DNA from: Weissella confusa
GTDB taxonomy: Bacteria; Bacillota; Bacilli; Lactobacillales; Lactobacillaceae
NCBI GenBank assembly: GCA_041871065.1
Contig: CP168942.1
Location: forward strand, 430,001-494,000
Direction of reading: 5' to 3'
DNA: 64,000 nucleotides
Shown here one piece after another: positions 1-64,000 of the stretch; position 1 is the first letter of the stretch; every line of letters starts with the position of its first letter. The position numbers and the translations under genes are program-made. The notes under the pieces are model-generated. The model did no database searches. It was not told the DNA's origin and saw nothing but the letters and a program-made list of their open reading frames with translations.

Positions 1-1808
1 CCGCATTAGCGGATGAACAAGAAAATGGACAGCAAGATCAGCCACAACAAACGGTAACGGAAACTGCGCCGATTGAGAATGCGGTGGTGGTCGTGACAGA
101 CGAAGAAAGTAATGCAGCTAGTGAAGCTGTTGTGGCGGATGAAAGTGAAGCAGCAAAATCAGAAAGCGTTGCAGAATCATCTGCTGCATCAGAGAACACG
201 GATGAGAGTGTTATATCCGATTCATCGGCGGACAGTACAGTCGCAAGTTCAGAGGCCGAAAGCGTTGCGAATAGCTCGGTCGCAACACCGTCAGCTAGCT
301 CACAAGCATCGACAACTAGTAGTGCTTCAGTAGCATCAACTGACAAGGCTGACAGCGCTACTAGCTCAGTGGCATCTGATATTCAAAAGCCGTCAATATT
401 GATTGGTAAGGCACCGGTTTCAAGTGCAGCTGCAAAGCAAGAATCAGTTGCTAAGACACCAGCTAAAGAAGCAACAAATAATCAAACAAAAACGACCGCA
501 CCGGCAGCGCCAACCGAAAAGAATGGTTATGTGGACGGAGTATTCTATCGTCATAACGAGCGCGTGAATGGCTATGTTTATGATGGTAAGCATTACGTCT
601 TATTCAAGAATGGTCTTAAGCAAGTTGGTGTGCAACGTTATCAGAATGGGTTGTATTACTTTAATCCTAAGACTGGCGAAATGGTAAAAAACAAGTATGA
701 GACGCAAAATGGGGCCAGTTACCTATTTGGTAAAGACGGTAAGGCAACCACAGATGTGCAACACTGGAATGTGACTTATTATTACTTTAACCACGATACG
801 TACAAGCGTGTAAATAATGCCTATCTGCAATCTCGATGGGGCCAATGGTACTTATTCGGATCGGATGGACGCATTCAGACTGACGTGCAACGTTGGGCAG
901 GTAGTTACTATTACTTTGATCACAATACCTTCTTGCGTCGTGATAACAACTATTTGCAGTCACGTTGGGGTGATTGGTACCTATTTGGTAGCGATGGCCG
1001 GATTAAGACGGATGTGCAACAGTGGGCAGGTAGTTATTATTACTTTGACCACAACACGTACCTACGCCAAGACAATAACTACCTCCAATCAAATTGGGGC
1101 TTGTGGTACATGTTTGGTGATAATGGGCGTATCGTGACTGGTGTTAAAGACTGGTACGGTGATACCTATTACTTTGATAAGGGTACTTATCTAAAGGCCA
1201 CAAACTCTTCACGCAATGTGGATTACGGGATTGCGCACTTCAATGGTGGCGGTGCGATGGATGCCATTACGTTGAATCACCGTTGGTACTCACAACTAAA
1301 CGCAGGTATGCCACAAGGATGTGAGGGAGCATCACTTCAAATTGCGGCGTCTGTTAAGGGACGTTACTACGACATTAATGCGTTGTATCGCCAGATGGGT
1401 TACGGCTGGAACGTCGCCCCATGGCAAGGATTCTATGGTGATCCATACAGCGCTGGGGCTGCCAAGGTTGAAACCATCTTTGCCACGGCAATGACAGATC
1501 GTTTGAAGCCAATGGTTAAAGGGATTAGAGATTTGACTGGGGCTGGTGTCGGAACAGTTATGAGCGAGCTTCGTAACGGTCGGGCTGTTGTTACCTGGGG
1601 AAACTATAATTGGAACCTGGCCAACCAGAAGGCTTTCCACGTGATGACCATCGTTGGGTATCGCAACGGCCAGTTCTTGATTTCTGATCCATATGCCACG
1701 AGTCCACGTGAGTATTGGTTGAATATGGGACAATGGGAGTCAGTTAACGCCGGTACAAACGCTGTCGGCTGGGCAACGCCGTCACGTATGAATCTCACAA
1801 TTGTATAA
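1..1808 (+). CDS. Surface protein with glucan-binding-type repeats and a C39-like peptidase domain, 5' truncated
   Basis: The frame is open from base 3, so the start lies outside the window; the first visible residues ALADEQ look like a signal-peptidase site. A low-complexity Ser/Ala/Glu/Thr-rich linker follows to about base 510. Aromatic repeats of the glucan- or choline-binding type come next (RWGQWYLFGSDGRI, SYYYFDHNT). The last 190 residues resemble a C39-like cysteine peptidase: candidate Cys in PQGCEGAS, His in AFHVMTIVGY, Asp in LISDPYA. In Leuconostoc and Weissella such repeats occur on extracellular glucansucrases and related wall proteins, so this is probably an exported protein that binds glucan or the cell wall. 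Peptidase activity and substrate are not established. A terminator follows directly, so it ends its own transcript. Confidence 0.8.
   Translation, partial: ALADEQENGQQDQPQQTVTETAPIENAVVVVTDEESNAASEAVVADESEAAKSESVAESSAASENTDESVISDSSADSTVASSEAESVANSSVATPSASSQASTTSSASVASTDKADSATSSVASDIQKPSILIGKAPVSSAAAKQESVAKTPAKEATNNQTKTTAPAAPTEKNGYVDGVFYRHNERVNGYVYDGKHYVLFKNGLKQVGVQRYQNGLYYFNPKTGEMVKNKYETQNGASYLFGKDGKATTDVQHWNVTYYYFNHDTYKRVNNAYLQSRWGQWYLFGSDGRIQTDVQRWAGSYYYFDHNTFLRRDNNYLQSRWGDWYLFGSDGRIKTDVQQWAGSYYYFDHNTYLRQDNNYLQSNWGLWYMFGDNGRIVTGVKDWYGDTYYFDKGTYLKATNSSRNVDYGIAHFNGGGAMDAITLNHRWYSQLNAGMPQGCEGASLQIAASVKGRYYDINALYRQMGYGWNVAPWQGFYGDPYSAGAAKVETIFATAMTDRLKPMVKGIRDLTGAGVGTVMSELRNGRAVVTWGNYNWNLANQKAFHVMTIVGYRNGQFLISDPYATSPREYWLNMGQWESVNAGTNAVGWATPSRMNLTIV
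742..1200 (+). repeat. Tandem 126-bp coding repeats (glucan-binding motif)
   Basis: The unit is about 42 residues, with the pattern YLQSxWGxWYLFGSDGRI followed by TDVQxWAGSYYYFDHNT. Well-preserved copies begin near bases 826, 952 and 1078, and a more diverged copy lies upstream. They are nearly identical at the DNA level, so copy number could vary between strains. Confidence 0.8.
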
Positions 1809-1819
1809 AGCAGACTACG

Positions 1820-1855
1820 AACGTCACTCGAAAAATCGGGTGGCGTTTTCCTTTT
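1820..1855 (+). terminator. Rho-independent terminator after the surface protein gene
   Basis: Arms AACGTCACTCGA and TCGGGTGGCGTT (1820-1831 and 1836-1847) pair through with G-U pairs and are followed by a T-rich tract. Confidence 0.85.
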
Positions 1856-1939
1856 GTAAAGTAACTATTTACAAAAACACAATGGAATCATGACACAACA
1901 CTGACTAAACACATACAAAGGGTCACTATACTTAAAGAT

Positions 1940-1997
1940 GTCGTAAGGGGTAAGCGCCTCAATCTGCTACTACTAACTGTGGCTTACCGCTTACGAC
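1940..1997 (+). promoter_or_regulatory. Long inverted repeat in the pstS leader
   Basis: The 16-nt arms 1940-1955 and 1982-1997 are complementary except for one G-G mismatch and enclose a 26-nt loop. There is no T-run, so this is not a simple terminator. It ends 24 nt before the pstS ribosome site and follows a possible -10 TATACT at 1927-1932. It could be an mRNA-stabilising or regulatory hairpin. Confidence 0.6.
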
Positions 1998-2035
1998 CTA
2001 ACTCGAATAATACATGACCAGAGAAGGAGTCAGTG

Positions 2036-2911
2036 ATGAATAAGAAGCAGTTTGTTGTGGGAAGTACTGTTGTTCTCGTATTAGCCGGGGGATTGGTTGG
2101 GCATGATGCAAATGCCGCAAAGAAAAAGCAAGTGTTGGCTGTGGGGTCAACCGCTTTACAACCACTAGCGTCACAAGCCGCTGAGATGTATGGAGAGAAG
2201 CATCCTGGCGTGTCAGTTGTCGTGCAAGGTGGTGGATCTGGTGCTGGCCTAAGCCAAGTTGGTAAGGGTGGCGTGACTATTGGGAATTCTGATATCTTTG
2301 CGAGTCAGAAGGACGGGGTCGATGATAAAAAGTTAACCGATCACAAAGTAGCAGTTGTTGGTATCACGCCAGTTGTGAACAAGGATGTGCCGGTGAAGTC
2401 TTTGACAAAGGCTGAGCTTCGTGACATCTTCACGGGCAAGATTACCAACTGGAAGGACGTTGGTGGCAAGGATGAAGATATCGTCCTAGTTAACCGTGCC
2501 CAAGGTTCTGGTACACGTTTCACGTTTGAACATGATGTGTTGGACGGCGAGAGCGCCAAGACGTCACAAGAGCAAGATGATAATGGCGCCGTTCAAAAGA
2601 TTGTGTCAACGACACCAGGCGCTATTTCATATTTGGCTTTCTCATACACGACAGGACCGAATGCCAAGGGAATTAAGACGGTTGCCATTGATAAGGTGAA
2701 GCCAACGGATAAAAATGTTGCGTCAAACAAGTGGCAAATCTGGGCCTATGAGCATATGTACACAACGAAGAAGACTGATAAGAACACAAAGTCTTACATC
2801 AAGTTTGTACAATCAAAGGCCATGAAATCAACAATCAAGAAGTTGGGATACATTCCGGTTTCTGATATGAAGGTTACTAAGAACGCTGACGGCGACGTCA
2901 AAAAGAATTAA
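2036..2911 (+). CDS. pstS: Phosphate ABC transporter substrate-binding protein PstS
   Basis: Binds phosphate outside the membrane and delivers it to the PstCAB permease. The 291-residue product has a signal peptide ending around ANAA. It has the family features: QGGGSGAG near residue 65, a GNSD segment, and the phosphate-loop motif QGSGTRFTFE near residue 157. ATG 2036 is chosen over GTG 2033 because GAAGGAG lies 7-8 nt upstream. No cysteine follows the signal peptide, so the usual lipobox is missing and the protein may be secreted or held another way. It is an orphan: no pstC, pstA or pstB follows, and terminators lie on both sides. The remaining pst genes are presumably elsewhere. Confidence 0.9.
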   Translation: MNKKQFVVGSTVVLVLAGGLVGHDANAAKKKQVLAVGSTALQPLASQAAEMYGEKHPGVSVVVQGGGSGAGLSQVGKGGVTIGNSDIFASQKDGVDDKKLTDHKVAVVGITPVVNKDVPVKSLTKAELRDIFTGKITNWKDVGGKDEDIVLVNRAQGSGTRFTFEHDVLDGESAKTSQEQDDNGAVQKIVSTTPGAISYLAFSYTTGPNAKGIKTVAIDKVKPTDKNVASNKWQIWAYEHMYTTKKTDKNTKSYIKFVQSKAMKSTIKKLGYIPVSDMKVTKNADGDVKKN

Positions 2912-2920
2912 CGATAAGAT

Positions 2921-2957
2921 GAGCACGTTGAACAGAGAGTCAATGTGCTCTTTTTTT
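2921..2957 (+). terminator. Terminator after pstS
   Basis: GAGCACGTTGA and TCAATGTGCTC form an 11-bp stem (one G-U) followed by seven T. Confidence 0.9.
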
Positions 2958-3002
2958 GGACAAAAACGATAAAACTTCCTCTTTATTAACAAGGGGGATG
3001 TT

Positions 3003-4292
3003 ATGGAATTTGATCAAAGTCTATTTTATGGACGACTAGTGCCGGTGACGAACACGGCCACACTGCCAGATAATGTGGTGGTGACATCAGCAATTGAACA
3101 CAACACTTGTCAGCGGTGTGCGACGACAATTAAACCAGATTGGCGTTTGTCAGACGGCGCTAGTTTTTGTTGGGCATGTGCCAACTTAGGACGACTTTCA
3201 AGTCAGGAGGTCTTAGTGACAATACCTGAGCCACATACATTTGAAATTGATTCGGATCCTTGTGTGTGGACGGGAAAATTAACGTCAGCTCAGCAACGCG
3301 TGGCGGATGACCAAATCAAAGCATTAGCGAATGGTGATTCACATCTCACGTATGCCGTGACAGGCGCTGGTAAAACGGAAATGTTATTTCCGATGCTGGC
3401 GTATGCGCTACAAGCTGGAAAACGTGTCGCCATCGTGTCACCGCGTGTGGATGTGATTGTTGAATTAGCACCTCGTATTCGGGCGGCATTTGTCACGGAT
3501 TTCGTCACTCTTTATGGTGATTCACCAGACGAATACCGCTATACCCAGTTAGTTTTGGCTTCAACACATCAATTATTGCGTTTCAAACAAGCCTTTGATG
3601 TCATTGTGATTGATGAAGTTGACGCTTTTCCATATGCGGAAAACCAGCAACTAATTGGTGCTTTGCAACAGGCTACCGCCAAACAGGGTTCCCATTTTTA
3701 TCTAACGGCGACACCGAGTCCACGGTTATTGCGCGAGGTACGCCGTAAGCAAATGGCGATTAGTTTGTTGCCACGTCGGTTCCACGGTAATCCACTACCG
3801 AATTTTACAATTCGTCGGATTGGCGATTGGCGTAAAAAGTTGCCTAAACGGGTACGACGATTGCTCCAGACGTATCAACAAAGTGGGCAACGCTTTCTAC
3901 TATTTGTGCCGACGGTTGCTGATTTAGATATTGTGCTAATGATGGTTCATCACATGACACCTGAAATCGCCATTGCAGCTACACACGCGGCAGATCCAGA
4001 ACGGCAAGCGAAGGTGCAGGCAATGCGTGAAGAAAGCCTCCAAGCTTTGATTACGACTACTATCTTAGAACGTGGCGTAACCTTCCCAGGAATTGACGTG
4101 ATTATTTTAGGGGCTGATGATTCAGTATTTAGTCAGGCGGCGCTTATTCAGATTGCTGGGCGATGTGGGCGTAGTAGTAGCCGACCATTCGGCGTGGTCA
4201 CATCATTCGTGCAAGAAAGAACGCAAACATTATTAGCAGCGCGGAGTGAGATTAATTATTTGAATCAAATGGGGCAAAATTATGAGGTGTGA
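3003..4292 (+). CDS. comFA: Competence helicase ComFA
   Basis: A DEAD-box-like ATPase that helps drive single-stranded DNA into the cytoplasm during natural transformation. The 429-residue protein has the ComFA zinc-finger cysteines (CQRC near 36-39, CWAC near 56-59), Walker A TGAGKTE near 120, and a DEAD-type Walker B VIDEVDAF near 203. A C-terminal helicase lobe contains TTTILERGVTFPGIDV and the arginine motif QIAGRCGRS. An AAGGGGGA ribosome site precedes ATG 3003. Its 3' end overlaps comFC by 11 nt, the usual comF operon arrangement. The gene looks intact. Confidence 0.95.
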   Translation: MEFDQSLFYGRLVPVTNTATLPDNVVVTSAIEHNTCQRCATTIKPDWRLSDGASFCWACANLGRLSSQEVLVTIPEPHTFEIDSDPCVWTGKLTSAQQRVADDQIKALANGDSHLTYAVTGAGKTEMLFPMLAYALQAGKRVAIVSPRVDVIVELAPRIRAAFVTDFVTLYGDSPDEYRYTQLVLASTHQLLRFKQAFDVIVIDEVDAFPYAENQQLIGALQQATAKQGSHFYLTATPSPRLLREVRRKQMAISLLPRRFHGNPLPNFTIRRIGDWRKKLPKRVRRLLQTYQQSGQRFLLFVPTVADLDIVLMMVHHMTPEIAIAATHAADPERQAKVQAMREESLQALITTTILERGVTFPGIDVIILGADDSVFSQAALIQIAGRCGRSSSRPFGVVTSFVQERTQTLLAARSEINYLNQMGQNYEV

Positions 4293-4957
4293 GTTTTGCG
4301 GAACGAGTGTCACAGAAACCTGGCGATTAACTGATTTCTGGCAGTTTAAAACAAAATCCCAACAACCCATTTGTCAGGCATGTTGGGAAAAATTCACACC
4401 AATTCTTGGCCCGACTTGCCAAGAATGTGGTCGAGCATCCCAACAAGAAATATGTGAGGATTGCCAGGTTTGGTTAGGGGGATGGCTATCCGCCACTTAA
4501 TAATCAAGCGCTGTTTAAATACGATGCCATGATGCACGATTACTTTCAGCAGTATAAGTTTCGAGGTGGGTATCATCTGCGAACAATTTTCCAAAATGCG
4601 CTGCAGAAAAGGTTGGCTGAAGTTTCAGTGGATATGATTGTGCCAATCCCAGTTAGTCCCGACACGTTGGCGATGCGCGGGTTCAACCAAGTTAATGGTC
4701 TATTAGAAATATGTGAAACAAATGATATTCTATGTTGTATATCGCATAACAAGAGTGTACAATCATTGAAAACACGTCAGGATCGTCTAAATACGGTACA
4801 GCCATTTATGTGCCAATTGGGTAATCTTGATTTAACTGGTCAGAGAATTTGCTTAGTTGATGATGTTTATACTACAGGGAGAACCTTGCGACATGCTGCG
4901 ACGTGTTTATATGAATGTGGTGCGAAACAGATATGCACGATTACCTTAGCTAGATGA
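4282..4957 (+). pseudogene. comFC: comFC, split by a single-base frameshift
   Basis: ComFC is a phosphoribosyltransferase-fold protein needed for DNA uptake. The first frame (4282-4500) holds the zinc-binding cysteines (CEFC, CQAC, CQEC, CEDC). The second frame (open from 4478, to 4957) holds the rest, including YKFRGGYHL and the PRPP-loop-like motif LVDDVYTTGRTL. Skipping one G in the G5 run at 4477-4481 joins them as WLGDGYPPLNN, which matches the expected linker. It is therefore one gene with an extra G, not two genes. The cause may be a real mutation, slippage or a sequencing error. ATG 4528-4531 in the second frame has no convincing ribosome site of its own. If real, the frameshift should weaken or abolish competence. 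Confidence 0.88.
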
Positions 4958-4975
4958 CGGAGCTATGAACAGTTT

Positions 4976-4990
4976 ATGAAAACGCTTTCT
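4976..4990 (+). promoter_or_regulatory. cre site (CcpA box) upstream of hpf
   Basis: ATGAAAACGCTTTCT matches the cre consensus WTGNAANCGNWNNCW at every defined position. It lies 126 nt upstream of the hpf start, in the promoter region, which suggests carbon-catabolite control. Confidence 0.75.
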
Positions 4991-5115
4991 CTCTTGTCAT
5001 CTGAGTGTTACAATATAGTTACCGAAAGGACATCTCAAGGATACTTTGGGAGATGCGTGAAGCCATTATTAGGGGACTAGGCCCACGCAAAATAAGTCAG
5101 ATAGGAGACAGAATT

Positions 5116-5682
5116 ATGCTAGAATTTAAGGTACGTGGTGAAAACATTGAGGTCACAGACGCGATGACTGAGTACATCGAGAAGCGTTTGTCACGTTTGG
5201 AGCGTTACTTGAATGATGATGCTAAGTATGTAGCACACGTAAATGTTCGTTCTTACAAGGAAGGAACTTTCAAGACTGAAGTAACGATCCAATTGCCATA
5301 CCTGTTGTTGCGTGCAGAAGATACGCAATCAGACATGTATCAAACGGTTGACTTCGTGTCAGAAAAGTTGGAGCGTCAAATCCGTAAGTACAAGACTAAG
5401 GTTAACCGCAAGTCTCGTGAAAAGGGATACAAGGGTATCGAGCAATTGGACTTTGCTGTTGAAGAGCAAGTTGAAGAAGCTGAGGCTGAAGAAGCAGCAG
5501 GTTTGGACATTGTTCGTACGAAGCACGTTGCTTTGAAGCCAATGGATGCAGAAGAAGCCGTTTTGCAAATGGAATTGTTGGGCCACGAGTTCTTCATCTT
5601 CCAAGATGCTGAGACAAACACACCAGCTGTTGTCTACAAGCGTCGCGATGGCAAGTATGCTTTGTTGGATACGGAAGCATAA
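5116..5682 (+). CDS. hpf: Ribosome hibernation promoting factor, long form
   Basis: The long HPF form dimerises 70S ribosomes into inactive 100S particles in stationary phase. The product is 188 residues. The N-terminal domain (about 1-100) starts MLEFKVRGENIEVTDAM, and the C-terminal dimerisation domain follows an acidic Glu/Ala-rich linker and includes LLGHEFFIFQDAET. ATG 5116 is chosen because AGGAG lies 8 nt upstream and homologues start there; the longer upstream frame from 5005 lacks family similarity. The cre site upstream fits induction when glucose runs out. A strong terminator follows. Confidence 0.95.
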   Translation: MLEFKVRGENIEVTDAMTEYIEKRLSRLERYLNDDAKYVAHVNVRSYKEGTFKTEVTIQLPYLLLRAEDTQSDMYQTVDFVSEKLERQIRKYKTKVNRKSREKGYKGIEQLDFAVEEQVEEAEAEEAAGLDIVRTKHVALKPMDAEEAVLQMELLGHEFFIFQDAETNTPAVVYKRRDGKYALLDTEA

Positions 5683-5728
5683 TTTCGTTAGATTAAGGCG
5701 TTACGCATAAAACCTATAATAAAATCAA

Positions 5729-5773
5729 ACACTGGTATGAGATGATAGGGCATCTCGTACCGGTGTTTTTTTC
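5729..5773 (+). terminator. Terminator after hpf
   Basis: The 16-nt arms 5729-5744 and 5751-5766 pair with a few G-U pairs and are followed by a T-run. Confidence 0.9.
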
Positions 5774-5778
5774 TGTTG

Positions 5779-5807
5779 TTGACTTACTAAAAATTAGAGT
5801 ATACAAT
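5779..5807 (+). promoter_or_regulatory. Promoter of the T-box leader
   Basis: TTGACT (5779-5784) and TACAAT (5802-5807) are separated by 17 nt. Transcription would start near 5814, leaving a leader of about 340 nt. Confidence 0.75.
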
Positions 5808-5813
5808 CGGTAT

Positions 5814-6137
5814 TGTTAAAAATTAATGAGAAACAATTTGAGCAGGAAAGTAGTTAGTCTTGGGAAATGCACAGAAAACTGTTGAATGATGAGAGACAGT
5901 GATTAACCAGCTGATGAAAATGGCCTGTGATTGGTATGCGTGAGTGGCAAGTCTATGAGCGCATAACGGGTTGGTCGCCGTTACAACGACACGCGTATCG
6001 TCAATGCATCATCTCGCACCCTGATCGTACGTTATGAAGATTGCGTTGGGTAACTGGCCAATGAAGATAGAATGGTAACACGACAAGCTCGTTTCTATTC
6101 CAGAATTTATCTGGGGTAGGAACGGGCTTTTTATTTT
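5814..6137 (+). promoter_or_regulatory. T-box riboswitch controlling metY
   Basis: The leader ends in the two alternative folds of a T-box. The antiterminator is ATAGAA, then the bulge TGGTAAC (6073-6079), then ACG and CGTTTCTAT. The competing terminator pairs 6085-6104 with 6110-6129 before a T-rich tract. TGGT would pair with an ACCA tRNA end, so the tRNA has discriminator A, which fits tRNA-Met. A candidate specifier ATG lies at 5920-5922, preceded by GAAA. The specifier is inferred and was not proven by folding. Confidence 0.85.
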
Positions 6138-6156
6138 AGAAATGAGGCATAACAAT

Positions 6157-7449
6157 ATGACAGAACAAGAACTTAACTTCGACACACTTGCTTTGCATGG
6201 TGGATATACACCTGACGCGGAGGCGCATGCAACGAGTGTCCCTATCTACCAAACGACGTCATATGTTTATGACAGTGCAGATGATGCAGCGTCACAATTT
6301 GCGCTTGAAAAGCCGGGCCAATTGTACACGCGCTTCACGAATCCAACGACAGCTGTTCTCGAAGATCGGTTAGCCTTGTTGGAAGGTGGTGTAGGCGCAG
6401 TAGCAGTTTCATCAGGGATGGCTGCGATTAATTACGCATTGGAAAACTTGACGGTTGCTGGTGACCACATCGTGGCAGCCAACACCCTTTATGGTGGCAC
6501 GCACAACTTGCTCGCAACCGCATATCCACGTCGCGGGGTGACAACAACATTTGTTGATATCGATGATTGGGTTGCGGTTACAAATGCGATTCAAGCGAAT
6601 ACGAAGGCGTTGTACGTTGAATTAATTGGTAATCCAAATTCGAATATTGCTGACTTAACCGTCTTGGCTGACATTGCACACGAAGCGGGAATTCCGTTGA
6701 TTGTCGACAATACGTTCGCAACGGCGTACCTATCACGCGTGTTCGACTTTGGTGCGGATATCGTGGTCTACTCAGCGACTAAGTTCTTGTCAGGTCACGG
6801 CGCAGCGCTGGGTGGTGTGATTGTCGATAGCGGTCACTTTGATTGGACGCAAAATGATAAGTTTCCTGGTTTGACGACGCCGGACGAAAGTTACCACGGG
6901 CTGGTTTACACGGAAAAGTTTGGGGATGCTGCTTACATTAATCGGATTCGCTACAACTTGCTCCGCGACACTGGCGCAACGTTGTCACCATTCAATGCGT
7001 GGTTGATTTTATTGGGCCTAGAAACGCTGTCGTTGTGTGTCCAACGCCACGTGGATAATGCTAAGCGCGTTGCCCAGTTCTTGTCACAACACCCAGCTGT
7101 GGCGTGGGTGAATTATGCCGGATTGACTGATAATCGTTACTACGAGCGTGCGCAACAATATCTGCCAAAGGGACCTGGCTCAATCTTCACGTTTGGGGTT
7201 GTCGGGGGTGCTAAAGCTGGTAAAAAAGTGTTGGACAGTGTCAAAGTATTCACACATTTTGCTTCGTCTGGTGAAGGTAAGTCATCTATCTTGCACCCGG
7301 CATCAACCTCACACGCGCAACTTTCAGAAGAAGAGTTGATCGCATCAGGCACGCGTCCAGAGACACTACGCTTGTCTGTCGGCATTGAAGATATTAGTGA
7401 TTTGTTGGCTGACTTGGATCAAGCATTGCGTTTTGCAACCGGCGATTAA
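6157..7449 (+). CDS. metY: O-acetylhomoserine sulfhydrylase / Cys-Met PLP enzyme
   Basis: A PLP enzyme of the Cys/Met-metabolism family. The 430-residue length and the segments LHGGYTPD, SATKFLSGHGAALGG (PLP lysine) and YNLLRDTGATLSPFNAW fit the O-acetylhomoserine aminocarboxypropyltransferase branch, which makes homocysteine from O-acetylhomoserine and sulfide. A related cystathionine gamma-synthase activity cannot be excluded. ATG 6157 is chosen because GAGG lies 9 nt upstream, whereas ATG 6142 overlaps that ribosome site. The upstream T-box means transcription probably rises when a cognate tRNA, most likely tRNA-Met, is uncharged. Confidence 0.88.
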   Translation: MTEQELNFDTLALHGGYTPDAEAHATSVPIYQTTSYVYDSADDAASQFALEKPGQLYTRFTNPTTAVLEDRLALLEGGVGAVAVSSGMAAINYALENLTVAGDHIVAANTLYGGTHNLLATAYPRRGVTTTFVDIDDWVAVTNAIQANTKALYVELIGNPNSNIADLTVLADIAHEAGIPLIVDNTFATAYLSRVFDFGADIVVYSATKFLSGHGAALGGVIVDSGHFDWTQNDKFPGLTTPDESYHGLVYTEKFGDAAYINRIRYNLLRDTGATLSPFNAWLILLGLETLSLCVQRHVDNAKRVAQFLSQHPAVAWVNYAGLTDNRYYERAQQYLPKGPGSIFTFGVVGGAKAGKKVLDSVKVFTHFASSGEGKSSILHPASTSHAQLSEEELIASGTRPETLRLSVGIEDISDLLADLDQALRFATGD

Positions 7450-7463
7450 GCCACGGTGAAACC

Positions 7464-7472
7464 TGTTATAAT
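7464..7472 (+). promoter_or_regulatory. Extended -10 promoter
   Basis: TGTTATAAT is a perfect extended -10 element about 57 nt before the next start codon. No clear -35 box is seen. Confidence 0.55.
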
Positions 7473-7528
7473 AGAATCATTATTGATTAATTATCAGTGC
7501 CGTTAAAGGCAAGAAGGAGATTCTATTC

Positions 7529-7972
7529 ATGGCTAAGACGAAGTTCGTTTCACCACAACAATACGCAGCAAACTTGGGGGCTGTTATCCAAGCAACTGAG
7601 GACGCTGGTAACAAGGTGGCACCTTTCTTTGAGAAGTTGGATGACGCAATCAAGGCTGACAAGGTAGCCGAGATGCCAAAGGCAGAATTCCAAGAAATTG
7701 CAATGGAATTTGACGAAGCCGTTGCCGTTTACAAGGACGCTTCAGCCAAGATCAACGCCATTGCTGCGCCGGTTCGTTTGATGGGTGTTCACCAATCAAT
7801 GAAGAAGACGTTTGGTGAATATGCTGATGCCACTGAAATGATGGCTAAGTCATTGGACGTTGAAAACCAAACGATTAACATGGACGACTTTAAGCAATCA
7901 GAAACGGATCAAGATACGTTGATGGAGAAGTTCTTGGTGCAAGTTCGTCGCATCATGAACACGGTAATGTAA
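7529..7972 (+). CDS. Conserved small helical protein, function unknown
   Basis: A 147-residue, mostly helical, soluble protein with no signal peptide or membrane segment. I do not recognise a characterised family. AAGGAG lies 11 nt before ATG 7529. Its stop codon overlaps the tex start (TAATG), so the two are translationally coupled and probably co-regulated. Codon use matches the well-expressed neighbours. It is unlikely to be a chance ORF. Confidence 0.8.
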   Translation: MAKTKFVSPQQYAANLGAVIQATEDAGNKVAPFFEKLDDAIKADKVAEMPKAEFQEIAMEFDEAVAVYKDASAKINAIAAPVRLMGVHQSMKKTFGEYADATEMMAKSLDVENQTINMDDFKQSETDQDTLMEKFLVQVRRIMNTVM

Positions 7973-10155
7973 TGACGACGGCGGTAGATGATGCCCTAAA
8001 GATTGATATCGTTGGGGAAGTAGCAAAGGAATTAGCTTTGCCACTTAAGAAAGTGACAGCCACGGCTGATTTGTTGGCTGATGGTAACACGGTGCCATTT
8101 ATCGCACGTTACCGTAAGGATGTCACGGGTAACTTGGATGAAGTCCAAATTCGTGATATCCAAGCAGCCACGAAGCGTTTGGAAGATTTGCAAGCACGCA
8201 AGGCGACGGTCGAAAAGGCCATCACTGAGCAAAAGGCGATGACGCCAAACTTGATGAAGGCTTTGGTGGCAGCTGATACGATGCAAGCGGTGGAAGATTT
8301 GTATCTCCCATACAAGCAAAAGCGTCGTACCAAGGCTACGATTGCCAAGGAAGCTGGCTTGATGCCAATGGCACAGTTCGTGCAAAAGTTCCCAGTGGCA
8401 GGCTTGCAAGCTGAAGCGGCAAAGTTTGTCGACGCGGACAAGGACTTGCCAGACGTGGCTGCCGTTATGGCTGGTGTGCACGAAATCTTTGCCGAAGTTA
8501 TCGGTGAAAACGCTGGCTTGCGTGACTGGGTTCGTAAGTACACCCGTGACCACGGTCGCTTGGTTTCTAAGCAAAAGCGTGGCGCAGGTGATAAGGACGA
8601 ACAAGGCATTTTCCAACTTTACTACGACTTTAGTATGCCGATGAATAAGGTGGCGAACCACCAAATTTTGGCAATTAACCGTGGTGAAAATGAAGGTGTG
8701 TTGTCAGGCAGCATCGATGTTGACGTGGCTGCTATCGAGCGTTACTTGAAGTTCCGCTTGGTTGGGTCAAAGACTGGCGAATCAGCCGACGTTTTGACAG
8801 CAGCAGCTAACGACGCCTACAAGCGTTTCATTGGTCCAGCTATCGAACGCGAACTGCGCAAGGAATTGTTCGATCGCGCAGCGGGGGATGCCATTAAGGT
8901 GTTTGGCACAAACTTGTATCACTTGCTAATGGCAGCGCCTTTGCGCGGTCGTGTGGTGCTCGGGTACGACCCGGGTGTCCGTACTGGTTCTAAGTTGGCA
9001 GTTGTTGATGAGAATGGTAAGTTCTTGGAGAAGGCGCACATTTACCCATTGCGTGGTATGCAGTACGATCCTAAGGGCGCTAAGCAAACCATCATTAACT
9101 TGGTGAAGAAGTACGGTGTATCATTGGTTGCCATTGGAAACGGAACGGCTTCCCGTGAGTCACAAAGTTTCGTGGCCGACATCATCAAGTCGGATTTGCC
9201 TGACTTGCAATATGTCGTGGTTAACGAATCAGGTGCATCAGTGTACTCAGCCAGTGATATGGCGCGTGCAGAATTCCCTGACTTGCAAGTTGAGCAACGT
9301 TCAGCCATTTCAATTGCCCGTCGTTTGCAAGATCCAATGGCCGAGTTGATTAAGATTGACCCACAAGCGGTTGGCGTTGGGCAATACCAACACGACTTGC
9401 CAACGAAGGAACTTGAAACGGAATTGGATGCAGTATTGGAAACAGCTGTTAACCAAGTTGGTGTTAACTTGAATACGGCGTCACCACAATTGCTAACACA
9501 CATTGCTGGTTTGACGAAGACGACGGCGGCCAACATTGTGGCTTATCGTGATGAGAACGGTCAGTTTACGTCACGTGCGCAATTGAAGAAGGTACCTAAG
9601 CTTGGTCCTAAGGCGTTTGAGCAAGCCGCTGGATTCTTGCGTTTGCCAGATGGCAAGAATGCGTTGGACAACACTGATATTCACCCAGAGTCATACAAAA
9701 TTGCGGAAGCTTTGCTGGCTGAGGCAGGTGTCACAGCACTAGGTGAAGCCGCGCAAAAGCCATTGGCTCGTTTGAACAATCAAGCGACAGCTGATCGCTT
9801 TGGCATCGGTCTCGCAACGTTGCAAGACATTATTGCATCATTGGGTAACCCAGGTCGTGATTTGCGTGATGACGCGCCAGGTGCTGTGTTACGTTCGGAT
9901 GTGTTGTCATTGAAGGACTTGAAGCCGGGGATGCAATTGCAAGGAACGGTACGTAACGTGGTCGACTTCGGAGCATTCGTTGATTTGGGTGTGCACGAAG
10001 ACGGTCTGGTTCACATTTCACGCATGGCTAAGCGTCGCGTGACTAACCCACATGAGATTGTTGCCGTTGGTGACATCATCACGGTTTGGGTGGTTGACGT
10101 TGACGTAAAGCGTGAACGAATCGGTTTGACGATGATTGAACCAAAAGAAAAGTAA
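7972..10155 (+). CDS. tex: Tex family transcription accessory / RNA-binding protein
   Basis: The 727-residue protein has the full Tex layout: helical N-terminal domain, YqgF/RNase H-like domain (GYDPGVRTGSKLAVVDENG near 330), helix-hairpin-helix segments (GVNLNTASPQLLTHIAGL near 495), and a C-terminal S1 domain (GTVRNVVDFGAFVDLGVHED). Tex binds nucleic acid and is related to eukaryotic Spt6; its role in lactic acid bacteria is poorly defined. It starts inside the stop codon of the preceding gene. Confidence 0.95.
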   Translation: MTTAVDDALKIDIVGEVAKELALPLKKVTATADLLADGNTVPFIARYRKDVTGNLDEVQIRDIQAATKRLEDLQARKATVEKAITEQKAMTPNLMKALVAADTMQAVEDLYLPYKQKRRTKATIAKEAGLMPMAQFVQKFPVAGLQAEAAKFVDADKDLPDVAAVMAGVHEIFAEVIGENAGLRDWVRKYTRDHGRLVSKQKRGAGDKDEQGIFQLYYDFSMPMNKVANHQILAINRGENEGVLSGSIDVDVAAIERYLKFRLVGSKTGESADVLTAAANDAYKRFIGPAIERELRKELFDRAAGDAIKVFGTNLYHLLMAAPLRGRVVLGYDPGVRTGSKLAVVDENGKFLEKAHIYPLRGMQYDPKGAKQTIINLVKKYGVSLVAIGNGTASRESQSFVADIIKSDLPDLQYVVVNESGASVYSASDMARAEFPDLQVEQRSAISIARRLQDPMAELIKIDPQAVGVGQYQHDLPTKELETELDAVLETAVNQVGVNLNTASPQLLTHIAGLTKTTAANIVAYRDENGQFTSRAQLKKVPKLGPKAFEQAAGFLRLPDGKNALDNTDIHPESYKIAEALLAEAGVTALGEAAQKPLARLNNQATADRFGIGLATLQDIIASLGNPGRDLRDDAPGAVLRSDVLSLKDLKPGMQLQGTVRNVVDFGAFVDLGVHEDGLVHISRMAKRRVTNPHEIVAVGDIITVWVVDVDVKRERIGLTMIEPKEK

Positions 10156-10161
10156 ACGAGG

Positions 10162-10188
10162 AGAGTGGATGAAAGTCCACTCTTTTTT
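10162..10188 (+). terminator. Terminator after tex
   Basis: AGAGTGGA and TCCACTCT form an 8-bp stem with a 5-nt loop, followed by T6. Confidence 0.9.
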
Positions 10189-10227
10189 GGTAACCAGGTA
10201 TAATAGAAAGAAAAGGGGGAAAGTGCC

Positions 10228-10575
10228 ATGGCATTTTTAGACGTAGTAAGTAAGGTCGTTAAGAAGACTGGCGATGTCGTGACTGTATTGGGCGAGCAAG
10301 CACAAAAGGGTGGCGACTATTTGGCTGATCCAGAAAACCAAGCCAAGATTAATGACAAGGTGGGTGAATTCAAGGACGCTGTTGTTAATGTGTTTAATGA
10401 CATCACCAAGAAGGACAAGTCACAACAAACCGAAGCTGAAGCGGAACCTGGGGTACGCAAGGATGTAACGCCAGCTGATGAGGATATTATTATTAATTAT
10501 CCAGAAGATGAACCAGCTGAAGACGTTAAGGTAGAGGTCTTGCAACCCCGTCATAACAATGATGACGAGATATAG
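10228..10575 (+). CDS. Small acidic hypothetical protein
   Basis: A 115-residue protein. The first 65 residues form a basic/amphipathic helical segment (VVSKVVKKTGDVVTVLGEQ); the rest is strongly acidic and probably disordered. There is no signal peptide. A GGGGGAAAG ribosome site precedes the ATG, and TATAAT at 10199-10204 is a likely -10. The function is unknown. Confidence 0.75.
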   Translation: MAFLDVVSKVVKKTGDVVTVLGEQAQKGGDYLADPENQAKINDKVGEFKDAVVNVFNDITKKDKSQQTEAEAEPGVRKDVTPADEDIIINYPEDEPAEDVKVEVLQPRHNNDDEI

Positions 10576-10639
10576 TCAGCTTGCATACAAGCGTTATATC
10601 TGATAATATAATCTGTGCTGATACTTTCGGTACAGACAT

Positions 10640-10723
10640 GCGGTCGTGGCGGAATTGGCAGACGCGCAGGATTAAGGATCCTGTGGTAGAGATACCGTGC
10701 GGGTTCGACCCCCGCCGATCGCA
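10640..10723 (+). tRNA. tRNA-Leu (anticodon AAG)
   Basis: Acceptor GCGGTCG pairs with CGATCGC. The anticodon arm CAGGA-TTAAGGA-TCCTG gives anticodon AAG. A long variable arm (TGGTAGAGATACCG) and a GGTTCGACCCC T-arm are present. The 3' CCA is not encoded. Confidence 0.95.
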
Positions 10724-10733
10724 TAATGATTTG

Positions 10734-10773
10734 AAAAGCCTCGAGATACATTGATGTGTCTCGAGGCTTTTTT
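10734..10773 (+). terminator. Terminator after tRNA-Leu
   Basis: AAGCCTCGAGATACA and TGTGTCTCGAGGCTT form a near-perfect 15-bp stem followed by T6. Confidence 0.92.
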
Positions 10774-11023
10774 GCTGTCTTCGCGTTGATTTTAGTCTGC
10801 TAGTACTTTGTTTTGCCATGAATGAGAAGTGAAAGTTTTTGCGGTTTTCTCAAAAAGTTAGATAATTACGGCATTAAGTCAGGATTCACCTACATTTGCG
10901 GGTCAAAATGGACCGTAAATGGGACGTTCCTTTTTATTTGACACCTTGCTTTTTCGTGCTACTCCATATAGACTTATATTTTGTAAGTGAAATGTAGTAC
11001 AAATCAGTTAGGAGATTTTAATC

Positions 11024-11572
11024 ATGACAAAGTACGGTGTAATTGTAGGATCAACTCGTAAGAACTCATACTCACTTGGTGTAGCCGAGGCCCTTGTTGC
11101 TGGTTTGCCAGCTGATGCAGAAGTTTCATACTTCGACATCGCAACGTTGCCTTTGTACAACCAAGACCTTGATGCTAACTCTCCTAAGGAATATGAAGAC
11201 TTCCGTGCGTGGGTTTCTGCACAAGATGCCTTCATCATGGTAACGCCTGAACACAACCGTTCAGTGCCAGCTGCATTGAAGAACGCTTTGGACATCGCTT
11301 CACGTCCATGGGGACAAAACGTATGGGCTGGAAAGCCAGTTTTGCCTGCCTCACAATCAATCGCCGGTCTTGGTGGTGTTGTAGCGCACCACGTGTTGCG
11401 TAACACTTTGGACTTCTTGGACATGGCAATCATGCACCAACCAGAGCTTTACATTGGTAACACGGCCGAATTGGCAAACGAAGGTGGAAAGATCACTAAC
11501 GAAGGAACGAAGTCATTCCTTGCTGGTGTAGCTGACCAATACAACACGTTTGTTTTGAAGCACTTGGGATAA
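11024..11572 (+). CDS. NADPH-dependent FMN reductase family oxidoreductase
   Basis: The 182-residue flavodoxin-fold protein starts KYGVIVGSTRKNSYSLGVAE, the FMN phosphate-binding motif. TPEHNRSVPAALKNALDIASRP is the family signature (shown over positions 80-101). It reduces flavins or quinones with NAD(P)H; the physiological substrate is unknown. The ATG has an AGGAG site 8-9 nt upstream. Codon bias is strong, which suggests high expression. TTGACA at 10938-10943 may be part of its promoter, but the -10 is unclear. It is flanked by terminators and so monocistronic. Confidence 0.9.
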   Translation: MTKYGVIVGSTRKNSYSLGVAEALVAGLPADAEVSYFDIATLPLYNQDLDANSPKEYEDFRAWVSAQDAFIMVTPEHNRSVPAALKNALDIASRPWGQNVWAGKPVLPASQSIAGLGGVVAHHVLRNTLDFLDMAIMHQPELYIGNTAELANEGGKITNEGTKSFLAGVADQYNTFVLKHLG

Positions 11573-11584
11573 TAACTATCTATG

Positions 11585-11621
11585 AAAATGACGACTAGTT
11601 TAACGACTGGTCGTCATTTTT
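11585..11621 (+). terminator. Terminator after the FMN reductase
   Basis: AAAATGACGACTAGT and ACTGGTCGTCATTTTT form a stem with one wobble. Confidence 0.9.
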
Positions 11622-11658
11622 GTATATGTAAGGGTTATCATTTAACATTTGACCGAAA

Positions 11659-11672
11659 TAAGCGTACGCTTA
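11659..11672. promoter_or_regulatory. 14-bp perfect palindrome, candidate operator
   Basis: TAAGCGTACGCTTA is self-complementary and lies 34 nt upstream of the next start codon, where a dimeric repressor would act. The cognate regulator is unknown. Confidence 0.45.
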
Positions 11673-11705
11673 ACGTATCCACCGGCTACGAAAGGAAGTG
11701 CACTT

Positions 11706-12227
11706 ATGGACGCAATGGAGAAGTCACAACGGATCGAAAATTGGTTAAAAGAAAATGGGTCTGTGCAAGTCGCGGTTTCAGAGTACATGGCGGCTAATCC
11801 GCCAATGTCAGTCAGCCGCTTCTTGGCGACAAACGACTGTTCTAATAAGCCTGAAACGGGCTTGGAAGGTATTTTGTTGCCAAGCGGCTTGTATTACGAC
11901 TTGCGTGGTTCTCACAGTATGATGATGAATGTGCTTGCAGCGCAGGCGCTTGATACGACAATTGAGAACTACATGAAGTCGGTACCCAAGGTTTGTTATA
12001 CCGCAATGACAGCTTATGCAATGAAAATTACAGGTGCTGTCATGCTACACAATAATGTACAACAATATGCTGATGAATTGACTCAGGCGCAAAAGGATGC
12101 GCTATTGCAGTTGGAATCAGCAAATAAATTGGTAGTTAATCTCCAGCCAGTCCGGATGCCGGCGCGTATCAAGGTGCACTATCCCAAGCTGGTTGAACGG
12201 CAACAGGCAGTGCTTGCGGCTAACTAG
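11706..12227 (+). CDS. Hypothetical protein, 173 aa
   Basis: A soluble protein with no family I recognise. Features include RIENWLKENGSVQVAVSEYM near the start and YYDLRGSHSMMMN in the middle. ATG 11706 is chosen for the AGGAAG site 7 nt upstream; the longer frame from 11649 runs through the palindromic promoter region. A terminator follows, so it is a single-gene unit. Confidence 0.75.
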   Translation: MDAMEKSQRIENWLKENGSVQVAVSEYMAANPPMSVSRFLATNDCSNKPETGLEGILLPSGLYYDLRGSHSMMMNVLAAQALDTTIENYMKSVPKVCYTAMTAYAMKITGAVMLHNNVQQYADELTQAQKDALLQLESANKLVVNLQPVRMPARIKVHYPKLVERQQAVLAAN

Positions 12228-12236
12228 AGAAAGAGA

Positions 12237-12266
12237 AACGTTCTGGCAACGAGCCGGAACGTTTTT
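12237..12266 (+). terminator. Terminator before copB
   Basis: AACGTTCTGGC and GCCGGAACGTT form an 11-bp stem followed by a T-run. Confidence 0.92.
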
Positions 12267-12336
12267 TAATACCATTTTGCTTATTTAAAGTTTGGCGGTA
12301 GAATGAATTGTGAAGTTGTACACACGGAGGAGAGCG

Positions 12337-14466
12337 ATGACAAAACATGATGATCATCATGATATGAGTATGCATGAGCATAGCGACCATCAGATGAATA
12401 TGAGTGAAAAACATATGGACATGGATATGCCAATGGACCACATGGACCACATGGACCACATAGACCACATGGATCACATGAATCATGATGACATGATGAT
12501 GCACGGTGGCCACATGATGCATATGGGGAATATGAATCGAAAGTTGATTGTATCCCTAATCTTGACGGTGCCAATTATCCTGCTGTCACCAATGATGGGG
12601 ATGAAGATGCCGTTTACGATTACTGGCATTCCGGGTCAAAACTGGTTGGTGTTGTTGCTAGGTTCAATTCTATTTTTCTACGGTGGCACACCGTTCTTTA
12701 GCGGTGCCCGTGGCGAATTGCAGAGTCGCAAGCCGGCAATGATGACGTTGATTACAATGGGAATTGTGGTGGCTTACGTCTACAGTTTGTATGCCACGAT
12801 TATGAATGCCTTGCATCCCGAAGCAATGGTGATGGACTTCTTCTGGGAGCTGGCAACGTTGATTGACATTATGTTGATTGGCCACATCATCGAGATGAAC
12901 GCGGTGATGAAGGCTGGTTCTGCCGTGGACGGGTTGGCAGCGTTGGTGCCTAAGATGGCTCACCGTCGTCATCATGGTGACCACTTCATGGATGTCGCTA
13001 TTTCGGATTTGGCATTGGGCGATGTCTTGTTGGTTAAAGAAAATGAGCGCGTACCAGTTGATGGTCGCGTCTTAACGGGGATGCCAACGTTGGATGAATC
13101 ATTGCTAACCGGTGAATCAACCGGCGTTATGAAGCATGAAGGTGACCATGTTGTTGGCGGGTCGCTAAATGGTGGCGCCTCATTTACGATGACGGTGGCG
13201 CACCGTTCTGATGATGGTTTCTTAGCGCAAGTGCAACACTTGGTGGCGAATGCACAACAAAATCAATCACACGCAGAGACGTTAGCTGACCGCGTAGCTG
13301 GCTGGTTGTTCTACGCTGCGATGATTGTTGGTATTTTAGCATTCGTTATTTGGACGGCACTCCACGGCTTTGCGTATGCTTTGCCAATCGCGGTGACGGT
13401 CTTTATTATTGCCTGTCCACACGCGCTTGGGTTGGCCATTCCATTGGTTGTTGCGCGTTTGACTGGCTTGGCTGCCCAAAATGGTTTGCTCATCCAAAAC
13501 CGCGCTGCCTTGGAACGCGTGAACGATTTGCGTTACGTGTTGATGGATAAGACGGGTACGTTGACGGAGGGTGACTTTAAGGTACAAACCGTGAACGCTC
13601 TGGCTGACGGTTGGACGTCGGATGATGTGTTACGTTATGCAGCGGCGCTTGAACAAGGTAGTTCGCACCCGTTGGCGACTGGCATCTTGAAAGCAGCCCA
13701 TGATTTGGACGTGCCAATGGTGATGCACCAAACGGCGACGGCTGGTGAGGGCGTATCTGGTATGATCGGCGATGCACACTACCGTTTGGTGTCACCAACA
13801 ACGTTGCCGGAAAATTTGGATCAACAGGTTCGTGACCTGATTATGACAGCAACGGCGACTGGCGAAACAGTCAGCGTTTTGTTAAAGCATGACGAGCCAC
13901 TTGGTATTATCGGATTGTCAGACGCCATTAAGCCAGATGCGCAAGACTTTATCGACAGCTTGCATCAACAAAACATCACACCGGTCATGCTGACTGGTGA
14001 TAATGAAAAAGCAGCCCAACGCGTGGCGTCAGCTTTAGGTATTCACGAAGTCCGTGCTGATTTGAAGCCGGCCGACAAGATTGAGTTGGTCAAGACGTAC
14101 CAAGAAAACGGTGCGGTGATGATGATTGGTGACGGTGTTAATGACTCACCTGCATTGGCCCAAGCTGACTTGGGTGTGGCGATTGGTGCCGGAACTGACG
14201 TCGCAATTAATGCATCAGATGTGGTGTTGGTTGATTCAAAACTTGCTGATGTCACAACACTCCTTGAATTGGCCCGTCAAGCTAAGCGCAAGATGACCCA
14301 GAACCTCTGGTGGGGAGCAGGATATAACTTGATTGCCATCCCATTGGCAGCTGGTATTCTAATTCCTATTGGTTTTAAGCTTGATCCAATGGTCGGTGCT
14401 ATTTTGATGTCACTCTCAACAATCATCGTGGCGATTAACGCGATGACGTTAAAACTAAAGAAGTAA
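12337..14466 (+). CDS. copB: Copper-translocating P1B-type ATPase, CopB-like
   Basis: Exports copper (or silver) across the membrane using ATP. The first 65 residues are very rich in His, Met and Asp, a likely metal-binding tail. All catalytic motifs are present: TGES in the actuator domain, ACPHALG (the CPH motif of the CopB subgroup), DKTGTLTEG, MLTGDN and GDGVNDSPAL. About eight membrane helices are visible. ATG 12337 follows GGAGGAGAG; the upstream GTG 12310 lacks support. No copY, copZ or classical CopY box is visible nearby, so its control is unclear. Confidence 0.92.
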   Translation: MTKHDDHHDMSMHEHSDHQMNMSEKHMDMDMPMDHMDHMDHIDHMDHMNHDDMMMHGGHMMHMGNMNRKLIVSLILTVPIILLSPMMGMKMPFTITGIPGQNWLVLLLGSILFFYGGTPFFSGARGELQSRKPAMMTLITMGIVVAYVYSLYATIMNALHPEAMVMDFFWELATLIDIMLIGHIIEMNAVMKAGSAVDGLAALVPKMAHRRHHGDHFMDVAISDLALGDVLLVKENERVPVDGRVLTGMPTLDESLLTGESTGVMKHEGDHVVGGSLNGGASFTMTVAHRSDDGFLAQVQHLVANAQQNQSHAETLADRVAGWLFYAAMIVGILAFVIWTALHGFAYALPIAVTVFIIACPHALGLAIPLVVARLTGLAAQNGLLIQNRAALERVNDLRYVLMDKTGTLTEGDFKVQTVNALADGWTSDDVLRYAAALEQGSSHPLATGILKAAHDLDVPMVMHQTATAGEGVSGMIGDAHYRLVSPTTLPENLDQQVRDLIMTATATGETVSVLLKHDEPLGIIGLSDAIKPDAQDFIDSLHQQNITPVMLTGDNEKAAQRVASALGIHEVRADLKPADKIELVKTYQENGAVMMIGDGVNDSPALAQADLGVAIGAGTDVAINASDVVLVDSKLADVTTLLELARQAKRKMTQNLWWGAGYNLIAIPLAAGILIPIGFKLDPMVGAILMSLSTIIVAINAMTLKLKK
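12432..12483 (+). repeat. 9-bp tandem repeats encoding Met-Asp-His
   Basis: Five to six copies of ATGGACCAC or close variants encode MDHMDHMDHIDHMDHM in the metal-binding tail. Such repeats can expand or contract. Confidence 0.85.
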
Positions 14467-14470
14467 ACAA

Positions 14471-14503
14471 AAACGGCGAAGCATATCTGCTCCGCCGTTT
14501 TTT
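14471..14503 (+). terminator. Terminator after copB
   Basis: AAACGGCGAAGCA and TGCTCCGCCGTTT form a stem with one internal mismatch, followed by a T-run. Confidence 0.9.
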
Positions 14504-14523
14504 GATGAAGTTGTTTTTAACCC

Positions 14524-14859
14524 CCACACGGCTCTCTCTAAAAGCCATGGCGCTGTGTCAGCTAATTTCTACTGAGAAAGGGAAAGAGAGATGGTAGAAA
14601 TTAGTGACGGGTTAGCACGTAAGTTATTATGCCAGTTAATGACGGGTCATGGTTAAAAAGTGCCTGAGGCGGGAATATTTGGCGGTTTTTAGTCTTTTTA
14701 ATGGGTTTAGACAACAAAAAACACGCGCCAGGGGGGACGCGTGTTTTTTAAGAAGATTTGGCTAGCTGGCAAAAGAATCTAAGGGGGAGGGGGGAAACCA
14801 GCTAGTCGGGGATCTTCAATTATGCTAGGGATAAGTCAGGGGCGCATATCTGCGCTTCT
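14524..14859 (+). ncRNA. Structured intergenic region with several hairpins, candidate ncRNA
   Basis: The 500-nt gap between copB and the MFS gene has no credible ORF but much pairing. ACACGGC pairs with GCTGTGT. CTAATTTCTAC (14562-14572) pairs perfectly with 14594-14604. A bidirectional terminator-like hairpin spans 14716-14749. GGCTAGCTGG (14760-14769) pairs with 14798-14807, inside GAAGAT/ATCTTC, around a G-rich loop. AGGGGCGCA/TGCGCTTCT pairs at 14838-14859. The mismatches are G-U on the + strand, suggesting + strand RNA. No clear promoter was found. Confidence 0.5.
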
Positions 14860-15015
14860 GAATGATTATAGTATGCTGCAAATTTGAGCCTCTAACTAAA
14901 AAGTGCCAAATATGAGTCAAATTACTGTGATTTTTTACATTGGGACCTTAAACCCGCTACTCAGCTTACAAAATGTTAGAATAATAAGTCGAACAAAAGA
15001 AAGCAGGTGAACAAG

Positions 15016-16473
15016 ATGGAAGCAAAGCCAAAGTACGTCGGATTGATTACGGCGGCCATCCTGCTATCAACCTTTATGTCAGCTATTGAGGGAACTGTTA
15101 TCTCAACAGCTATGCCAACAATCATTGGATCGTTGCACGGCATTAAGTTGATGAGCTGGGTATTCAGTATTTATATGTTGATGACTGCCGTGGCAACGCC
15201 AATCTATGGTAAGTTATCAGATTTGATTGGTCGCAAGCCGGCGATGCTATCTGGATTAATCATTTTCTTGATTGGTTCAATGATGAGTGGTGTATCGGAT
15301 AGCATGGGGACTTTGATCTTCTGGCGTGCTATTCAAGGTATTGGTGCTGGTGGTATTATGCCAGTTGCCTTTACGATTTTGGCTGACCTTTATCCAATCG
15401 AAAAACGTGCCTCAATCATGGGCTTGAATTCAACTGCGTGGGGTGTTGCCTCAATGGTTGGACCACTAGTTGGTGGTTATTTGGTTCAAAACTTGTCATG
15501 GCACTGGGTATTCTTTATTAATTTGCCAATTGGCATTATCACGATTGCTATTTTAATTTTCTTCTATAAAGATACCTTCGAAAAGCGCCAAGCCATTATT
15601 GACTATCCAGGTGTTCTTTGGATGTCAGTGTTTATCGTTGGTTTGTTGCTTGGTTTGCAAATGATTTCAGAAGCAAACTGGTTGTTGATTGTGATTTTCT
15701 TCGTCGCCTCAGTACTTTGTTTGATTTTGTTCATCAAGCGTGAGCGCAAGGCGCCAGAGCTATTGATTGATTTGAAGATGTTTAAGTCAGTTGACTTCAC
15801 AGCTGCCAATACAATCGCTGGTTTGACCGCTGGATTTATCATTGCATACAACATTTACTTGCCAACGTGGATGCAAGCACTTGGTGGCATGAAGCCATCA
15901 GTTGCTGGATTCGTTGTCACACCAAGTTCTGTTGTTTGGATGTTCGGTGCAGTGATTGCTGGTCGTGTTTTGGCTAAGCACAGTGCCCAATACCTCTTTA
16001 AGTTTAGTTTGTTTGTTGGTATGCTTTATGCCATCATGTTGGCTGTGATGCCTGGGGATGCGCCGTTCGTTTTGTTCCTAGCTACTGGATTGATTTTCGG
16101 TTTGACGATGGGATCAACGATTACGGCCTCAACGGTGATGGCCCAACAAACAGTTGAGCCAAGCCAAATTGGTATGGCCACGTCATTTAACAACTTGGCC
16201 CGTGCTATGGTTCAAACGATGATGACAACTGTTTATGGTGTTGTGCTTAATGTTTCAATGTCGATTGCTTTGCAGTCACACCACAACTTGCACTTTGCTG
16301 AGTTGAATCAATTGATTGATCCAAACACAGCAAAGAACTTGCCAGCTAGTCACATTGCGCCATTGCGCGACATCATGACGTTTGGCTTGCACAACATTTA
16401 CTGGGTTGGTGCAGTGTTGATGTTGGGGGCTGTCTTGACGAATGTCTGGGCAACTCGTCAGTTGAAAAAGTAA
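15016..16473 (+). CDS. MFS drug exporter, DHA2 (14-helix) family
   Basis: The 485-residue membrane protein has about 14 hydrophobic helices. It carries family motif A (GKLSDLIGRKPAML) and motif C (GVASMVGPLVGGYLV), typical of EmrB/QacA-type proton antiporters that export drugs or other hydrophobic compounds. The substrate is unknown. ATG 15016 has AGGTG 7 nt upstream; GTG 15007 would overlap that site. It is transcribed alone, ahead of the tRNA cluster. Confidence 0.9.
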   Translation: MEAKPKYVGLITAAILLSTFMSAIEGTVISTAMPTIIGSLHGIKLMSWVFSIYMLMTAVATPIYGKLSDLIGRKPAMLSGLIIFLIGSMMSGVSDSMGTLIFWRAIQGIGAGGIMPVAFTILADLYPIEKRASIMGLNSTAWGVASMVGPLVGGYLVQNLSWHWVFFINLPIGIITIAILIFFYKDTFEKRQAIIDYPGVLWMSVFIVGLLLGLQMISEANWLLIVIFFVASVLCLILFIKRERKAPELLIDLKMFKSVDFTAANTIAGLTAGFIIAYNIYLPTWMQALGGMKPSVAGFVVTPSSVVWMFGAVIAGRVLAKHSAQYLFKFSLFVGMLYAIMLAVMPGDAPFVLFLATGLIFGLTMGSTITASTVMAQQTVEPSQIGMATSFNNLARAMVQTMMTTVYGVVLNVSMSIALQSHHNLHFAELNQLIDPNTAKNLPASHIAPLRDIMTFGLHNIYWVGAVLMLGAVLTNVWATRQLKK

Positions 16474-16497
16474 AATTAAATTGCTTCAACAAAAGTG

Positions 16498-16526
16498 TTG
16501 ACATTTAATAGGCAAATGCGTATTAT
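16498..16526 (+). promoter_or_regulatory. Promoter of the tRNA cluster
   Basis: TTGACA (16498-16503) and TATTAT (16521-16526) are separated by 17 nt, 37 nt before the first tRNA. Confidence 0.85.
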
Positions 16527-16562
16527 ATTACATGTGGTTGCGATAAGTAACTTACATGTTTT

Positions 16563-16652
16563 GGAGGATTACCCAAGTCTGGCTGAAGGGAACGGTCTTG
16601 AAAACCGTCAGGTCGTGAAAGCGGCGCGTGGGTTCGAATCCCACATCCTCCT
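16563..16652 (+). tRNA. tRNA-Ser (anticodon TGA), copy 1
   Basis: Acceptor GGAGGAT/ATCCTCC, anticodon arm ACGGT-CTTGAAA-ACCGT, long variable arm and GGTTCGAATCC T-arm. The base after the acceptor is T rather than the usual G for serine tRNAs. CCA is not encoded. Confidence 0.93.
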
Positions 16653-16687
16653 TTGACATCTCTGATGTCACAATTTAATTTTATTAT

Positions 16688-16761
<74 letters not shown>

Positions 16762-16766
16762 TTTAT

Positions 16767-16856
16767 GGAGAATTACCCAAGTCTGGCTGAAGGGAACGGT
16801 CTTGAAAACCGTCAGGTCGTGAAAGCGGCGCGTGGGTTCGAATCCCACATTCTCCT
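16767..16856 (+). tRNA. tRNA-Ser (anticodon TGA), copy 2
   Basis: Identical to copy 1 except for one compensated acceptor pair: GGAGAAT/ATTCTCC instead of GGAGGAT/ATCCTCC. Confidence 0.93.
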
Positions 16857-16861
16857 TACTG

Positions 16862-16894
16862 ATAACCGTGTCCATTGGGCGCGGTTATTTTTTT
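16862..16894 (+). terminator. Terminator of the tRNA cluster
   Basis: ATAACCGTG and CGCGGTTAT form a 9-bp stem followed by T7. Confidence 0.88.
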
Positions 16895-16922
16895 ATTCTA
16901 AAATCTTGAGGAGTTATGAATT

Positions 16923-18503
16923 ATGTTAACATTACAGCTTCGTTATCTCAGATATGCAATTGTTGGGGTGGTTTTGACAGTTTTGACGGCGCTGATAATG
17001 CCAGTGTTACTAGGTATGAGTCCGTTTTTGGATTTGTCAGTACCACATCGTATGATGGCTGCCTTTGCAATCGCGACTGTATTTGTGATTGTGGTTGATG
17101 TGCGCGTGGGGATGCAAGCATGGCGCCAACGCCAAGAAGAGGGACTCACAACATTGTGGGTGCCATTGATTGGTCAAACACTTTGGTTGGCAACGACTGC
17201 TTGGATTTACAAGCAACCAGTTGCCGGTGACTTCTTGAAGACCATGACGTTGCCCGTTATGTTGGGCGGGTTGACGATTTTGTTGCTAACGTTTGGTTTG
17301 TTGCAACGTCGTGAACGTGCGATTCCGCTAGACGATGTCATGAAACAAGCAACGCGTCGTTTGACGTGGTTGGTTGTGGTTTTGGCAATTTACGCCTTGA
17401 TTTTCTTCGGCCTAACGTTGAACTGGCAATCAGGTTTGACGGTCGCAACGTCAGTATTGCTAGTCGTTGATCCACGCTGGCCAGCTTTCTGGGCTGGTTG
17501 GCGTCGCTTCCGCATTTTGCGTGCGCTAGCTAAGGAAGGGGTGACCTTCCAAAATCCACACGCACTTGATGAAGTACGTGATGTGAACCATGCTGTCGTT
17601 GAAAAGACTGGTTTATTGACTAGTGATGACGTGACGGTGACTTCCGTGATGTCTTTGGACGACCGTTACAGCGATTTTGACATTCTTGGTATTGTGACTG
17701 GCCTGGTTGAACCAGTTAACGGTGTGCTTTCTAAGAATATTTTGGCGTTTGCTGAAGAACGTGGTGTTTATCCTTCAAGCGCTAGCGAAGTGGAACTTAT
17801 TCCAAATGCTGGTATCCAAGGTGTGATTTTGAATGAACACTTTGCGGTTGTCTCAGCAGCATTCGTCTTAGCGAATGATTACACGGTAGATGAAGACGTC
17901 TTGGCAACGTATAAGGACCTTGGTAATTCTGTCAGCTATGTGGTTGATAGTATGCAAGTTGTCGGTGTCATGACGTTTGGTACGTCAATGAGTAAGGTTG
18001 TCTTGCCAATCGACCGTTTCTTCCGTGAGCGTGGCATTACAACGTACATTGCAACGGCTGATACGTCTGGATCAGTCCAACAATTAACGAAGCTAATGGG
18101 GACGTTATCAGAACCGGCGACTGATTTGACGCCTGATGAAAAGGCTGCCAAGCAAGCCGAGTGGGTTAACGATGGTGAGTCAATGTTGATTACGAACCAA
18201 GCTGTTCCAGAAGAAGTGGTACCAATGTTGACGGTGGCTGTTGGCAAGGAAGATATGATTGCTGACGTCCACGTTGAAACGATGACCGACTTGCCAAAGT
18301 TGTGGGATACAACTGACGCTTTGCTAGGAGCGGACACAAAAGTTTTGCTCTGGACAAGCGTGGTTGTCTTGCTAATTGTGTTGATTGCTGCTGGCCTTGG
18401 TATCTTTGTTACACCTTGGTTGTTCATGGCACCAATCGTCGCAACAATCATTCGTTTGGTCTTGTCATTAACTTTGCGTGCCGTAGTTGCACCCGAAAAT
18501 TAA
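16923..18503 (+). CDS. Catalytically degenerate P1B-type ATPase homologue
   Basis: A 526-residue membrane protein that aligns by order of motifs with heavy-metal P-type ATPases but has lost the chemistry. The phosphorylation motif DKTGTLT reads EKTGLLT (Asp to Glu). The CPx metal site reads DPR in VLLVVDPRWPAFWAG. TGD and GDGxND are not recognisable, and no TGES-containing actuator domain is visible between the first helices. Hydrophobic helices are kept at both ends (about six N-terminal, two C-terminal). The frame is intact with normal codon use and GAGGAG upstream, so it is probably made and kept by selection. A regulatory or scaffold role is possible; transport by the usual cycle is not expected. 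Confidence 0.75.
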   Translation: MLTLQLRYLRYAIVGVVLTVLTALIMPVLLGMSPFLDLSVPHRMMAAFAIATVFVIVVDVRVGMQAWRQRQEEGLTTLWVPLIGQTLWLATTAWIYKQPVAGDFLKTMTLPVMLGGLTILLLTFGLLQRRERAIPLDDVMKQATRRLTWLVVVLAIYALIFFGLTLNWQSGLTVATSVLLVVDPRWPAFWAGWRRFRILRALAKEGVTFQNPHALDEVRDVNHAVVEKTGLLTSDDVTVTSVMSLDDRYSDFDILGIVTGLVEPVNGVLSKNILAFAEERGVYPSSASEVELIPNAGIQGVILNEHFAVVSAAFVLANDYTVDEDVLATYKDLGNSVSYVVDSMQVVGVMTFGTSMSKVVLPIDRFFRERGITTYIATADTSGSVQQLTKLMGTLSEPATDLTPDEKAAKQAEWVNDGESMLITNQAVPEEVVPMLTVAVGKEDMIADVHVETMTDLPKLWDTTDALLGADTKVLLWTSVVVLLIVLIAAGLGIFVTPWLFMAPIVATIIRLVLSLTLRAVVAPEN

Positions 18504-18529
18504 CAAATGATTACAACGTGAAACATATG

Positions 18530-18568
18530 GCCCGTCATGTCCCCGAAAGGTTGATATGACGGGCTTTT
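18530..18568 (+). terminator. Terminator after the degenerate ATPase
   Basis: GCCCGTCAT and ATGACGGGC form a 9-bp stem, followed by T5. Confidence 0.88.
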
Positions 18569-18701
18569 TGTAACCTACAGCAATTCCGCTATAAATTGAC
18601 TTATGTTGTGGAAAAGCCTAAAATGAAACATGTGTTAATAAAGCGCAAAAAAACACTATTGATTTGACATGAAAGTCAACTCTATAGACAGGAGATACAA
18701 G

Positions 18702-20264
18702 ATGAACATTGCAATGATCATCCTGCTGTCGCTTGTCGCAATCGTAATTGGCGTTGCGATTGGTTATCAAGTTGCGAAGACTCGCATTAATCACTCGCTA
18801 ACCATTGCACGCCAAACCGCATCAGATATTACGAGTCAAGCCGCTAACGATGCTGAGCAGATGAAAAAGACTGCCATCGTCGAAGCGCGAGATGAAAGCC
18901 AACGTTACCAAGAACGCATTGAACGTGAACTACAAGACCGCCGTGCGGAAGTGAAGTCACAAGAAGAGCGTCTGGTAAGTCGTGAATCTGTATTGGACCG
19001 AAAGGATGCTTCATTGCAAAAGCGTGAAGAAGTCATTTCGGAAAAGGAAACGAAACTTGATCACCAACGACAAAGTGTCAACGATAAGCAAAAGCGTGCT
19101 GAAGAATTAATTACAGAACGCGAAGCGAAGTTGGTCGAGATTGCAGGCTTGAGTCGTGAAGACGCTCGTGAGCAAATCTTGTCAGAGACAAAGGAAGCTT
19201 TGGTTTCTGAACGTGCCGTTATGATTAAGGAAAGCGAAGAGCAAGCTGCAGCCGAAGCTGAAAAGCGGGCTAAGAACTTGGTGGTTAGCGCCATCCAACG
19301 TTCTGCTGCAGACATGGTTGCCGAAACAACGGTATCAGTTGTGACGTTGCCTAACGATGACATGAAGGGACGAATTATCGGTCGTGAAGGTCGAAACATT
19401 CGTGCCATCGAGACGGTTACTGGTATTGATTTGATTATCGATGATACGCCAGAAGCAGTCGTATTGAGTGGATTTGATCCGGTTCGTCGTGAAATTGCGA
19501 AGAATGCTTTGGAGAAGTTGATTGCCGACGGTCGCATTCACCCAGCTCGCATTGAAGAGATGGTTGAAAAAGCCCGTAAGGAAATGGATGAGCACATCCG
19601 TGAAGTTGGTGAACAAACAATCTTTGATTTGGGCATTCACAACATGCACCCTGACTTGATTAAGACAATCGGTCGCATGAACTACCGTACGAGTTATGGA
19701 CAAAACGTGCTCGTACACTCAATTGAAGTCGCTAAACTAACAGGCATGTTGGCTGCTGAGTTAGGTGAAGACGTTACGCTTGCCAAGCGCGCAGGATTAT
19801 TACACGATATTGGTAAGGCAATCGATCATGAAGTTGACGGTTCTCACGTAGAGCTTGGTGCAGAATTGGCCAAGAAGTACAAGGAACGTCCAGTTGTGAT
19901 TAATGCCATTGCCTCACACCACGGTGACGTGGAAGCTGAGTCTGTTATCGCCGTCTTGGTTGCAGCCGCTGATTCAATTTCAGCTGCACGACCAGGAGCG
20001 CGTTCAGAGTCACTTGAAAACTACGTTCAACGACTACAACAACTTGAAGCCATTGCCAATGACTTCAGCGGTGTTGAAAAGTCATTCGCGATCCAAGCGG
20101 GTCGTGAGGTTCGTGTTATCGTTGAGCCGGCTGCTGTTTCTGATTTGGAAGCAACAGTTTTGGCCCGCGACATCAAGAACCAAATTGAACACGATTTGGA
20201 TTACCCAGGCCACATTAAGGTTACGGTTATCCGCGAATCACGTTCAGTGGAATATGCGAAATAA
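18702..20264 (+). CDS. rny: Ribonuclease Y
   Basis: Membrane-anchored endoribonuclease that starts bulk and regulatory mRNA decay. The 520 residues comprise an N-terminal membrane helix, a long coiled coil (about 30-200, rich in Glu/Arg/Gln), a KH domain ([15 protein letters not shown] near 222), and an HD domain ([12 protein letters not shown] near 366) that holds the active site. ATG 18702 is chosen for the AGGAG site 7 nt upstream. It is monocistronic with its own terminator, just before the non-coding RNA locus. Confidence 0.95.
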
Positions 20265-20270
20265 TAACGA

Positions 20271-20305
20271 AAACAGCGAACTGCCTCGGCGGTTCGCTGT
20301 TTTTG
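20271..20305 (+). terminator. Terminator after rny
   Basis: AAACAGCGAAC and GTTCGCTGTTT pair perfectly around a short loop, followed by T5. Confidence 0.92.
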
Positions 20306-20364
20306 TTTAGACTGGGTTTTTAGAAATTTTGATAGATATTAAAAAATAAAAGTTAATGAAAGGG

Positions 20365-20393
20365 TTTACATTTGCTTTGAAACCGCTTACAAT
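20365..20393 (+). promoter_or_regulatory. Promoter of the sRNA / large RNA locus with an embedded cre site
   Basis: TTTACA (20365-20370) and TACAAT (20388-20393) are spaced by 17 nt. The cre TTGAAACCGCTTACA (20377-20391) matches WTGNAANCGNWNNCW exactly and covers the spacer and -10, so CcpA binding should repress this promoter. Confidence 0.8.
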
Positions 20394-20399
20394 AATAAA

Positions 20400-20721
20400 T
20401 GTGTTAAAGACACGGGGGAACGTAACATTTGGTAGACATTAATTAAAAGCGTAGAAGGGATGGGGCCCTAGTTGGTATCACGCCGTCATATCTCACTCTT
20501 GCTGCTTGAAAACATCGTTCAATATCTAAAACTAGCTGAAAACTCTTCTCCTTCAGAAAACACTAGAACGATATAATTTCTCTCCAGAAAATTCGAGCAG
20601 CAAGAGGGTGATGCGACGACTCTTTATCAACATCAACGCTTTCACAATCAAAAATATTTTGTGGGTCGTCAACCATAACCTAAAGCCATATTGCGGATAC
20701 GCAGTATGGCTTTTCTTTTTT
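20400..20721 (+). ncRNA. cre-controlled sRNA candidate of about 320 nt
   Basis: There is no ORF, but the region has its own promoter and a rho-independent terminator (20682-20721, AAGCCATA/TATGGCTT plus a T-rich tract). CTCTTGCTGC (20495-20504) pairs with GCAGCAAGAG, bringing together a helix of about 24 bp with GCCGTC/GACGAC below it. Inside, ATCGTTC pairs with GAACGAT, CTAG with CTAG, and CTGAA with TTCAG, exposing the loop ACTCTTCTCC. That loop is complementary to Shine-Dalgarno sequences, as in known regulatory sRNAs. I do not recognise a named family. Confidence 0.65.
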
Positions 20722-20726
20722 AGTTT

Positions 20727-21291
20727 GTGGTTAGTGTCCGTCCTGACGGCCGGAGTGCTTGGCCCCTTCTAGGGCACGCTAACACGTCCAGACCATGACC
20801 TGCAGGGAGCGGAGTCCACGCCATTGGCGCGTGCTCCTTTACCTCCCGTGGCTCTAAGTGGGGAACCCGCTAAGAGGCCACACCTGCGGGTCAAGGTCTA
20901 CACGTGTCTATACGCGTGGCGGGGCCAAGCACAGCAGCCGAGCAATACTCTATTTGTTCGATCTTCAACTGCCACAAGATGATAGGGTGAATAGTTTACC
21001 CATTTATTTTCCGGTGGATGTTGATCTCAGAAAGAATAGTACATCTTGGCTGCTGGTATGGGATTTGGTTGGGGTGGTGGTGCGGAGATCCTGCGATATT
21101 AGCCGGTGACCAAGCAAGGACAGGAGCACCAATTATCACTTAGCAGCAGTGGATTTCAAGCCGATAGGCGCGGAAATACGCTGAGGCTTAGGGAGAATGG
21201 GACTCCGTTGCCACCAGCTTATATTGTAGGACGGAGCACCGCCACCCCAACCAAATTCCATGCCTCGACGCAACGCGTCGACACTAACCAC
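20727..21291 (+). ncRNA. Large multi-domain structured RNA, ROOL/GOLLD-like candidate
   Basis: A 12-bp closing helix pairs 20727-20738 with 21280-21291. Domain I: 20755-20766 pairs perfectly with 20921-20932, then CACGC/GCGTG, ACACGT/ACGTGT, and AGACC-A-TGACC-T-GCAGG with 20883-20899, capped by the hairpins GGAGC..GCTCC and TGGCTCT..AGAGGCCA. Domain II is closed by AGCAGCC/GGCTGCT. Domain III has 29 continuous pairs between 21055-21083 and 21236-21264. The wobbles are G-U on the + strand and would be A-C on the other, so the + strand is the RNA. Size and closed multi-domain form recall ROOL RNAs; the family is inferred, not matched. It may be read through from the upstream promoter. Confidence 0.7.
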
Positions 21292-21367
21292 TACCAACCT
21301 TTTCATGACAGTTGCATAACACAATCCTGCAAGTTCACTGAAAGCACAGAAATAAGTCCTAGTCAAT

Positions 21368-21382
21368 AGTAAGCGGTTTCAT
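21368..21382 (-). promoter_or_regulatory. cre site, minus orientation
   Basis: The reverse complement ATGAAACCGCTTACT fits the cre consensus. Its core is identical to the cre at 20377, in inverted orientation, on the other side of the RNA locus. Confidence 0.65.
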
Positions 21383-21409
21383 AATTTGGTCATATTTAGC
21401 CCAAATTTT
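21383..21409 (+). terminator. Weak terminator candidate after the large RNA
   Basis: AATTTGG and CCAAATT form a 7-bp AT-rich stem followed by TT, directly before the PTS promoter. Confidence 0.35.
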
Positions 21410-21436
21410 GACTAAATGTAAACGCTAACATTAATT
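21408..21436 (+). promoter_or_regulatory. PTS promoter with an embedded cre site
   Basis: TTGACT (21408-21413), a 17-nt spacer and TTAATT (21431-21436). The cre ATGTAAACGCTAACA (21416-21430) fills the spacer and matches the consensus at all positions. Confidence 0.75.
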
Positions 21437-21478
21437 AAGTAATAAAGATGTTTAAGGATATATTTGAGGTGAAAGCTA

Positions 21479-23407
21479 ATGGCTCAAGATTTTAAGAAGC
21501 TTGCTAGCAGCGTGGTTGATGCTGTCGGCGGCGTAGGAAACGTTACTAATCTAACGCACTGCATGACGCGTTTGCGCTTTATTTTGAAAGATGAAGCAAA
21601 GGCTAGTGATGAAACTGTAAAGAACATCCCAGGTGTTATGGGATTGGTTAAGCAAGGTGGTCAATACCAAATCATTATTGGTAACAACGTGGCTGCTGCT
21701 TACAAGGAGATTTTGGCACTTGGTGTTGATGGTGGGGCTACGGTCGACGCCAGCGAACAACCAAAGCAAAAGTGGACGTTGAAGCGCGTTGGTATGACGA
21801 TTTTGGATGCCATTATCGGAACAATGACGCCTTTGATTCCAGCCATCATCGGTGGATCAATGGTTAGGTTGTTGGCAATGTTGTTGCTAATGACGGGTGT
21901 TGTTGGTGAAACAAACTCAACGTACGTTTTGTTGAACACGATTGGTGATGCGGCATTCTTCTTCTTGCCAATCTTGGTTGCTGTTTCAGCATCAAAGAAG
22001 TTTGGTACGAACACGTACTTGGCTGTTGCCATCGCAGGTTTGATGGTGCACCCAGTGTTCATGGACTTGATGGCTAAGGCTGCTGAAGGGCAAGCTGTAA
22101 CGTTGGCAATGTTGCCAATCACGTCAGTTAAGTACACGTACACGATTATTCCAGCTATTGTTATGTCATGGTTGCTACGTTACATCGAAGCTGGTGTTGA
22201 TCGCATCACGCCACTTGTAACGAAGAACTTCTTGAAGCCAATGTTGATCTTGTTGGTTGGTGCGGTTATCGCAATCTCAATCGTCGGACCTGCTGGTGTT
22301 TGGCTAGGTAACGGTATCTCAGCTGTTGTTTACGGTATCCACGGTAAGCTAGGTTGGTTGGCTGTTGCGATTGTTGGTGCTATCTGGCCTTTGTTGGTTA
22401 TGACGGGAATGCACCGTGTGTTCACGCCAACAATTGTGACGACTATTGCCGAGACTGGTTCAGAAGCCATGGTTATGCCTTCTGAAATCGGTGCCAACAT
22501 GTCACTTGGTGGTGTCTCATTGGCCGTTGCCTTTAAGACGAAGAACCGCGAATTGCGTCAAACTGCCTTGGCAGCTGCTTCATCAGCTTTGATTGCTGGT
22601 ATCACTGAGCCAGCCTTGTACGGTGTGGCAATTCGTTTGAAGCGACCAATGATTGCTTCAGTTATTACTGGATTTATCGCAGGTGCCGTGGCTGGTTTGG
22701 CCGGCTTGGCATCACACTCAATGGCTGCACCTGGTTTGTTCACGTCAGTTCAATTTATTGATAAGGACAACCCAACAAGCATTTTGTGGATTGCAGCAGT
22801 TATGGCAATCTCAGTTGTTGTTTCATTCGCATTGACGTTGATTCTTGGCTTCGAAGATATCCCAGTTGAGGATGATGAAGCTGATATGGTTACGCCAGCT
22901 AGCGTTAAGTTGATGGCTCCTATGAAGGGTGCTGTTATGGGCTTGCACGATGTTGCTGATGAAGTCTTCTCAAAGGGCTTGCTAGGTAAGGGTATGGCAA
23001 TCGAGCCAGTTGACGGTAAGGTTGTTTCACCAATTGCTGGAACGGTTACGACGGTCTTCCCAACGAAGCACGCAATCGGTTTGACTGATGATCACGGTAT
23101 GGAAGTTTTGATTCACGTTGGTTTGGACACGGTTTCACTAAACGGTGAGCCATTCGAAGCATTGGTTGCTGCTGGTGACCGCGTTGAAGTTGGAACTGAA
23201 TTGTTGCAAGCTGACTTGGACGCCATCAAGGCTGCCGGTTTGCCTACGACGACGGTTGTTGTTATTACGAACACAGACGAATTTAAGGACGTTACGCCAG
23301 TAGAGCCTGGTAACGTTTCATTCAAGGATCATGTCATGGAAGTCTTCCACCACGAGAAGGAAGACGATGCACAAACGGCTGTTGCAGCTGACGCATCATT
23401 GGCATAA
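21479..23407 (+). CDS. bglP: Beta-glucoside PTS transporter, EIIBCA fusion
   Basis: Takes up and phosphorylates beta-glucosides such as cellobiose, arbutin or salicin. The 642 residues run EIIB (1-90, phospho-Cys in LTHCMTRLRFIL near 28), EIIC (about 100-460, some ten membrane helices) and EIIA (about 480-630, phospho-His in LIHVGLDTVSLNGEPF). GAGGTG precedes ATG 21479. The adjacent 6-phospho-beta-glucosidase confirms the substrate class. No BglG-type antiterminator gene or RAT site was identified; control appears to be mainly by cre, though the long structured upstream region could add another layer. Confidence 0.9.
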   Translation: MAQDFKKLASSVVDAVGGVGNVTNLTHCMTRLRFILKDEAKASDETVKNIPGVMGLVKQGGQYQIIIGNNVAAAYKEILALGVDGGATVDASEQPKQKWTLKRVGMTILDAIIGTMTPLIPAIIGGSMVRLLAMLLLMTGVVGETNSTYVLLNTIGDAAFFFLPILVAVSASKKFGTNTYLAVAIAGLMVHPVFMDLMAKAAEGQAVTLAMLPITSVKYTYTIIPAIVMSWLLRYIEAGVDRITPLVTKNFLKPMLILLVGAVIAISIVGPAGVWLGNGISAVVYGIHGKLGWLAVAIVGAIWPLLVMTGMHRVFTPTIVTTIAETGSEAMVMPSEIGANMSLGGVSLAVAFKTKNRELRQTALAAASSALIAGITEPALYGVAIRLKRPMIASVITGFIAGAVAGLAGLASHSMAAPGLFTSVQFIDKDNPTSILWIAAVMAISVVVSFALTLILGFEDIPVEDDEADMVTPASVKLMAPMKGAVMGLHDVADEVFSKGLLGKGMAIEPVDGKVVSPIAGTVTTVFPTKHAIGLTDDHGMEVLIHVGLDTVSLNGEPFEALVAAGDRVEVGTELLQADLDAIKAAGLPTTTVVVITNTDEFKDVTPVEPGNVSFKDHVMEVFHHEKEDDAQTAVAADASLA

Positions 23408-23442
23408 ACGAGAGATTAAGAGAATTAAGGGGAACTGGTTAA

Positions 23443-24873
<1,431 letters not shown>

Positions 24874-24880
24874 TAAATTG

Positions 24881-24920
24881 AACGCAGTGTCTCGCATATG
24901 GGGCACTGCGTTTTTATTTT
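24881..24920 (+). terminator. Terminator of the beta-glucoside operon
   Basis: AACGCAGTG and CACTGCGTT pair with a short internal loop, followed by a T-rich tract. Confidence 0.9.
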
Positions 24921-24937
24921 GTCTTGTAACATGTTAG

Positions 24938-24951
24938 ACTAGTGAACTAGT
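24938..24951. promoter_or_regulatory. Twin ACTAGT palindrome, possible operator
   Basis: ACTAGT-GA-ACTAGT lies about 44 nt before the DUF1304 start, in the expected promoter region. No regulator gene is adjacent. Confidence 0.35.
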
Positions 24952-24994
24952 GTAGTGAGATTATGTGGAATAGATTTATTGGGAGATTTATACG

Positions 24995-25357
24995 ATGGTA
25001 GGAACGATTTTGACGGTACTGGTCGCACTTGAGGCCTTGTACATTATGGGTTTGGAAATGTTTGGCAAGCCAGCAAAGCAAGCCGAGACATTTGAGCTAG
25101 AAGAGGACTTCACGAAGATTCCTGAGGTACGCACGTTATTGGGTAACCAAGGAATTTACAATGGAATGTTTGGTGTGTTGATTTTGTTGACGTTGGTTGT
25201 CATTCACGGATCAGCGCAAGACATCATGTTGAAGTTGGAGATGGCGTACATTGTGATTGTGGCTGTTTACGGTAGTTTGACGGCAGCACGCAAAATTATC
25301 TTTGTACAAGGATTGCCAGCATTGTTGGCTTTGATTGCCTTGGCATTGAACATCTAA
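24995..25357 (+). CDS. DUF1304 family small membrane protein
   Basis: A 120-residue protein with four hydrophobic helices and the family pattern: an N-terminal ALEALYIMGLEMFG segment, LLGNQGIYNGMFG in the middle, and a C-terminal hydrophobic pair. The function of the family is unknown. GGGAG lies upstream of the ATG. It is a single-gene unit. Confidence 0.85.
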   Translation: MVGTILTVLVALEALYIMGLEMFGKPAKQAETFELEEDFTKIPEVRTLLGNQGIYNGMFGVLILLTLVVIHGSAQDIMLKLEMAYIVIVAVYGSLTAARKIIFVQGLPALLALIALALNI

Positions 25358-25410
25358 AAATTAAATCCTGGTTTCAAGACATATTATTAGCAAAATAAAA
25401 AGGGGGTCTA

Positions 25411-25501
25411 TATACTATAGTTATTCCCCGTGGTAGTTACGCTAATGACTATCTTGTACAACCAGTTGTACAACGCGCCGTAGATATACGGCGCGTTTTT
25501 T
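25411..25501 (+). ncRNA. Short hairpin-rich transcript candidate
   Basis: After a possible -10 (TATACT, 25411-25416) there is a perfect stem TTGTACAAC-CA-GTTGTACAA (25454-25473), then a strong terminator, AACGCGCCGTA paired with TACGGCGCGTT, plus a T-run to 25501. No ORF is present. It could be a small RNA or the tail of the DUF1304 transcript. From 25502 to about 25605 nothing else is recognised. Confidence 0.35.
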
Positions 25502-25605
25502 AGTGCAGTTATTTTTGTTTGTGGTGTGTGTCGGCGCGATAGCGACGACACAGACCACTAACACCGCTCTTCACAAACCCTTCACATCTTAAATTAAATT
25601 CTTCA

Positions 25606-25633
25606 TTGACTTAGATTAGAAAAAGATTAGAAT
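25606..25633 (+). promoter_or_regulatory. Promoter of the aromatic leader
   Basis: TTGACT (25606-25611), a 16-nt spacer, then TAGAAT (25628-25633). The start would be near 25640, just before the leader peptide. Confidence 0.7.
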
Positions 25634-25664
25634 AATAAACAATAACAAGTAAGGGGAAGCAAAA

Positions 25665-25724
25665 ATGATGATTAATGCAAAGACAACAATTGCAAACTCA
25701 TATTACTTTTGGTTTTTTGGATAG
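25665..25724 (+). CDS. Aromatic leader peptide (MMINAKTTIANSYYFWFFG)
   Basis: A 19-codon ORF with the strong ribosome site AAGGGGA 7 nt upstream. Its last residues are Tyr-Tyr-Phe-Trp-Phe-Phe-Gly, which would stall a ribosome when aromatic aminoacyl-tRNA is short. It is followed by competing hairpins and a terminator before an aminotransferase gene. This is the layout of a ribosome-mediated transcription attenuator. Confidence 0.8.
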   Translation: MMINAKTTIANSYYFWFFG

Positions 25725-25869
25725 CTATCCGAATCAAACCAAAAGCATTTTTGCATGGTTCTCGGATAGCGGTAAACTTCCCAGGACCAAATACACAACC
25801 TGAATTGTTAGGACAACAATAGGTTATGAGGTTACTGGGTGGTTTCGAAATGAAATCGCCCAGTTTTTT
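25712..25869 (+). promoter_or_regulatory. Attenuator downstream of the aromatic leader peptide
   Basis: GGTTT..AAACC with GGATAGCTATCC folds over the end of the leader ORF. The alternative is GCTATCCGA pairing with the downstream TCGGATAGC; the two exclude each other. A further hairpin pairs AACCT and ATTGTT with AACAAT and AGGTT (25797-25825). The terminator pairs ACTGGGTGGTTTC (25834-25846) with GAAATCGCCCAGT (25852-25864) and ends in T6. An upstream CCCAG could pair with the terminator's CTGGG. The exact switching path is inferred. Confidence 0.7.
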
Positions 25870-25888
25870 AATTTTAAGGAGTTCGGTT

Positions 25889-27091
25889 ATGCCACACATG
25901 AAAGCAACACTAGCAAATCGCTTGAATCAAGATTTGAAGAAGATTCAACCTAATGAAATTCGTGCATTTGATATGCAAGTTAGTCAAATCCCTAACATCA
26001 TCAAGTTGACGTTGGGGGAGCCTGATTTTGATACACCTGAAGTTGTGAAGCAAGCAGCGATTGATAGTATCGCTAACAACGATTCACACTACGCACCAGG
26101 TAATGGAACAGTGGCCGTTCGCCAAGCTGCAGCACATTTCTTGTCAGATCGTTACGATTTGCAATACGATGCGATGACAGAAATTGCCGTGACGGTTGGG
26201 GCAACGGAAGCTATCTACGCTTCTTTGACGGCTGTCTTGAACCCAGGTGATAAGGTCTTGATTCCAACACCAACGTTCCCACTGTACGATCCCATCACAT
26301 TGATGAATGGTGGTGAGCCAGTTCACTTGGATACAAGTGCTACGGACTTCGTTTTGACGCCGGAGATGTTGTCAGCTGCGATTGCCGAACACGGTGATGC
26401 GATTAAGGCAATTATTCTAAATTACCCTGGTAACCCAACTGGGGTGGCGTACTCATCTAAGCAATTACTAGAGTTGGCTGCCGTGTTGGCTGACACTGAT
26501 ATTATTGTGATTGCTGATGAAATTTATTCAGAGTTGGCTTACGACAGTGAGCACCGCTCAATTGCCACGTACTTGCCAGAACAAACGTTGGTCTTGAACG
26601 GGGTATCGAAGTCACACGCGATGACGGGTTACCGAATCGGCTTTATTGCGGGTCCAGCAGAGTTGATGCGTACGGTGGGCATGGTGCACCAAATGACGGT
26701 GACGACACCATCCAACCCAGCAATGGCCGCTGCGACGGTGGCGTTAGGAACCGAAGCTGGCCGTCGTGCAACCTTGGAAATGAAGTCAGCTTATCGTAAG
26801 CGTCGTGATTACGTGGTTGCCCAAATGCGTCGCGCCGGCTTTAACGTCATGACGCCAGATGGTGCCTTTTATGTCTACGCTGGTATTCCAGCAACGCATA
26901 ACACAAACGATCGTGAATTTGCGTTGGCCTTGGCTGAAAACGCAGCGGTCGCAGTAATTCCAGGTTCTGTCTTTGGACCAGGTGGGGAAGGCTACATTCG
27001 TTTGAGCTATGCAACGAGCGACGCGCAACTACAAGAAGCGATGGCGCGTATTCAAAATTACATGCAACAAGTGCAAGAAGTCAGTGAATAA
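25889..27091 (+). CDS. Class I PLP aminotransferase, probably aromatic (AraT/PatA-like)
   Basis: The 400-residue fold-type I aminotransferase has LTLGEPDFDTPE near the start, NYPGNPTGVAYS, the PLP lysine in SKSHAMTGYR near 242, and the C-terminal substrate Arg in GYIRLSYA. It resembles lactic acid bacterial aromatic aminotransferases and B. subtilis PatA; the aromatic leader peptide argues for aromatic substrates. ATG 25889 has AAGGAG 7 nt upstream. It is followed after 14 nt by an EIIC-like membrane protein, so the two share one attenuated transcript. Confidence 0.85.
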   Translation: MPHMKATLANRLNQDLKKIQPNEIRAFDMQVSQIPNIIKLTLGEPDFDTPEVVKQAAIDSIANNDSHYAPGNGTVAVRQAAAHFLSDRYDLQYDAMTEIAVTVGATEAIYASLTAVLNPGDKVLIPTPTFPLYDPITLMNGGEPVHLDTSATDFVLTPEMLSAAIAEHGDAIKAIILNYPGNPTGVAYSSKQLLELAAVLADTDIIVIADEIYSELAYDSEHRSIATYLPEQTLVLNGVSKSHAMTGYRIGFIAGPAELMRTVGMVHQMTVTTPSNPAMAAATVALGTEAGRRATLEMKSAYRKRRDYVVAQMRRAGFNVMTPDGAFYVYAGIPATHNTNDREFALALAENAAVAVIPGSVFGPGGEGYIRLSYATSDAQLQEAMARIQNYMQQVQEVSE

Positions 27092-27105
27092 GGATGGGGA
27101 TACTT

Positions 27106-28137
27106 ATGAATAATGTGAAACAATACATGCTTGCTGTTTTGAACGGTAATGCATTGGCAATTATGGTTGCCTTGGTACCAGCTGCGTTGGTGAATCAATT
27201 GTTAGGTGCCATGCCACAAAATGGGGTGGTCACATCATTGGCGATGATGGTTACGTTGGCGCAAAGTGCGTTGCCGTTGATTGCTGCGTTTGCGGTGGGA
27301 ACGATGTTGAAGTTGGGCATGATGGAGACGGCGTCAATGGCTTTGGCCACGTTGGCTGGCTCAGGCGTAACGACATTTAAGGATGGTACCTTCACGTTGG
27401 CTGGTTCAGGTGTTATCTTGAACGTGATGCTAACAACGGCGGTGGCTGGTTTGGTTGCGATGGGTGCAACCAAGGTACTTGGCCAATTGCGTGTCGTATT
27501 TGAGCCGTTGATTGTCTTGGTTGTTGCTGGTGGTATCGGATTGATGACGTTGCCAGGGATGGTTGCTGTCCAAGCAGCCGTTGGCCAAGTTGTTGCCTCA
27601 GCGACAGCCGCTGCGCCATTGGTGATGGGAATCTTGCTCGGTGTCATCTTTGCTTTGTTGATTGTGTCACCAATGTCTTCAGTTGGTATCGCAACGGCCA
27701 TCGGTTTGGTGGGTATCGGTTCAGGTGCTGCCAACGCTGGTATCGTCGCAGCTGGTTTGACGTTGGCGGTTATGGGCGCATCAGTTAACTCATGGGGTGC
27801 CACAACCGCGCACTTTATGGGATCACCTAAGATTCAAATGGCGAACTTGTTGTCACGACCAAAGCTATTCTTGCCAGTCGTTATTGCCGCAGCTATCTCA
27901 GGTGGGGTTGCCTCATTGATGATGGTTGAAGGAACAGCCTTCTCAGCCGGATTCGGTATGGCTGGCTTCATCGGACCTTTGACGGCGATGACAGAGTCTA
28001 CGGGGAGCGCCTTGGTGGTCCGCGTGTTGGTTGCCTTTGTCGTGGTACCACTAGCGGCTGCCTTCTTGATGAAGTTGATCTTTATCCAAAAGACACAATT
28101 GATTAAGGCAGAAGAATTGAAGTTGCCAGAAGTTTAA
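27106..28137 (+). CDS. PTS_EIIC_2-like membrane protein
   Basis: About 343 residues, nearly all hydrophobic, with around ten membrane helices and the Gly-rich segment SSVGIATAIGLVGIGSGAAN. It resembles the PTS_EIIC_2 group, IIC-like proteins often found without IIA or IIB partners. None is present here, so phosphotransfer is doubtful. The start could be ATG 27094 or 27106; the second fits the GGGGA spacing better. Because it shares the aromatic attenuator with the aminotransferase, it may move an amino-acid-related compound. That is inference from context. Confidence 0.75.
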   Translation: MNNVKQYMLAVLNGNALAIMVALVPAALVNQLLGAMPQNGVVTSLAMMVTLAQSALPLIAAFAVGTMLKLGMMETASMALATLAGSGVTTFKDGTFTLAGSGVILNVMLTTAVAGLVAMGATKVLGQLRVVFEPLIVLVVAGGIGLMTLPGMVAVQAAVGQVVASATAAAPLVMGILLGVIFALLIVSPMSSVGIATAIGLVGIGSGAANAGIVAAGLTLAVMGASVNSWGATTAHFMGSPKIQMANLLSRPKLFLPVVIAAAISGGVASLMMVEGTAFSAGFGMAGFIGPLTAMTESTGSALVVRVLVAFVVVPLAAAFLMKLIFIQKTQLIKAEELKLPEV

Positions 28138-28147
28138 AAGTCACGGA

Positions 28148-28173
28148 GGCGTCGAGCAATCGACGTCTTTTTT
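28148..28173 (+). terminator. Terminator of the aminotransferase operon
   Basis: GGCGTCG and CGACGTC form a 7-bp stem followed by T6. Confidence 0.8.
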
Positions 28174-28206
28174 ACTGGAGAAAATTATTGAAATGGACAT
28201 ATTGTT

Positions 28207-28235
28207 TTGACATCTTATATTGTACGTTGTATAGT
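28207..28235 (+). promoter_or_regulatory. Promoter of the ABC exporter
   Basis: TTGACA (28207-28212) and TATAGT (28230-28235) are separated by exactly 17 nt. Confidence 0.85.
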
Positions 28236-28279
28236 ATTGTTTGTAACATGAATGAAACATGAGATTGGGGATTAAGAAC

Positions 28280-29032
28280 ATGACAGAACCGGTATTGATT
28301 GCAAACAAGTTGAACAAGACTTATACCAGTGCAGCTGGGGTAGACCAACACGTCCTTAAGGATTTATCTCTTACGGTGCCACAAGGGGAGTTTGTGGCCA
28401 TCATGGGACCTTCAGGATCAGGAAAGTCGACGCTGTTGAACGTCCTTTCTACGTTGATGAAGCCAACGACTGGCGAAGTCATGATTAACAACAAAGATAT
28501 TTTGCACATGACAGATGATGAAATCGCAAACTTCCGTGGTCGCGATATGGGATTCATCTTCCAAAGCTATAACTTGATTGAAAGTTTGACGGTTAGCGAA
28601 AACATTGCGTTGCCACTCACTTTGCAAAAGACAAAGCCTGCCCAAATCAAGGCAGCGGTTCAAAAGGTGGCCGATTTGCTTCACATCAGCGAGTACTTGA
28701 ACAAGTACCCAGCTGAGTTGTCAGGTGGACAACAACAACGTGTTGGAGCAGCCCGTGCCTTGGTACACGAGCCAGCCTTGATTTTTGGAGACGAGCCAAC
28801 CGGAGCGCTTGATTCTGAAAATGCCCGCGAAATGATGAACTACCTAACAAAGATTAATGACGAACGTGATATTTCAATCGTGATGGTAACGCACGATCCG
28901 TTCTCAGCATCATTTGCATCACGCATTCTATTCTTGACTGATGGACAAATCACGAAGACGTTGACGCGCGATGATCGTTCACGCGAAGACTTCTATAACT
29001 ACGTGTTGTCTGAACTGGGTAACTTTGAATAA
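28280..29032 (+). CDS. ABC transporter ATP-binding protein, BceA/MacB type
   Basis: The 250-residue ATPase has Walker A GPSGSGKST near 43, signature LSGGQQQR near 147 and Walker B LIFGDEPTGALDS near 165, the last typical of the MacB/LolD/BceA group. It starts at ATG 28280; upstream in-frame ATGs lack good ribosome sites. It pairs with the permease 14 nt downstream. Such modules commonly resist antimicrobial peptides or lantibiotics. No adjacent BceRS two-component system is present, so its control differs from the classical case. Confidence 0.88.
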   Translation: MTEPVLIANKLNKTYTSAAGVDQHVLKDLSLTVPQGEFVAIMGPSGSGKSTLLNVLSTLMKPTTGEVMINNKDILHMTDDEIANFRGRDMGFIFQSYNLIESLTVSENIALPLTLQKTKPAQIKAAVQKVADLLHISEYLNKYPAELSGGQQQRVGAARALVHEPALIFGDEPTGALDSENAREMMNYLTKINDERDISIVMVTHDPFSASFASRILFLTDGQITKTLTRDDRSREDFYNYVLSELGNFE

Positions 29033-29046
29033 GGGGGCGGACAACC

Positions 29047-30834
29047 ATGTTTTCTATTGCAATGAAGTCACTCCGCTCAAAGTGGCGTGACTATCTCGTA
29101 CTATTTGTCGGCCTAATGGTGTCAGCAGCAATCTTCTACATGTTTAGTGCAATTGCATTGAACAAGGAATTCTTGCTGGCTAACTCAACGACTGCGATTA
29201 TCGTCCTCGTCTTTACGATTGGTGAAGTCTTACTCGGGTTGATTACATTTGTCTATTTGAATTTTGCGAACGGCTTCTTGTTGCGCTTGCGTCAGGCTGA
29301 ATATGGTTTGATGTCAATGCTCGGTGCGAAGCGTAAGCAAATTGGGATGATGTTGATGCAAGAAACACTTGCATTGGGAATCATCTCAACGGTAATTGGA
29401 ATTGTTGCTGGAATCGCTTTGACGTCATTCAGTGGCCAATTCTTGATGGATTTGTTGGGCTTGCAACTAGCTCACTGGACGGGCTTCTCATTACAAGCCA
29501 TCTTGGTAACCTTGGCATTCTTTGTGGTCTTGTTCTTCTTGAACGGCTTGTACAACAGTGCTCGTTTGAGTCGCCAAGATACGTTGACGTTGTTAACGGC
29601 TGACAAGCAAGTTAAGCAACCAAAGCGTCGCAAGATTTTGGATCCACTACTTGGTTTGATTGGTTTGGCCTTGTTGATTGGTGGTTATGCCATGATGCCA
29701 AATGTTTTGAGCATGGGTATCACAGGATTCATCTTGATTTTGATTATCAATGTCTTGGGAACGTTCTTCTTCGTGAGTCGTTCATTGAAGATGTTGACGT
29801 ACGCCTTGCGTGGTTCACGTTTTAACAGCCGCGGCTTGCGTTCATTCTTGAATGGTCAATTGATGTTCCGCTTACCTGATTACCAACGCTTGTTGACGGT
29901 ATTGTCAGTCATCTTCGGTTTGGCACTTGGGGCGATGTCAGTTGGACAGGGATTCTACCGTGCATTGCCAGAACAAGCACAATCTAGCCAGCCTTACACG
30001 GCAGCTTATACAACGAACGCTGACGTGAAGGACTTGAAGAACATCAAGTGGCAAGCAACTTATCACTACGTTAAGGGTGCTGATAAGGTTGTTTACTTTG
30101 ATGGGGATGAGATTAATGCACACCACATCCCAACGATGATTTATGACGGGGTACCTAACAGCACGCCAAAGGTTAAGTGGATGTCTGGGGATGAGATGAT
30201 TCAAAACCCAGACACGACGACGGATACGTTGATTGGCTTGGCAAACCAAATTAACGGTGTGCAATTTGATTCAAAGGCTGTGGTCCTTGCTAACGCGGAT
30301 GAGTTGGCAGAAAAGGGAACGGTTAAGTCAGCTGAACTGGTGAAGGTCGCTGACTTGCACGAGAACGAAACGGTCTTGGTCAAGAACGCTGAACGTGAAG
30401 CAAAGGCTTTGGATTCAACGGTACAAAAGTTGTCAGGATCATACGGTTTCTATGCCTTGGCAAAGAGTTACTTTGGCGGCTTTGAGTTTATGGGAATTTT
30501 CTTGGGAATTGGTTTCTTAGCAATGTTGGCATCAACTTTGATGTTCAAGGTGTTGTCTGGTGTTGCTGATGATAAGCGTCGTTACCGTATTCTAACGATG
30601 ATTGGAACAAGCGAACGTCAAGTGACAATGACGGTTGCGAAGGACTTGGGAACCCTGTTCTTTATTCCATTAATCATTGGACTGCTTGACGTTGTATTTG
30701 GATTGAATATGTTCAAGGCAATTTTGAGTGATCCATACGTTGGCTTCGTTCCCTCACTAATCGGCATTTTGGTCTTGTACTTAGCGTACTATTTCTTGAC
30801 GGTTGTGATTTACCGTCGTTTGATTAAGGCCTAG
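29047..30834 (+). CDS. ABC transporter permease, FtsX-like (BceB type)
   Basis: The 595-residue permease has about ten helices and two FtsX-like domains. An extracellular region of roughly 190 residues sits between the halves (from QAQSSQPYTAAYTTNAD to YGFYALAKSYFG), the layout of BceB-type peptide-detoxification permeases. GGGGGCGG precedes the ATG. With the upstream ATPase it forms a two-gene exporter or sensor unit; the ligand is unknown. Confidence 0.85.
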   Translation: MFSIAMKSLRSKWRDYLVLFVGLMVSAAIFYMFSAIALNKEFLLANSTTAIIVLVFTIGEVLLGLITFVYLNFANGFLLRLRQAEYGLMSMLGAKRKQIGMMLMQETLALGIISTVIGIVAGIALTSFSGQFLMDLLGLQLAHWTGFSLQAILVTLAFFVVLFFLNGLYNSARLSRQDTLTLLTADKQVKQPKRRKILDPLLGLIGLALLIGGYAMMPNVLSMGITGFILILIINVLGTFFFVSRSLKMLTYALRGSRFNSRGLRSFLNGQLMFRLPDYQRLLTVLSVIFGLALGAMSVGQGFYRALPEQAQSSQPYTAAYTTNADVKDLKNIKWQATYHYVKGADKVVYFDGDEINAHHIPTMIYDGVPNSTPKVKWMSGDEMIQNPDTTTDTLIGLANQINGVQFDSKAVVLANADELAEKGTVKSAELVKVADLHENETVLVKNAEREAKALDSTVQKLSGSYGFYALAKSYFGGFEFMGIFLGIGFLAMLASTLMFKVLSGVADDKRRYRILTMIGTSERQVTMTVAKDLGTLFFIPLIIGLLDVVFGLNMFKAILSDPYVGFVPSLIGILVLYLAYYFLTVVIYRRLIKA

Positions 30835-30872
30835 TTCTAAAAATGTTCATGTTTTTTTGACGGTGGATAAGG

Positions 30873-30985
30873 TATAATATAAGTATTCGAAATGCTGTGG
30901 AGTAAATGACAATAAAAACATTTTATTGAGACATCTACGACACCTAAAAGGCGGCTACCTAAACGCGCAAGGTAGCCGCCTTTTT
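30873..30985 (+). ncRNA. Small RNA candidate or 3' leader with a strong terminator
   Basis: TATAAT at 30873-30878 is followed about 70 nt later by a perfect terminator, AAAGGCGGCTACCT paired with AGGTAGCCGCCTTT plus a T-run (30946-30985). No ORF with a ribosome site lies between. This could be an sRNA of about 100 nt, or only the terminator of the ABC operon. Confidence 0.4.
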
Positions 30986-31062
30986 CTGTGCAAGCAAAGA
31001 ACTACAGCAAAAGGTCGTTCCATGGTATGATTGCGAAAATAGCAGTATTCGGGGGTGCTGAT

Positions 31063-31800
31063 ATGAGACTTGAGACAGAAATTAATTCGACGATTCAAGG
31101 AATCGACATTACCTTCAATGAGTATGGGTCTGAGACGACAATCAGTTTATTCAGAACGGTGCTTGGCGAGGGTGTACTACGATTTGTTGGGCCAAATAGT
31201 GAGCGTACGGTCGTTCTGACCGCAGAACAGTATCTAGATTTTATTAACTACGTGTATTTGCCGGCCAATGTTGCTGAGTGGCATTCAGTGCCGTGGGCAT
31301 TTGAGGCCGAGACTTGGTGGCGTGTGATGATTCACGACGGTGACAAGAGCAAAAACATGCGCGGTAGCGAAGAACAAGAAGGGTACGCCCACTTTAAAAA
31401 GTGGTTGGAACTGTGGTTGGCAGGATTTGATATTGAGCTAGGCAATATTATCTACAAGCCAATTGAGGTTATCTATGAAGACGCAGTTCATTTGCGTACG
31501 CTACCGGTTGTTGGCTATGCATATCTCACTTACAAAGAACGGTCGATTTACGATGGCCTAGTCGAAGACGGCATTGTGGATGATGCAGCGCCACAAGTTG
31601 ACTTGGTTCGTGAGCCAACGAATGCGCATGATGAAAATGCCATTTTAGTTTTGTATAAAGGCATAAAGCTAGGGTACTTGCCTAAGAATAACAACAAAAT
31701 TTTGGCGCGCTTGATGGATGGTGGCGTCAAACTGCAGGCGCAAGTGAAACCAGACATTGATGACGAAAAAGTTTGGGTGTCAGTTTCGTTGGCAAAGTAA
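31063..31800 (+). CDS. HIRAN-domain protein
   Basis: A 245-residue protein. The last 95 residues form a HIRAN domain (DLVREPTNAHDENAILV then GYLPKNNNKILARLMDGG), which binds 3' ends of single-stranded DNA and is often fused to helicases or nucleases. Here it stands alone behind an unrecognised N-terminal domain of about 140 residues. The start at 31063 is supported by GGGGGTG; the longer frame begins inside the upstream terminator. A role in DNA repair or surveillance is plausible but unproven. Confidence 0.8.
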   Translation: MRLETEINSTIQGIDITFNEYGSETTISLFRTVLGEGVLRFVGPNSERTVVLTAEQYLDFINYVYLPANVAEWHSVPWAFEAETWWRVMIHDGDKSKNMRGSEEQEGYAHFKKWLELWLAGFDIELGNIIYKPIEVIYEDAVHLRTLPVVGYAYLTYKERSIYDGLVEDGIVDDAAPQVDLVREPTNAHDENAILVLYKGIKLGYLPKNNNKILARLMDGGVKLQAQVKPDIDDEKVWVSVSLAK

Positions 31801-31832
31801 AAACCAGAGGATTGTGTGTCCTCTGGTTTTTT
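31800..31832. terminator. Bidirectional terminator between convergent genes
   Basis: AAAACCAGAGGA and TCCTCTGGTTTT form a perfect 12-bp stem with A and T tracts on both sides, serving both the HIRAN gene and the minus-strand gene. Confidence 0.92.
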
Positions 31833-31839
31833 CGTGTTC

Positions 31840-32388
31840 TTACAAGATTGATCCAACCCACTTCTTCATTGCGATGTTAGTGAAGTCGAACTTTTCCAAA
31901 GCTTCAAAGCCTTCAGTTTCCAAATCAACGTTTGAAACGGCACCGTATGACAACATCAAGTTAACTGGGTGCACGTTACGATCACCAACCGTTACCAAGA
32001 TAGCAGGCTTGTTTGAAGCCGTCATGTAGCCGATTTCGAAGGCCGTACCTGAATCAGGGTCAGCAGCGTCGATGAAGGCAACAATCAAATCAGCGTTGTT
32101 CATTGCCGTGATGTCAGCCTTGTACGTCATCGTTCCCCATTCGAAGTCAGGCTCAAAATCACCATCAGCTTCGATAACTTGACCACCGTATTGGTTCAAC
32201 AATGGTACGTAGATATCGTTAATCGTAGGGTTGGCCTTCAATGCTTGGTATCCTTGCATCAAAATGTTTTGTTGTTCTTCGTTGAACCAACCAGCGCCCA
32301 AGTAAATGTTGCGCGTGCGTTGGCCAACCTTTTCACTAGCTTCAGCGATTTGAGCAAGCTCAGCAATCAATTGGTGTTCAGTAAGCAT
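31840..32388 (-). CDS. ndt: Nucleoside 2-deoxyribosyltransferase
   Basis: Transfers deoxyribose between nucleobases in purine and pyrimidine salvage, an enzyme typical of lactobacilli. The 182 residues include NIYLGAGWFNEEQ near the N-terminus and NADLIVAFIDAADPDSGTAFEIGYM (about residues 95-119), which holds the catalytic Glu. The start at 32388 has GGGGAA upstream; the ORF extends further but without a ribosome site. It is transcribed alone. Confidence 0.9.
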   Translation of the reverse strand: MLTEHQLIAELAQIAEASEKVGQRTRNIYLGAGWFNEEQQNILMQGYQALKANPTINDIYVPLLNQYGGQVIEADGDFEPDFEWGTMTYKADITAMNNADLIVAFIDAADPDSGTAFEIGYMTASNKPAILVTVGDRNVHPVNLMLSYGAVSNVDLETEGFEALEKFDFTNIAMKKWVGSIL

Positions 32389-32579
32389 TAGAAATTCCCC
32401 GTGTTTCTTTGTTTGTAACCAGGATACCAAATTTCCGTGACGATTTTATGAATGTTGGAAATCAGGATATTCATTGAAAGAGACTTTTAAAAACATACGC
32501 AAAACTGAAAAAGTTTCCACTGTTCTATCGCAACTAATACAGGTAGTCTGGAAAAGCAGCAAAAGACAACACTGTATTT

Positions 32580-32599
32580 TATACACAATCTTGTGTATA
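32580..32599. promoter_or_regulatory. 20-bp palindrome overlapping the hicAB promoter
   Basis: TATACACAA-TC-TTGTGTATA is perfectly symmetrical and overlaps the -10 TATAAT at 32596-32601. It is the likely autoregulatory operator bound by HicB. Confidence 0.75.
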
Positions 32600-32616
32600 A
32601 TTCTAAGGGAGGATAC

Positions 32617-32811
32617 ATGCCTAAATCAGTACGCGTGATGATTAAGTATTTGCAGCAAAATGGATTTGTTGAAGTACGTCAGAATGGTAGTCATAAGCAA
32701 TTTAAGAACTATCGAACGGGAAAGAGCGTGGTGGTTCCTTATCATACTGGGGGAAAAGAATTAGGAACAGGACTTGAGCGAGCAATTTTGAAGCAAGCTG
32801 GCTTAGATTAA
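32617..32811 (+). CDS. hicA: HicA toxin (mRNA interferase)
   Basis: The 64-residue double-stranded-RNA-binding-fold toxin has the family order KSVRVMIKYLQQNGFVEVRQ, then the catalytic His motif NGSHKQFKN, then VVVPYHTGGKELGTGL. ATG 32617 follows GGGAGGA. It is co-transcribed with hicB 13 nt downstream. Confidence 0.93.
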   Translation: MPKSVRVMIKYLQQNGFVEVRQNGSHKQFKNYRTGKSVVVPYHTGGKELGTGLERAILKQAGLD

Positions 32812-32824
32812 TAAGGAGATTAGG

Positions 32825-33229
32825 ATGGCGACAAAGAACACATTACTGTTTTATCCAACCGTTTTCTTAACAGAAGATGATGGTCAAATTACGGTTCGAG
32901 TCCCTGATGTTGGGGTGGCTACTATGGGTGCGGATTACCAAGACGCAATTGCGATGGCGCAAGAAGCGGTAGGGTTGGCTTTAGAAGAGGAAACTAGTTA
33001 TCCGGATCCATCTACGCCGTTGGATGTTACGTTGGAAGAATGGGAAGCACCTGAAAATGTGCAAGTTATGATTGTGGCATATGATTTAGCGGAATATCGA
33101 CGACATGTCTCTAAGACAGTGCGACGAAACATTTCGATTCCAGAGTATTTAAACAATATTGCTAAAAAGAACAACATTAACGTTTCTAAAGTAGCGACAG
33201 AAGCACTTGAACAAATTGTTTTCGGATAA
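32825..33229 (+). CDS. hicB: HicB antitoxin
   Basis: A 134-residue partner of HicA. The N-terminal partial RNase H-like domain has LFYPTVFLTEDDGQITVRVPD and the DYQDAIAMAQEAVG helix. The C-terminal part (RRNISIPEYLNNIAKKNNI) resembles a ribbon-helix-helix DNA-binding domain, which fits binding to the upstream palindrome. A terminator follows. Confidence 0.93.
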   Translation: MATKNTLLFYPTVFLTEDDGQITVRVPDVGVATMGADYQDAIAMAQEAVGLALEEETSYPDPSTPLDVTLEEWEAPENVQVMIVAYDLAEYRRHVSKTVRRNISIPEYLNNIAKKNNINVSKVATEALEQIVFG

Positions 33230-33253
33230 CTATGAGAAAGCTTGATAAGTAAT

Positions 33254-33288
33254 AAAATGCGATAGCTGAATAAACTATCGCATTTTTT
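33254..33288 (+). terminator. Terminator after hicAB
   Basis: AAAATGCGATAG and CTATCGCATTTT form a perfect 12-bp stem, followed by T. Confidence 0.92.
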
Positions 33289-33320
33289 GTTGTTTGAAAA
33301 TTAGGTATAATCGTGCTATA

Positions 33321-33335
33321 TTAAGTTTAACTTAA
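33321..33335. promoter_or_regulatory. Palindrome upstream of a hypothetical gene
   Basis: TTAAGTT-T-AACTTAA lies just after TATAAT (33306-33311) and before the ribosome site of the next gene. It is a candidate operator. Confidence 0.4.
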
Positions 33336-33355
33336 TCGTAAAGAGGTAGATGCAT

Positions 33356-33700
33356 ATGGCAGATAAGCAAACTGAATATCGTATTTGGCACGGACGATTG
33401 TCATCTATGTTAGAAGGGGAAATTGAAGACATTAGATATGACGCGTTTAATGAATTTGATGCCAAAGTTGCAAGCGGATTGATTCCAGTGTTGGCGTTTA
33501 AGACAATGCAACGTGATTTTGTGTTGCCGATTATTCGTGATCACGGTCTGGATATGAGTGATTTTTATGATGCGGAGGCTAGTGTATTGGGGGCTGCGTC
33601 ATTGTCAGATATCCGTTTCTGGGCTGGCTTGGCAAAGAAAATCGGTGTGAGTGCTACCAATGGTAACTGGCGCGCACGTGACAACCGCATGTATGTATAA
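33356..33700 (+). CDS. Hypothetical protein, 114 aa
   Basis: A soluble protein of no recognised family; it contains EIEDIRYDAFNEFDAKVASG and a Trp-containing C-terminal half. ATG 33356 is chosen for GAGGT 8 nt upstream. Confidence 0.7.
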   Translation: MADKQTEYRIWHGRLSSMLEGEIEDIRYDAFNEFDAKVASGLIPVLAFKTMQRDFVLPIIRDHGLDMSDFYDAEASVLGAASLSDIRFWAGLAKKIGVSATNGNWRARDNRMYV

Positions 33701-33704
33701 AAAA

Positions 33705-33728
33705 ATACACCCCAAGATTGAGGTGTAT
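33705..33728 (-). terminator. Terminator for the minus-strand gene
   Basis: ATACACC and GGTGTAT pair; read on the minus strand the stem is followed by T7. Confidence 0.75.
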
Positions 33729-33734
33729 GATTCA

Positions 33735-33962
33735 CTAATTCTTCTTAACAGCATCGCCGTAAGCGGTGTAGTTTTCATCGCCCATCAAGCGAACGTTTAA
33801 TACTTCATCAGCGCCAAGCTTGTCAGCTTCCTTGGCCAAATCGGCTAGTGCGCCGGTGGGTGACATGGCGATTGATGTGACGATTTGAATTGCCTCAAAC
33901 CCGGCTGGAATATCACCGACCGTCATTGGCAGTGAAAAATCTTTGTTTCCGAAAAGTCCCAT
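33735..33962 (-). CDS. Small hypothetical protein, 75 aa
   Basis: A 75-residue soluble protein. The segment ADLAKEADKLGADEVLNVRL distantly recalls YbjQ-type (UPF0145) proteins, but the match is too weak to name. A GAAAGGTGG ribosome site and a TATAAT box lie upstream on the minus strand. Confidence 0.65.
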   Translation of the reverse strand: MGLFGNKDFSLPMTVGDIPAGFEAIQIVTSIAMSPTGALADLAKEADKLGADEVLNVRLMGDENYTAYGDAVKKN

Positions 33963-34037
33963 AGTCGTGGACCACCTTTCTTCCTAATTGTTGCCTTCAT
34001 TATACAAATTCCGGTACCAAAAAGGGTGGCTGGTGTC

Positions 34038-34307
34038 TTAGCGCGAAACTGCGATTTCTAGCGTGACGTCAATTTCACGACCCAAGGCATCATAGTGGCC
34101 ATAAGTTGGGTAGGTGGCAAAGAAGCCAATTGCAGTTGGCGTGTCATCTGACAATTGGGCGGTCAGGTCACGAATTAATTGTTGCGTTTCCGCCAAGTCG
34201 AAGGGGATGTCGCGAATATCAGCATCCAACTCGACAGCTCCAAGAAAACCATCGATATCATTATCGGTGAACAAAGGCTCACGTTCATAAAGGTAGGTAT
34301 AAGTCAT
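34038..34307 (-). CDS. Hypothetical protein, about 89 aa
   Basis: An acidic soluble protein starting MTYTYLYEREPLFTDND. The longer start at 34346 overlaps a TATAAT sequence that looks like its own -10 box, so the shorter start is preferred. The ribosome site is weak. No family is recognised. Confidence 0.55.
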   Translation of the reverse strand: MTYTYLYEREPLFTDNDIDGFLGAVELDADIRDIPFDLAETQQLIRDLTAQLSDDTPTAIGFFATYPTYGHYDALGREIDVTLEIAVSR

Positions 34308-34392
34308 GCGGTTACCATCCGTCTGATTTTTAGTTAGTAAAGCCATTATAGCCCACTTTAGCCAAGGGTGCTTAATTCTGAAGAAATAAGCG

Positions 34393-34412
34393 CTTACATG
34401 GTAAAATGTAAG
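34393..34412. promoter_or_regulatory. Inverted repeat in the promoter of the next gene
   Basis: CTTACAT and ATGTAAG are separated by 6 nt and overlap a possible -10 (TAAAAT). The adjacent AAGCGCTTACAT is cre-like but deviates from the consensus. Confidence 0.4.
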
Positions 34413-34444
34413 TACAAAAGAACGTGACTACGGAGGAAATGATT

Positions 34445-35011
34445 ATGGTTGATGTTGCACACCAAGAAGCAATTGAGCAAGTTATTTTGAACTTGAAGGC
34501 CCAGGTGGCTGGTTTGAACCAACAAATCGAAGCCTTGTCTAGCTTGCTTGAAATGAAGACAGAAGATGTTGATATCCACGATGTGCCAGGTCAAATTAAG
34601 CGCGCAGCCGCAGCGGTGGCTGGTACTGATCACTTGAACATGATTTTGGTTCGTGGTGAAAGCTACGAGATGCGTGAGCGCATGATTAAGGAAGCGTTGG
34701 ATTCAGAAGTTCACGTAACTGGTGTTGAGCAATTTGTTGAGGACTACGAAGCCGGCTTGCGCGGTGGCCAAGTTGGTACACAAAAGTTCAAGGACACATA
34801 CGATGGTTACGAAGTATTGGTTATTGAAAACTTGGAGCAACTGGCTGGAGATAAGCCTAAGCTACAAGAACAACTCTTTGATCGCGTTTACCAACGTTCA
34901 GAAGAAGGCAAGTTGACCATCTTGTCAGGAAACGCAGCGTTCATTATCGGAAGTGAATCAGAAGAATATCTACACATGTTGAGTTTGGGAAAGAACGTCT
35001 TCGTGGGTTAA
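34445..35011 (+). CDS. Coiled-coil protein with a P-loop-less DnaA-like AAA+ segment
   Basis: A 188-residue protein. Residues 1-40 form a coiled coil (ILNLKAQVAGLNQQIEALSS). The rest resembles part of a DnaA/Hda-type AAA+ fold: YEVLVIENLEQLAGDKPKL looks like the Walker B and following helix, and EEGKLTILSG the next strand. Where the P-loop should be it reads MILVRGESYEMRERM, with no GKT, so ATP binding is unlikely. GGAGG lies 8 nt before ATG 34445. The likeness is by eye. It is a single-gene unit. Confidence 0.65.
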   Translation: MVDVAHQEAIEQVILNLKAQVAGLNQQIEALSSLLEMKTEDVDIHDVPGQIKRAAAAVAGTDHLNMILVRGESYEMRERMIKEALDSEVHVTGVEQFVEDYEAGLRGGQVGTQKFKDTYDGYEVLVIENLEQLAGDKPKLQEQLFDRVYQRSEEGKLTILSGNAAFIIGSESEEYLHMLSLGKNVFVG

Positions 35012-35125
35012 TGATTAAGGGGGATATGCCAAATCGGCGTATCCCTTTCTTGTATCATTCAAATATTCTTGTCATACTAGTACCGAGGGAGCGGAGGAAA
35101 GCATAGAAAGACAGGGGGACTTTTG

Positions 35126-35938
35126 ATGGCATTTCCAAAACTAATTGCAGTTGACTTGGACGGCACTTTCTTTGATAAGCACCAACAAGTGAATGCACAC
35201 AAATTTACGAAGCTACTGGATTACTTGGACGAACGCGATTATCATTTTGTAGCAGCGACGGGTAATGATCGCGCGACGGTGGACCGCTTTTTGGCACCGT
35301 TCGTAGGGCGCTTTGATTACGTCGTGCAAAATGGTGGCCAAGTCATCACAAAGGACAACAAGGAACTGGCCTTGCACAGCTTGTCGCGTGAGCACATGGA
35401 AATCGCGATGAAGGCGGTGGCAGAATCACCATTGTCACCGGGCCATGGCAATGTTTATAGCACTGCGACGAATGGCTACATGCTACGTGCTGATCAGGGT
35501 CAAGGTGAGCTTTATCACCACATGGTCGCTGAGTTCCCAAACTTGATTTTCATCGACAGCTTGGATGAAATCACGGAACCGGTCGTGAAAATCATTGTGA
35601 ATTGGCCGGAAGTACACGCGGAAGCCTTTATGGCCCAGCTAAACCGTGAGTTAGCTGGCACCGCACACGTGACCACGTCAGGGTTCGGCATGATTGATAT
35701 CGTGGCACCGAATATCAACAAGGCGGTCGGTCTAAAAGAACTCGGTGCTTATTATGGTATCGAACCGGCAGCGATGGCAGCGTTTGGGGATGGCGGTAAC
35801 GACATTGAAATGCTACGTCTGGTTGGCCACCCCTTTGCGATGACCAACGCAGCTCAGCCGTTGTTGGACGAGTTCCCACCAACGGTTTCAGATAATAACC
35901 ATGATGGTGTCTTGGATACAATCGGGACATGGCAATAA
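35126..35938 (+). CDS. HAD-superfamily phosphatase, Cof type
   Basis: The 270-residue Cof/YbiV-like sugar-phosphate phosphatase has motif I DLDGTFF near 10, motif II ATGNDR near 44, motif III VKIIVNWP, and motif IV FGDGGNDIEML near 215. It acts in the cytosol on sugar phosphates or related compounds; the substrate cannot be told from sequence. ATG 35126 is chosen over the TTG at 35123. Confidence 0.9.
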   Translation: MAFPKLIAVDLDGTFFDKHQQVNAHKFTKLLDYLDERDYHFVAATGNDRATVDRFLAPFVGRFDYVVQNGGQVITKDNKELALHSLSREHMEIAMKAVAESPLSPGHGNVYSTATNGYMLRADQGQGELYHHMVAEFPNLIFIDSLDEITEPVVKIIVNWPEVHAEAFMAQLNRELAGTAHVTTSGFGMIDIVAPNINKAVGLKELGAYYGIEPAAMAAFGDGGNDIEMLRLVGHPFAMTNAAQPLLDEFPPTVSDNNHDGVLDTIGTWQ

Positions 35939-35944
35939 CCAAAA

Positions 35945-35972
35945 TTGGACGGCTTGAAAAAGTCGTCCTTTT
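35945..35972 (+). terminator. Terminator after the HAD gene
   Basis: GGACGGCTT and AAGTCGTCC pair with one G-U around a short A-rich loop, followed by T5. Confidence 0.85.
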
Positions 35973-36061
35973 TATATGCGACAAAACGGCTCACTCATTT
36001 CGTTAGTATAGGTGTCGACAAAAGCAGGTGGCCACCTAAATGAATTTGGAGGAATGACGAA

Positions 36062-36268
36062 ATGACGGGACAAATGAAGGTACGATATGTGACGAAGGCA
36101 GCGGAGACGGAAGTTGAATACGTCCGCACGTTCAACGTAAAGGTTGGTACGACGGACGAACAACTGCGTCAACTTGGTCAGGTTATCGTGAACCTTGGTG
36201 TTGAAACGGATATCGTATCGATTTCGGCGACGGAAGTGAATGCGTATGATGCAGGTTTGACAGAATAA
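36062..36268 (+). CDS. DUF1659-like small protein
   Basis: 68 residues. The segment RTFNVKVGTTDEQLRQLGQVI fits DUF1659, a short Bacillota family usually found next to DUF2922, as here. GGAGG precedes the ATG. The function is unknown. Confidence 0.75.
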   Translation: MTGQMKVRYVTKAAETEVEYVRTFNVKVGTTDEQLRQLGQVIVNLGVETDIVSISATEVNAYDAGLTE

Positions 36269-36283
36269 TCGGAGGTAGTGAAC

Positions 36284-36514
36284 ATGAAGACGTTGGATTT
36301 GGTATTTGAGGGGAAGTTTGCAAAGGTTGCTGGTGCGAAGGTGCATTTGAAGATGGTGAACATTGATCCGGATTTGACGCCCGACCGTGTGAAGGCTGCT
36401 ATGGCGGAGTTGGCATCATTTGATTTCTTGGTAGACGCCAACGGTGTGCCAATTTATGGCATGCCATTGGGCGCCAATGTGATTGAGACAACGACAGAAG
36501 AATTGGTTGCATAA
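36284..36514 (+). CDS. DUF2922 small protein
   Basis: 76 residues. MKTLDLVFEGKFAK and LTPDRVKAAMAELAS match the DUF2922 pattern. ATG 36284 has GGAGG 8 nt upstream and lies 15 nt after the DUF1659-like gene. The pair is a common operon of unknown function. Confidence 0.82.
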   Translation: MKTLDLVFEGKFAKVAGAKVHLKMVNIDPDLTPDRVKAAMAELASFDFLVDANGVPIYGMPLGANVIETTTEELVA

Positions 36515-36520
36515 TTGTTA

Positions 36521-36551
36521 AAAAGGACCGGTCTGAATAGACCGGTTCTTT
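36521..36551 (+). terminator. Terminator after the DUF1659/DUF2922 pair
   Basis: AAGGACCGGTCT and AGACCGGTTCTT form a stem with a GAAT loop, followed by T. Confidence 0.88.
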
Positions 36552-36637
36552 TCGTATAGGGTGTAAAGCTAGGCAGAAGTGGGATAAAAACGGTATAATT
36601 TACTTTATGAAAGTGAAACTTACGAGAGAGGCTCAAG

Positions 36638-36886
36638 ATGGTAACTGTAATTAAGCGTTATGAAGACGCACAAGTGATGGCGTTTGATTATTTCATCGAA
36701 GCCCACCATGATGTTTACGAAGATACTGGTCACATTGTCATGAAGTCAAATGGTGACATGGCAACTTGGCGTGCGGTTAATGATGGGGATGAAACTTATC
36801 TTAAGACAGCGCTAACGGCGTTGTTCGAGCGCCGTGACGAAAACGGTGGTGTCTACCCAGAACAAGTTGGCGCAGCAACTGCCTAG
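36638..36886 (+). CDS. Small hypothetical protein, 82 aa
   Basis: A soluble acidic protein (YFIEAHHDVYEDTGHIVMKS) of no recognised family, with AGAGAGG upstream of the ATG. It directly precedes the sRNA repeat region. Confidence 0.65.
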   Translation: MVTVIKRYEDAQVMAFDYFIEAHHDVYEDTGHIVMKSNGDMATWRAVNDGDETYLKTALTALFERRDENGGVYPEQVGAATA

Positions 36887-36970
36887 CGGGAGATTTAATC
36901 GAGCGGAAATTCTTGGCGACGAAATCGGCTAATCTTATCCCTCGTTTAAGTTTGGCGCCTTAATATGGCA

Positions 36971-37124
36971 CGTGTTGAGAGGGAAACTCCTCAGCATGCC
37001 CATAGCAAACAACTACTCATACTGTTCAAGGCCCCACCTTGAACAACCCTACTCCTAAACAATTAGCGGACATCCGTCTGCTAATTCCAAACGTCACTGG
37101 ATTGCCCGTCCGGTGGCGTTTTTT
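36971..37124 (+). ncRNA. Tandem sRNA family, copy 1 (most diverged)
   Basis: Four hairpins in order: TGTTGAG/CTCAGCA; GTTCAAGG/CCTTGAAC (37024-37031 and 37037-37044); AATTAGC-GGAC/GTC-GCTAATT; and a terminator ACGTCACTGG/CCGGTGGCGT with loop ATTGCCCGT and T6. The segments between stems carry ACTCATACT and CCTACTCCT. The plan is the same as copies 2-4, with different stem sequences. Confidence 0.7.
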
Positions 37125-37204
37125 GTTGGAACAAATAGAAAATCAAAATTTAAGCTACGTTTCAGGAACCATTATTAATCCTTTAAGGTTTCGGCCGTAT
37201 TATT

Positions 37205-37385
37205 AATCATGTCGAAAGGGGATAACCCTTACGACGCGAAACCCATAGCAATGAAAACATACTCCTGTTTTAAGGTTGATATCTTAAAACAATCCTACTC
37301 CTTATATGAATAACGAACAGATCGCTGATCGCCCAATCAGCTAGATCCGAAAACGCCACTAGTATCCCAGCTAGTGGTGTTTTTG
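37205..37385 (+). ncRNA. Tandem sRNA family, copy 2
   Basis: The 5' hairpin is GTCG..GGG..CCC..CGAC (37211-37234). The second stem GTTTTAAG/CTTAAAAC (37267-37290) is followed by CCTACTCCTTA. The third is GATCGCTGA/TCAGC..GATC with a CGCCCAA loop. The terminator CGCCACTAG/CTAGTGGTG has loop TATCCCAG. Upstream blocks TACGTTTCAG and TAAGGTTTCG lie 28 nt apart, before TATTATTAATCATG, shared with copies 3 and 4, and probably form the promoter. Confidence 0.75.
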
Positions 37386-37477
37386 TTTGGAAGAACTGGA
37401 GGGACTGATGATGACCGAAAATTAAGCTAACTTTCAGCCTCAGTTATTTCTGAGTTAAGGTTCCGGCTATATTATTA

Positions 37478-37658
37478 ATCATGTCGAAAGGGGATAACCC
37501 TTAAGACAAGAAACCCATAGCAATCAACATACTCATACTCCCTTGTCTGAGAATCCCATCGAAGACAATCTACTCCTTAAAAATAACGAATAGATCGCCG
37601 ACCTCCCAATCGGCTTGATCCGAAAATGCCACTAGATTTCCCACCTAGTGGCATTTTT
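37478..37658 (+). ncRNA. Tandem sRNA family, copy 3
   Basis: Same plan. 5' hairpin GTC..GGG..CCC..GAC. Second stem TTGTCT/AGACAA (37543-37568) with loop GAGAATCCCATCGA. Segment CTACTCCTTAA. Third stem GATCGCCG/CGGC..GATC with loop ACCTCCCAAT. Terminator ATGCCACTAG/CTAGTGGCAT with loop ATTTCCCAC. Upstream TAACTTTCAG and TAAGGTTCCG are again 28 nt apart. Confidence 0.75.
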
Positions 37659-37702
37659 GTTTGGCGTAAAACGTTTAATTAAAATTAAATTAGAAAATGG
37701 TG

Positions 37703-37731
37703 TTGACATTATCATTTAGGTTCGCTATTCT
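37703..37731 (+). promoter_or_regulatory. Promoter of the Phe leader / oppA operon
   Basis: TTGACA (37703-37708) and TATTCT (37726-37731) with 17-nt spacing; the leader peptide starts 32 nt later. Confidence 0.82.
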
Positions 37732-37762
37732 TAACACATCAAATAAAGCAGGAGGCATTATC

Positions 37763-37843
37763 ATGAACAATTCAGTACACACAACAGCATATTCAGTTAA
37801 TGCCTTTACGTCATTCGCGTTTTTCTTTTTTAAGAAGCGGTGA
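37763..37843 (+). CDS. Phenylalanine-rich leader peptide
   Basis: A 26-codon ORF with the excellent ribosome site GCAGGAGG. It ends SFAFFFFKKR, with five Phe codons among six (TTC GCG TTT TTC TTT TTT). Placed between a strong promoter and a terminator, it should act as a ribosome-stalling leader that senses charged tRNA-Phe. Confidence 0.8.
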   Translation: MNNSVHTTAYSVNAFTSFAFFFFKKR

Positions 37844-37957
37844 ATGATGGCTTTTAAGCAAGCTAGCTTTCACCGCGATAGGTGAAGGCTAGTGGATTAT
37901 TCGATTTTACACACGAGTAACGACTAGTATCTTCCGGATGGATACTGGTCGTTTTTT
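37837..37957 (+). promoter_or_regulatory. Attenuator downstream of the Phe leader peptide
   Basis: GCGGTGAA (37837-37844, overlapping the leader stop) can pair with TTCACCGC (37869-37876). The alternative is CTAGCTTTCACC with GGTGAAGGCTAG (37863-37892). The terminator pairs AACGACTAGTATC with GATACTGGTCGTT (37919-37953) before a T-run. CTAGT (37889) could also pair with ACTAG in the terminator. Mutually exclusive hairpins support attenuation; the switching path is inferred. Confidence 0.7.
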
Positions 37958-37962
37958 ATTTT

Positions 37963-37978
37963 GACTAAAGCGCTTTAG
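37963..37978. promoter_or_regulatory. 16-bp perfect palindrome before oppA
   Basis: ACTAAAGCGCTTTAGT lies between the attenuator and the oppA start. It resembles but does not match the cre consensus. It is either an operator or an RNA hairpin. Confidence 0.5.
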
Positions 37979-38007
37979 TAACTCGCCAAACCATGAGGAG
38001 TTACGAC

Positions 38008-39627
38008 ATGAACACAAAGACACTAGCATTGATGACACTTGCAACGGCAACGCTTGGATGGATGGTTACACCGGCGGGGGATGTTGCAGCATCAGACAAG
38101 ATTATTAATTGGACGCAATCAGCCGACTTGAGCACACTTGATCCATCTCGTGCGCCAGATGTGGCTTCATCACAAATTATCGACCAGTCAGGGCAAGGTT
38201 TGTACCGCGCTGGTAAGAACAATGAACCAAAGTTGGCGGATGCCAAGAAGGTCACTGTCTCAGAAGACGGTAAGACTTGGACAATCACCTTGCGTGACAA
38301 CCTGAAGTGGTCAAACGGCGACCCCGTGACGGCGCAAGATTACGTCTACGGGTGGCAACGGACGATTGACCCAAAGAACGCCTCAACGTCAGCTAACTTG
38401 ATGTATAACATCGAAAACGCCAAGGCACTCAATACCGGCGAACAAACTGACTTGTCAGCGCTAGGTATCAAGGCACTTGATGATAAGACGTTGCAGATTT
38501 CACTGGTTGCACCCGAACCAATGATGGCCAAGATTCTAACGGAAAAGGGCTTTTATCCACAAAACCAAGCTTTCGAAACTAAGGTGGGTGACAAGTACGG
38601 TTCAACGGCAAAAGACACGCTCTATAACGGTCCTTTCAAGGTCGTGGGTTGGAATGGGTCGAACAAGTCATACCGCTTGGTGAAGAACAAGTACTACATT
38701 GATGCCAAGAAAGTGAAGCCAAAGGAGATTCACTTCCAAACGGTGACCGAGTCATCAACGGGGTTCAACTTGTACCAATCAAACAAGGTCGATTACACCG
38801 AGTTGTCAGCAACGCAAATCAAGGGTGTGAAGAGCAAGGCTGGTTATCACCAAATCAAGCAAGCGCGTACGCAATATTTGGCCTTCAACGTGAAGACAGG
38901 CATCTTGTCTAACCAAACGGCTCGCCAAGCGATTCAACGTGCCATCAACAAGGCTGCGATGGTGAAGAACGTTATGTCTGATTCAGCAACGATGAGCAAG
39001 ACGTTTACACCAGTTGGCATTGTGACGGATCCGAAGACGAAGACTGATTTTGCGAAGGTGAATGCGGTTAAGAACACGGGTTACAGCACCAAGGAAGCTA
39101 AGCGCCTTTGGCAAAAAGCAATGAAGCAAGAAGGACTTAAGAAGACGTCACTAACTTTGTTGGCTGACAATGATGATTCATCAAAGAACCAAGCCCAATT
39201 CTTGCAGTCACAACTAGAAAGCCACTTGCCAGGGTTGCAAGTGACGGTGAAGACGCAACCAAAAACAGCCCGTGTGAAGGCCATGTTGTCATCACAATTC
39301 GAGATGGTTTTGGTGGGATGGAACGGCGATTACGCTGATCCACTAGCGTTCTTGGCTAACTGGCAAACAGGGGCCACGGCCAACTTTGGTAATTGGACTG
39401 ATGAGAAGTACGATGCTGCGTTGACGGCAGCCCAAACAACAGACGTGATGGACAACGAAGCCCGCATGGCTGACTTGGGACGTGCCGAGAAGATTTATCA
39501 AACGCAGGTACCAGCAACGACACTATTCGATGTGACAAATTCAGTGATGATTAACCCTAAGGTAACTGGGGTTCAGATTAATACAGTCGGCGCAACATTC
39601 GACTTTACAAAAGCAGTTAAGAAATAA
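38008..39627 (+). CDS. oppA: Oligopeptide-binding protein, OppA/DppA type
   Basis: The 539-residue extracellular solute-binding protein (family 5) starts after its signal peptide with NWTQSADLSTLDPSRAPD. It has LRDNLKWSNGDPVTAQDYVYGWQ (about residues 92-114) and the C-terminal GDYADPLAFL loop, all typical of peptide binders. The signal peptide MNTKTLALMTLATATLGW lacks a lipobox cysteine, unusual for a Gram-positive binding protein. ATG 38008 has GAGGAG 7 nt upstream. No permease or ATPase genes adjoin, so it must use a transporter encoded elsewhere. The Phe leader suggests induction when phenylalanine is scarce. Confidence 0.9.
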   Translation: MNTKTLALMTLATATLGWMVTPAGDVAASDKIINWTQSADLSTLDPSRAPDVASSQIIDQSGQGLYRAGKNNEPKLADAKKVTVSEDGKTWTITLRDNLKWSNGDPVTAQDYVYGWQRTIDPKNASTSANLMYNIENAKALNTGEQTDLSALGIKALDDKTLQISLVAPEPMMAKILTEKGFYPQNQAFETKVGDKYGSTAKDTLYNGPFKVVGWNGSNKSYRLVKNKYYIDAKKVKPKEIHFQTVTESSTGFNLYQSNKVDYTELSATQIKGVKSKAGYHQIKQARTQYLAFNVKTGILSNQTARQAIQRAINKAAMVKNVMSDSATMSKTFTPVGIVTDPKTKTDFAKVNAVKNTGYSTKEAKRLWQKAMKQEGLKKTSLTLLADNDDSSKNQAQFLQSQLESHLPGLQVTVKTQPKTARVKAMLSSQFEMVLVGWNGDYADPLAFLANWQTGATANFGNWTDEKYDAALTAAQTTDVMDNEARMADLGRAEKIYQTQVPATTLFDVTNSVMINPKVTGVQINTVGATFDFTKAVKK

Positions 39628-39644
39628 TACGTGGGGAAAATGAT

Positions 39645-40811
39645 ATGACAATTGTTAATTATGTTGGTGGAAATGTGTATGTGACAAACGAGGGGTTCAA
39701 GTCACAAACGGTGTCAGTTGATACGGTATCTGGTCAGGTGGTTGAGACCGTGCGTGAGGCTGATCAAACGGTTGATGTGCAAGGTAAGTATCTAGTGCCA
39801 GGGCTGATTAATGCCCATGCGCATATTGTGATGGCGGCTGACGGCCGTGAACGTGCGGGTCAAGATGTAACGCTGGATACATTAGTTGCGTTGCAGAATT
39901 TGCAGGATGCGATTGCAAGTGGTGTGACGACGATTCGTGACGCCGGCTCAACGGATAATATCGATTTGAAGTTGGCAAGCAAGATTCGTCAGCAACGCCT
40001 ACAACTACCAGACATCATTGGTAGTGGCGCAGCGTTGACGATGACGGACGGTCACGGGTCAAAGATCGGTATGGAAGTCGACGGTGTTGATGAAGTGCGT
40101 AAGGCAGCCCGTTGGAATCTTAAGCACGGGGCGCAAACGATTAAGTTGATGGCAACTGGTGGCGTGAGTTTGGATGGTGAACAACCAACTGACGAGCAAC
40201 TATCAGTAGAAGAATTGACAGCAGCGGTCCTTGAAGCACACCACAAGGGCAAGCCAGCGATGGCTCACGCACAAGGCACGCAGGGCATCAAGAATGCCAT
40301 CTTAGCCGGTGTTGATTCAGTTGAGCACGCGGTGTATTTGGATGACGAAACTATCCAAATGTTGCTGGATACGAATACGGCGATTGTGCCAACGATGGCG
40401 GCGCCTTGGCAGATGCTACAACATAAGGATGATATTCCAGCTTATATGTACGATAAGGCTTCAGCGCTGTGGGAGGCGCACCAACAAAGCATTCGTGATG
40501 CTGCTGCCGCTGGTGTGAATGTTGTGATGGGGACTGATGCTGGTACGAGTTATAACGATTTCAAGTCTGGTCCGGGTGTGGAAATTCGCTTGTTGGCGAG
40601 CGTGGGGATGACACCAGAACAAGTGTTGCTCGCATCAACGGTTCGTGGGGCTGAATTGTTGGGGATTGCTGACCGCGTTGGGGAGTTGGTGCCAGGTAAG
40701 GATGCGGATATGTTGATTTTGGACCGTGATCCATTGCAAGATTTGGCTGTGTTAACGGACGCACCACGCGTTATCAAGCGTGGTCAGGTTGTGACGGGGA
40801 GCTTGAATTAA
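39645..40811 (+). CDS. Metal-dependent amidohydrolase, Xaa-Pro dipeptidase-like
   Basis: The 388-residue amidohydrolase of the imidazolonepropionase/dipeptidase group has the metal ligands: HxH in NAHAHI near 60, Lys in IKLMATGG near 170, His in MAHAQG, His in SVEHAV, and Asp in GTDAGTSYND. Related enzymes cleave Xaa-Pro or other dipeptides. It lies 17 nt after oppA and so shares the Phe attenuator, giving a unit that captures a peptide and then releases its amino acids. The exact substrate is unknown. Confidence 0.82.
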   Translation: MTIVNYVGGNVYVTNEGFKSQTVSVDTVSGQVVETVREADQTVDVQGKYLVPGLINAHAHIVMAADGRERAGQDVTLDTLVALQNLQDAIASGVTTIRDAGSTDNIDLKLASKIRQQRLQLPDIIGSGAALTMTDGHGSKIGMEVDGVDEVRKAARWNLKHGAQTIKLMATGGVSLDGEQPTDEQLSVEELTAAVLEAHHKGKPAMAHAQGTQGIKNAILAGVDSVEHAVYLDDETIQMLLDTNTAIVPTMAAPWQMLQHKDDIPAYMYDKASALWEAHQQSIRDAAAAGVNVVMGTDAGTSYNDFKSGPGVEIRLLASVGMTPEQVLLASTVRGAELLGIADRVGELVPGKDADMLILDRDPLQDLAVLTDAPRVIKRGQVVTGSLN

Positions 40812-40817
40812 ACGAGA

Positions 40818-40851
40818 AAACGCCGTTAGTTGGAGACTAGCGGCGTTTTTG
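40818..40851 (+). terminator. Terminator of the oppA operon
   Basis: AAACGCCGTTAGT and ACTAGCGGCGTTT pair with a wobble, followed by T. Confidence 0.88.
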
Positions 40852-40926
40852 TGTGAGCTGGAAACCGGCATGTTTTGGGGATGACGCGTAAAATTGATGT
40901 GATAATGAATGAAGAGGTGGACGGTG

Positions 40927-41097
40927 ATGTATATCATTGAAATTAATGGTCAGTATGTACAAGACATCAGTAACGGCATGCCACGATTTGTCTTTGGCAA
41001 GTTTGGCGCCCGTCAGTTTTACAGCGAATGGGAAGCAAGGAATTATGCCGATATGAATGGGTACTATGGCTTCATGAATGTTGTGAGTGCGTACTAA
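40927..41097 (+). CDS. Small hypothetical protein, 56 aa
   Basis: Aromatic-rich (RQFYSEWEARNYADMNGYYG). ATG 40927 has AGAGGTGG about 8 nt upstream. No family is recognised; it sits directly before sRNA copy 4. Confidence 0.6.
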   Translation: MYIIEINGQYVQDISNGMPRFVFGKFGARQFYSEWEARNYADMNGYYGFMNVVSAY

Positions 41098-41159
41098 ATT
41101 AAGCTAACTTTCAGCCACAGTTATTGGTGCGTTAAGGTAGCAACCTTATTATTAATTAT

Positions 41160-41319
41160 GTCGAAAGGGGATAACCCCTAAGACAAATCCCTAAGAATGA
41201 CTCATATTCCCGTTTGAGAATCCCAACTCAAACTCCCTACTCCTTAAAATGCAGATCGCCGGTAACCCAGCTGGCTTGATCCGAAGACACCACTAATCGT
41301 TTCGATTGGTGGTGTTTTT
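41160..41319 (+). ncRNA. sRNA family, copy 4
   Basis: Located 3.5 kb from copies 1-3 with the same plan. 5' hairpin 41160-41184 (GGGG/CCCC). Second stem GTTTGAG/CTCAAAC (41212-41233) with loop AATCCCAA. Segment CCCTACTCCTTA. Third stem GATCGCCGG/CTGGC..GATC with loop TAACCCAG. Terminator ACACCACTAATCG/CGATTGGTGGTGT. The upstream TAACTTTCAG and TAAGGT blocks are 28 nt apart, as in copies 2 and 3. Confidence 0.75.
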
Positions 41320-41320
41320 G
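41281..41320 (+). repeat. Direct repeat (sRNA terminator), left copy
   Basis: A stretch of about 40 nt including the copy 4 terminator recurs almost exactly at 41660-41700; the two flank the small gene at 41417. Confidence 0.85.
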
Positions 41321-41416
41321 TGTTTCTAAATAAATATAGCAATATTTAATCATCTTTGTTTATTAAACTTTCAGAAAAGATTGAGAAGTACATTTAAAAA
41401 TTTGGAGGAAACAAAG

Positions 41417-41644
41417 ATGAGTAAAAAGCAGATTGACGGCAGAATTAAGCGATATGAAGTACATAATCACCAAGGCGAATTGTTGTTTTCCGGTACAGCG
41501 GAAGATTTGATTCAGAAATTTGAAATTTCGCGTAGCACGTTGTACGCAAATGTGTCGAAAACTAAAAAGGGTATCTTAACGGGAAGAAACAAGGGCTTCC
41601 GCTGGACCGTTAAGAGCATGGAAGACGTTGCGGAAACTTATTGA
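41417..41644 (+). CDS. Small putative DNA-binding protein, 75 aa
   Basis: A basic protein. AEDLIQKFEISRSTLYANVS resembles a helix-turn-helix, followed by LTGRNKGFRWTV, a pattern seen in phage or homing-endonuclease-associated modules. GGAGGAAA precedes ATG 41417. It sits between direct repeats at the left edge of the defence island and may be a regulator or a remnant of a mobile element. The family is not firmly recognised. Confidence 0.65.
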   Translation: MSKKQIDGRIKRYEVHNHQGELLFSGTAEDLIQKFEISRSTLYANVSKTKKGILTGRNKGFRWTVKSMEDVAETY

Positions 41645-41659
41645 GTTTAGTGCCTAAAT

Positions 41660-41700
41660 CCGAAAACACCACTAATCGTTTCGATTGGTGGTGTTTTTGT
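41660..41700 (+). repeat. Direct repeat (sRNA terminator), right copy
   Basis: Near-identical to 41281-41320, including the hairpin and T-run, but with no sRNA body upstream. It works as the terminator of the small gene. Confidence 0.85.
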
Positions 41701-41773
41701 TGAACGCGAAGTTTGAATGTATTTTATACAGTGAGTGAGAAAAGAAAGAATTTGTTTGCCTCGAGATCTAAAT

Positions 41774-41785
41774 AATGATCTAATT
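41774..41785 (+). promoter_or_regulatory. Shared 12-mer ATGATCTAATTA upstream of the DUF262 gene
   Basis: The same 12-mer occurs at about 43823-43834 before the GHKL operon, in both cases 35-38 nt from the start codon. It may contain the -10 region or a common operator. Confidence 0.45.
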
Positions 41786-41819
41786 ATTGTAATTAACAAT
41801 TACGGGGGTGTATGTAATT

Positions 41820-43559
41820 ATGGGAGTTCCGATTAAAATTCCACAACCAGCAGGACTAACGATGGGGATGCTTTTTCAGCAAAATGTTTTTTCTGTGCCG
41901 GTGTATCAGCGAAACTATTCATGGAAACAAAATGAAGTTTTGGATTTCTGGAGAGATTTAGAAGATCTAATAGAAGAACGACGCAATAATCACTTTTTTG
42001 GGCAGGTGGTTACATTTAATCACGATGACACTCAAGATTTAATTGATGGACAACAACGAATGACCACCAGTACGATTTTTTTGGCGGTCATTCGTGATAC
42101 AGCTCAGAAGATGCTAACGGAGGAAGCAGATCGATTAACACAGGATTCAAGAGATAAGCTCCGTGACATCACACGAGATATCAATCAACGATTGATTCGT
42201 GGTGAAAATGGTGAGCAGGCTACACTGAAGTTGCAAGCATCATCTGAATCGGATCGCGAATTGCAAGATTATTTTTACAAGCGGACTCACGCACAAGCTG
42301 TGGACTATTTGGATAATAGTCAAAAGACTGAACCAATGAAAAATATGGATGCGGCGTACTTGGAATTTCAAAGTGGCATTGAAAATTCGCTTTCACAGAA
42401 GAAAACGTTTGGTGAACGTATCACCTTGCTTGACCGAACTTTGAGAACATTTATTGAAAAATTCTACGTTGTCATGATCTCAGCACCAACGCAAAGGGAT
42501 GCATTCATTATTTTCGAAACGCTAAACAGTCGTGGTGCAGACTTAAAGCCGTCTGATATTATTAAAAATCACATTATGTTCCTACTGGAAGATGATCTGG
42601 AAAATACTAATTTGCTTTGGGCAAAAGTTTCAGATCAATTGAACGCGGATAGCGATCGAATTACCTCGTATATTCGTTCTTATTGGACGGCTACGCGTAG
42701 GCTGGTAACAGAAGGCGCATTGTATCGTTCTTTAAGCCAAGAGTTGAATTCTAAGTCAGAAGGAAAAGCCTTTTTGGATGACTTGGTTGAACTTGTGCAT
42801 GCATATGATGTGCTCGAAAACCCGTGGAGTCCGGTGGCAAACCGAGATCTATTTAAGAACCGTATGTTGCACGCTGAAATAGATATTTTAGACAAGATGA
42901 GTGTGAAGTTGTATTATCCTATATTCTTGTCAATGCGGAAGCAACGTTTTGATGAACAACAGATTGCCCAAGTGCTTCATCAGGTAATTTCAATCTTTGT
43001 ACGACACCGCACCATTTTGAACAATGGAACTAACACTTTGGAAAGTGGATTTGCAACAACGGCAAATAAGATTTATCGAGGTGAGTTAACTAGTGTTAAT
43101 GATATCAATACAGATTTGAAGCGACCTGCTATGCTCCATTCCGATGCGGATGTACTCGCTGCTTTTTCTGTTCTTTCAAAGGAAGGTGGACAGCGCGGAC
43201 AGAAAAAATGGGCACTTACGTATTTGTTGAGCGAGCTCGCATATGCGGATAAGGAAGAAGATTACTATGAAGATGTGTTCCGAGAAGATAAGTATGAATT
43301 AGTCCGTATCGCCGAGTTAAACGATATGACCGATGACGTAGATACAGATCATGAATCTCGAATTGGAAATTGGACGCTTATCGAGAAGGCGTATAAGTTT
43401 GACGAACGTGATGCAGATGGAAAGTATCAGGCGCTACATGGCTCATCGTTCCCAGGTAACGACGTCTTAGCTGAGCAAGTTAAACAGGGCTGGGATAACG
43501 ATGCTGTAGAAGCTCGACAAAATACAATGAGCGACAATGTTGTTGTGATTTGGCAATAA
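41820..43559 (+). CDS. DUF262-domain protein, GmrS/SspE-like, with a degenerate DUF1524 region
   Basis: 579 residues. The N-terminal DUF262 (ParB-like nucleotide-binding) domain has YQRNYSWKQNEVLDFWRD and the hallmark DLIDGQQRMTT near 75. DUF262 proteins with a DUF1524 HNH nuclease include GmrSD and SspE, which cut foreign or modified DNA. Here the C-terminal part keeps the later DUF1524 pattern (SRIGNWTLIEKAYKF, KYQAL) but the catalytic EHIxP segment reads VRIAELNDM. The HNH active site therefore looks lost. A spaced GGGGG precedes ATG 41820. It is a separate transcription unit beside the GHKL operon. Confidence 0.82.
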   Translation: MGVPIKIPQPAGLTMGMLFQQNVFSVPVYQRNYSWKQNEVLDFWRDLEDLIEERRNNHFFGQVVTFNHDDTQDLIDGQQRMTTSTIFLAVIRDTAQKMLTEEADRLTQDSRDKLRDITRDINQRLIRGENGEQATLKLQASSESDRELQDYFYKRTHAQAVDYLDNSQKTEPMKNMDAAYLEFQSGIENSLSQKKTFGERITLLDRTLRTFIEKFYVVMISAPTQRDAFIIFETLNSRGADLKPSDIIKNHIMFLLEDDLENTNLLWAKVSDQLNADSDRITSYIRSYWTATRRLVTEGALYRSLSQELNSKSEGKAFLDDLVELVHAYDVLENPWSPVANRDLFKNRMLHAEIDILDKMSVKLYYPIFLSMRKQRFDEQQIAQVLHQVISIFVRHRTILNNGTNTLESGFATTANKIYRGELTSVNDINTDLKRPAMLHSDADVLAAFSVLSKEGGQRGQKKWALTYLLSELAYADKEEDYYEDVFREDKYELVRIAELNDMTDDVDTDHESRIGNWTLIEKAYKFDERDADGKYQALHGSSFPGNDVLAEQVKQGWDNDAVEARQNTMSDNVVVIWQ

Positions 43560-43725
43560 GGTGTAAAAGTTGGAAGAGGGTAATTTGAAGAGTATTATCT
43601 AAAATTAAAATTTGTTTGATCTATGAGATAACTTGATCAACAATTAAGATCCAAAATTGAATTTGATAAGGAAATGGATTGAGTCCAACCAACTAGGTGA
43701 GATCCTTACATTTATTAAGTGGAAG

Positions 43726-43751
43726 CCGGGCTTTTAAGCTCGGTTTTTTTG
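43726..43751 (+). terminator. Terminator after the DUF262 gene
   Basis: CCGGGCTT and AAGCTCGG pair around TTA, followed by T7. It ends the DUF262 transcript before the GHKL promoter; nothing else is seen in this 310-nt gap apart from the shared 12-mer. Confidence 0.82.
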
Positions 43752-43871
43752 TTGCGAATTAATGAAGAAATTGTATTTAGTTAACGGGGTGATCGTTTTA
43801 TTAGTGAGTTTTGCTTTAATTTATGATCTAATTAAATAAAGACTATTTATATGGGGAGTAGGTATAGTTGT

Positions 43872-45845
43872 ATGGATTTTTTTAGATCTACGGTTAAGAA
43901 GCAATCTGATGCTTGGATTTTCCCTAGTGGTAAGGGATTGACACTTAGTGGCATTAATGCAGCTGGAATCGATACGTTTTCTGATGTGCCAATAAATTCA
44001 ATTACACGTGAAGGTATTCAAAACTCTTTGGATGCGAAGGATTCAGGTGTTGATGGTCCGGTCGTGGTTAAATTCCAAAAGCATGACATTCCATCTAGCG
44101 ATATTCCAGGTATCGAAGAGCTGAGAAATGTGGCGTTGCCTGCAATGCGATCAAAGTGGGATAGCTCAGAAACAGCACAAGAATTTTTAAACACATATGA
44201 AAGTGTCATAAACGAAGCAACGGTTCCGGTACTTCAAATGAGCGATTATAATACCAAAGGATTGGCGGACAAAAATTGGCAATCATTGATTTTTGTCGCA
44301 GGTGATTCAGTTAAAGATGATGAAGCATCAGCTGGAAGTAAAGGTATTGGAAAATTTGCGCCATTCGCAGCTTCAAATTTACGAATGGTTTTTTACCATT
44401 CAATTTCGGAAGCTGAAGGGGAGCGCAGTATTGGTGTGTCGCAATTAGTATCTTTCGATAAGCCAGAAAAAGACGAAGTGACTCAGGGGCCGGGCTATTA
44501 TTCTGCCAAAATGGAGGGTACAAAGTACCTACCAATGAGCAGAGACTTGCCATTTGCGATTAATCGAAAGATAAATGAAAAAGGAACTGACCTTTTTGTA
44601 GTTGGTTTTAAGAATGATCCTAATTGGGAAGACCGAATTAAAATAGCGGTGCTTTCCAATTTTTTGATCTCTATTTGGGCAGGCGAATTAGAAGTTCATA
44701 TTCAAGATGAAGTTATTAATCAAGCCTCATTAGCAAGCCTATTTCAATATTTTGAAACACTTGAGAGCGATAATTCTCGGAAATCAGATGCATTTAAGGT
44801 GACAGACGAGTACAAAGACGCTTTCCGTGCATTTGAAGTTTTGAATAGTCCAAAACGAATTGAATTGCCATTACCTGAAAAAATGGTCAATGATTATGAG
44901 TTTATAGAGTCGTCCAAGGATGCACATCTATATTTAGCAATTCTTGAGGACACAAATCGAAAAGTTCTTCAGACTCGTAAGTCTGGTATGAAAATTAATT
45001 ATAAAAACCACATCAGTGGATCAATTAACTTTTTCGGAATATTCCAGGCTACCGGACAGAAATTAAATAAGTTCCTCAAAGATATAGAAAATGCAAATCA
45101 CGATGATTGGTACGTAGATAGAATTATCGATAAAAAGCTTAAAAAAGAGGCAACAAACTTTTTAAAAGACCTGAATAGGTTCTACAAAGATTCGGTTATT
45201 GATAATTTTTCTAACGCGAATACTGAAAGCATGGATGTGTTTGGTCTAAGCGGTATTTTAACTGTTCATCAAAATGATTCGGAATCAGAAAATTCTGATG
45301 AAGCTTCGCTTGATAAAAAAATTACGGAACTGGTAATTAAGAAGCAAAAGAATAAAGTTAAGGTAGCTCAGCCAAAAACGAAATCAAAAAAAGATGACAA
45401 CATTATTGGCGATGTATTTGGAGAGTCGGATGATGACGAAGAGGAGATTCCAGAGCCAACTAGAACACCAGACCGCAGAGATGAAGGAAATGGAGTGACT
45501 AACACTCCGGAAGATCAACGTCAAAAGGCCCGTCGTGGAGCAGAATTAACTGAGATCGGGGTCCGCTTGATTGAAGTTGATGCGGAGAAGGGCGAGTACA
45601 AAATTAATATAAAGGCGCCCAAAGACCGTGCAAAAATTGAAGTTGAATTTAGAATTACGGGTGAAAACGGTTTGGATGAACTGGTCAAAATTAAATCAGT
45701 TGATATTCCTAATGCGGAAGAGTTCACGGAAAGCAGTGTTCTGATTAACAATGTGAAAAAGGATGAGATGATACGCGGATCTGTAACCATTGATTTTGGC
45801 ACACGAGTTCGGCTAGGAGGTAAAACATATGAAATTAAGCAATAA
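43872..45845 (+). CDS. GHKL (Hsp90/MutL/MORC-like) ATPase
   Basis: 657 residues. The N-terminal ATPase has the Bergerat motifs: N-box REGIQNSLDAKDSG near 48, G1 LQMSDYNTKGL near 118, G2 AGSKGIGKFAPF near 150. Family members change shape on ATP binding and often act on DNA in defence or repair. An acidic low-complexity linker (about 480-550, DDDEEEIPEPTRTPDRRDEG) leads to a C-terminal beta-rich domain. The ATG 43872 start follows GGGGAGTAGG. It overlaps the next gene by 17 nt. The AT-rich codon use differs from the housekeeping genes, suggesting acquired DNA. Confidence 0.8.
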   Translation: MDFFRSTVKKQSDAWIFPSGKGLTLSGINAAGIDTFSDVPINSITREGIQNSLDAKDSGVDGPVVVKFQKHDIPSSDIPGIEELRNVALPAMRSKWDSSETAQEFLNTYESVINEATVPVLQMSDYNTKGLADKNWQSLIFVAGDSVKDDEASAGSKGIGKFAPFAASNLRMVFYHSISEAEGERSIGVSQLVSFDKPEKDEVTQGPGYYSAKMEGTKYLPMSRDLPFAINRKINEKGTDLFVVGFKNDPNWEDRIKIAVLSNFLISIWAGELEVHIQDEVINQASLASLFQYFETLESDNSRKSDAFKVTDEYKDAFRAFEVLNSPKRIELPLPEKMVNDYEFIESSKDAHLYLAILEDTNRKVLQTRKSGMKINYKNHISGSINFFGIFQATGQKLNKFLKDIENANHDDWYVDRIIDKKLKKEATNFLKDLNRFYKDSVIDNFSNANTESMDVFGLSGILTVHQNDSESENSDEASLDKKITELVIKKQKNKVKVAQPKTKSKKDDNIIGDVFGESDDDEEEIPEPTRTPDRRDEGNGVTNTPEDQRQKARRGAELTEIGVRLIEVDAEKGEYKINIKAPKDRAKIEVEFRITGENGLDELVKIKSVDIPNAEEFTESSVLINNVKKDEMIRGSVTIDFGTRVRLGGKTYEIKQ

Positions 45846-46698
45846 TTCGTTTCCTTATCCGGTATTAAGTGCTTCTGATTCCCTTAGCTTTGAAGATGAA
45901 TTCATATTTGGAGATAGTTTTAGCGTAGATGTATCTCAAGAACAGGTAGGCCAATCCGACTTTGAACTTGTGATCCAATACAAACTAAAAAATGACGATC
46001 TTCAAAAAATGATAAATGATGGTACCGCGTTGGTGCTGGCGCATCTTGAAAGCAGTTTGACTTCTTTTCGAAAGGCTATTCCATTTCCGGAAAATAAAGA
46101 CACGCTCCGCCTAGGCGTTGACGCAGAATCTATTGCTAAGAACATTGAGCTAACTGTTTTGGTAGTCGCAAATATTGATATCCCAGAGTATATGAATTCG
46201 GGATTTAATCCGGAGCTTTTTGGTGATGATTACATTGTAAAAAACATTATGCGTGGAGATATTTTGGCTTTCGAGCCAACAGTGGAGATTGAACTTCAAA
46301 TGGAAGACTCTGCACCGAAGAGTGTGCAAACTTTCATTAAAGTATCAAAATCAAAGAATAAGAGCATGACTGTGAACCTCGATGGTGAATCTATAAGGAT
46401 TGAAATTCCTGAAGCGGCATATAAGATATACGCTCAAATGCAGAATGCGAAAGAAGTTAAAATTGCAAACTTCTCTTTGTTGATTCCTGCATTGATGATA
46501 GCCGTTGACGACATCAAAGATGAGGGATCTACAAATGGTGATTATCTTTGGTATAAGGAATTGTCCATGTATATTTTCGAGTCTTTGAAATATAGCGATA
46601 GTAAGTTGGAAAACACTTCTTCTCTAGTGGTTGCGCAACAGTTACTAAACAATCCAATTATTCCGGCGTTTGAAGTATTTAATGAGGTTGATGAGTGA
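45829..46698 (+). CDS. Uncharacterised partner of the GHKL ATPase
   Basis: 289 residues, soluble, no signal peptide, no recognised motif. The N-terminal half appears beta-rich and the C-terminal half helical (AAYKIYAQMQNAKEVKIANF). GGAGG lies upstream, inside the 3' end of the ATPase gene, and the genes overlap. Tight coupling suggests a complex with the ATPase. Confidence 0.75.
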   Translation: MKLSNNSFPYPVLSASDSLSFEDEFIFGDSFSVDVSQEQVGQSDFELVIQYKLKNDDLQKMINDGTALVLAHLESSLTSFRKAIPFPENKDTLRLGVDAESIAKNIELTVLVVANIDIPEYMNSGFNPELFGDDYIVKNIMRGDILAFEPTVEIELQMEDSAPKSVQTFIKVSKSKNKSMTVNLDGESIRIEIPEAAYKIYAQMQNAKEVKIANFSLLIPALMIAVDDIKDEGSTNGDYLWYKELSMYIFESLKYSDSKLENTSSLVVAQQLLNNPIIPAFEVFNEVDE

Positions 46699-47465
46699 TG
46701 AATATTCCTATTGTTTCTAATAAATTTTTGGAAGAGTTTGATACGAATTTTGATACCGATATGCTTGATTTATACAAGCTGCAAAACGCGTTAGAAATTC
46801 AAAATGTCATGAACAAGGAAGGCAATGTTTTTCGAACAAAGAAAGAGTATGAGAAGCAGGAGTTACTGTTGCCAGAAACTAGTGAGTATGACAACGCGTA
46901 TGAAAATATTGTGAGTTTACACTCGCAATTAAGAAATTTAACTCCCGTAGAAGCGACAGATCCTCGAATTTGGGTCGCTTTGGAAAATACTGATTTTTTA
47001 GATTATCATTTGCGCGTGTTGAAGGTGATGGATTTTAAAGCTGGAAAACAAGAATCTTCAATAAAAAGCCGCTCAAGTTTTATTGTGAACGGACATAAAA
47101 GATCGTTGGCGATAAATAACTTAGCCTCACTATGGTGGATAGGACATGTTTTTTATGATGCAGAACATGAAGACCCATATCATTTTGTTAAGCTTTTTAC
47201 ACAAACTGACTTTAGAGGGAATTTTGTTGCACTTTCGTCAAGCAATGTGATTGATAGTGACCACATACGATTGGGCATATTTGATGCTGTGTTTGAGTTG
47301 ATTCAAGATGGACAAATTTCTCAGAATAGAAAGGCGTTTTCGGAAGCTAATAAGATCATGAATATGATTGGTGGAATTAGATTGCTAGATCTTCTTACGC
47401 GTAAAGAAGTGTATGAGTATGTGTTAAGAAGCTTGCCTAACCAGCTTGAGTCTAAGAGAAGATGA
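46698..47465 (+). CDS. Uncharacterised protein, DUF6339-like
   Basis: 255 residues. DPRIWVALENTDFLDYHLRV followed by NNLASLWWIGHVFYDAEHEDP recalls DUF6339 proteins, but I cannot confirm that. ATG overlaps the stop of the previous gene (ATGA). It is the third gene of the GHKL operon and ends it. No catalytic motif is evident. Confidence 0.7.
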   Translation: MNIPIVSNKFLEEFDTNFDTDMLDLYKLQNALEIQNVMNKEGNVFRTKKEYEKQELLLPETSEYDNAYENIVSLHSQLRNLTPVEATDPRIWVALENTDFLDYHLRVLKVMDFKAGKQESSIKSRSSFIVNGHKRSLAINNLASLWWIGHVFYDAEHEDPYHFVKLFTQTDFRGNFVALSSSNVIDSDHIRLGIFDAVFELIQDGQISQNRKAFSEANKIMNMIGGIRLLDLLTRKEVYEYVLRSLPNQLESKRR

Positions 47466-47512
47466 TTGGATTTCAGAATAATTAGTAAATTATACAAGTG
47501 ATTTAAGATCAA

Positions 47513-47545
47513 AAAGATTGGGTGTATTCAACCAATCTTTTTATT
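47513..47545 (+). terminator. Terminator of the GHKL operon
   Basis: AAAAAGATTGG and CCAATCTTTTT form an 11-bp stem, followed by a T-rich tract. Confidence 0.88.
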
Positions 47546-47591
47546 TTGCTGCTAAAATGAATACAAACATATGACGTGAGAGGTATTCAGT

Positions 47592-48002
47592 ATGAAAAAG
47601 CGAATAGCAGTTGTTGGGGCGGCAATTATCGAAAATCAGAAGTTGTTGGCAGCTAAGCGTTCAGAGGGACGATCATTAGGTGGATACTGGGAATTTCCGG
47701 GCGGAAAAATTAATGAAGGTGAGACATCAGAAGCAGCCTTACAACGTGAAGTATTTGAAGAATTTGGAGCTAATGCAACTATTTTCGAAAAGCTGGATGA
47801 GCCATTTGAAAAAGAATATGATTTTGGGACGGTTGTTCTTGAAATTTTGTACGCTCGTTTAGATTCTCAAATTACCAAGACTATTGAGCATGAAGAGTTA
47901 CGTTGGGTAACGGAAGAAGAGGCACTTAAACTAGATTGGGCGCCGACAGATGTGCCAGCTATTGAAGAACTGGTTGAGCGAGGATTTAATCATGTCGACT
48001 AA
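47592..48002 (+). CDS. NUDIX hydrolase, MutT / CTP pyrophosphohydrolase-like
   Basis: 136 residues with a full NUDIX box at about 39-61 (GGKINEGETSEAALQREVFEEFGA, given here as its span: Gly, two acidic turns, REVFEEFG). MutT-type enzymes remove unusual or oxidised nucleotides. Its 3' end overlaps the helicase start by 11 nt, and the NUDIX plus PLD-helicase pairing recurs in Bacillota. In a defence setting it may act on nucleotide signals or modified dNTPs. Confidence 0.88.
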   Translation: MKKRIAVVGAAIIENQKLLAAKRSEGRSLGGYWEFPGGKINEGETSEAALQREVFEEFGANATIFEKLDEPFEKEYDFGTVVLEILYARLDSQITKTIEHEELRWVTEEEALKLDWAPTDVPAIEELVERGFNHVD

Positions 48003-50715
48003 AGATGATCTTCGAGCGGGGATAGAATTCGGATTTATTGATGATACAGTGGAAGCTTCAGGTCGTTATCAACCAGCGCTGCTAACTAATCAAGGCGGGG
48101 ATACTATTTTAGATCACCTAACTGACGAACTGCATACAACTAAAGGATTTACGTTCGCGGTAGCTTTCGTTACAGAGGGTGGATTGATTGACATTAAAAG
48201 TACACTTAATGACTTGGCACGAAAAGGCATTCGTGGTCGATTGATAACGTCAAATTATTTGGATTTTAATCAGCCTAAAGTGTTCAAAGAACTCTTGAAG
48301 CTGCCAAATGTTGATGTGCGAATTATTAACGAGAATGGGTTCCATACCAAAGCTTATTCATTCAACCACGGTGATTACACATCAGTCATTATAGGTAGTG
48401 CTAATCTAACCCAAACAGCACTAAAAAAGAATTTTGAATGGAATTTGCGAGTTACATCAACCCATCAAGGTGACATCACAAAACAAATAACGGCTCGCCT
48501 TGATGATTTGTGGAATAAGGCAGTGCCTTTAACAGAAGACTGGATCGCCGATTATGCTGCACACTACGAAGATAGAAAGCCGAACATTCAGATAGAGCGT
48601 ACTGATTACTTTATTGAATCAGATGAAATAAGACCAAATCGGATGCAAGAACCAGCCTTATTAGCACTGCGAAAGTTACGACAACAAGGTGCAGAAAAAG
48701 GATTAGTGGTTGCAGCAACTGGAACTGGGAAAACGTATTTAGCAGCCTTTGATGTAAAACAATTTGCGCCAAAGAGAATGCTATTTGTAGTTCACCGTGA
48801 GCAAATCTTAAAAAAGTCTATTGAGAGTTTTAAAAAGGTACTTGGCGGAAAAGACTCAGATTATGGACTGTTATCAGGGTCACGCAAAGATTACGAAGCA
48901 AAGTATCTCTTTGCAACGATTAACATGGTTTCTCGTCCAGATGTTATGGATCAACTTGGAAAAGAACGGTTTGATTACATTCTAATTGATGAGGCTCATC
49001 GTGTTGGGCATACGCAAGATGCCGAACGAGAAACGATGTATCAACGATTTATGAATTACTTCACTCCAAAATTCATGTTGGGAATGACGGCGACACCAGA
49101 ACGTACGGACGGTGTTAATGTATATGAGTATTTCGACTATAACGTGGCGTATGAGATTTCGTTGTTAGATGCGCTTGATTCTGAACTATTGGCGCCATTT
49201 CACTATATTGGAGTTACTGACTTTGAAAAAGATGGTGAAATCATTGACGACAATACAGAACTAAGGCGATTGGTATCTGACGAACGTGTTAACTATCTTT
49301 TAGAGAAAACTAACTATTACGGATATGCCGGCCCTGAATTACATGGTCTGATTTTTGTCAGCCGAATTGAAGAAGGTGAAGCGTTAGTAAACGAGTTGAA
49401 CGTAAGAAACGTAGCAGCACGATTCATTAGTGGTAAAAATTCCGTTGAAGAACGCGAACAAGCAGTTCGCGATTTAGAAGATGGCGATCTTGAGTATATC
49501 GTGACAGTTGACGTTTTCAACGAAGGAGTCGACATACCTAAGGTGAACCAGGTTGTTATGATGAGGCCAACCGTTTCAAGCATTATATTCTTACAGCAAC
49601 TTGGCCGTGGCCTTAGAAAGATTGAAGGTAAAGAATATGTGACGGTCATTGATTTCATTGGAAATTACTCGAATAACTACATGATTCCGATGGCCTTTGA
49701 TAAGTCCCGTTCATCAAACAAGGATCGTATTCGAAAAAATATTATTTCCCCAACTATTTCAGGCGTCTCAACGATTAATTTTGAAGAGGTAGCACGCCAA
49801 CAAATTTTGAAGGCCGTTGGACAAGCCAATCTTAATTCTATGGCAAAGTATAAAGATGCGTATAACGCCTTGAAACAAAAGATTGGAAATAGGGTGCCAA
49901 TGTTTGTTGATTTTGTTCAGAGAGGAACAGTGGGGATTGATGACATTATTGGCAAATTTAAGGAGGGTCTGCTAGATTATCAGATGAAGTTTGATAAAGA
50001 TGCTCCACTGCCAGTATTTAATGATCGCCAACAAAAATTTTTAAGATTTGTATCCAAAGAAGTAGGTGCATCGAAGCGAATTCTTGAATCAGAATTAATG
50101 AGGTGGATAATTAGCGAAAGCAAATTAACTGACCGAGACATTGTAACGAGATTTAAAGAACACGGATATTTTTTTGAAGAGAGCACACTGGATAATCTTC
50201 AAAAAATATTTGATCTATCCTACTTTATGAAAGCAAATTTCGAAAAGTACGGTGAGGTCGCAATTCTTCAAAGAAAACAAGGAGAGTGGAGTTTCACTGA
50301 TGAGTTCCGTACTGAACTAGCAGACAAGGAATTTGAAAAATACGTTGTAGACGCAGTGGATGCTGGATATCAAAATGTGATGCAAAACTACAATACAAAC
50401 GTCCGGTTCCAAATTGGTGAAAAATATTTACGAGCTGATGTTATTAAATTCTTGGAGTGGGACAAAGAACAGAATCCACAAAATGTCGGAGGCTATATTA
50501 AACGTCCGGACGATAGATACCTACCCGCATTCATAAACTTGAAAAAATCTGAAAACCATTCTAGTCTCGTTTCTTATGAAGATGGATTCATAAATAGGGA
50601 CACAATGGTTTGGTTCTCAAAAAATCAGAGAACGTTAAACTCTAAAGTCGAGAAGCTGATTTCTGAGACGGATGACTTCGGGTTTATTCATATGTTTGTA
50701 AAAAAAATCGGATAA
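47992..50715 (+). CDS. PLD-nuclease / DEAD helicase / DUF3427 protein, frameshifted near its end
   Basis: 907 residues in this frame. An N-terminal phospholipase-D-like nuclease domain (FHTKAYSFNHG and GSANLTQTA, the HxK motif near 120). A superfamily 2 helicase: Walker A ATGTGKTY near 245, DEAH box LIDEAHR near 333, motif III MTATPERTD, motif VI QQLGRGLRK. A C-terminal DUF3427 domain. This layout is found in restriction-like and defence loci. Translation stops 4 codons after an A8 run (50700-50707); skipping one A joins it to the missing end of DUF3427 in the next frame. The start at 47992 overlaps the NUDIX gene. Confidence 0.85.
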   Translation: MSTKDDLRAGIEFGFIDDTVEASGRYQPALLTNQGGDTILDHLTDELHTTKGFTFAVAFVTEGGLIDIKSTLNDLARKGIRGRLITSNYLDFNQPKVFKELLKLPNVDVRIINENGFHTKAYSFNHGDYTSVIIGSANLTQTALKKNFEWNLRVTSTHQGDITKQITARLDDLWNKAVPLTEDWIADYAAHYEDRKPNIQIERTDYFIESDEIRPNRMQEPALLALRKLRQQGAEKGLVVAATGTGKTYLAAFDVKQFAPKRMLFVVHREQILKKSIESFKKVLGGKDSDYGLLSGSRKDYEAKYLFATINMVSRPDVMDQLGKERFDYILIDEAHRVGHTQDAERETMYQRFMNYFTPKFMLGMTATPERTDGVNVYEYFDYNVAYEISLLDALDSELLAPFHYIGVTDFEKDGEIIDDNTELRRLVSDERVNYLLEKTNYYGYAGPELHGLIFVSRIEEGEALVNELNVRNVAARFISGKNSVEEREQAVRDLEDGDLEYIVTVDVFNEGVDIPKVNQVVMMRPTVSSIIFLQQLGRGLRKIEGKEYVTVIDFIGNYSNNYMIPMAFDKSRSSNKDRIRKNIISPTISGVSTINFEEVARQQILKAVGQANLNSMAKYKDAYNALKQKIGNRVPMFVDFVQRGTVGIDDIIGKFKEGLLDYQMKFDKDAPLPVFNDRQQKFLRFVSKEVGASKRILESELMRWIISESKLTDRDIVTRFKEHGYFFEESTLDNLQKIFDLSYFMKANFEKYGEVAILQRKQGEWSFTDEFRTELADKEFEKYVVDAVDAGYQNVMQNYNTNVRFQIGEKYLRADVIKFLEWDKEQNPQNVGGYIKRPDDRYLPAFINLKKSENHSSLVSYEDGFINRDTMVWFSKNQRTLNSKVEKLISETDDFGFIHMFVKKIG

Positions 50716-50902
50716 CGTAGTGGCAGATGGACTTGAATTTTACTATCTAGGATCTGCAAAAGTACTTCAGGCTGAAGAGATGATCGGTAAAGACAAAGAA
50801 GGAAAAGATTCTAACCTGATTAGATTTGAAATTAGATTGGAAAAACCGGTTGATCCAAGCTTGTACAGGGCGTTAGTAGAGGATGTGGACGCTGAAAATT
50901 AG
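50708..50902 (+). pseudogene. C-terminal end of the DUF3427 helicase, +1 frame
   Basis: The frame reads SDNVVADGLEFYYLGSAKV then LEKPVDPSLYRALVE, which is the expected end of DUF3427. It has no ribosome site of its own. It is the tail of the preceding gene, reached by slippage at A8 or by correcting an indel. Confidence 0.8.
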
Positions 50903-51080
50903 ATATCATGTAATGTCTTTTGATTTCCACCGCTGACCATACTTAAGAAAACTAACTTTCGGGTGTTAGCATTTTTTGAAATAGCTGTGTTTGGGATGCG
51001 TAACGATATGGTGCCGTACGCCGCATTATGTTTCTAACAAGTTCATGAAGATATGCTTTAACCAGCGATTTTAAAACACA

Positions 51081-51141
51081 AAAAATAGGCAACTAGATAC
51101 ATATGTGCTTGATTGGCACGTGTATCTGGTTGCCTATTTTC
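51081..51141. terminator. Long bidirectional terminator hairpin
   Basis: AAAAATAGGCAACTAGATAC pairs with GTATCTGGTTGCCTATTTT, extended by TGTGC/GCACG. A and T tracts flank both sides. It probably marks the right edge of the defence island. Otherwise 50903-51330 shows no gene. Confidence 0.85.
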
Positions 51142-51331
51142 AGTTTGAAGTATAAAAATGTGGACATCGATCGTTTAGTTCCCGGAAATTCACAACGTCT
51201 GTCCGATAAACAGAGTGAAGGATTGAACATTTTCTCACAGTTAGGAAAAACTATATGTTAGTTAGTGGCCGATGGGTGTAAAAGCCCATATTAGGGACTT
51301 TGTTCGTAAAAAAATACGTTTTAATGAACCC

Positions 51332-51361
51332 TTGACAGCATATGAATGCGTTCTGTATACT
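51332..51361 (+). promoter_or_regulatory. Promoter of the AEC transporter
   Basis: TTGACA (51332-51337) and TATACT (51356-51361), 18-nt spacing. Confidence 0.8.
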
Positions 51362-51408
51362 CTTGAATGTTGTTTTTTTCACATATTATTTTTTGAGGAG
51401 ATTCAGGG

Positions 51409-52467
51409 ATGGATTTTGGGAAGGCTTTTACGTCTACGTTTGAAAACATGGACGTACTTTCTGCAATTGCTTCAACAATTGCAATTATTTTGCTGGGATT
51501 TATCATGCGCAAGCGTGGTATTTTCACGGAAACGTTTGGTAAGACGTTGACGAAGGTTGTTATGACGTTGGCATTGCCAGCTTTGGCGTTCACGTCATTT
51601 TTGGCACCAATTAACCCACAAACATTCAAGCAAGGAATGTCAATCTTGGTTTGGGGTATTTTGGTTTACGTTATCTTGATCTTTGCAACTAAGTTGATGT
51701 ACTTGCGTTACAAGGGCGAGAAGCAAGACGTTATGCGCGTCTTGACGGACTTTGGTTCAACGACGTTCTTTGGTATTCCTATCGTAACGGGAATTTACGG
51801 TTTGAAGGGAGCAATGTATGCTTCAATCTTCAACATTGGATACCGCATTTTCTTGTACTCATACGCATACATTAAGATGTCTGGTCAAAAGATGTCTAAG
51901 GATAACTTGCGCACGATGCTTTTGAACCCAATTGTTATCGCAACGTTCTTGGGATTGATTTTGTGGTTGGCTCAAGGGTCAATGCCACAATTAAACGTTG
52001 TTGATGCTACGGGCGCACACACGTCTGTTGCCTTCTACCGTTTTGATTTGACGGCACCATGGCTATACAAGCCAATGACGTACCTATCAGGTTTGGCATC
52101 ACCTTTGGCTTGGTTGGCCATCGGTTCAACTTTGGGTGAAGTATCATTGGCCAAGGCTGCTACTGATAAGGACTCATGGTACTACTCATTCAACAAGGTT
52201 ATCTTGGTACCAATCATCAACATCGTTGTATTGGCTGTTTTGTCAGGTTTGGGTGTTTTGCCTGTTGACGGAACTGCTTTGGCTACGACGATTATCATGA
52301 TGGCAACACCAACGGCTACGGTCGCTGCAGCGTACGCAATCAGCTTTGATCGTTCAGCATTGTTGGCTTCAAACGCCTCATTGTTGTCAACGGTTGTTGC
52401 AACGATTGCAATGCCATTCTGGATTGTGATTGCTCAAATGTTGGGTCACTTGAGCATTTTCCACTAA
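51409..52467 (+). CDS. AEC family transporter (auxin efflux carrier / malate permease-like)
   Basis: The 352-residue protein has ten predicted helices in two sets of five, with MRKRGIFTETFGKTLTKVVM near the start and the conserved FGIPIVTGIYG and MMATPTATVAAAYA segments. Lactic acid bacterial members move organic acids such as malate or citrate. A D-2-hydroxyacid dehydrogenase gene follows, suggesting a linked hydroxyacid substrate. GAGGAG precedes the ATG. Confidence 0.87.
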   Translation: MDFGKAFTSTFENMDVLSAIASTIAIILLGFIMRKRGIFTETFGKTLTKVVMTLALPALAFTSFLAPINPQTFKQGMSILVWGILVYVILIFATKLMYLRYKGEKQDVMRVLTDFGSTTFFGIPIVTGIYGLKGAMYASIFNIGYRIFLYSYAYIKMSGQKMSKDNLRTMLLNPIVIATFLGLILWLAQGSMPQLNVVDATGAHTSVAFYRFDLTAPWLYKPMTYLSGLASPLAWLAIGSTLGEVSLAKAATDKDSWYYSFNKVILVPIINIVVLAVLSGLGVLPVDGTALATTIIMMATPTATVAAAYAISFDRSALLASNASLLSTVVATIAMPFWIVIAQMLGHLSIFH

Positions 52468-52486
52468 TTAAAAGATGATATAAATA

Positions 52487-52518
52487 GCGCCGCTACTGAA
52501 TGTTCAATAGTGGCGCTG
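52487..52518 (+). terminator. Hairpin between the AEC and dehydrogenase genes
   Basis: AGCGCCGCTA and TAGTGGCGCT pair with a wobble, followed by GTTTT. It may partly terminate. Confidence 0.7.
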
Positions 52519-52539
52519 TTTTCATAAAAGGAGATAAAG

Positions 52540-53544
52540 ATGACATTTAAGATTGCCGCCTATGGCGTACGTGAGAATGAAATTGCCTACTTTAACAAGT
52601 TGAACAAGTATGACTACGAATTGACGTTGTTTGCTGACAACTTGACGCATGATAACGTTGAGACTGCTAAGGGTCACGATGCTGTTCTAATTCGTGCAAA
52701 CAACGTTGCTGATGCACAGAACTTAGCAACATTGGCTGAATACGGCATCAAGTATGTCTTTACGCGCACGGTTGCGTACAGCCACATTGACTTGGCTGCC
52801 GCAAAGGCTAACGGTCAAACGGTTGCTTATGTACCAAGTTATTCACCATACGCTGTTGGTGAATTGGCCTTTACGTTGGCCTTGATGCAACAACGTCACA
52901 CAACGATGGCTGCCGCAAATGCAGCCAAGGGACAATTTCAAGTATTGCCTGGTATGTTTGCAACTGAGCTTCACGATTTGACGGTTGGTATTATTGGTAC
53001 GGGTCGTATCGGTCGTGCCGAAGCTGAACTATGGCGTGGTGTTGGGGCAACGGTTTTGGGATATGATGTTTATGAGAACGAGGATGCCAAGGCTTTGTTG
53101 ACGTACGCAACTGAAGAAGAGTTGTTGGCAAAGTCAGACATTGTGTCATTGCACGTGCCACACTTCCCAGGTAAAAACGATGCCTACTTTAACGCAGACT
53201 ACGTGGCAAAGATGAAAGATGGTGCGATTTTGGTGAACACAGCACGTGCCGAAATCACTGATCAAGATGCTATTTTGGATGCCGTTGAGTCAGGTAAGTT
53301 GAACGGATTTGCGACTGACGTTGTCTCACAGGAACGTTTGTTCTTCGGTAAGAACTTCAAGGGTGAGTCAACGGGGAATGCCACGGTTGATAAGATGATG
53401 GCTTTGTACCCACAAGTCATTGTGACGCCACACATGGGATCGTACACAGAAGAAGCATTGACGGATATGATTTCAATCAGTTTTGACAACTTCAATGATG
53501 TCTTAACGACGGGTACGTCACGTAACGTGGTCGAATCAAATTAA
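52540..53544 (+). CDS. D-2-hydroxyacid dehydrogenase (D-lactate dehydrogenase type)
   Basis: 334 residues. The NAD-binding motif GIIGTGRIGRAEAE lies near 148. Catalytic residues appear as Arg in NTARAEITD, Glu further on, and His in VTPHMGSYTEEA near 297. It interconverts 2-keto acids and D-2-hydroxy acids; lactobacillar relatives act on pyruvate or branched 2-keto acids, and which applies cannot be told here. Confidence 0.9.
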   Translation: MTFKIAAYGVRENEIAYFNKLNKYDYELTLFADNLTHDNVETAKGHDAVLIRANNVADAQNLATLAEYGIKYVFTRTVAYSHIDLAAAKANGQTVAYVPSYSPYAVGELAFTLALMQQRHTTMAAANAAKGQFQVLPGMFATELHDLTVGIIGTGRIGRAEAELWRGVGATVLGYDVYENEDAKALLTYATEEELLAKSDIVSLHVPHFPGKNDAYFNADYVAKMKDGAILVNTARAEITDQDAILDAVESGKLNGFATDVVSQERLFFGKNFKGESTGNATVDKMMALYPQVIVTPHMGSYTEEALTDMISISFDNFNDVLTTGTSRNVVESN

Positions 53545-53560
53545 GAGTTATTAAACACAA

Positions 53561-53598
53561 GACGACATCGGTATTTGCGGTGTCGTCTTTTACTTTTT
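53561..53598 (+). terminator. Terminator after the dehydrogenase
   Basis: AAGACGACA and TGTCGTCTT pair, with an inner CG pair, followed by a T-rich tract. Confidence 0.9.
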
Positions 53599-53681
53599 GT
53601 TCGTTTTAATCATAGTTTAGCTATGTTAATATAGATGAAACGAATTAAAAGACGAACGTTGTTTGTTAAGGGGAGAATGAA

Positions 53682-54635
53682 ATGACTGAAAAAGTGTACT
53701 TTAGCCATGATGGTGGTGTTGATGATTTGGCATCTTTGTTGATGTTGTTATCATACGAGGAGCAAGGCTTGATTGAACTAGTTGGTGTGGGGGTTGTGCC
53801 AGCTGATTCATACTTGGAACCTGCTGTTGCAGCGACGCGTAAGATTATCAACCGTTTCTCAACACACCATGATTTGTTGGTGAGTGCATCTGATGCCAAG
53901 TCGAGCGATCCATTCCCAAAGGAGTGGCGCATGGATTCATTTACGGTTGACGCATTGCCAATCTTGAATGAGTTTGGTGAAGGGGACACTGAGTTGTCGT
54001 ACAATACAGCCGCCGATGATTTGGCATCAATCTTGGCGGAAGCAACAGAACCAATCACGTTGGTCTTTACTGGGCCAGTGAGTGATTTGGGAGCTGTCTT
54101 ACAACGCGACCCAAGTTTGTCAGCGAAGATTGACCGTTTGGTTGTGATGGCTGGTACGTTTGGTGTTGGAAACATTGCTGAACCTGAGCAAGACGGTACG
54201 GCTGAATGGAACGTCTTCTGGGATCCACAAGCCTTCAAGATTGTCTTTGATTCAGACATCAAGATTCAGATGGTTGGGTTGGAGAGTACTCACGAAGTAC
54301 CGTTGACGCCAGCTGACCGTTTGCGTTGGGCAAAGTTGCGTTCACACCCAGTGATGGACTTCGTCGGCCAAGCATACGCAACGGTGCCGGTATTGACGCA
54401 CTTTGAGACAAACTCAACGTACTTCTTGTGGGATGTGTTGACGACGGCCTATGCGAAAAAGCCTGAGTTGGTGGAAACAAAGATGATGAACGTCGACGTG
54501 ATTCCAACCGGCCAAAGCCGTGGCCGTACGTTCGAAACACCAGAAGGTCGCGAAATTGAATTTGTGTACCACGTTAACCACGACGCTTTCTTCACGTTCT
54601 TTGAAGAGACAATGATGGCAATGACCCACTACTAA
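53682..54635 (+). CDS. Inosine-uridine-type nucleoside hydrolase
   Basis: 317 residues. The calcium-binding Asp cluster is in HDGGVDDLASL near 9-16, with the family segments VFTGPVSDLGAVL and MAGTFGVGN, and EWNVFWDPQAF near 180. It releases the base from ribonucleosides in salvage. It complements the deoxyribosyltransferase at 31.8 kb. GGGGAGAA precedes the ATG. Confidence 0.9.
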   Translation: MTEKVYFSHDGGVDDLASLLMLLSYEEQGLIELVGVGVVPADSYLEPAVAATRKIINRFSTHHDLLVSASDAKSSDPFPKEWRMDSFTVDALPILNEFGEGDTELSYNTAADDLASILAEATEPITLVFTGPVSDLGAVLQRDPSLSAKIDRLVVMAGTFGVGNIAEPEQDGTAEWNVFWDPQAFKIVFDSDIKIQMVGLESTHEVPLTPADRLRWAKLRSHPVMDFVGQAYATVPVLTHFETNSTYFLWDVLTTAYAKKPELVETKMMNVDVIPTGQSRGRTFETPEGREIEFVYHVNHDAFFTFFEETMMAMTHY

Positions 54636-54640
54636 TCTGT

Positions 54641-54669
54641 AACCGCCGAGTCAACCGACTCGGCTTTTT
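54641..54669 (+). terminator. Terminator after the nucleoside hydrolase
   Basis: GCCGAGTC and GACTCGGC pair around AACC, followed by T5. Confidence 0.9.
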
Positions 54670-54709
54670 ATGTTAGTATGGGGGCAATAAAAATATGGAG
54701 GGCAGCGAT

Positions 54710-54910
54710 ATGTATGTACCAGTTTTTCTACGACCACGTGATTTAGTGGCATTGCCTTGGTTGATATTTGTGACAACGATATTATTGTTGATGTTTATTG
54801 ATAACCAAACTGCCCGCTTTATTTGGGATGGTATTGGCTTGTTTCTGGGGTTGGTGACGCTGATTGGTGTATCGATCATGCGACGCTACATTGATGTCGA
54901 CAAAGATTAG
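54710..54910 (+). CDS. Small membrane protein, 66 aa
   Basis: Two hydrophobic helices (LPWLIFVTTILLLMFI and GLFLGLVTLIGVSIM) and a short charged tail. ATG 54710 follows GGAGGGC. The function is unknown. Its own terminator follows. Confidence 0.7.
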   Translation: MYVPVFLRPRDLVALPWLIFVTTILLLMFIDNQTARFIWDGIGLFLGLVTLIGVSIMRRYIDVDKD

Positions 54911-54941
54911 GAGCACCTAGCATCGTGTTAGGTGCTTTTTT
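54911..54941 (+). terminator. Terminator after the small membrane gene
   Basis: GAGCACCTA and TAGGTGCT pair, followed by T6. Confidence 0.88.
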
Positions 54942-55076
54942 GATATCGGTCAACTTCACAGTTTCTTCACAAAATAGGCAAGACTTCTACATTGAATATC
55001 CTTAAACTTACGGAAAATAAGTGCATTATGTTAGTATCAGTGTACCTATTATGAAGTTGAGAAGTGGGAACAGAAG

Positions 55077-56102
55077 ATGAACTACAAGAAGCAAACTGCG
55101 ATTGCTGTTCTTGGGGTTTTGGGTTTATTGACATTATCAACTACGAACGTATCTGCAGCCGATTACAGCAATGAAAATCCTGAGTTTTCAATTGCATTGT
55201 CGCCTATTGATGGGCAACAGAAAACCGGCGGTACGACGTGGGATATTAAGACAGGGCCGAATAAGAAATTTGGTGGGGTGGTCTATATCCAGAACACGTC
55301 AAAAGCGGATGCGACGTATGATGTCAGTGTGCAACAAGGCTTTACCAATAGTAATTTGGTCGTGGGGTATGCGTCGGGCAATAACAACAAGTCTTTGCCG
55401 GCGAATATGCGTTTGAACAGCATTGCGAAGGTGCCACAAGAAAAGGTAACCGTGAAGGCTGGGCAAACCGTATATGCACCAATTAATTTTAAAACGTCAG
55501 CGAAGTCATTCGACGGTACGATTATCGGGGCCGTGGTGGTCACGAAGCAAGTGCCTAAGGGTGATGTGAAGCAAGCTGGTTTAACGAATCAGTTTAGCTA
55601 CGTTAAGGGCATTAAGTTGTCAGAGACTGACAAGCCGGTTACCGCTGATCTTGTGAACACGCATAAGGGACGTGTTGTCACAAAGGATAGCCAGCAAGTA
55701 TTTGAGCTTGGACTAGCTAATAACCAAGACAATTACATCGGTGACTTGAAAGTAACAACAACCATTAAACACGGCAATAAGGTCGTGATGCAGGATACGC
55801 AAGCGAGTCGTCAGATTGCGCCGAATGCATCATTTAAGTACCAATTGCCAGCTAACCAAAACTTGGCGGCAGGAAAGTATTCATATCGCGTTGAGATGGT
55901 GAATACGCAATCAAAGAAGAATTGGGTCTTTACAGGTGATTTTAAGATTTCGGCTGTGACCCAAGGAACCGTTGCCTTGCGTCGTTCTACGGCTTTCATT
56001 CCGGCCTGGATTTGGTGGTTAATGGGAATCCTCATTGCAGGGTTCATGATGATGTTGTTTATGTTGCCTAAGAGTCGACGTCAAAAGGATAAGCAAGTGT
56101 AG
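55077..56102 (+). CDS. WxL-cluster protein with DUF916/DUF3324 domains
   Basis: 341 residues: a signal peptide ending NVSAAD, a DUF916 domain (FSIALSPIDGQQKTGGTTWD), then DUF3324, then a C-terminal membrane helix (AWIWWLMGILIAGFMMMLF) with a basic tail. Such proteins are part of WxL surface complexes that bind peptidoglycan. It is the first gene of a three-gene surface cluster. Confidence 0.9.
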   Translation: MNYKKQTAIAVLGVLGLLTLSTTNVSAADYSNENPEFSIALSPIDGQQKTGGTTWDIKTGPNKKFGGVVYIQNTSKADATYDVSVQQGFTNSNLVVGYASGNNNKSLPANMRLNSIAKVPQEKVTVKAGQTVYAPINFKTSAKSFDGTIIGAVVVTKQVPKGDVKQAGLTNQFSYVKGIKLSETDKPVTADLVNTHKGRVVTKDSQQVFELGLANNQDNYIGDLKVTTTIKHGNKVVMQDTQASRQIAPNASFKYQLPANQNLAAGKYSYRVEMVNTQSKKNWVFTGDFKISAVTQGTVALRRSTAFIPAWIWWLMGILIAGFMMMLFMLPKSRRQKDKQV

Positions 56103-56168
56103 TAAAGGGTGTAACACTGTTTATTCGGATAGAGAACTAGGGAAAGAGAAGAAGATAGGGGTTTAGAT

Positions 56169-57056
56169 ATGATTAAGCAAGCTTTGTTTGGTGCCACGGT
56201 GTTGGCAGGATTGGTTGGTGTTGCTGGGGTAGCGCATGCGGCAGATGATACGAATGTATATCCAACAGGATTTCAAAAGGGTGAACAATCAGATATTGCT
56301 ACTAACCAAGGAAAGACGCAAATTGAATTTACGGGTGATCAAAGTACACAATTCAACAATGCAGGTGGCACTGCTTTCGTAAACCCAAATAAGGATGCGA
56401 CAGTTCAGACTGCTCAAGACGCCAAGGGGAAGCAAGCCTTTGGGTTGACGTTGCTACAAGTGCCAGACTTCAACTTTGGGTCTCAAAAGCTTGATGGTAT
56501 CACATCTGCTACGGATGGATACACGACAGACGGATTGAAGGCGTACGCAAATGCTGATAATGACCTTGTAAACAGCAAGCCAGTAGATGGTGGTATTGTT
56601 GTTCGTGACTTGCGTGGTGGTAGTGCAGGTTACCAAGTGTATGCGGCAGCATCAAACTTGTATTCAGATAATGGAGCAGTTCTACCAGTAGATTCAATCG
56701 GTTTGAAGGTTGCAGGTCAAAATGCAACGTCAACCGATGCTAAGGATGCTATTCTCGGAACAGACGGTTTTGCAACTGTTTACAAGGCATTAAATAGCAC
56801 AACGACTGGCGCAGCTCAAACTGATCGATCAGCCGGAACTAAGCAAGACGATGACTTGGTTGGTCGTGTTGCCGGTTACGGAAACTTGGTACTAACAGGT
56901 GATGAAGACACAAACGGAACGTACACGTCAGGTGCCACATCATTGAACTTGAAGTTGGCAAACAACAAGGTTAAGGCAACGGCGTACAAGGGATTTGTAA
57001 CGTTCACGTTGCAAGATACTGAGTTGACAAAGCCGGCTGCAACTAACGCAAAGTAA
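56169..57056 (+). CDS. WxL-domain surface protein
   Basis: 295 residues with a signal peptide ending AHAADD and a C-terminal WxL domain that should attach it to the wall. The two WxL motifs are altered: the first reads GYQVYAAASNL (Trp to Tyr), the second GFVTFTLQDTEL (Trp to Phe). Codon bias is strong towards the 3' end. A terminator separates it from the next gene. Confidence 0.8.
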   Translation: MIKQALFGATVLAGLVGVAGVAHAADDTNVYPTGFQKGEQSDIATNQGKTQIEFTGDQSTQFNNAGGTAFVNPNKDATVQTAQDAKGKQAFGLTLLQVPDFNFGSQKLDGITSATDGYTTDGLKAYANADNDLVNSKPVDGGIVVRDLRGGSAGYQVYAAASNLYSDNGAVLPVDSIGLKVAGQNATSTDAKDAILGTDGFATVYKALNSTTTGAAQTDRSAGTKQDDDLVGRVAGYGNLVLTGDEDTNGTYTSGATSLNLKLANNKVKATAYKGFVTFTLQDTELTKPAATNAK

Positions 57057-57063
57057 TTATGTA

Positions 57064-57096
57064 AAAGGTCAAGGCGTAATGGCTCTTGACCTTTTT
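57064..57096 (+). terminator. Terminator after the WxL gene
   Basis: AAAAGGTCAAG and CTTGACCTTTTT form an 11-bp stem. Confidence 0.88.
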
Positions 57097-57119
57097 GTCG
57101 AGTAAGTGGAGGGAGAATT

Positions 57120-59186
57120 ATGCAAATACTTCGTCGAATTGGCGTCAGTTTAGCTGTTGTATTGTTCAGCATATTCTTGACCAATGTATCGGCAAATGCA
57201 TCGACGACGAATCAACTGGATAGCATTCCTGATACGGCGGTGGCGCCAACGAACAACGATACGCTACCATCGGAATATCAGGTGAAGTTCTACGGGACTT
57301 TGAATGGTAAGGAAAATCAGGATGTAACGGAGTTGATGAAACAAACGGATGCAACAAAGCCACATTATTCTAGTGAGATGCTGACGGTTCAGTTGAAGAT
57401 TACGAATTACGATTTTTCTAATTCTATGTCGGGATTTGTTCAAGCGTTTACAGGAAGCGTTGACTTACAGGGCCCTATCAATATTGTTAATGGAGCGGGG
57501 CAAAAAATTGTTAATTCAGATTTAGGAATCGATTCGTCAACGACACAGTATGTTGATAGGAATTCTGATAGCCTGCGGTATTATGAATCGGAAGTGCCAG
57601 ATTTTTCTAAAATGAAATCGGATCGAACGACAATGATGACTATCCCAGCTCGAAAAAGCTTAACCATCACATATACGGTGAAAGCCCAGCCTGGAAGTGT
57701 TGGAAAGGAGCCGATAGACACCCAGTTCGGTTTGGGGTTGCGAGCAACTTTCAATGGCTCAGCTTTGTTAGCGAAACGTGAAAATGCCAACTGGTATGCA
57801 CAAACACCATTGAATGAAAATCAAACCAAGGGTACGGTGCCTGTAAAGTTCTACGATACTTATGGAAATGAAATTCAGGATAAAGCGTTGCCAGATATAC
57901 AACTGAAGGGTACGCTGATTCCATCGTCAGTGTTCGTTGGTGCAGCGGATTCGAAGTACCACGCTGTTTTTCGAGTAGATACATCACCGTTGCTGAAAGC
58001 GGGCACGTTACCTGGAAAGTATCGTTTAGCGACCGATTTACCTAGTGCACTATATTTGGTTTCGCAGCAAAGTGCCGGTCGAGGTCGCATGTTTGGAACA
58101 ATTGCGACTGCCGGAGCCGGTAAGTTGTCCGATGATGCGGTGTACCCAAATCTAGATATCGTGGATAAATCAACTGATGTTTCAAACTTATGGCAGCGAA
58201 AGTTGTATCCGTTTGGGGCGAACCTGGAGTTGTATCAGAAGTTCAATAATACCGACACCAAGACAGATGTGGGAAATCCGACCAGTGAGCAGTTGTACCA
58301 CAGTTATGATGGATCATTCTCATTACCAACCTGGACGGATCAGCAACCTTCTGCGGACGCTGAAACATACGGTGATATCACATTGATGCTAAAGGAAGAC
58401 GCAGTGTCTGGTAAAATCTCGTTTGTTGATCAATCAGGAAATCCGGTGAAGGACGCTAAGACAGGCGAACCGTACACGGATACGTTTAGTAATCGTGGAC
58501 CTGGTGAGGCTGTGCAAGTAACTGAAATTACGCCACCACACGGGTACGAAGTTGATGCGACAGCTAAGTTGCCTAAATATCCGGTTACTGATGGTGGCAC
58601 GATTAAGATTCCAATTCGTCGTATCACGGACAGTGCATATGTTTCGCCTGATTCTTTGAACCCAAACAGTGATGGTACGGTATCTGAGGCACAAGAAGCG
58701 ACAACGGCGGCCGATGCGGGATTGCTCGCTAACGGATTGCAACTGGAGCACGTGCCAAGCTTTGCGTATTCAGGTGCAATCACTGCATCGAAGAATGTGC
58801 AACTCAAAGCAGATAGCGCCTTGCAGTTTAAGTCGATTCACAACGTGGCGTTTAGCCTATGGATGACGGCTTCTGCAATGACTGATGGACAGACGAAGAA
58901 CGCATTGCCGATCTCAAGTTTGCAGATGCCGTTTAACGGGGATGCAAAGCAGGGAATGGTGAATGTATATCAAGCTGGCCAGGCTGGAAATGGTAAGGCT
59001 GCATTGATGCAATATGGCACCAAGGTAGCTAGCGTTTCGGCTGGTGAAGATAAGAATGACTACGGTCTAACAAATACGTCTACGCTACAAGTCGGTGACA
59101 TGACAGCGCAAATGGATCACGGACCTAAAGCTGGCAGCTACCACGGCGTTGTAACGTATATGGCTGTTGAAGATGATTTGAATTAA
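57120..59186 (+). CDS. Large WxL-type surface protein
   Basis: 688 residues: signal peptide (ends VSANAST), a long beta-rich extracellular region, a Cna-B-like or repeat-like segment near 430-510 (GKISFVDQSGNPVKDA), and a C-terminal WxL-like domain (AFSLWMTASAMTDGQTKNAL, then SYHGVVTYMAVEDDL). The first WxL tryptophan is kept, but the second motif reads YMA. No LPxTG anchor is present. It probably forms a surface complex with the two preceding proteins. Confidence 0.75.
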   Translation: MQILRRIGVSLAVVLFSIFLTNVSANASTTNQLDSIPDTAVAPTNNDTLPSEYQVKFYGTLNGKENQDVTELMKQTDATKPHYSSEMLTVQLKITNYDFSNSMSGFVQAFTGSVDLQGPINIVNGAGQKIVNSDLGIDSSTTQYVDRNSDSLRYYESEVPDFSKMKSDRTTMMTIPARKSLTITYTVKAQPGSVGKEPIDTQFGLGLRATFNGSALLAKRENANWYAQTPLNENQTKGTVPVKFYDTYGNEIQDKALPDIQLKGTLIPSSVFVGAADSKYHAVFRVDTSPLLKAGTLPGKYRLATDLPSALYLVSQQSAGRGRMFGTIATAGAGKLSDDAVYPNLDIVDKSTDVSNLWQRKLYPFGANLELYQKFNNTDTKTDVGNPTSEQLYHSYDGSFSLPTWTDQQPSADAETYGDITLMLKEDAVSGKISFVDQSGNPVKDAKTGEPYTDTFSNRGPGEAVQVTEITPPHGYEVDATAKLPKYPVTDGGTIKIPIRRITDSAYVSPDSLNPNSDGTVSEAQEATTAADAGLLANGLQLEHVPSFAYSGAITASKNVQLKADSALQFKSIHNVAFSLWMTASAMTDGQTKNALPISSLQMPFNGDAKQGMVNVYQAGQAGNGKAALMQYGTKVASVSAGEDKNDYGLTNTSTLQVGDMTAQMDHGPKAGSYHGVVTYMAVEDDLN

Positions 59187-59190
59187 AACG

Positions 59191-59222
59191 AAACGCCGAG
59201 TCGAAATGATTCGGCGTTTTTT
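59191..59222 (+). terminator. Terminator of the surface cluster
   Basis: AAACGCCGAGTC and GATTCGGCGTTT pair with one wobble, followed by T. Confidence 0.9.
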
Positions 59223-59359
59223 GCTGACTGTTTTTGGCGGTATCTAACATATCAACCTTTAAAGCGCGTTGGCAGTGGTCGACGCGCTTATTTTTTACCA
59301 TTGTAAACCGCTATCTAAAAGGCTACACTAGACTTAAATTAGAAAAAGGTGAAAATGAT

Positions 59360-60693
59360 ATGAATGAAATCACACAAGAACAATTGGCGTATTTCAAAGA
59401 AGCCGTGGCGGTTAGTCCGAAGGCTGACGCACTACGAAATGCGGTAACGACGAATGGTATTTTGCAAGCAGCACGCGATAACCGTCGCGCTGGTGAATTG
59501 ACACCAGTCTTTAGCGTTGACCTAGAAAGCTCACCAGTTGCGAACCAATTGCAATCTGGTCGTTGCTGGATGTTCGCCGCATTGAACACGATGCGTCACG
59601 ACATGAAGGCGTTGTACGGTTTGCCTGGGGACTTCGAATTGTCACAAAGCTACACGTTTTTCTGGGACAAGTTGGAGAAGGCGAACTACTTCTACAACAA
59701 CATCGTGGCTACGGCTGAGCAACCAACGACTGATCGTGAAGTTGCCTTCCTGTTACAAATGCCACAGCAAGATGGTGGGCAATGGGATATGATGGTTGGC
59801 TTGATTGAAAAGTACGGTGTCGTACCACAATCAGCTTACCCAGAATCACAAGCATCATCACACTCAGCGGACTTCAACCGTTTGTACAATGCGAAGTTGC
59901 GCAAGGACGCCATCACGTTGCGTCGCATGGTGACGGAGCATGCAACTGAAGAGCAAATCGAACAACAAGTTGCCCAATTCGGTCGTGAGAACTACCACAT
60001 CTTGTCATTGACGTTCGGTGAGCCACCAGTAACGTTCAATTTCTCATACCGTGACAAGGACAACAACTTCCACAGTGATGCCAACATTTCACCAAAGGAT
60101 TTCTATGCGAAGTATATTGGTTGGGATTTGAGTGAATACGTTTCAATCATCAACGCCCCAACAGCCGATAAGCCATTCAACCAAACGTATGGTGTGAAGA
60201 TGCTTGGCTCAGTTGTCGGCGGACGCGAAGTGAAGCACTTGAACTTGGATTTGGCAACATTCAAGGATTTGGCGGTTAAGCAATTGTTGGCGGTGAAAAT
60301 GTTTGGTTCGGTGTTGACATGGGACCTAAGTTGGACCGCACGGCTGGTTTGATGGATACGAAGTTGTACAACGAAGATGATTTATTCGATGTTGATTTCA
60401 GCATGACCAAGGCGGAGCGTTTGGAGTTCGGTGATTCATTGATGACCCACGCCATGGTTTTGACGGGTGTTGATTTGGTTGATGGTAAGCCAACGAAGTG
60501 GAAGGTTGAAAACTCATGGGGCGACAAGAATGGCCACAAGGGGTACTTTACGATGTCAGACGAATGGTTCGACGAATTCACGTACCAAGTTGTCATCAAG
60601 AAGGAGCACTTGCCAGCCGAGTTGCGTGATATTTACGAGAACACAACGCCATACGAATTGGCACCATGGGATCCAATGGGTGCCTTGGCATAA
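59360..60693 (+). pseudogene. pepC: Aminopeptidase C (bleomycin hydrolase family), frameshifted
   Basis: A cytoplasmic cysteine aminopeptidase that trims peptides. The first frame (59360-60352) has the catalytic Cys in QSGRCWMFAALN near 67. The second (to 60693) has the His in THAMVLTGVD and the Asn in VENSWGDKNGHKG. Adding one G near 60290-60294 restores GENVWFGVDMGPKLDRTAGL, the normal sequence, giving about 445 residues. The ATG 59360 start follows AAAGGTGA. As written, the protein loses His and Asn and would be inactive. A real mutation or a sequencing deletion are both possible. Confidence 0.9.
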
Positions 60694-60802
60694 TAGATGA
60701 TTTAGAACGGTACCTTAACGGGTATCGTTTTTTCATTAAGTCCGAATTAAGTTGCAATCGATATAGTTATGTCGCTCATAAAATCACATACAGAGGTTAG
60801 TT

Positions 60803-62470
60803 ATGTTTTCATTTATTAAACGACATAAGATTATGACAAGCACGTTGGCAGTTGTAGTTGTAGCAGGGCTGGCGACGGCTGGTTACCATGCCTACAAGGA
60901 AAGTCATCCAACGCTTTTAACGACAGCAGAAATCAAGCAGAACTTAGGTCTAAAGTTATCGAATAAGTTTACGAATGATCAAAAGGCTGCTAATAAGACG
61001 TACGCATCAGCAATGCAGAATTCGCAATATACAGTGGATAATATGTACACCAAGGTGAATCCTTATGGCACATCCCCACTAACCGCGTTCGTCATCTTCC
61101 AAACCGACCAAAAGGCAACGGTCAGTTACTCGGTTGCCGGTAAGACAAAGGCAACAACGATTTCAAATGACATTGACGGTGAGACGACCACTCACAAGAT
61201 TCCGGTCGTTGGCCTGTATGCCGATACAGCCAATAAGGTCACGTTTACCATTAAGTATGCAGATGGGCACACGGACGAAAAGACGATTACGTTGCGGACC
61301 AAGGCACTGCCAAAGTCGATGTCGAACATCAAGATTGACGTGAAGAAATCTGATGCTGACAAAATGTCGCTTGGTGATAACAGTTTGACAGTTATGGCCC
61401 GTACAACGAAGGAGCCGTTTGCCATTGACGCATCAGGTGATATTCGTTGGTATTCAACGACGTACAATGAGCACATTTTCAAGACGCTCAAGAATGGTCA
61501 CCTGTTGATGATGCGCAAGCAAAACAACAGTGCGCTGGTCTATAACGACTTGATTGAAACTGACTACATGGGACGCATTTATAAGACGTACCACTTCAGC
61601 AACAAGACATCTGGGTCAGATAATGCGACGATGAAAAACAAGTCAGAAGGCGAGACGACAGCAATTCACCACGACGTGATTGAGCTGCCAAATGGTGATT
61701 TGTTGGCAACTGTTTCTGATGGGTCAAAGTACATTGAAGATACGATGATTGTTATTGATCGCCAGACTGGTGAAATCAACCGCGTTATCGACTTCAAGAA
61801 AATCTTCCCAGCTGAAATGTACACCAAGTACACGTCAACCAAGCGTGCTGATGGTGGTATCGATTGGTTGCACCAAAATTCAATCAACTATGATGAAAGT
61901 GATGATAGCATCGTCATTTCTGCCCGTAACCAAGATTTGGTGATGAAGTTTGATTTCAAGACAATGAAGCCAATTTGGATTCTATCAAGCAAGGCCAAGT
62001 CATCATGGCCAAAGAAATGGCAGAAGTATGTTTTGACATATGCAGATGGCACGTCAATCAACGGTGGTCAACATGATGCGACTGTCGTAGTAGGTAGCCA
62101 CAACGGTAGCAAGGAAACCATCACGTTGTACGACAACAACATCGCAGTGACGAATGGTGATAAGAAGTCATCAGGCAAGTACTCACAAGGCATGCAGTTG
62201 GAAATTGACACGAAGACGATGACGGCCAAGGAAACGTGGGCTTACGGTAAGACACGTGGGACAGCCAACTACACCGACCGTATTGGCTCAACGGCATTGT
62301 TGTCAAACGGCAATTACTTGATTGACTTTGGTTATTTGAATGAAAAGAATGGGGATGCCTCAAACATCGTTGAAGTGACAGCGGATAATGAGGTGGTCTT
62401 TGATGTTGAACTATCAAACCTACAAAATAAGGGATATGTTTACCGTGCATATCGCGTGAATATTAAGTAA
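60803..62470 (+). CDS. Arylsulfotransferase (AssT)-like exported protein
   Basis: 555 residues. An N-terminal membrane anchor (TSTLAVVVVAGLATAGYH), an N-terminal beta domain, then a six-bladed propeller fold of the arylsulfate sulfotransferase family, with the conserved histidines in AIHHDVIELPNGDLL and WLHQNSINYD and the segment GGQHDATVV. Family enzymes move sulfate between phenolic compounds outside the cell. Lactobacillar members are common, but their substrates are unknown. Confidence 0.85.
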   Translation: MFSFIKRHKIMTSTLAVVVVAGLATAGYHAYKESHPTLLTTAEIKQNLGLKLSNKFTNDQKAANKTYASAMQNSQYTVDNMYTKVNPYGTSPLTAFVIFQTDQKATVSYSVAGKTKATTISNDIDGETTTHKIPVVGLYADTANKVTFTIKYADGHTDEKTITLRTKALPKSMSNIKIDVKKSDADKMSLGDNSLTVMARTTKEPFAIDASGDIRWYSTTYNEHIFKTLKNGHLLMMRKQNNSALVYNDLIETDYMGRIYKTYHFSNKTSGSDNATMKNKSEGETTAIHHDVIELPNGDLLATVSDGSKYIEDTMIVIDRQTGEINRVIDFKKIFPAEMYTKYTSTKRADGGIDWLHQNSINYDESDDSIVISARNQDLVMKFDFKTMKPIWILSSKAKSSWPKKWQKYVLTYADGTSINGGQHDATVVVGSHNGSKETITLYDNNIAVTNGDKKSSGKYSQGMQLEIDTKTMTAKETWAYGKTRGTANYTDRIGSTALLSNGNYLIDFGYLNEKNGDASNIVEVTADNEVVFDVELSNLQNKGYVYRAYRVNIK

Positions 62471-62596
62471 TAGCAAGCCGGCGTGAAATACCACGCTGGC
62501 TTTTTCATTTGCGGTATAAGTTCCAAAACCAAAACGAAGCGCCAATTTTGTATTCGTCCTATTATGAAATGAAGAGCATACAAAAGAGGGAGAAGT

Positions 62597-64000
62597 ATGG
62601 AACGCGTCTTTTTAAATATTAACCAGACGAATCGAGAATTAAATCGCAAAATTAAGCAGTATCTCAAGCAGCAAACGGTCCGTGGGCAGGTGCGCGATTT
62701 GCGCGTGCTAGCCCGTGCGCTGGCCGACGTGACGTTGTTGGTACCAGTCGCAGTGAGCGATAGCGACCGACGAACCTCATCTTCAGGGTATACCTATGTG
62801 ATTGGAACCCCAGACGTGCAACGGCAACAAGGTTATACCGTACGTGATGACGGTCGTTATTTGGTGCTGTATACGGATTTGGCTAAAAGTCGTGCGGGTC
62901 ATCGTGAACCCAATACGATGCAAGTTCAGATGCCGTATGTTTTGCAGAAGTTGGCCCATGCTAAAAATCTAGCGGGCATTATTTTGAATCCGGGCACGGA
63001 TGATGTTGTTTTGCCAAAAACGTTGTTGGCAGAGGAATTAGACGGTAGTGACACGGGTGCCGTAACTGGAACCGTGGCGGATGACTTACCAATTCAAGCA
63101 CTAGAACAAGTCGCGCCACCGGTTGGTATTGTAGCGGTTGGACTGCGTGTGAATGAGCTAAGCCGTTTAAATGAAGAGTTGGAAACTTATCGTGCGAAAA
63201 CGGAACGTCGTATTGATCGCTATGCCCGTCAGACATGGAACTTTGTGGCGGTGATTGTACTGGTGACATTGGCCTTACTGGCTGTTCCTGCACTGGGTAG
63301 GCGCGGATTGCTACCGACACTTATCTTGATTGTCTTGGCAGTGATTGTCGGACGAATCATCCCCGTCAGTTCGACAACCCGACAAAAGGCCAAAATCCGG
63401 GTTTACGAAAAAGAACGTGCGTTGGTGCGTATGATTGCCCTAGAAGATGAAATTGCACGATTGTCGTTTGATGAAGACGCTACTCAACAACTAGATGATT
63501 CGGCCGATTATGGCACCGATGATCTGGATTACATTAATCAAGATGTGCGCAACACAAATTTGGTGCGGTTGTTCCATTATTACAACGCTGCAACTGAGCC
63601 GGATGAAAAGGAATATCTGCTTGGTGAAATTGATAAGCAGTTCAAGAAGGCGTTGTTTGTGCAACCTATATTTTCTGAGGGTCACGTCATTGAACGAGAT
63701 GTTCTAGGACGACCATATATAGCTGACGACGAGACTTGGGTTAACGAGTTTATAGGTGATGGTGAAGGTAATTTATACTTACACCTGTACTTAAAAACAA
63801 GAGATGCGATTAAGGATGGCCGGGAAATTTTGACGATACGTCGTTCCGATTGGATTTCGTATATGATGAGAGTAAATCCGAACTTGGTGGGGGTTGCATT
63901 CGATATTACAGGCGGGCAACTTGTACTTAGCCGCGAAGAACTAGATCAGTTGCATTACGAGCCAAATTACAATCGTAAGGTGCCAACATCGTACTTCATG
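62597..64000 (+). CDS. Membrane protein with two SseB-like domains, 3' truncated
   Basis: The frame starts at ATG 62597 (GGGAGAAG upstream) and stays open to the window end, 468 codons. The N-terminal part is SseB-like (GRYLVLYTDLAKSR, LAGIILNPGTDDVVLPKTLL). Two membrane helices (VAVIVLVTLALLAVPALG and PTLILIVLAVIVGRIIP) follow, after a short coiled coil. A second SseB-like region begins VRLFHYYNAATEPDEKEYL and contains VGVAFDITGGQLVLS. SseB domains are of unclear function in Gram-positives. The helix pair between two such domains is unusual. Confidence 0.75.
   Translation, partial: MERVFLNINQTNRELNRKIKQYLKQQTVRGQVRDLRVLARALADVTLLVPVAVSDSDRRTSSSGYTYVIGTPDVQRQQGYTVRDDGRYLVLYTDLAKSRAGHREPNTMQVQMPYVLQKLAHAKNLAGIILNPGTDDVVLPKTLLAEELDGSDTGAVTGTVADDLPIQALEQVAPPVGIVAVGLRVNELSRLNEELETYRAKTERRIDRYARQTWNFVAVIVLVTLALLAVPALGRRGLLPTLILIVLAVIVGRIIPVSSTTRQKAKIRVYEKERALVRMIALEDEIARLSFDEDATQQLDDSADYGTDDLDYINQDVRNTNLVRLFHYYNAATEPDEKEYLLGEIDKQFKKALFVQPIFSEGHVIERDVLGRPYIADDETWVNEFIGDGEGNLYLHLYLKTRDAIKDGREILTIRRSDWISYMMRVNPNLVGVAFDITGGQLVLSREELDQLHYEPNYNRKVPTSYFM

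What the first reader, a model, noticed from the sequence alone, without database searches (positions are those of the whole stretch)
20727..21291. Large, closed, multi-domain structured RNA (ROOL/GOLLD-like candidate)
Seen: a 12-bp closing helix (20727-20738/21280-21291), a 178-nt arm with a 12-bp base and stacked helices above it, a middle domain closed by a 7-bp helix, and 29 continuous pairs between 21055-21083 and 21236-21264. All wobbles are G-U on the + strand and would be A-C on the minus strand, so selection acts on + strand RNA. Known: ROOL and GOLLD are very large RNAs of Lactobacillales and other bacteria. Inferred: this may be a member or a new relative. Its place beside cre-controlled promoters, not in a prophage, is notable.
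Basis: partly seen in the sequence, partly recalled or inferred. Interest (0 to 1): 0.9.

Follow-up and report, generated by a model that had tools for sequence, protein, structure and literature searches.

The report
Foldback repeat family targeting Weissella terminators
The folded stretch is one copy of a dispersed DNA repeat, found in a small group of Weissella bacteria, that sits just behind transcription terminators and is built from hairpin arms that keep their fold while their letters change; it does not look like a single large RNA gene of the ROOL/GOLLD kind.

Summary
The helices are real (MFE -306 kcal/mol, z -14), but the 565-nt stretch is one copy of a dispersed repeat with terminal inverted repeats: 11 places in the own genome, carriers 6 of 28 Weissella genomes; of 198 order genomes only the own matched. 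No Rfam match, so no ROOL or GOLLD. Of 25 copies (17 sites), 24 have a facing terminator T-run within 30 nt, against 110 of 600 random intergenic points. Sites are shared between strains while content is deleted, inverted or swapped; some sites are empty in relatives. The fold is nevertheless kept: arm 1 shows two-sided changes at 12 of 54 pairs. In 14 loci a diverged second arm lies inverted in the same element; the consensuses differ by full compensation at 17 pairs, and unpaired columns agree more than paired ones (55/70 against 66/107, p 0.02). Across whole copies no strand is consistently favoured (11 of 27 favour +), though arm 3 favours + in 16 of 16. Best reading: a new modular, terminator-associated MITE/BOX-like element. 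Mobiliser and transcription are unknown.

The parts
20727..20738 (+). left terminal inverted repeat GTGGTTAGTGTC (closing helix, 5' side)
   Evidence: exact inverted repeat with 21280-21291; the 10 exact matches in the own genome all lie at places of this family (one search read)
20737..20754 (+). mini-hairpin h1
   Evidence: MFE; seen at the 5' end of many copies and in some short remnants
20755..20932 (+). arm 1, 178 nt, three-way branched hairpin with conserved unpaired motifs
   Evidence: 31 distinct arms by blastn; two-sided changes at 12 of 54 pairs; inverted diverged homologue (arm 1') in type II copies
20933..21054 (+). arm 2, middle domain, most diverged arm (median 78% identity between copies)
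21055..21264 (+). arm 3 of type B with the 29-bp basal helix; other copies carry another arm (type C or inverted arm 1') in this slot
   Evidence: 16 distinct arms; alternative arms seen
21265..21281 (+). mini-hairpin h2
   Evidence: MFE; 3' end shared by many copies
21280..21291 (+). right terminal inverted repeat GACACTAACCAC
20682..20716 (+). intrinsic terminator whose T-run is the insertion neighbourhood of this copy (belongs to the upstream small-RNA-like gene, not to the element)
   Evidence: the same terminator runs straight into TTTCATGACAG in G013, where the element is absent

Best explanation
The stretch is one copy of a non-autonomous, modular inverted-repeat (foldback) element of the Weissella confusa group. 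Anatomy: a terminal inverted repeat closes a junction of two mini-hairpins and up to three large hairpin arms. In type II copies arms 1 and 3 are diverged inverted copies of one 179-nt folded module, so those elements are mirror-symmetric. Mechanism: copies arrive just behind the T-run of intrinsic terminators, where they do least harm (location and empty sites shown; a transposase acting in trans on the ends is inferred). Once in place they are long palindromes that lose arms, invert and exchange arms with other copies (variation at fixed sites shown; hairpin slippage and ectopic gene conversion inferred). The arms are kept foldable, with unpaired motifs shared between the two diverged arms, which suggests that the folded single strand is recognised or active, either as DNA during transposition or as RNA in read-through transcripts (inferred). 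The inverted arm pair of type II copies would present one sense arm whichever strand is used.
For: Dispersed copies on both strands: 20 blast pieces at 11 places of the own genome, this one included. Of 28 copies examined, 26 are not overlapped by a reading frame of 150 aa or more (the two exceptions, L029 and L030, had guessed ends), and 21 of the 27 with a neighbouring 3' end lie within 130 bp of it. Facing terminator: 25 of 25 within 90 nt and 24 of 25 within 30 nt (16 of 17 sites), against 132 of 500 letter-shuffled flank pairs (90 nt) and 110 of 600 random intergenic points of the window within 30 nt. Empty site at rny-bglP in G013, at the L038 site in G000, G041 and G023, and at the L013 site in G041 and G000. 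Of 9 fetched same-site pairs between two genomes of one species, 1 keeps over 95% identity, 1 keeps 85%, and 7 differ by deletion, inversion or replacement. At 8 of these sites the flanks compared directly are 95-100% identical; at the ninth both genomes match G013 at 97-99%. No Pfam family in four internal ORFs. Narrow spread: 6 of 28 genus genomes, 1 (own) of 198 order genomes. Fold kept: arm 1 has 98.2% paired cells, and 93 cells with both sides changed against 26.7 in shuffles. Arm 1 against inverted arm 1': 18 consensus pairs changed on both sides (17 stay paired) and 2 on one side; unpaired columns identical 55 of 70 against paired 66 of 107 (Fisher p 0.02).
Against: No transposase with these ends was found. 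Y1 transposases are absent from four of the six carriers (present in G021 and G023), and no reverse transcriptase was found in any of the six. Other transposase families were not searched. No target-site duplication could be fixed: flanks next to the ends differ and the empty sites may partly be old deletions. Many sites are shared by several strains, so recent jumping is little seen. Within arm 1 copies alone, unpaired columns are not better conserved than paired ones (30 of 65 against 62 of 108 invariant). Covariation of arms is more than a passive MITE needs. Arm 3 type B is not shown to be homologous to arm 1 (R1 scores 3.7 bits on the window's arm 3).
Confidence: 0.75

Rival explanations
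1. A single structured RNA gene, a ROOL/GOLLD member or relative, transcribed from the + strand.
For: Very stable closed multi-arm fold; the window copy favours + by 32 kcal/mol; arm 3 favours + in 16 of 16, with more G-T than A-C single mismatches (56 against 17 cells; 17 against 2 contexts).
Against: No Rfam match; many dispersed copies with swapped arms and both orientations; 16 of 27 copies favour the other strand; arm 1 occurs inverted in the same element in type II copies; no phage or plasmid match; promoter-like sites no more than in shuffles (2 against 2.1).
Confidence: 0.05
2. Each arm is a functional RNA module spread by the element: read-through transcripts from the upstream gene carry one sense arm, which acts as an mRNA 3'-end stabiliser or regulator.
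For: Compensatory stems and unpaired motifs shared by arm 1 and inverted arm 1'; deviations from Watson-Crick pairs in the arm's own frame lean to G-T (arm 1: 35 G-T against 13 A-C cells; arm 1': 11 against 2); position directly behind terminators; inverted arms give one sense arm on either strand in type II copies.
Against: Arms are lost or swapped between two genomes of one species at 7 of 9 compared sites, so no site seems to depend on a given arm; counted as distinct pair types the lean is small in arm 1 (13 G-T against 10 A-C), and the structure was derived on that strand; the strand-symmetric counts give 14 against 11 cells and 9 against 9 columns; transcription not tested.
Confidence: 0.2
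3. Pairing is kept by mutation, not selection: template switching in quasi-palindromes copies one arm side onto the other and creates paired changes.
For: Changes come in blocks within helices; near-perfect Watson-Crick pairing with few intermediates and no strand lean in the symmetric counts of arm 1; within arm 1 copies unpaired columns are not better conserved than paired ones.
Against: Between arm 1 and inverted arm 1' unpaired columns agree more than paired ones (55 of 70 against 66 of 107; p 0.02), which copying of stems alone does not explain; arm 2 has decayed instead.
Confidence: 0.25
4. A degenerate group IIC intron or other retroelement that targets terminators.
For: Group IIC introns are known to insert behind intrinsic terminators (recalled; one search gave listings only); size about that of a ribozyme core (recalled).
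Against: No group II match in Rfam; no reverse transcriptase in any of the six carriers; both orientations relative to the terminator; perfect terminal inverted repeats.
Confidence: 0.02

Closest known systems
BOX elements of Streptococcus pneumoniae (PMC3049150, abstract and passages seen)
   Same: modular intergenic repeats of 67-637 bp, tightly folded with the terminal inverted repeats paired to each other, modules present or absent, clade-restricted
   Different: larger arms; here inverted copies of one covarying 179-nt module, alternative arms in one slot, content swapped at fixed sites, and close association with terminators; sequences were not compared directly
Prokaryotic MITEs in general (review PMC10969869, passages seen)
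   Same: terminal inverted repeats, no coding capacity found, intergenic, stable folded transcripts predicted
   Different: no parent insertion sequence and no target-site duplication found; GC-rich arms (arm 1 about 0.6) where MITEs are typically AT-rich; covarying fold
REP/REPIN and BIME elements with RAYT transposases (listings seen; details recalled)
   Same: inverted pairs of a hairpin module, mosaic composites in intergenic DNA
   Different: module 179 nt instead of a short hairpin; the Y1 transposase family that includes RAYTs (recalled) is absent from four of six carriers
ROOL and GOLLD RNAs (PMC12286853 seen only in a search listing with the start of its abstract)
   Same: large closed multi-domain fold
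   Different: no covariance-model match; dispersed mosaic copies; no consistent strand over whole copies

Membership tests
ROOL / GOLLD RNA | match to the Rfam covariance model | tested here: not met
   window: no match at gathering score; none to these families among 9 matches at E up to 10 in 20265-21480; five other loci with copies, none
ROOL / GOLLD RNA | occurrence in phage/prophage or plasmid DNA (recalled as typical) | tested here: not met
   no blastn match in 50,697 phage records and 72,556 plasmid records
ROOL / GOLLD RNA | abundant discrete transcript | not testable with these tools
   no RNA-seq here
MITE-like mobile repeat | terminal inverted repeats | tested here: met
MITE-like mobile repeat | several dispersed copies without coding capacity | tested here: met
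   no Pfam match for four internal ORFs of the window copy
MITE-like mobile repeat | filled and empty sites in related genomes | tested here: met
   three sites; a fourth site (L026) showed only remnants elsewhere
MITE-like mobile repeat | target-site duplication | tested here: inconclusive
   alignment ends overlap by about 3 bases at two empty sites, but sequences next to the ends differ
MITE-like mobile repeat | autonomous relative with the same ends | tested here: inconclusive
   the 10 exact TIR matches in the own genome are this family; matches with up to 1 mismatch (20) do not exceed the control (31); relatives not searched for it
BOX element (S. pneumoniae) | boxA/boxB/boxC sequence | not tested
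   no direct sequence comparison was made
REP / REPIN | RAYT (Y1) transposase in the genome | tested here: not met
   PF01797 absent from G000, G041, G003 (66% complete) and G013; present in carriers G021 and G023 and in non-carrier G001
Group IIC intron | group II covariance-model match and reverse transcriptase | tested here: not met
   RNA; no RVT_1 in any of the six carriers

The most novel reading that the evidence does not exclude
The 179-nt arm is a new class of folded nucleic acid, selected for shape and for its unpaired motifs, and the element is a mirror-symmetric vehicle carrying two inverted copies of it to terminators. A still unknown enzyme would recognise the folded single strand (as integron or REP systems do, but with a far larger and branched fold), or the arm is a mobile RNA module.
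Probability: 0.3. Interest if true: 0.8.

Novelty: new variant of a known kind. Interest (0 to 1): 0.55.

Why it matters
If right, a bacterial repeat can maintain a 180-nt branched fold by compensatory change while being spread, inverted, deleted and swapped at fixed terminator sites. That gives a natural test bed for what keeps large hairpins folded (selection on RNA, selection on single-stranded DNA, or template switching) and for how a mobile element finds terminators. It also warns that 'large structured RNA' calls made by folding one sequence can be foldback repeats.

Tried and rejected
Rfam search of the window, the region and five other loci with copies: nothing relevant. Phage and plasmid records: no match. 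One viral-contig pattern hit (L131) lies in a contig filled by one long open reading frame and was set aside as chance. Of 30 stretches from the genome-contig pattern scan, 22 are titled Weissella confusa; the 8 from Mycobacterium, Paraburkholderia and Burkholderia were set aside as chance without follow-up. Hypermutation of arm 2 was considered because it is the most diverged arm and rejected because the one well-kept same-site pair has an identical arm 2. A link between strand preference and orientation to the neighbouring genes was looked for: sense copies 3 of 4 favour +, antisense 6 of 15; too few to say. A relation of arm 3 type B to arm 1 was tested with model R1: 3.7 bits, not shown. 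RNAalifold on the first arm-2 alignment gave no fold on the + strand; arm 2 was then folded copy by copy. Papers: searches listed no paper describing this repeat in Weissella; only listings were seen there, plus passages of PMC10969869 and PMC3049150. Rows dropped: L093 was in the arm 1' set (13 distinct) and left out (12 distinct, counted); 29 lower-scoring matches (63 bits and under, an arm read on its own opposite strand) were left out; copies with unclear ends were left out, so searches used 28, 27 and 25 copies; several ends used there were set by hand, and those of L029 and L030 overlap a reading frame. The alignment A1 for model R1 used 29 of the 31 arms with ends widened. The G003 state of the L038 site stayed unclear.

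Full report
CHECK OF THE OBSERVATION. The stretch 20727-21291 folds as described: inverted repeat ends, a 178-nt arm, a middle domain, and a third arm based on 29 uninterrupted pairs. MFE is -306.2 kcal/mol, z -14.3. The reverse strand is also extreme (-274.5, z -12.4). The window MFE has 16 G-U pairs and two A-C single mismatches. So the helices are real; the strand argument is suggestive for this copy only.

IT IS A REPEAT. A DNA search of the window's own genome (2.35 Mb, 3 contigs) gave 20 matching pieces at 11 places, the window's included, on both strands, from full length (90% and 86% identity) to remnants. Among 41 genomes (own, 24 of the same genus, 16 of the order) 5 matched, all of one genus. 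A same-species genome (G041) also has copies. Of 30 stretches found by an end pattern in a contig collection, 22 are titled Weissella confusa, so the host is taken to be of that group (inference). A covariance model of arm 1 (R1) found it in 6 of 28 genus genomes and in only the own genome of 198 order genomes (the latter with stricter filters that lose some weak matches). Four reading frames inside the window copy have no Pfam match.

ANATOMY AND MODULES. Terminal inverted repeat, mini-hairpins h1 and h2, arms 1, 2 and 3. Full copies are mostly 531-574 bp, with shorter forms (77-441 bp) and one of 1003 bp. The third slot differs between copies: type B (window; 16 distinct), type C (for example L004, L006, L033, L086) and an inverted, diverged homologue of arm 1 (arm 1') in type II copies, found by R1 on the opposite strand of the same element at 107-139 bits in 13 loci, plus a truncated one at 75 bits. 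Type II elements are therefore mirror-symmetric.

STRAND. By MFE, arm 1 favours the minus strand in 25 of 31 copies and arm 2 in 25 of 32 (one tie), while arm 3 type B favours plus in 16 of 16. Of 27 whole copies 11 favour plus. Strand-symmetric counts at shared pairs of arm 1 give 14 G-T against 11 A-C cells, 9 columns each; of arm 3, 4 against 2 cells. Single mismatches inside helices give 34 G-T against 19 A-C cells but 7 against 13 distinct contexts in arm 1, and 56 against 17 cells and 17 against 2 contexts in arm 3. So arm 3 looks plus-leaning, arms 1 and 2 do not, and a single + strand RNA under selection does not explain the family. Copies share ancestry, so these counts are not independent events.

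FOLD CONSERVATION. In 29 arm 1 sequences, 12 of 54 consensus pairs show changes on both sides; 98.2% of cells are paired, 93 cells have both sides changed against 26.7 in shuffles (0 of 500 as high), and sliding the partner by 1-3 columns gives at most 50% paired cells and at most 6 such cells. Two measures do not exceed the shuffles: pairs with two-sided change (12 against 10.6, reached by 91 of 500) and further pair types (26 against 28.2, reached by 498 of 500). Many changes are inherited together, so events are fewer than cells. Within these copies unpaired columns are not better conserved than paired ones (30 of 65 against 62 of 108 invariant). Comparing arm 1 (33 distinct) with inverted arm 1' (13 distinct, one truncated), 30 of 54 pairs have two-sided Watson-Crick changes in the joint set. 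The two consensuses differ on both sides at 18 pairs, of which 17 stay paired, on one side at 2, and agree at 33. Without the truncated row, unpaired consensus columns agree in 55 of 70 and paired ones in 66 of 107 (Fisher p 0.02). Deviations from Watson-Crick-majority pairs are 35 G-T against 13 A-C cells (13 against 10 types) in arm 1 and 11 against 2 (6 against 2 types) in arm 1'. The alignment was fitted to the model and the structure was derived on this strand, so these counts lean towards the structure and towards G-T. My reading: the fold, with some unpaired motifs, is under constraint; the molecule (RNA or single-stranded DNA) is not identified, and template switching is not excluded.

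LOCATION. Of 28 copies checked, reading frames of 80 aa or more flank 24 on both sides and 4 on one. A frame of 150 aa or more overlaps only L029 and L030, whose ends had been guessed. Of 27 with a neighbouring 3' end, 21 lie within 130 bp of it. In 25 copies (17 sites) with usable ends, an intrinsic-terminator-like hairpin with its T-run facing the element was found within 90 nt in 25 and within 30 nt in 24 (16 of 17 sites). Letter-shuffled flanks gave 132 of 500 (90 nt), and random intergenic points of the window 110 of 600 (30 nt) and 200 of 600 (90 nt). At rny-bglP the T-run belongs to the terminator of an upstream small-RNA-like gene.

DYNAMICS. The same sites are occupied in several genomes while the content changes. 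At rny-bglP: 565 bp type I (own), a 297-bp remainder with arm 3 (G041), 533 bp type II in the opposite orientation (G003), a remnant of about 50 bp (G023), and nothing in G013, where the terminator T-run runs into TTTCATGACAG. In G003 and G023 this small-RNA/bglP unit lies a few kb from rny. Between the own genome and G041, 1 of 9 compared sites is over 95% identical, 1 is 85%, and 7 differ strongly. At 8 of these sites the flanks compared directly are 95-100% identical (at L032 the match resumes 129 bases into the 3' flank); at the ninth both were compared with G013 (97-99%). Empty sites were also seen for the G013 copies L038 (absent in G000, G041, G023) and L013 (absent in G041 and G000, a small remnant in G003, other element sequence in G023). 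The L026 site holds only remnants in the genomes printed. A target duplication was not established. The window copy's left flank (TTTTTTAGTTT) differs from that of the other genomes at this site (ATTTTTGTCGT...) and resembles the flank of other copies (L002, L008, L017), which suggests replacement by recombination.

MOBILISER. The exact matches of the end sequence in the own genome belong to this family. The Y1 transposase family is missing from four of six carriers, and no reverse transcriptase was found in any carrier. So RAYT-type and retro-mobility are not supported; a DDE transposase acting in trans is an untested inference.

COMPARISON AND NOVELTY. The nearest described things are modular folded repeats such as BOX (PMC3049150, abstract and passages) and MITEs in general (PMC10969869, passages). 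This family differs by its inverted covarying 179-nt arms, alternative arms in one slot, terminator association and content swapping. The literature searches listed no paper on it; subscription journals are mostly not in that library.

VERDICT. A new variant of a known kind (modular inverted-repeat element), with an unexplained, well-maintained fold that deserves follow-up. Not a ROOL/GOLLD RNA by the tests made.

Noticed in passing
window 20365-20716 (+): A separate conserved small-RNA-like gene between rny and the element: promoter-like TTTACA-17-TACAAT overlapping a cre-like TGAAACCGCTTACA, invariant blocks in 8 aligned sequences (such as CTGAAAACTCTTCTCCTTCAG) and a terminator at 20682-20713. 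About 98% identical in G013, G003, G023 and G041 and 74-76% in five more distant genus members; no Rfam match. The CTTCTCC stretch could be an anti-Shine-Dalgarno seed (guess); the cre consensus is recalled.
   Followed up: partly
window 21370-21430 (+): Two cre-like sequences (consensus recalled) upstream of bglP (PTS EIIBCA) and a GH1 glycosidase; the element sits between the small-RNA-like gene and this promoter region.
   Followed up: no
L036 (G000:C1:819700-821400) and L039 (G013): Two arm-3B-like modules in inverted orientation beside each other without arm 1: a different composite of the same modules.
   Followed up: no
G013 and G023 (records): Two assemblies both titled Weissella confusa DSM 20196 have contig lengths equal to contigs of G013 and G023, which differ clearly in element content (50 against 11 R1 matches), so one title may be wrong.
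   Followed up: no
L018 (G023:C38): A 1003-bp copy with both ends; its interior was not analysed.
   Followed up: no
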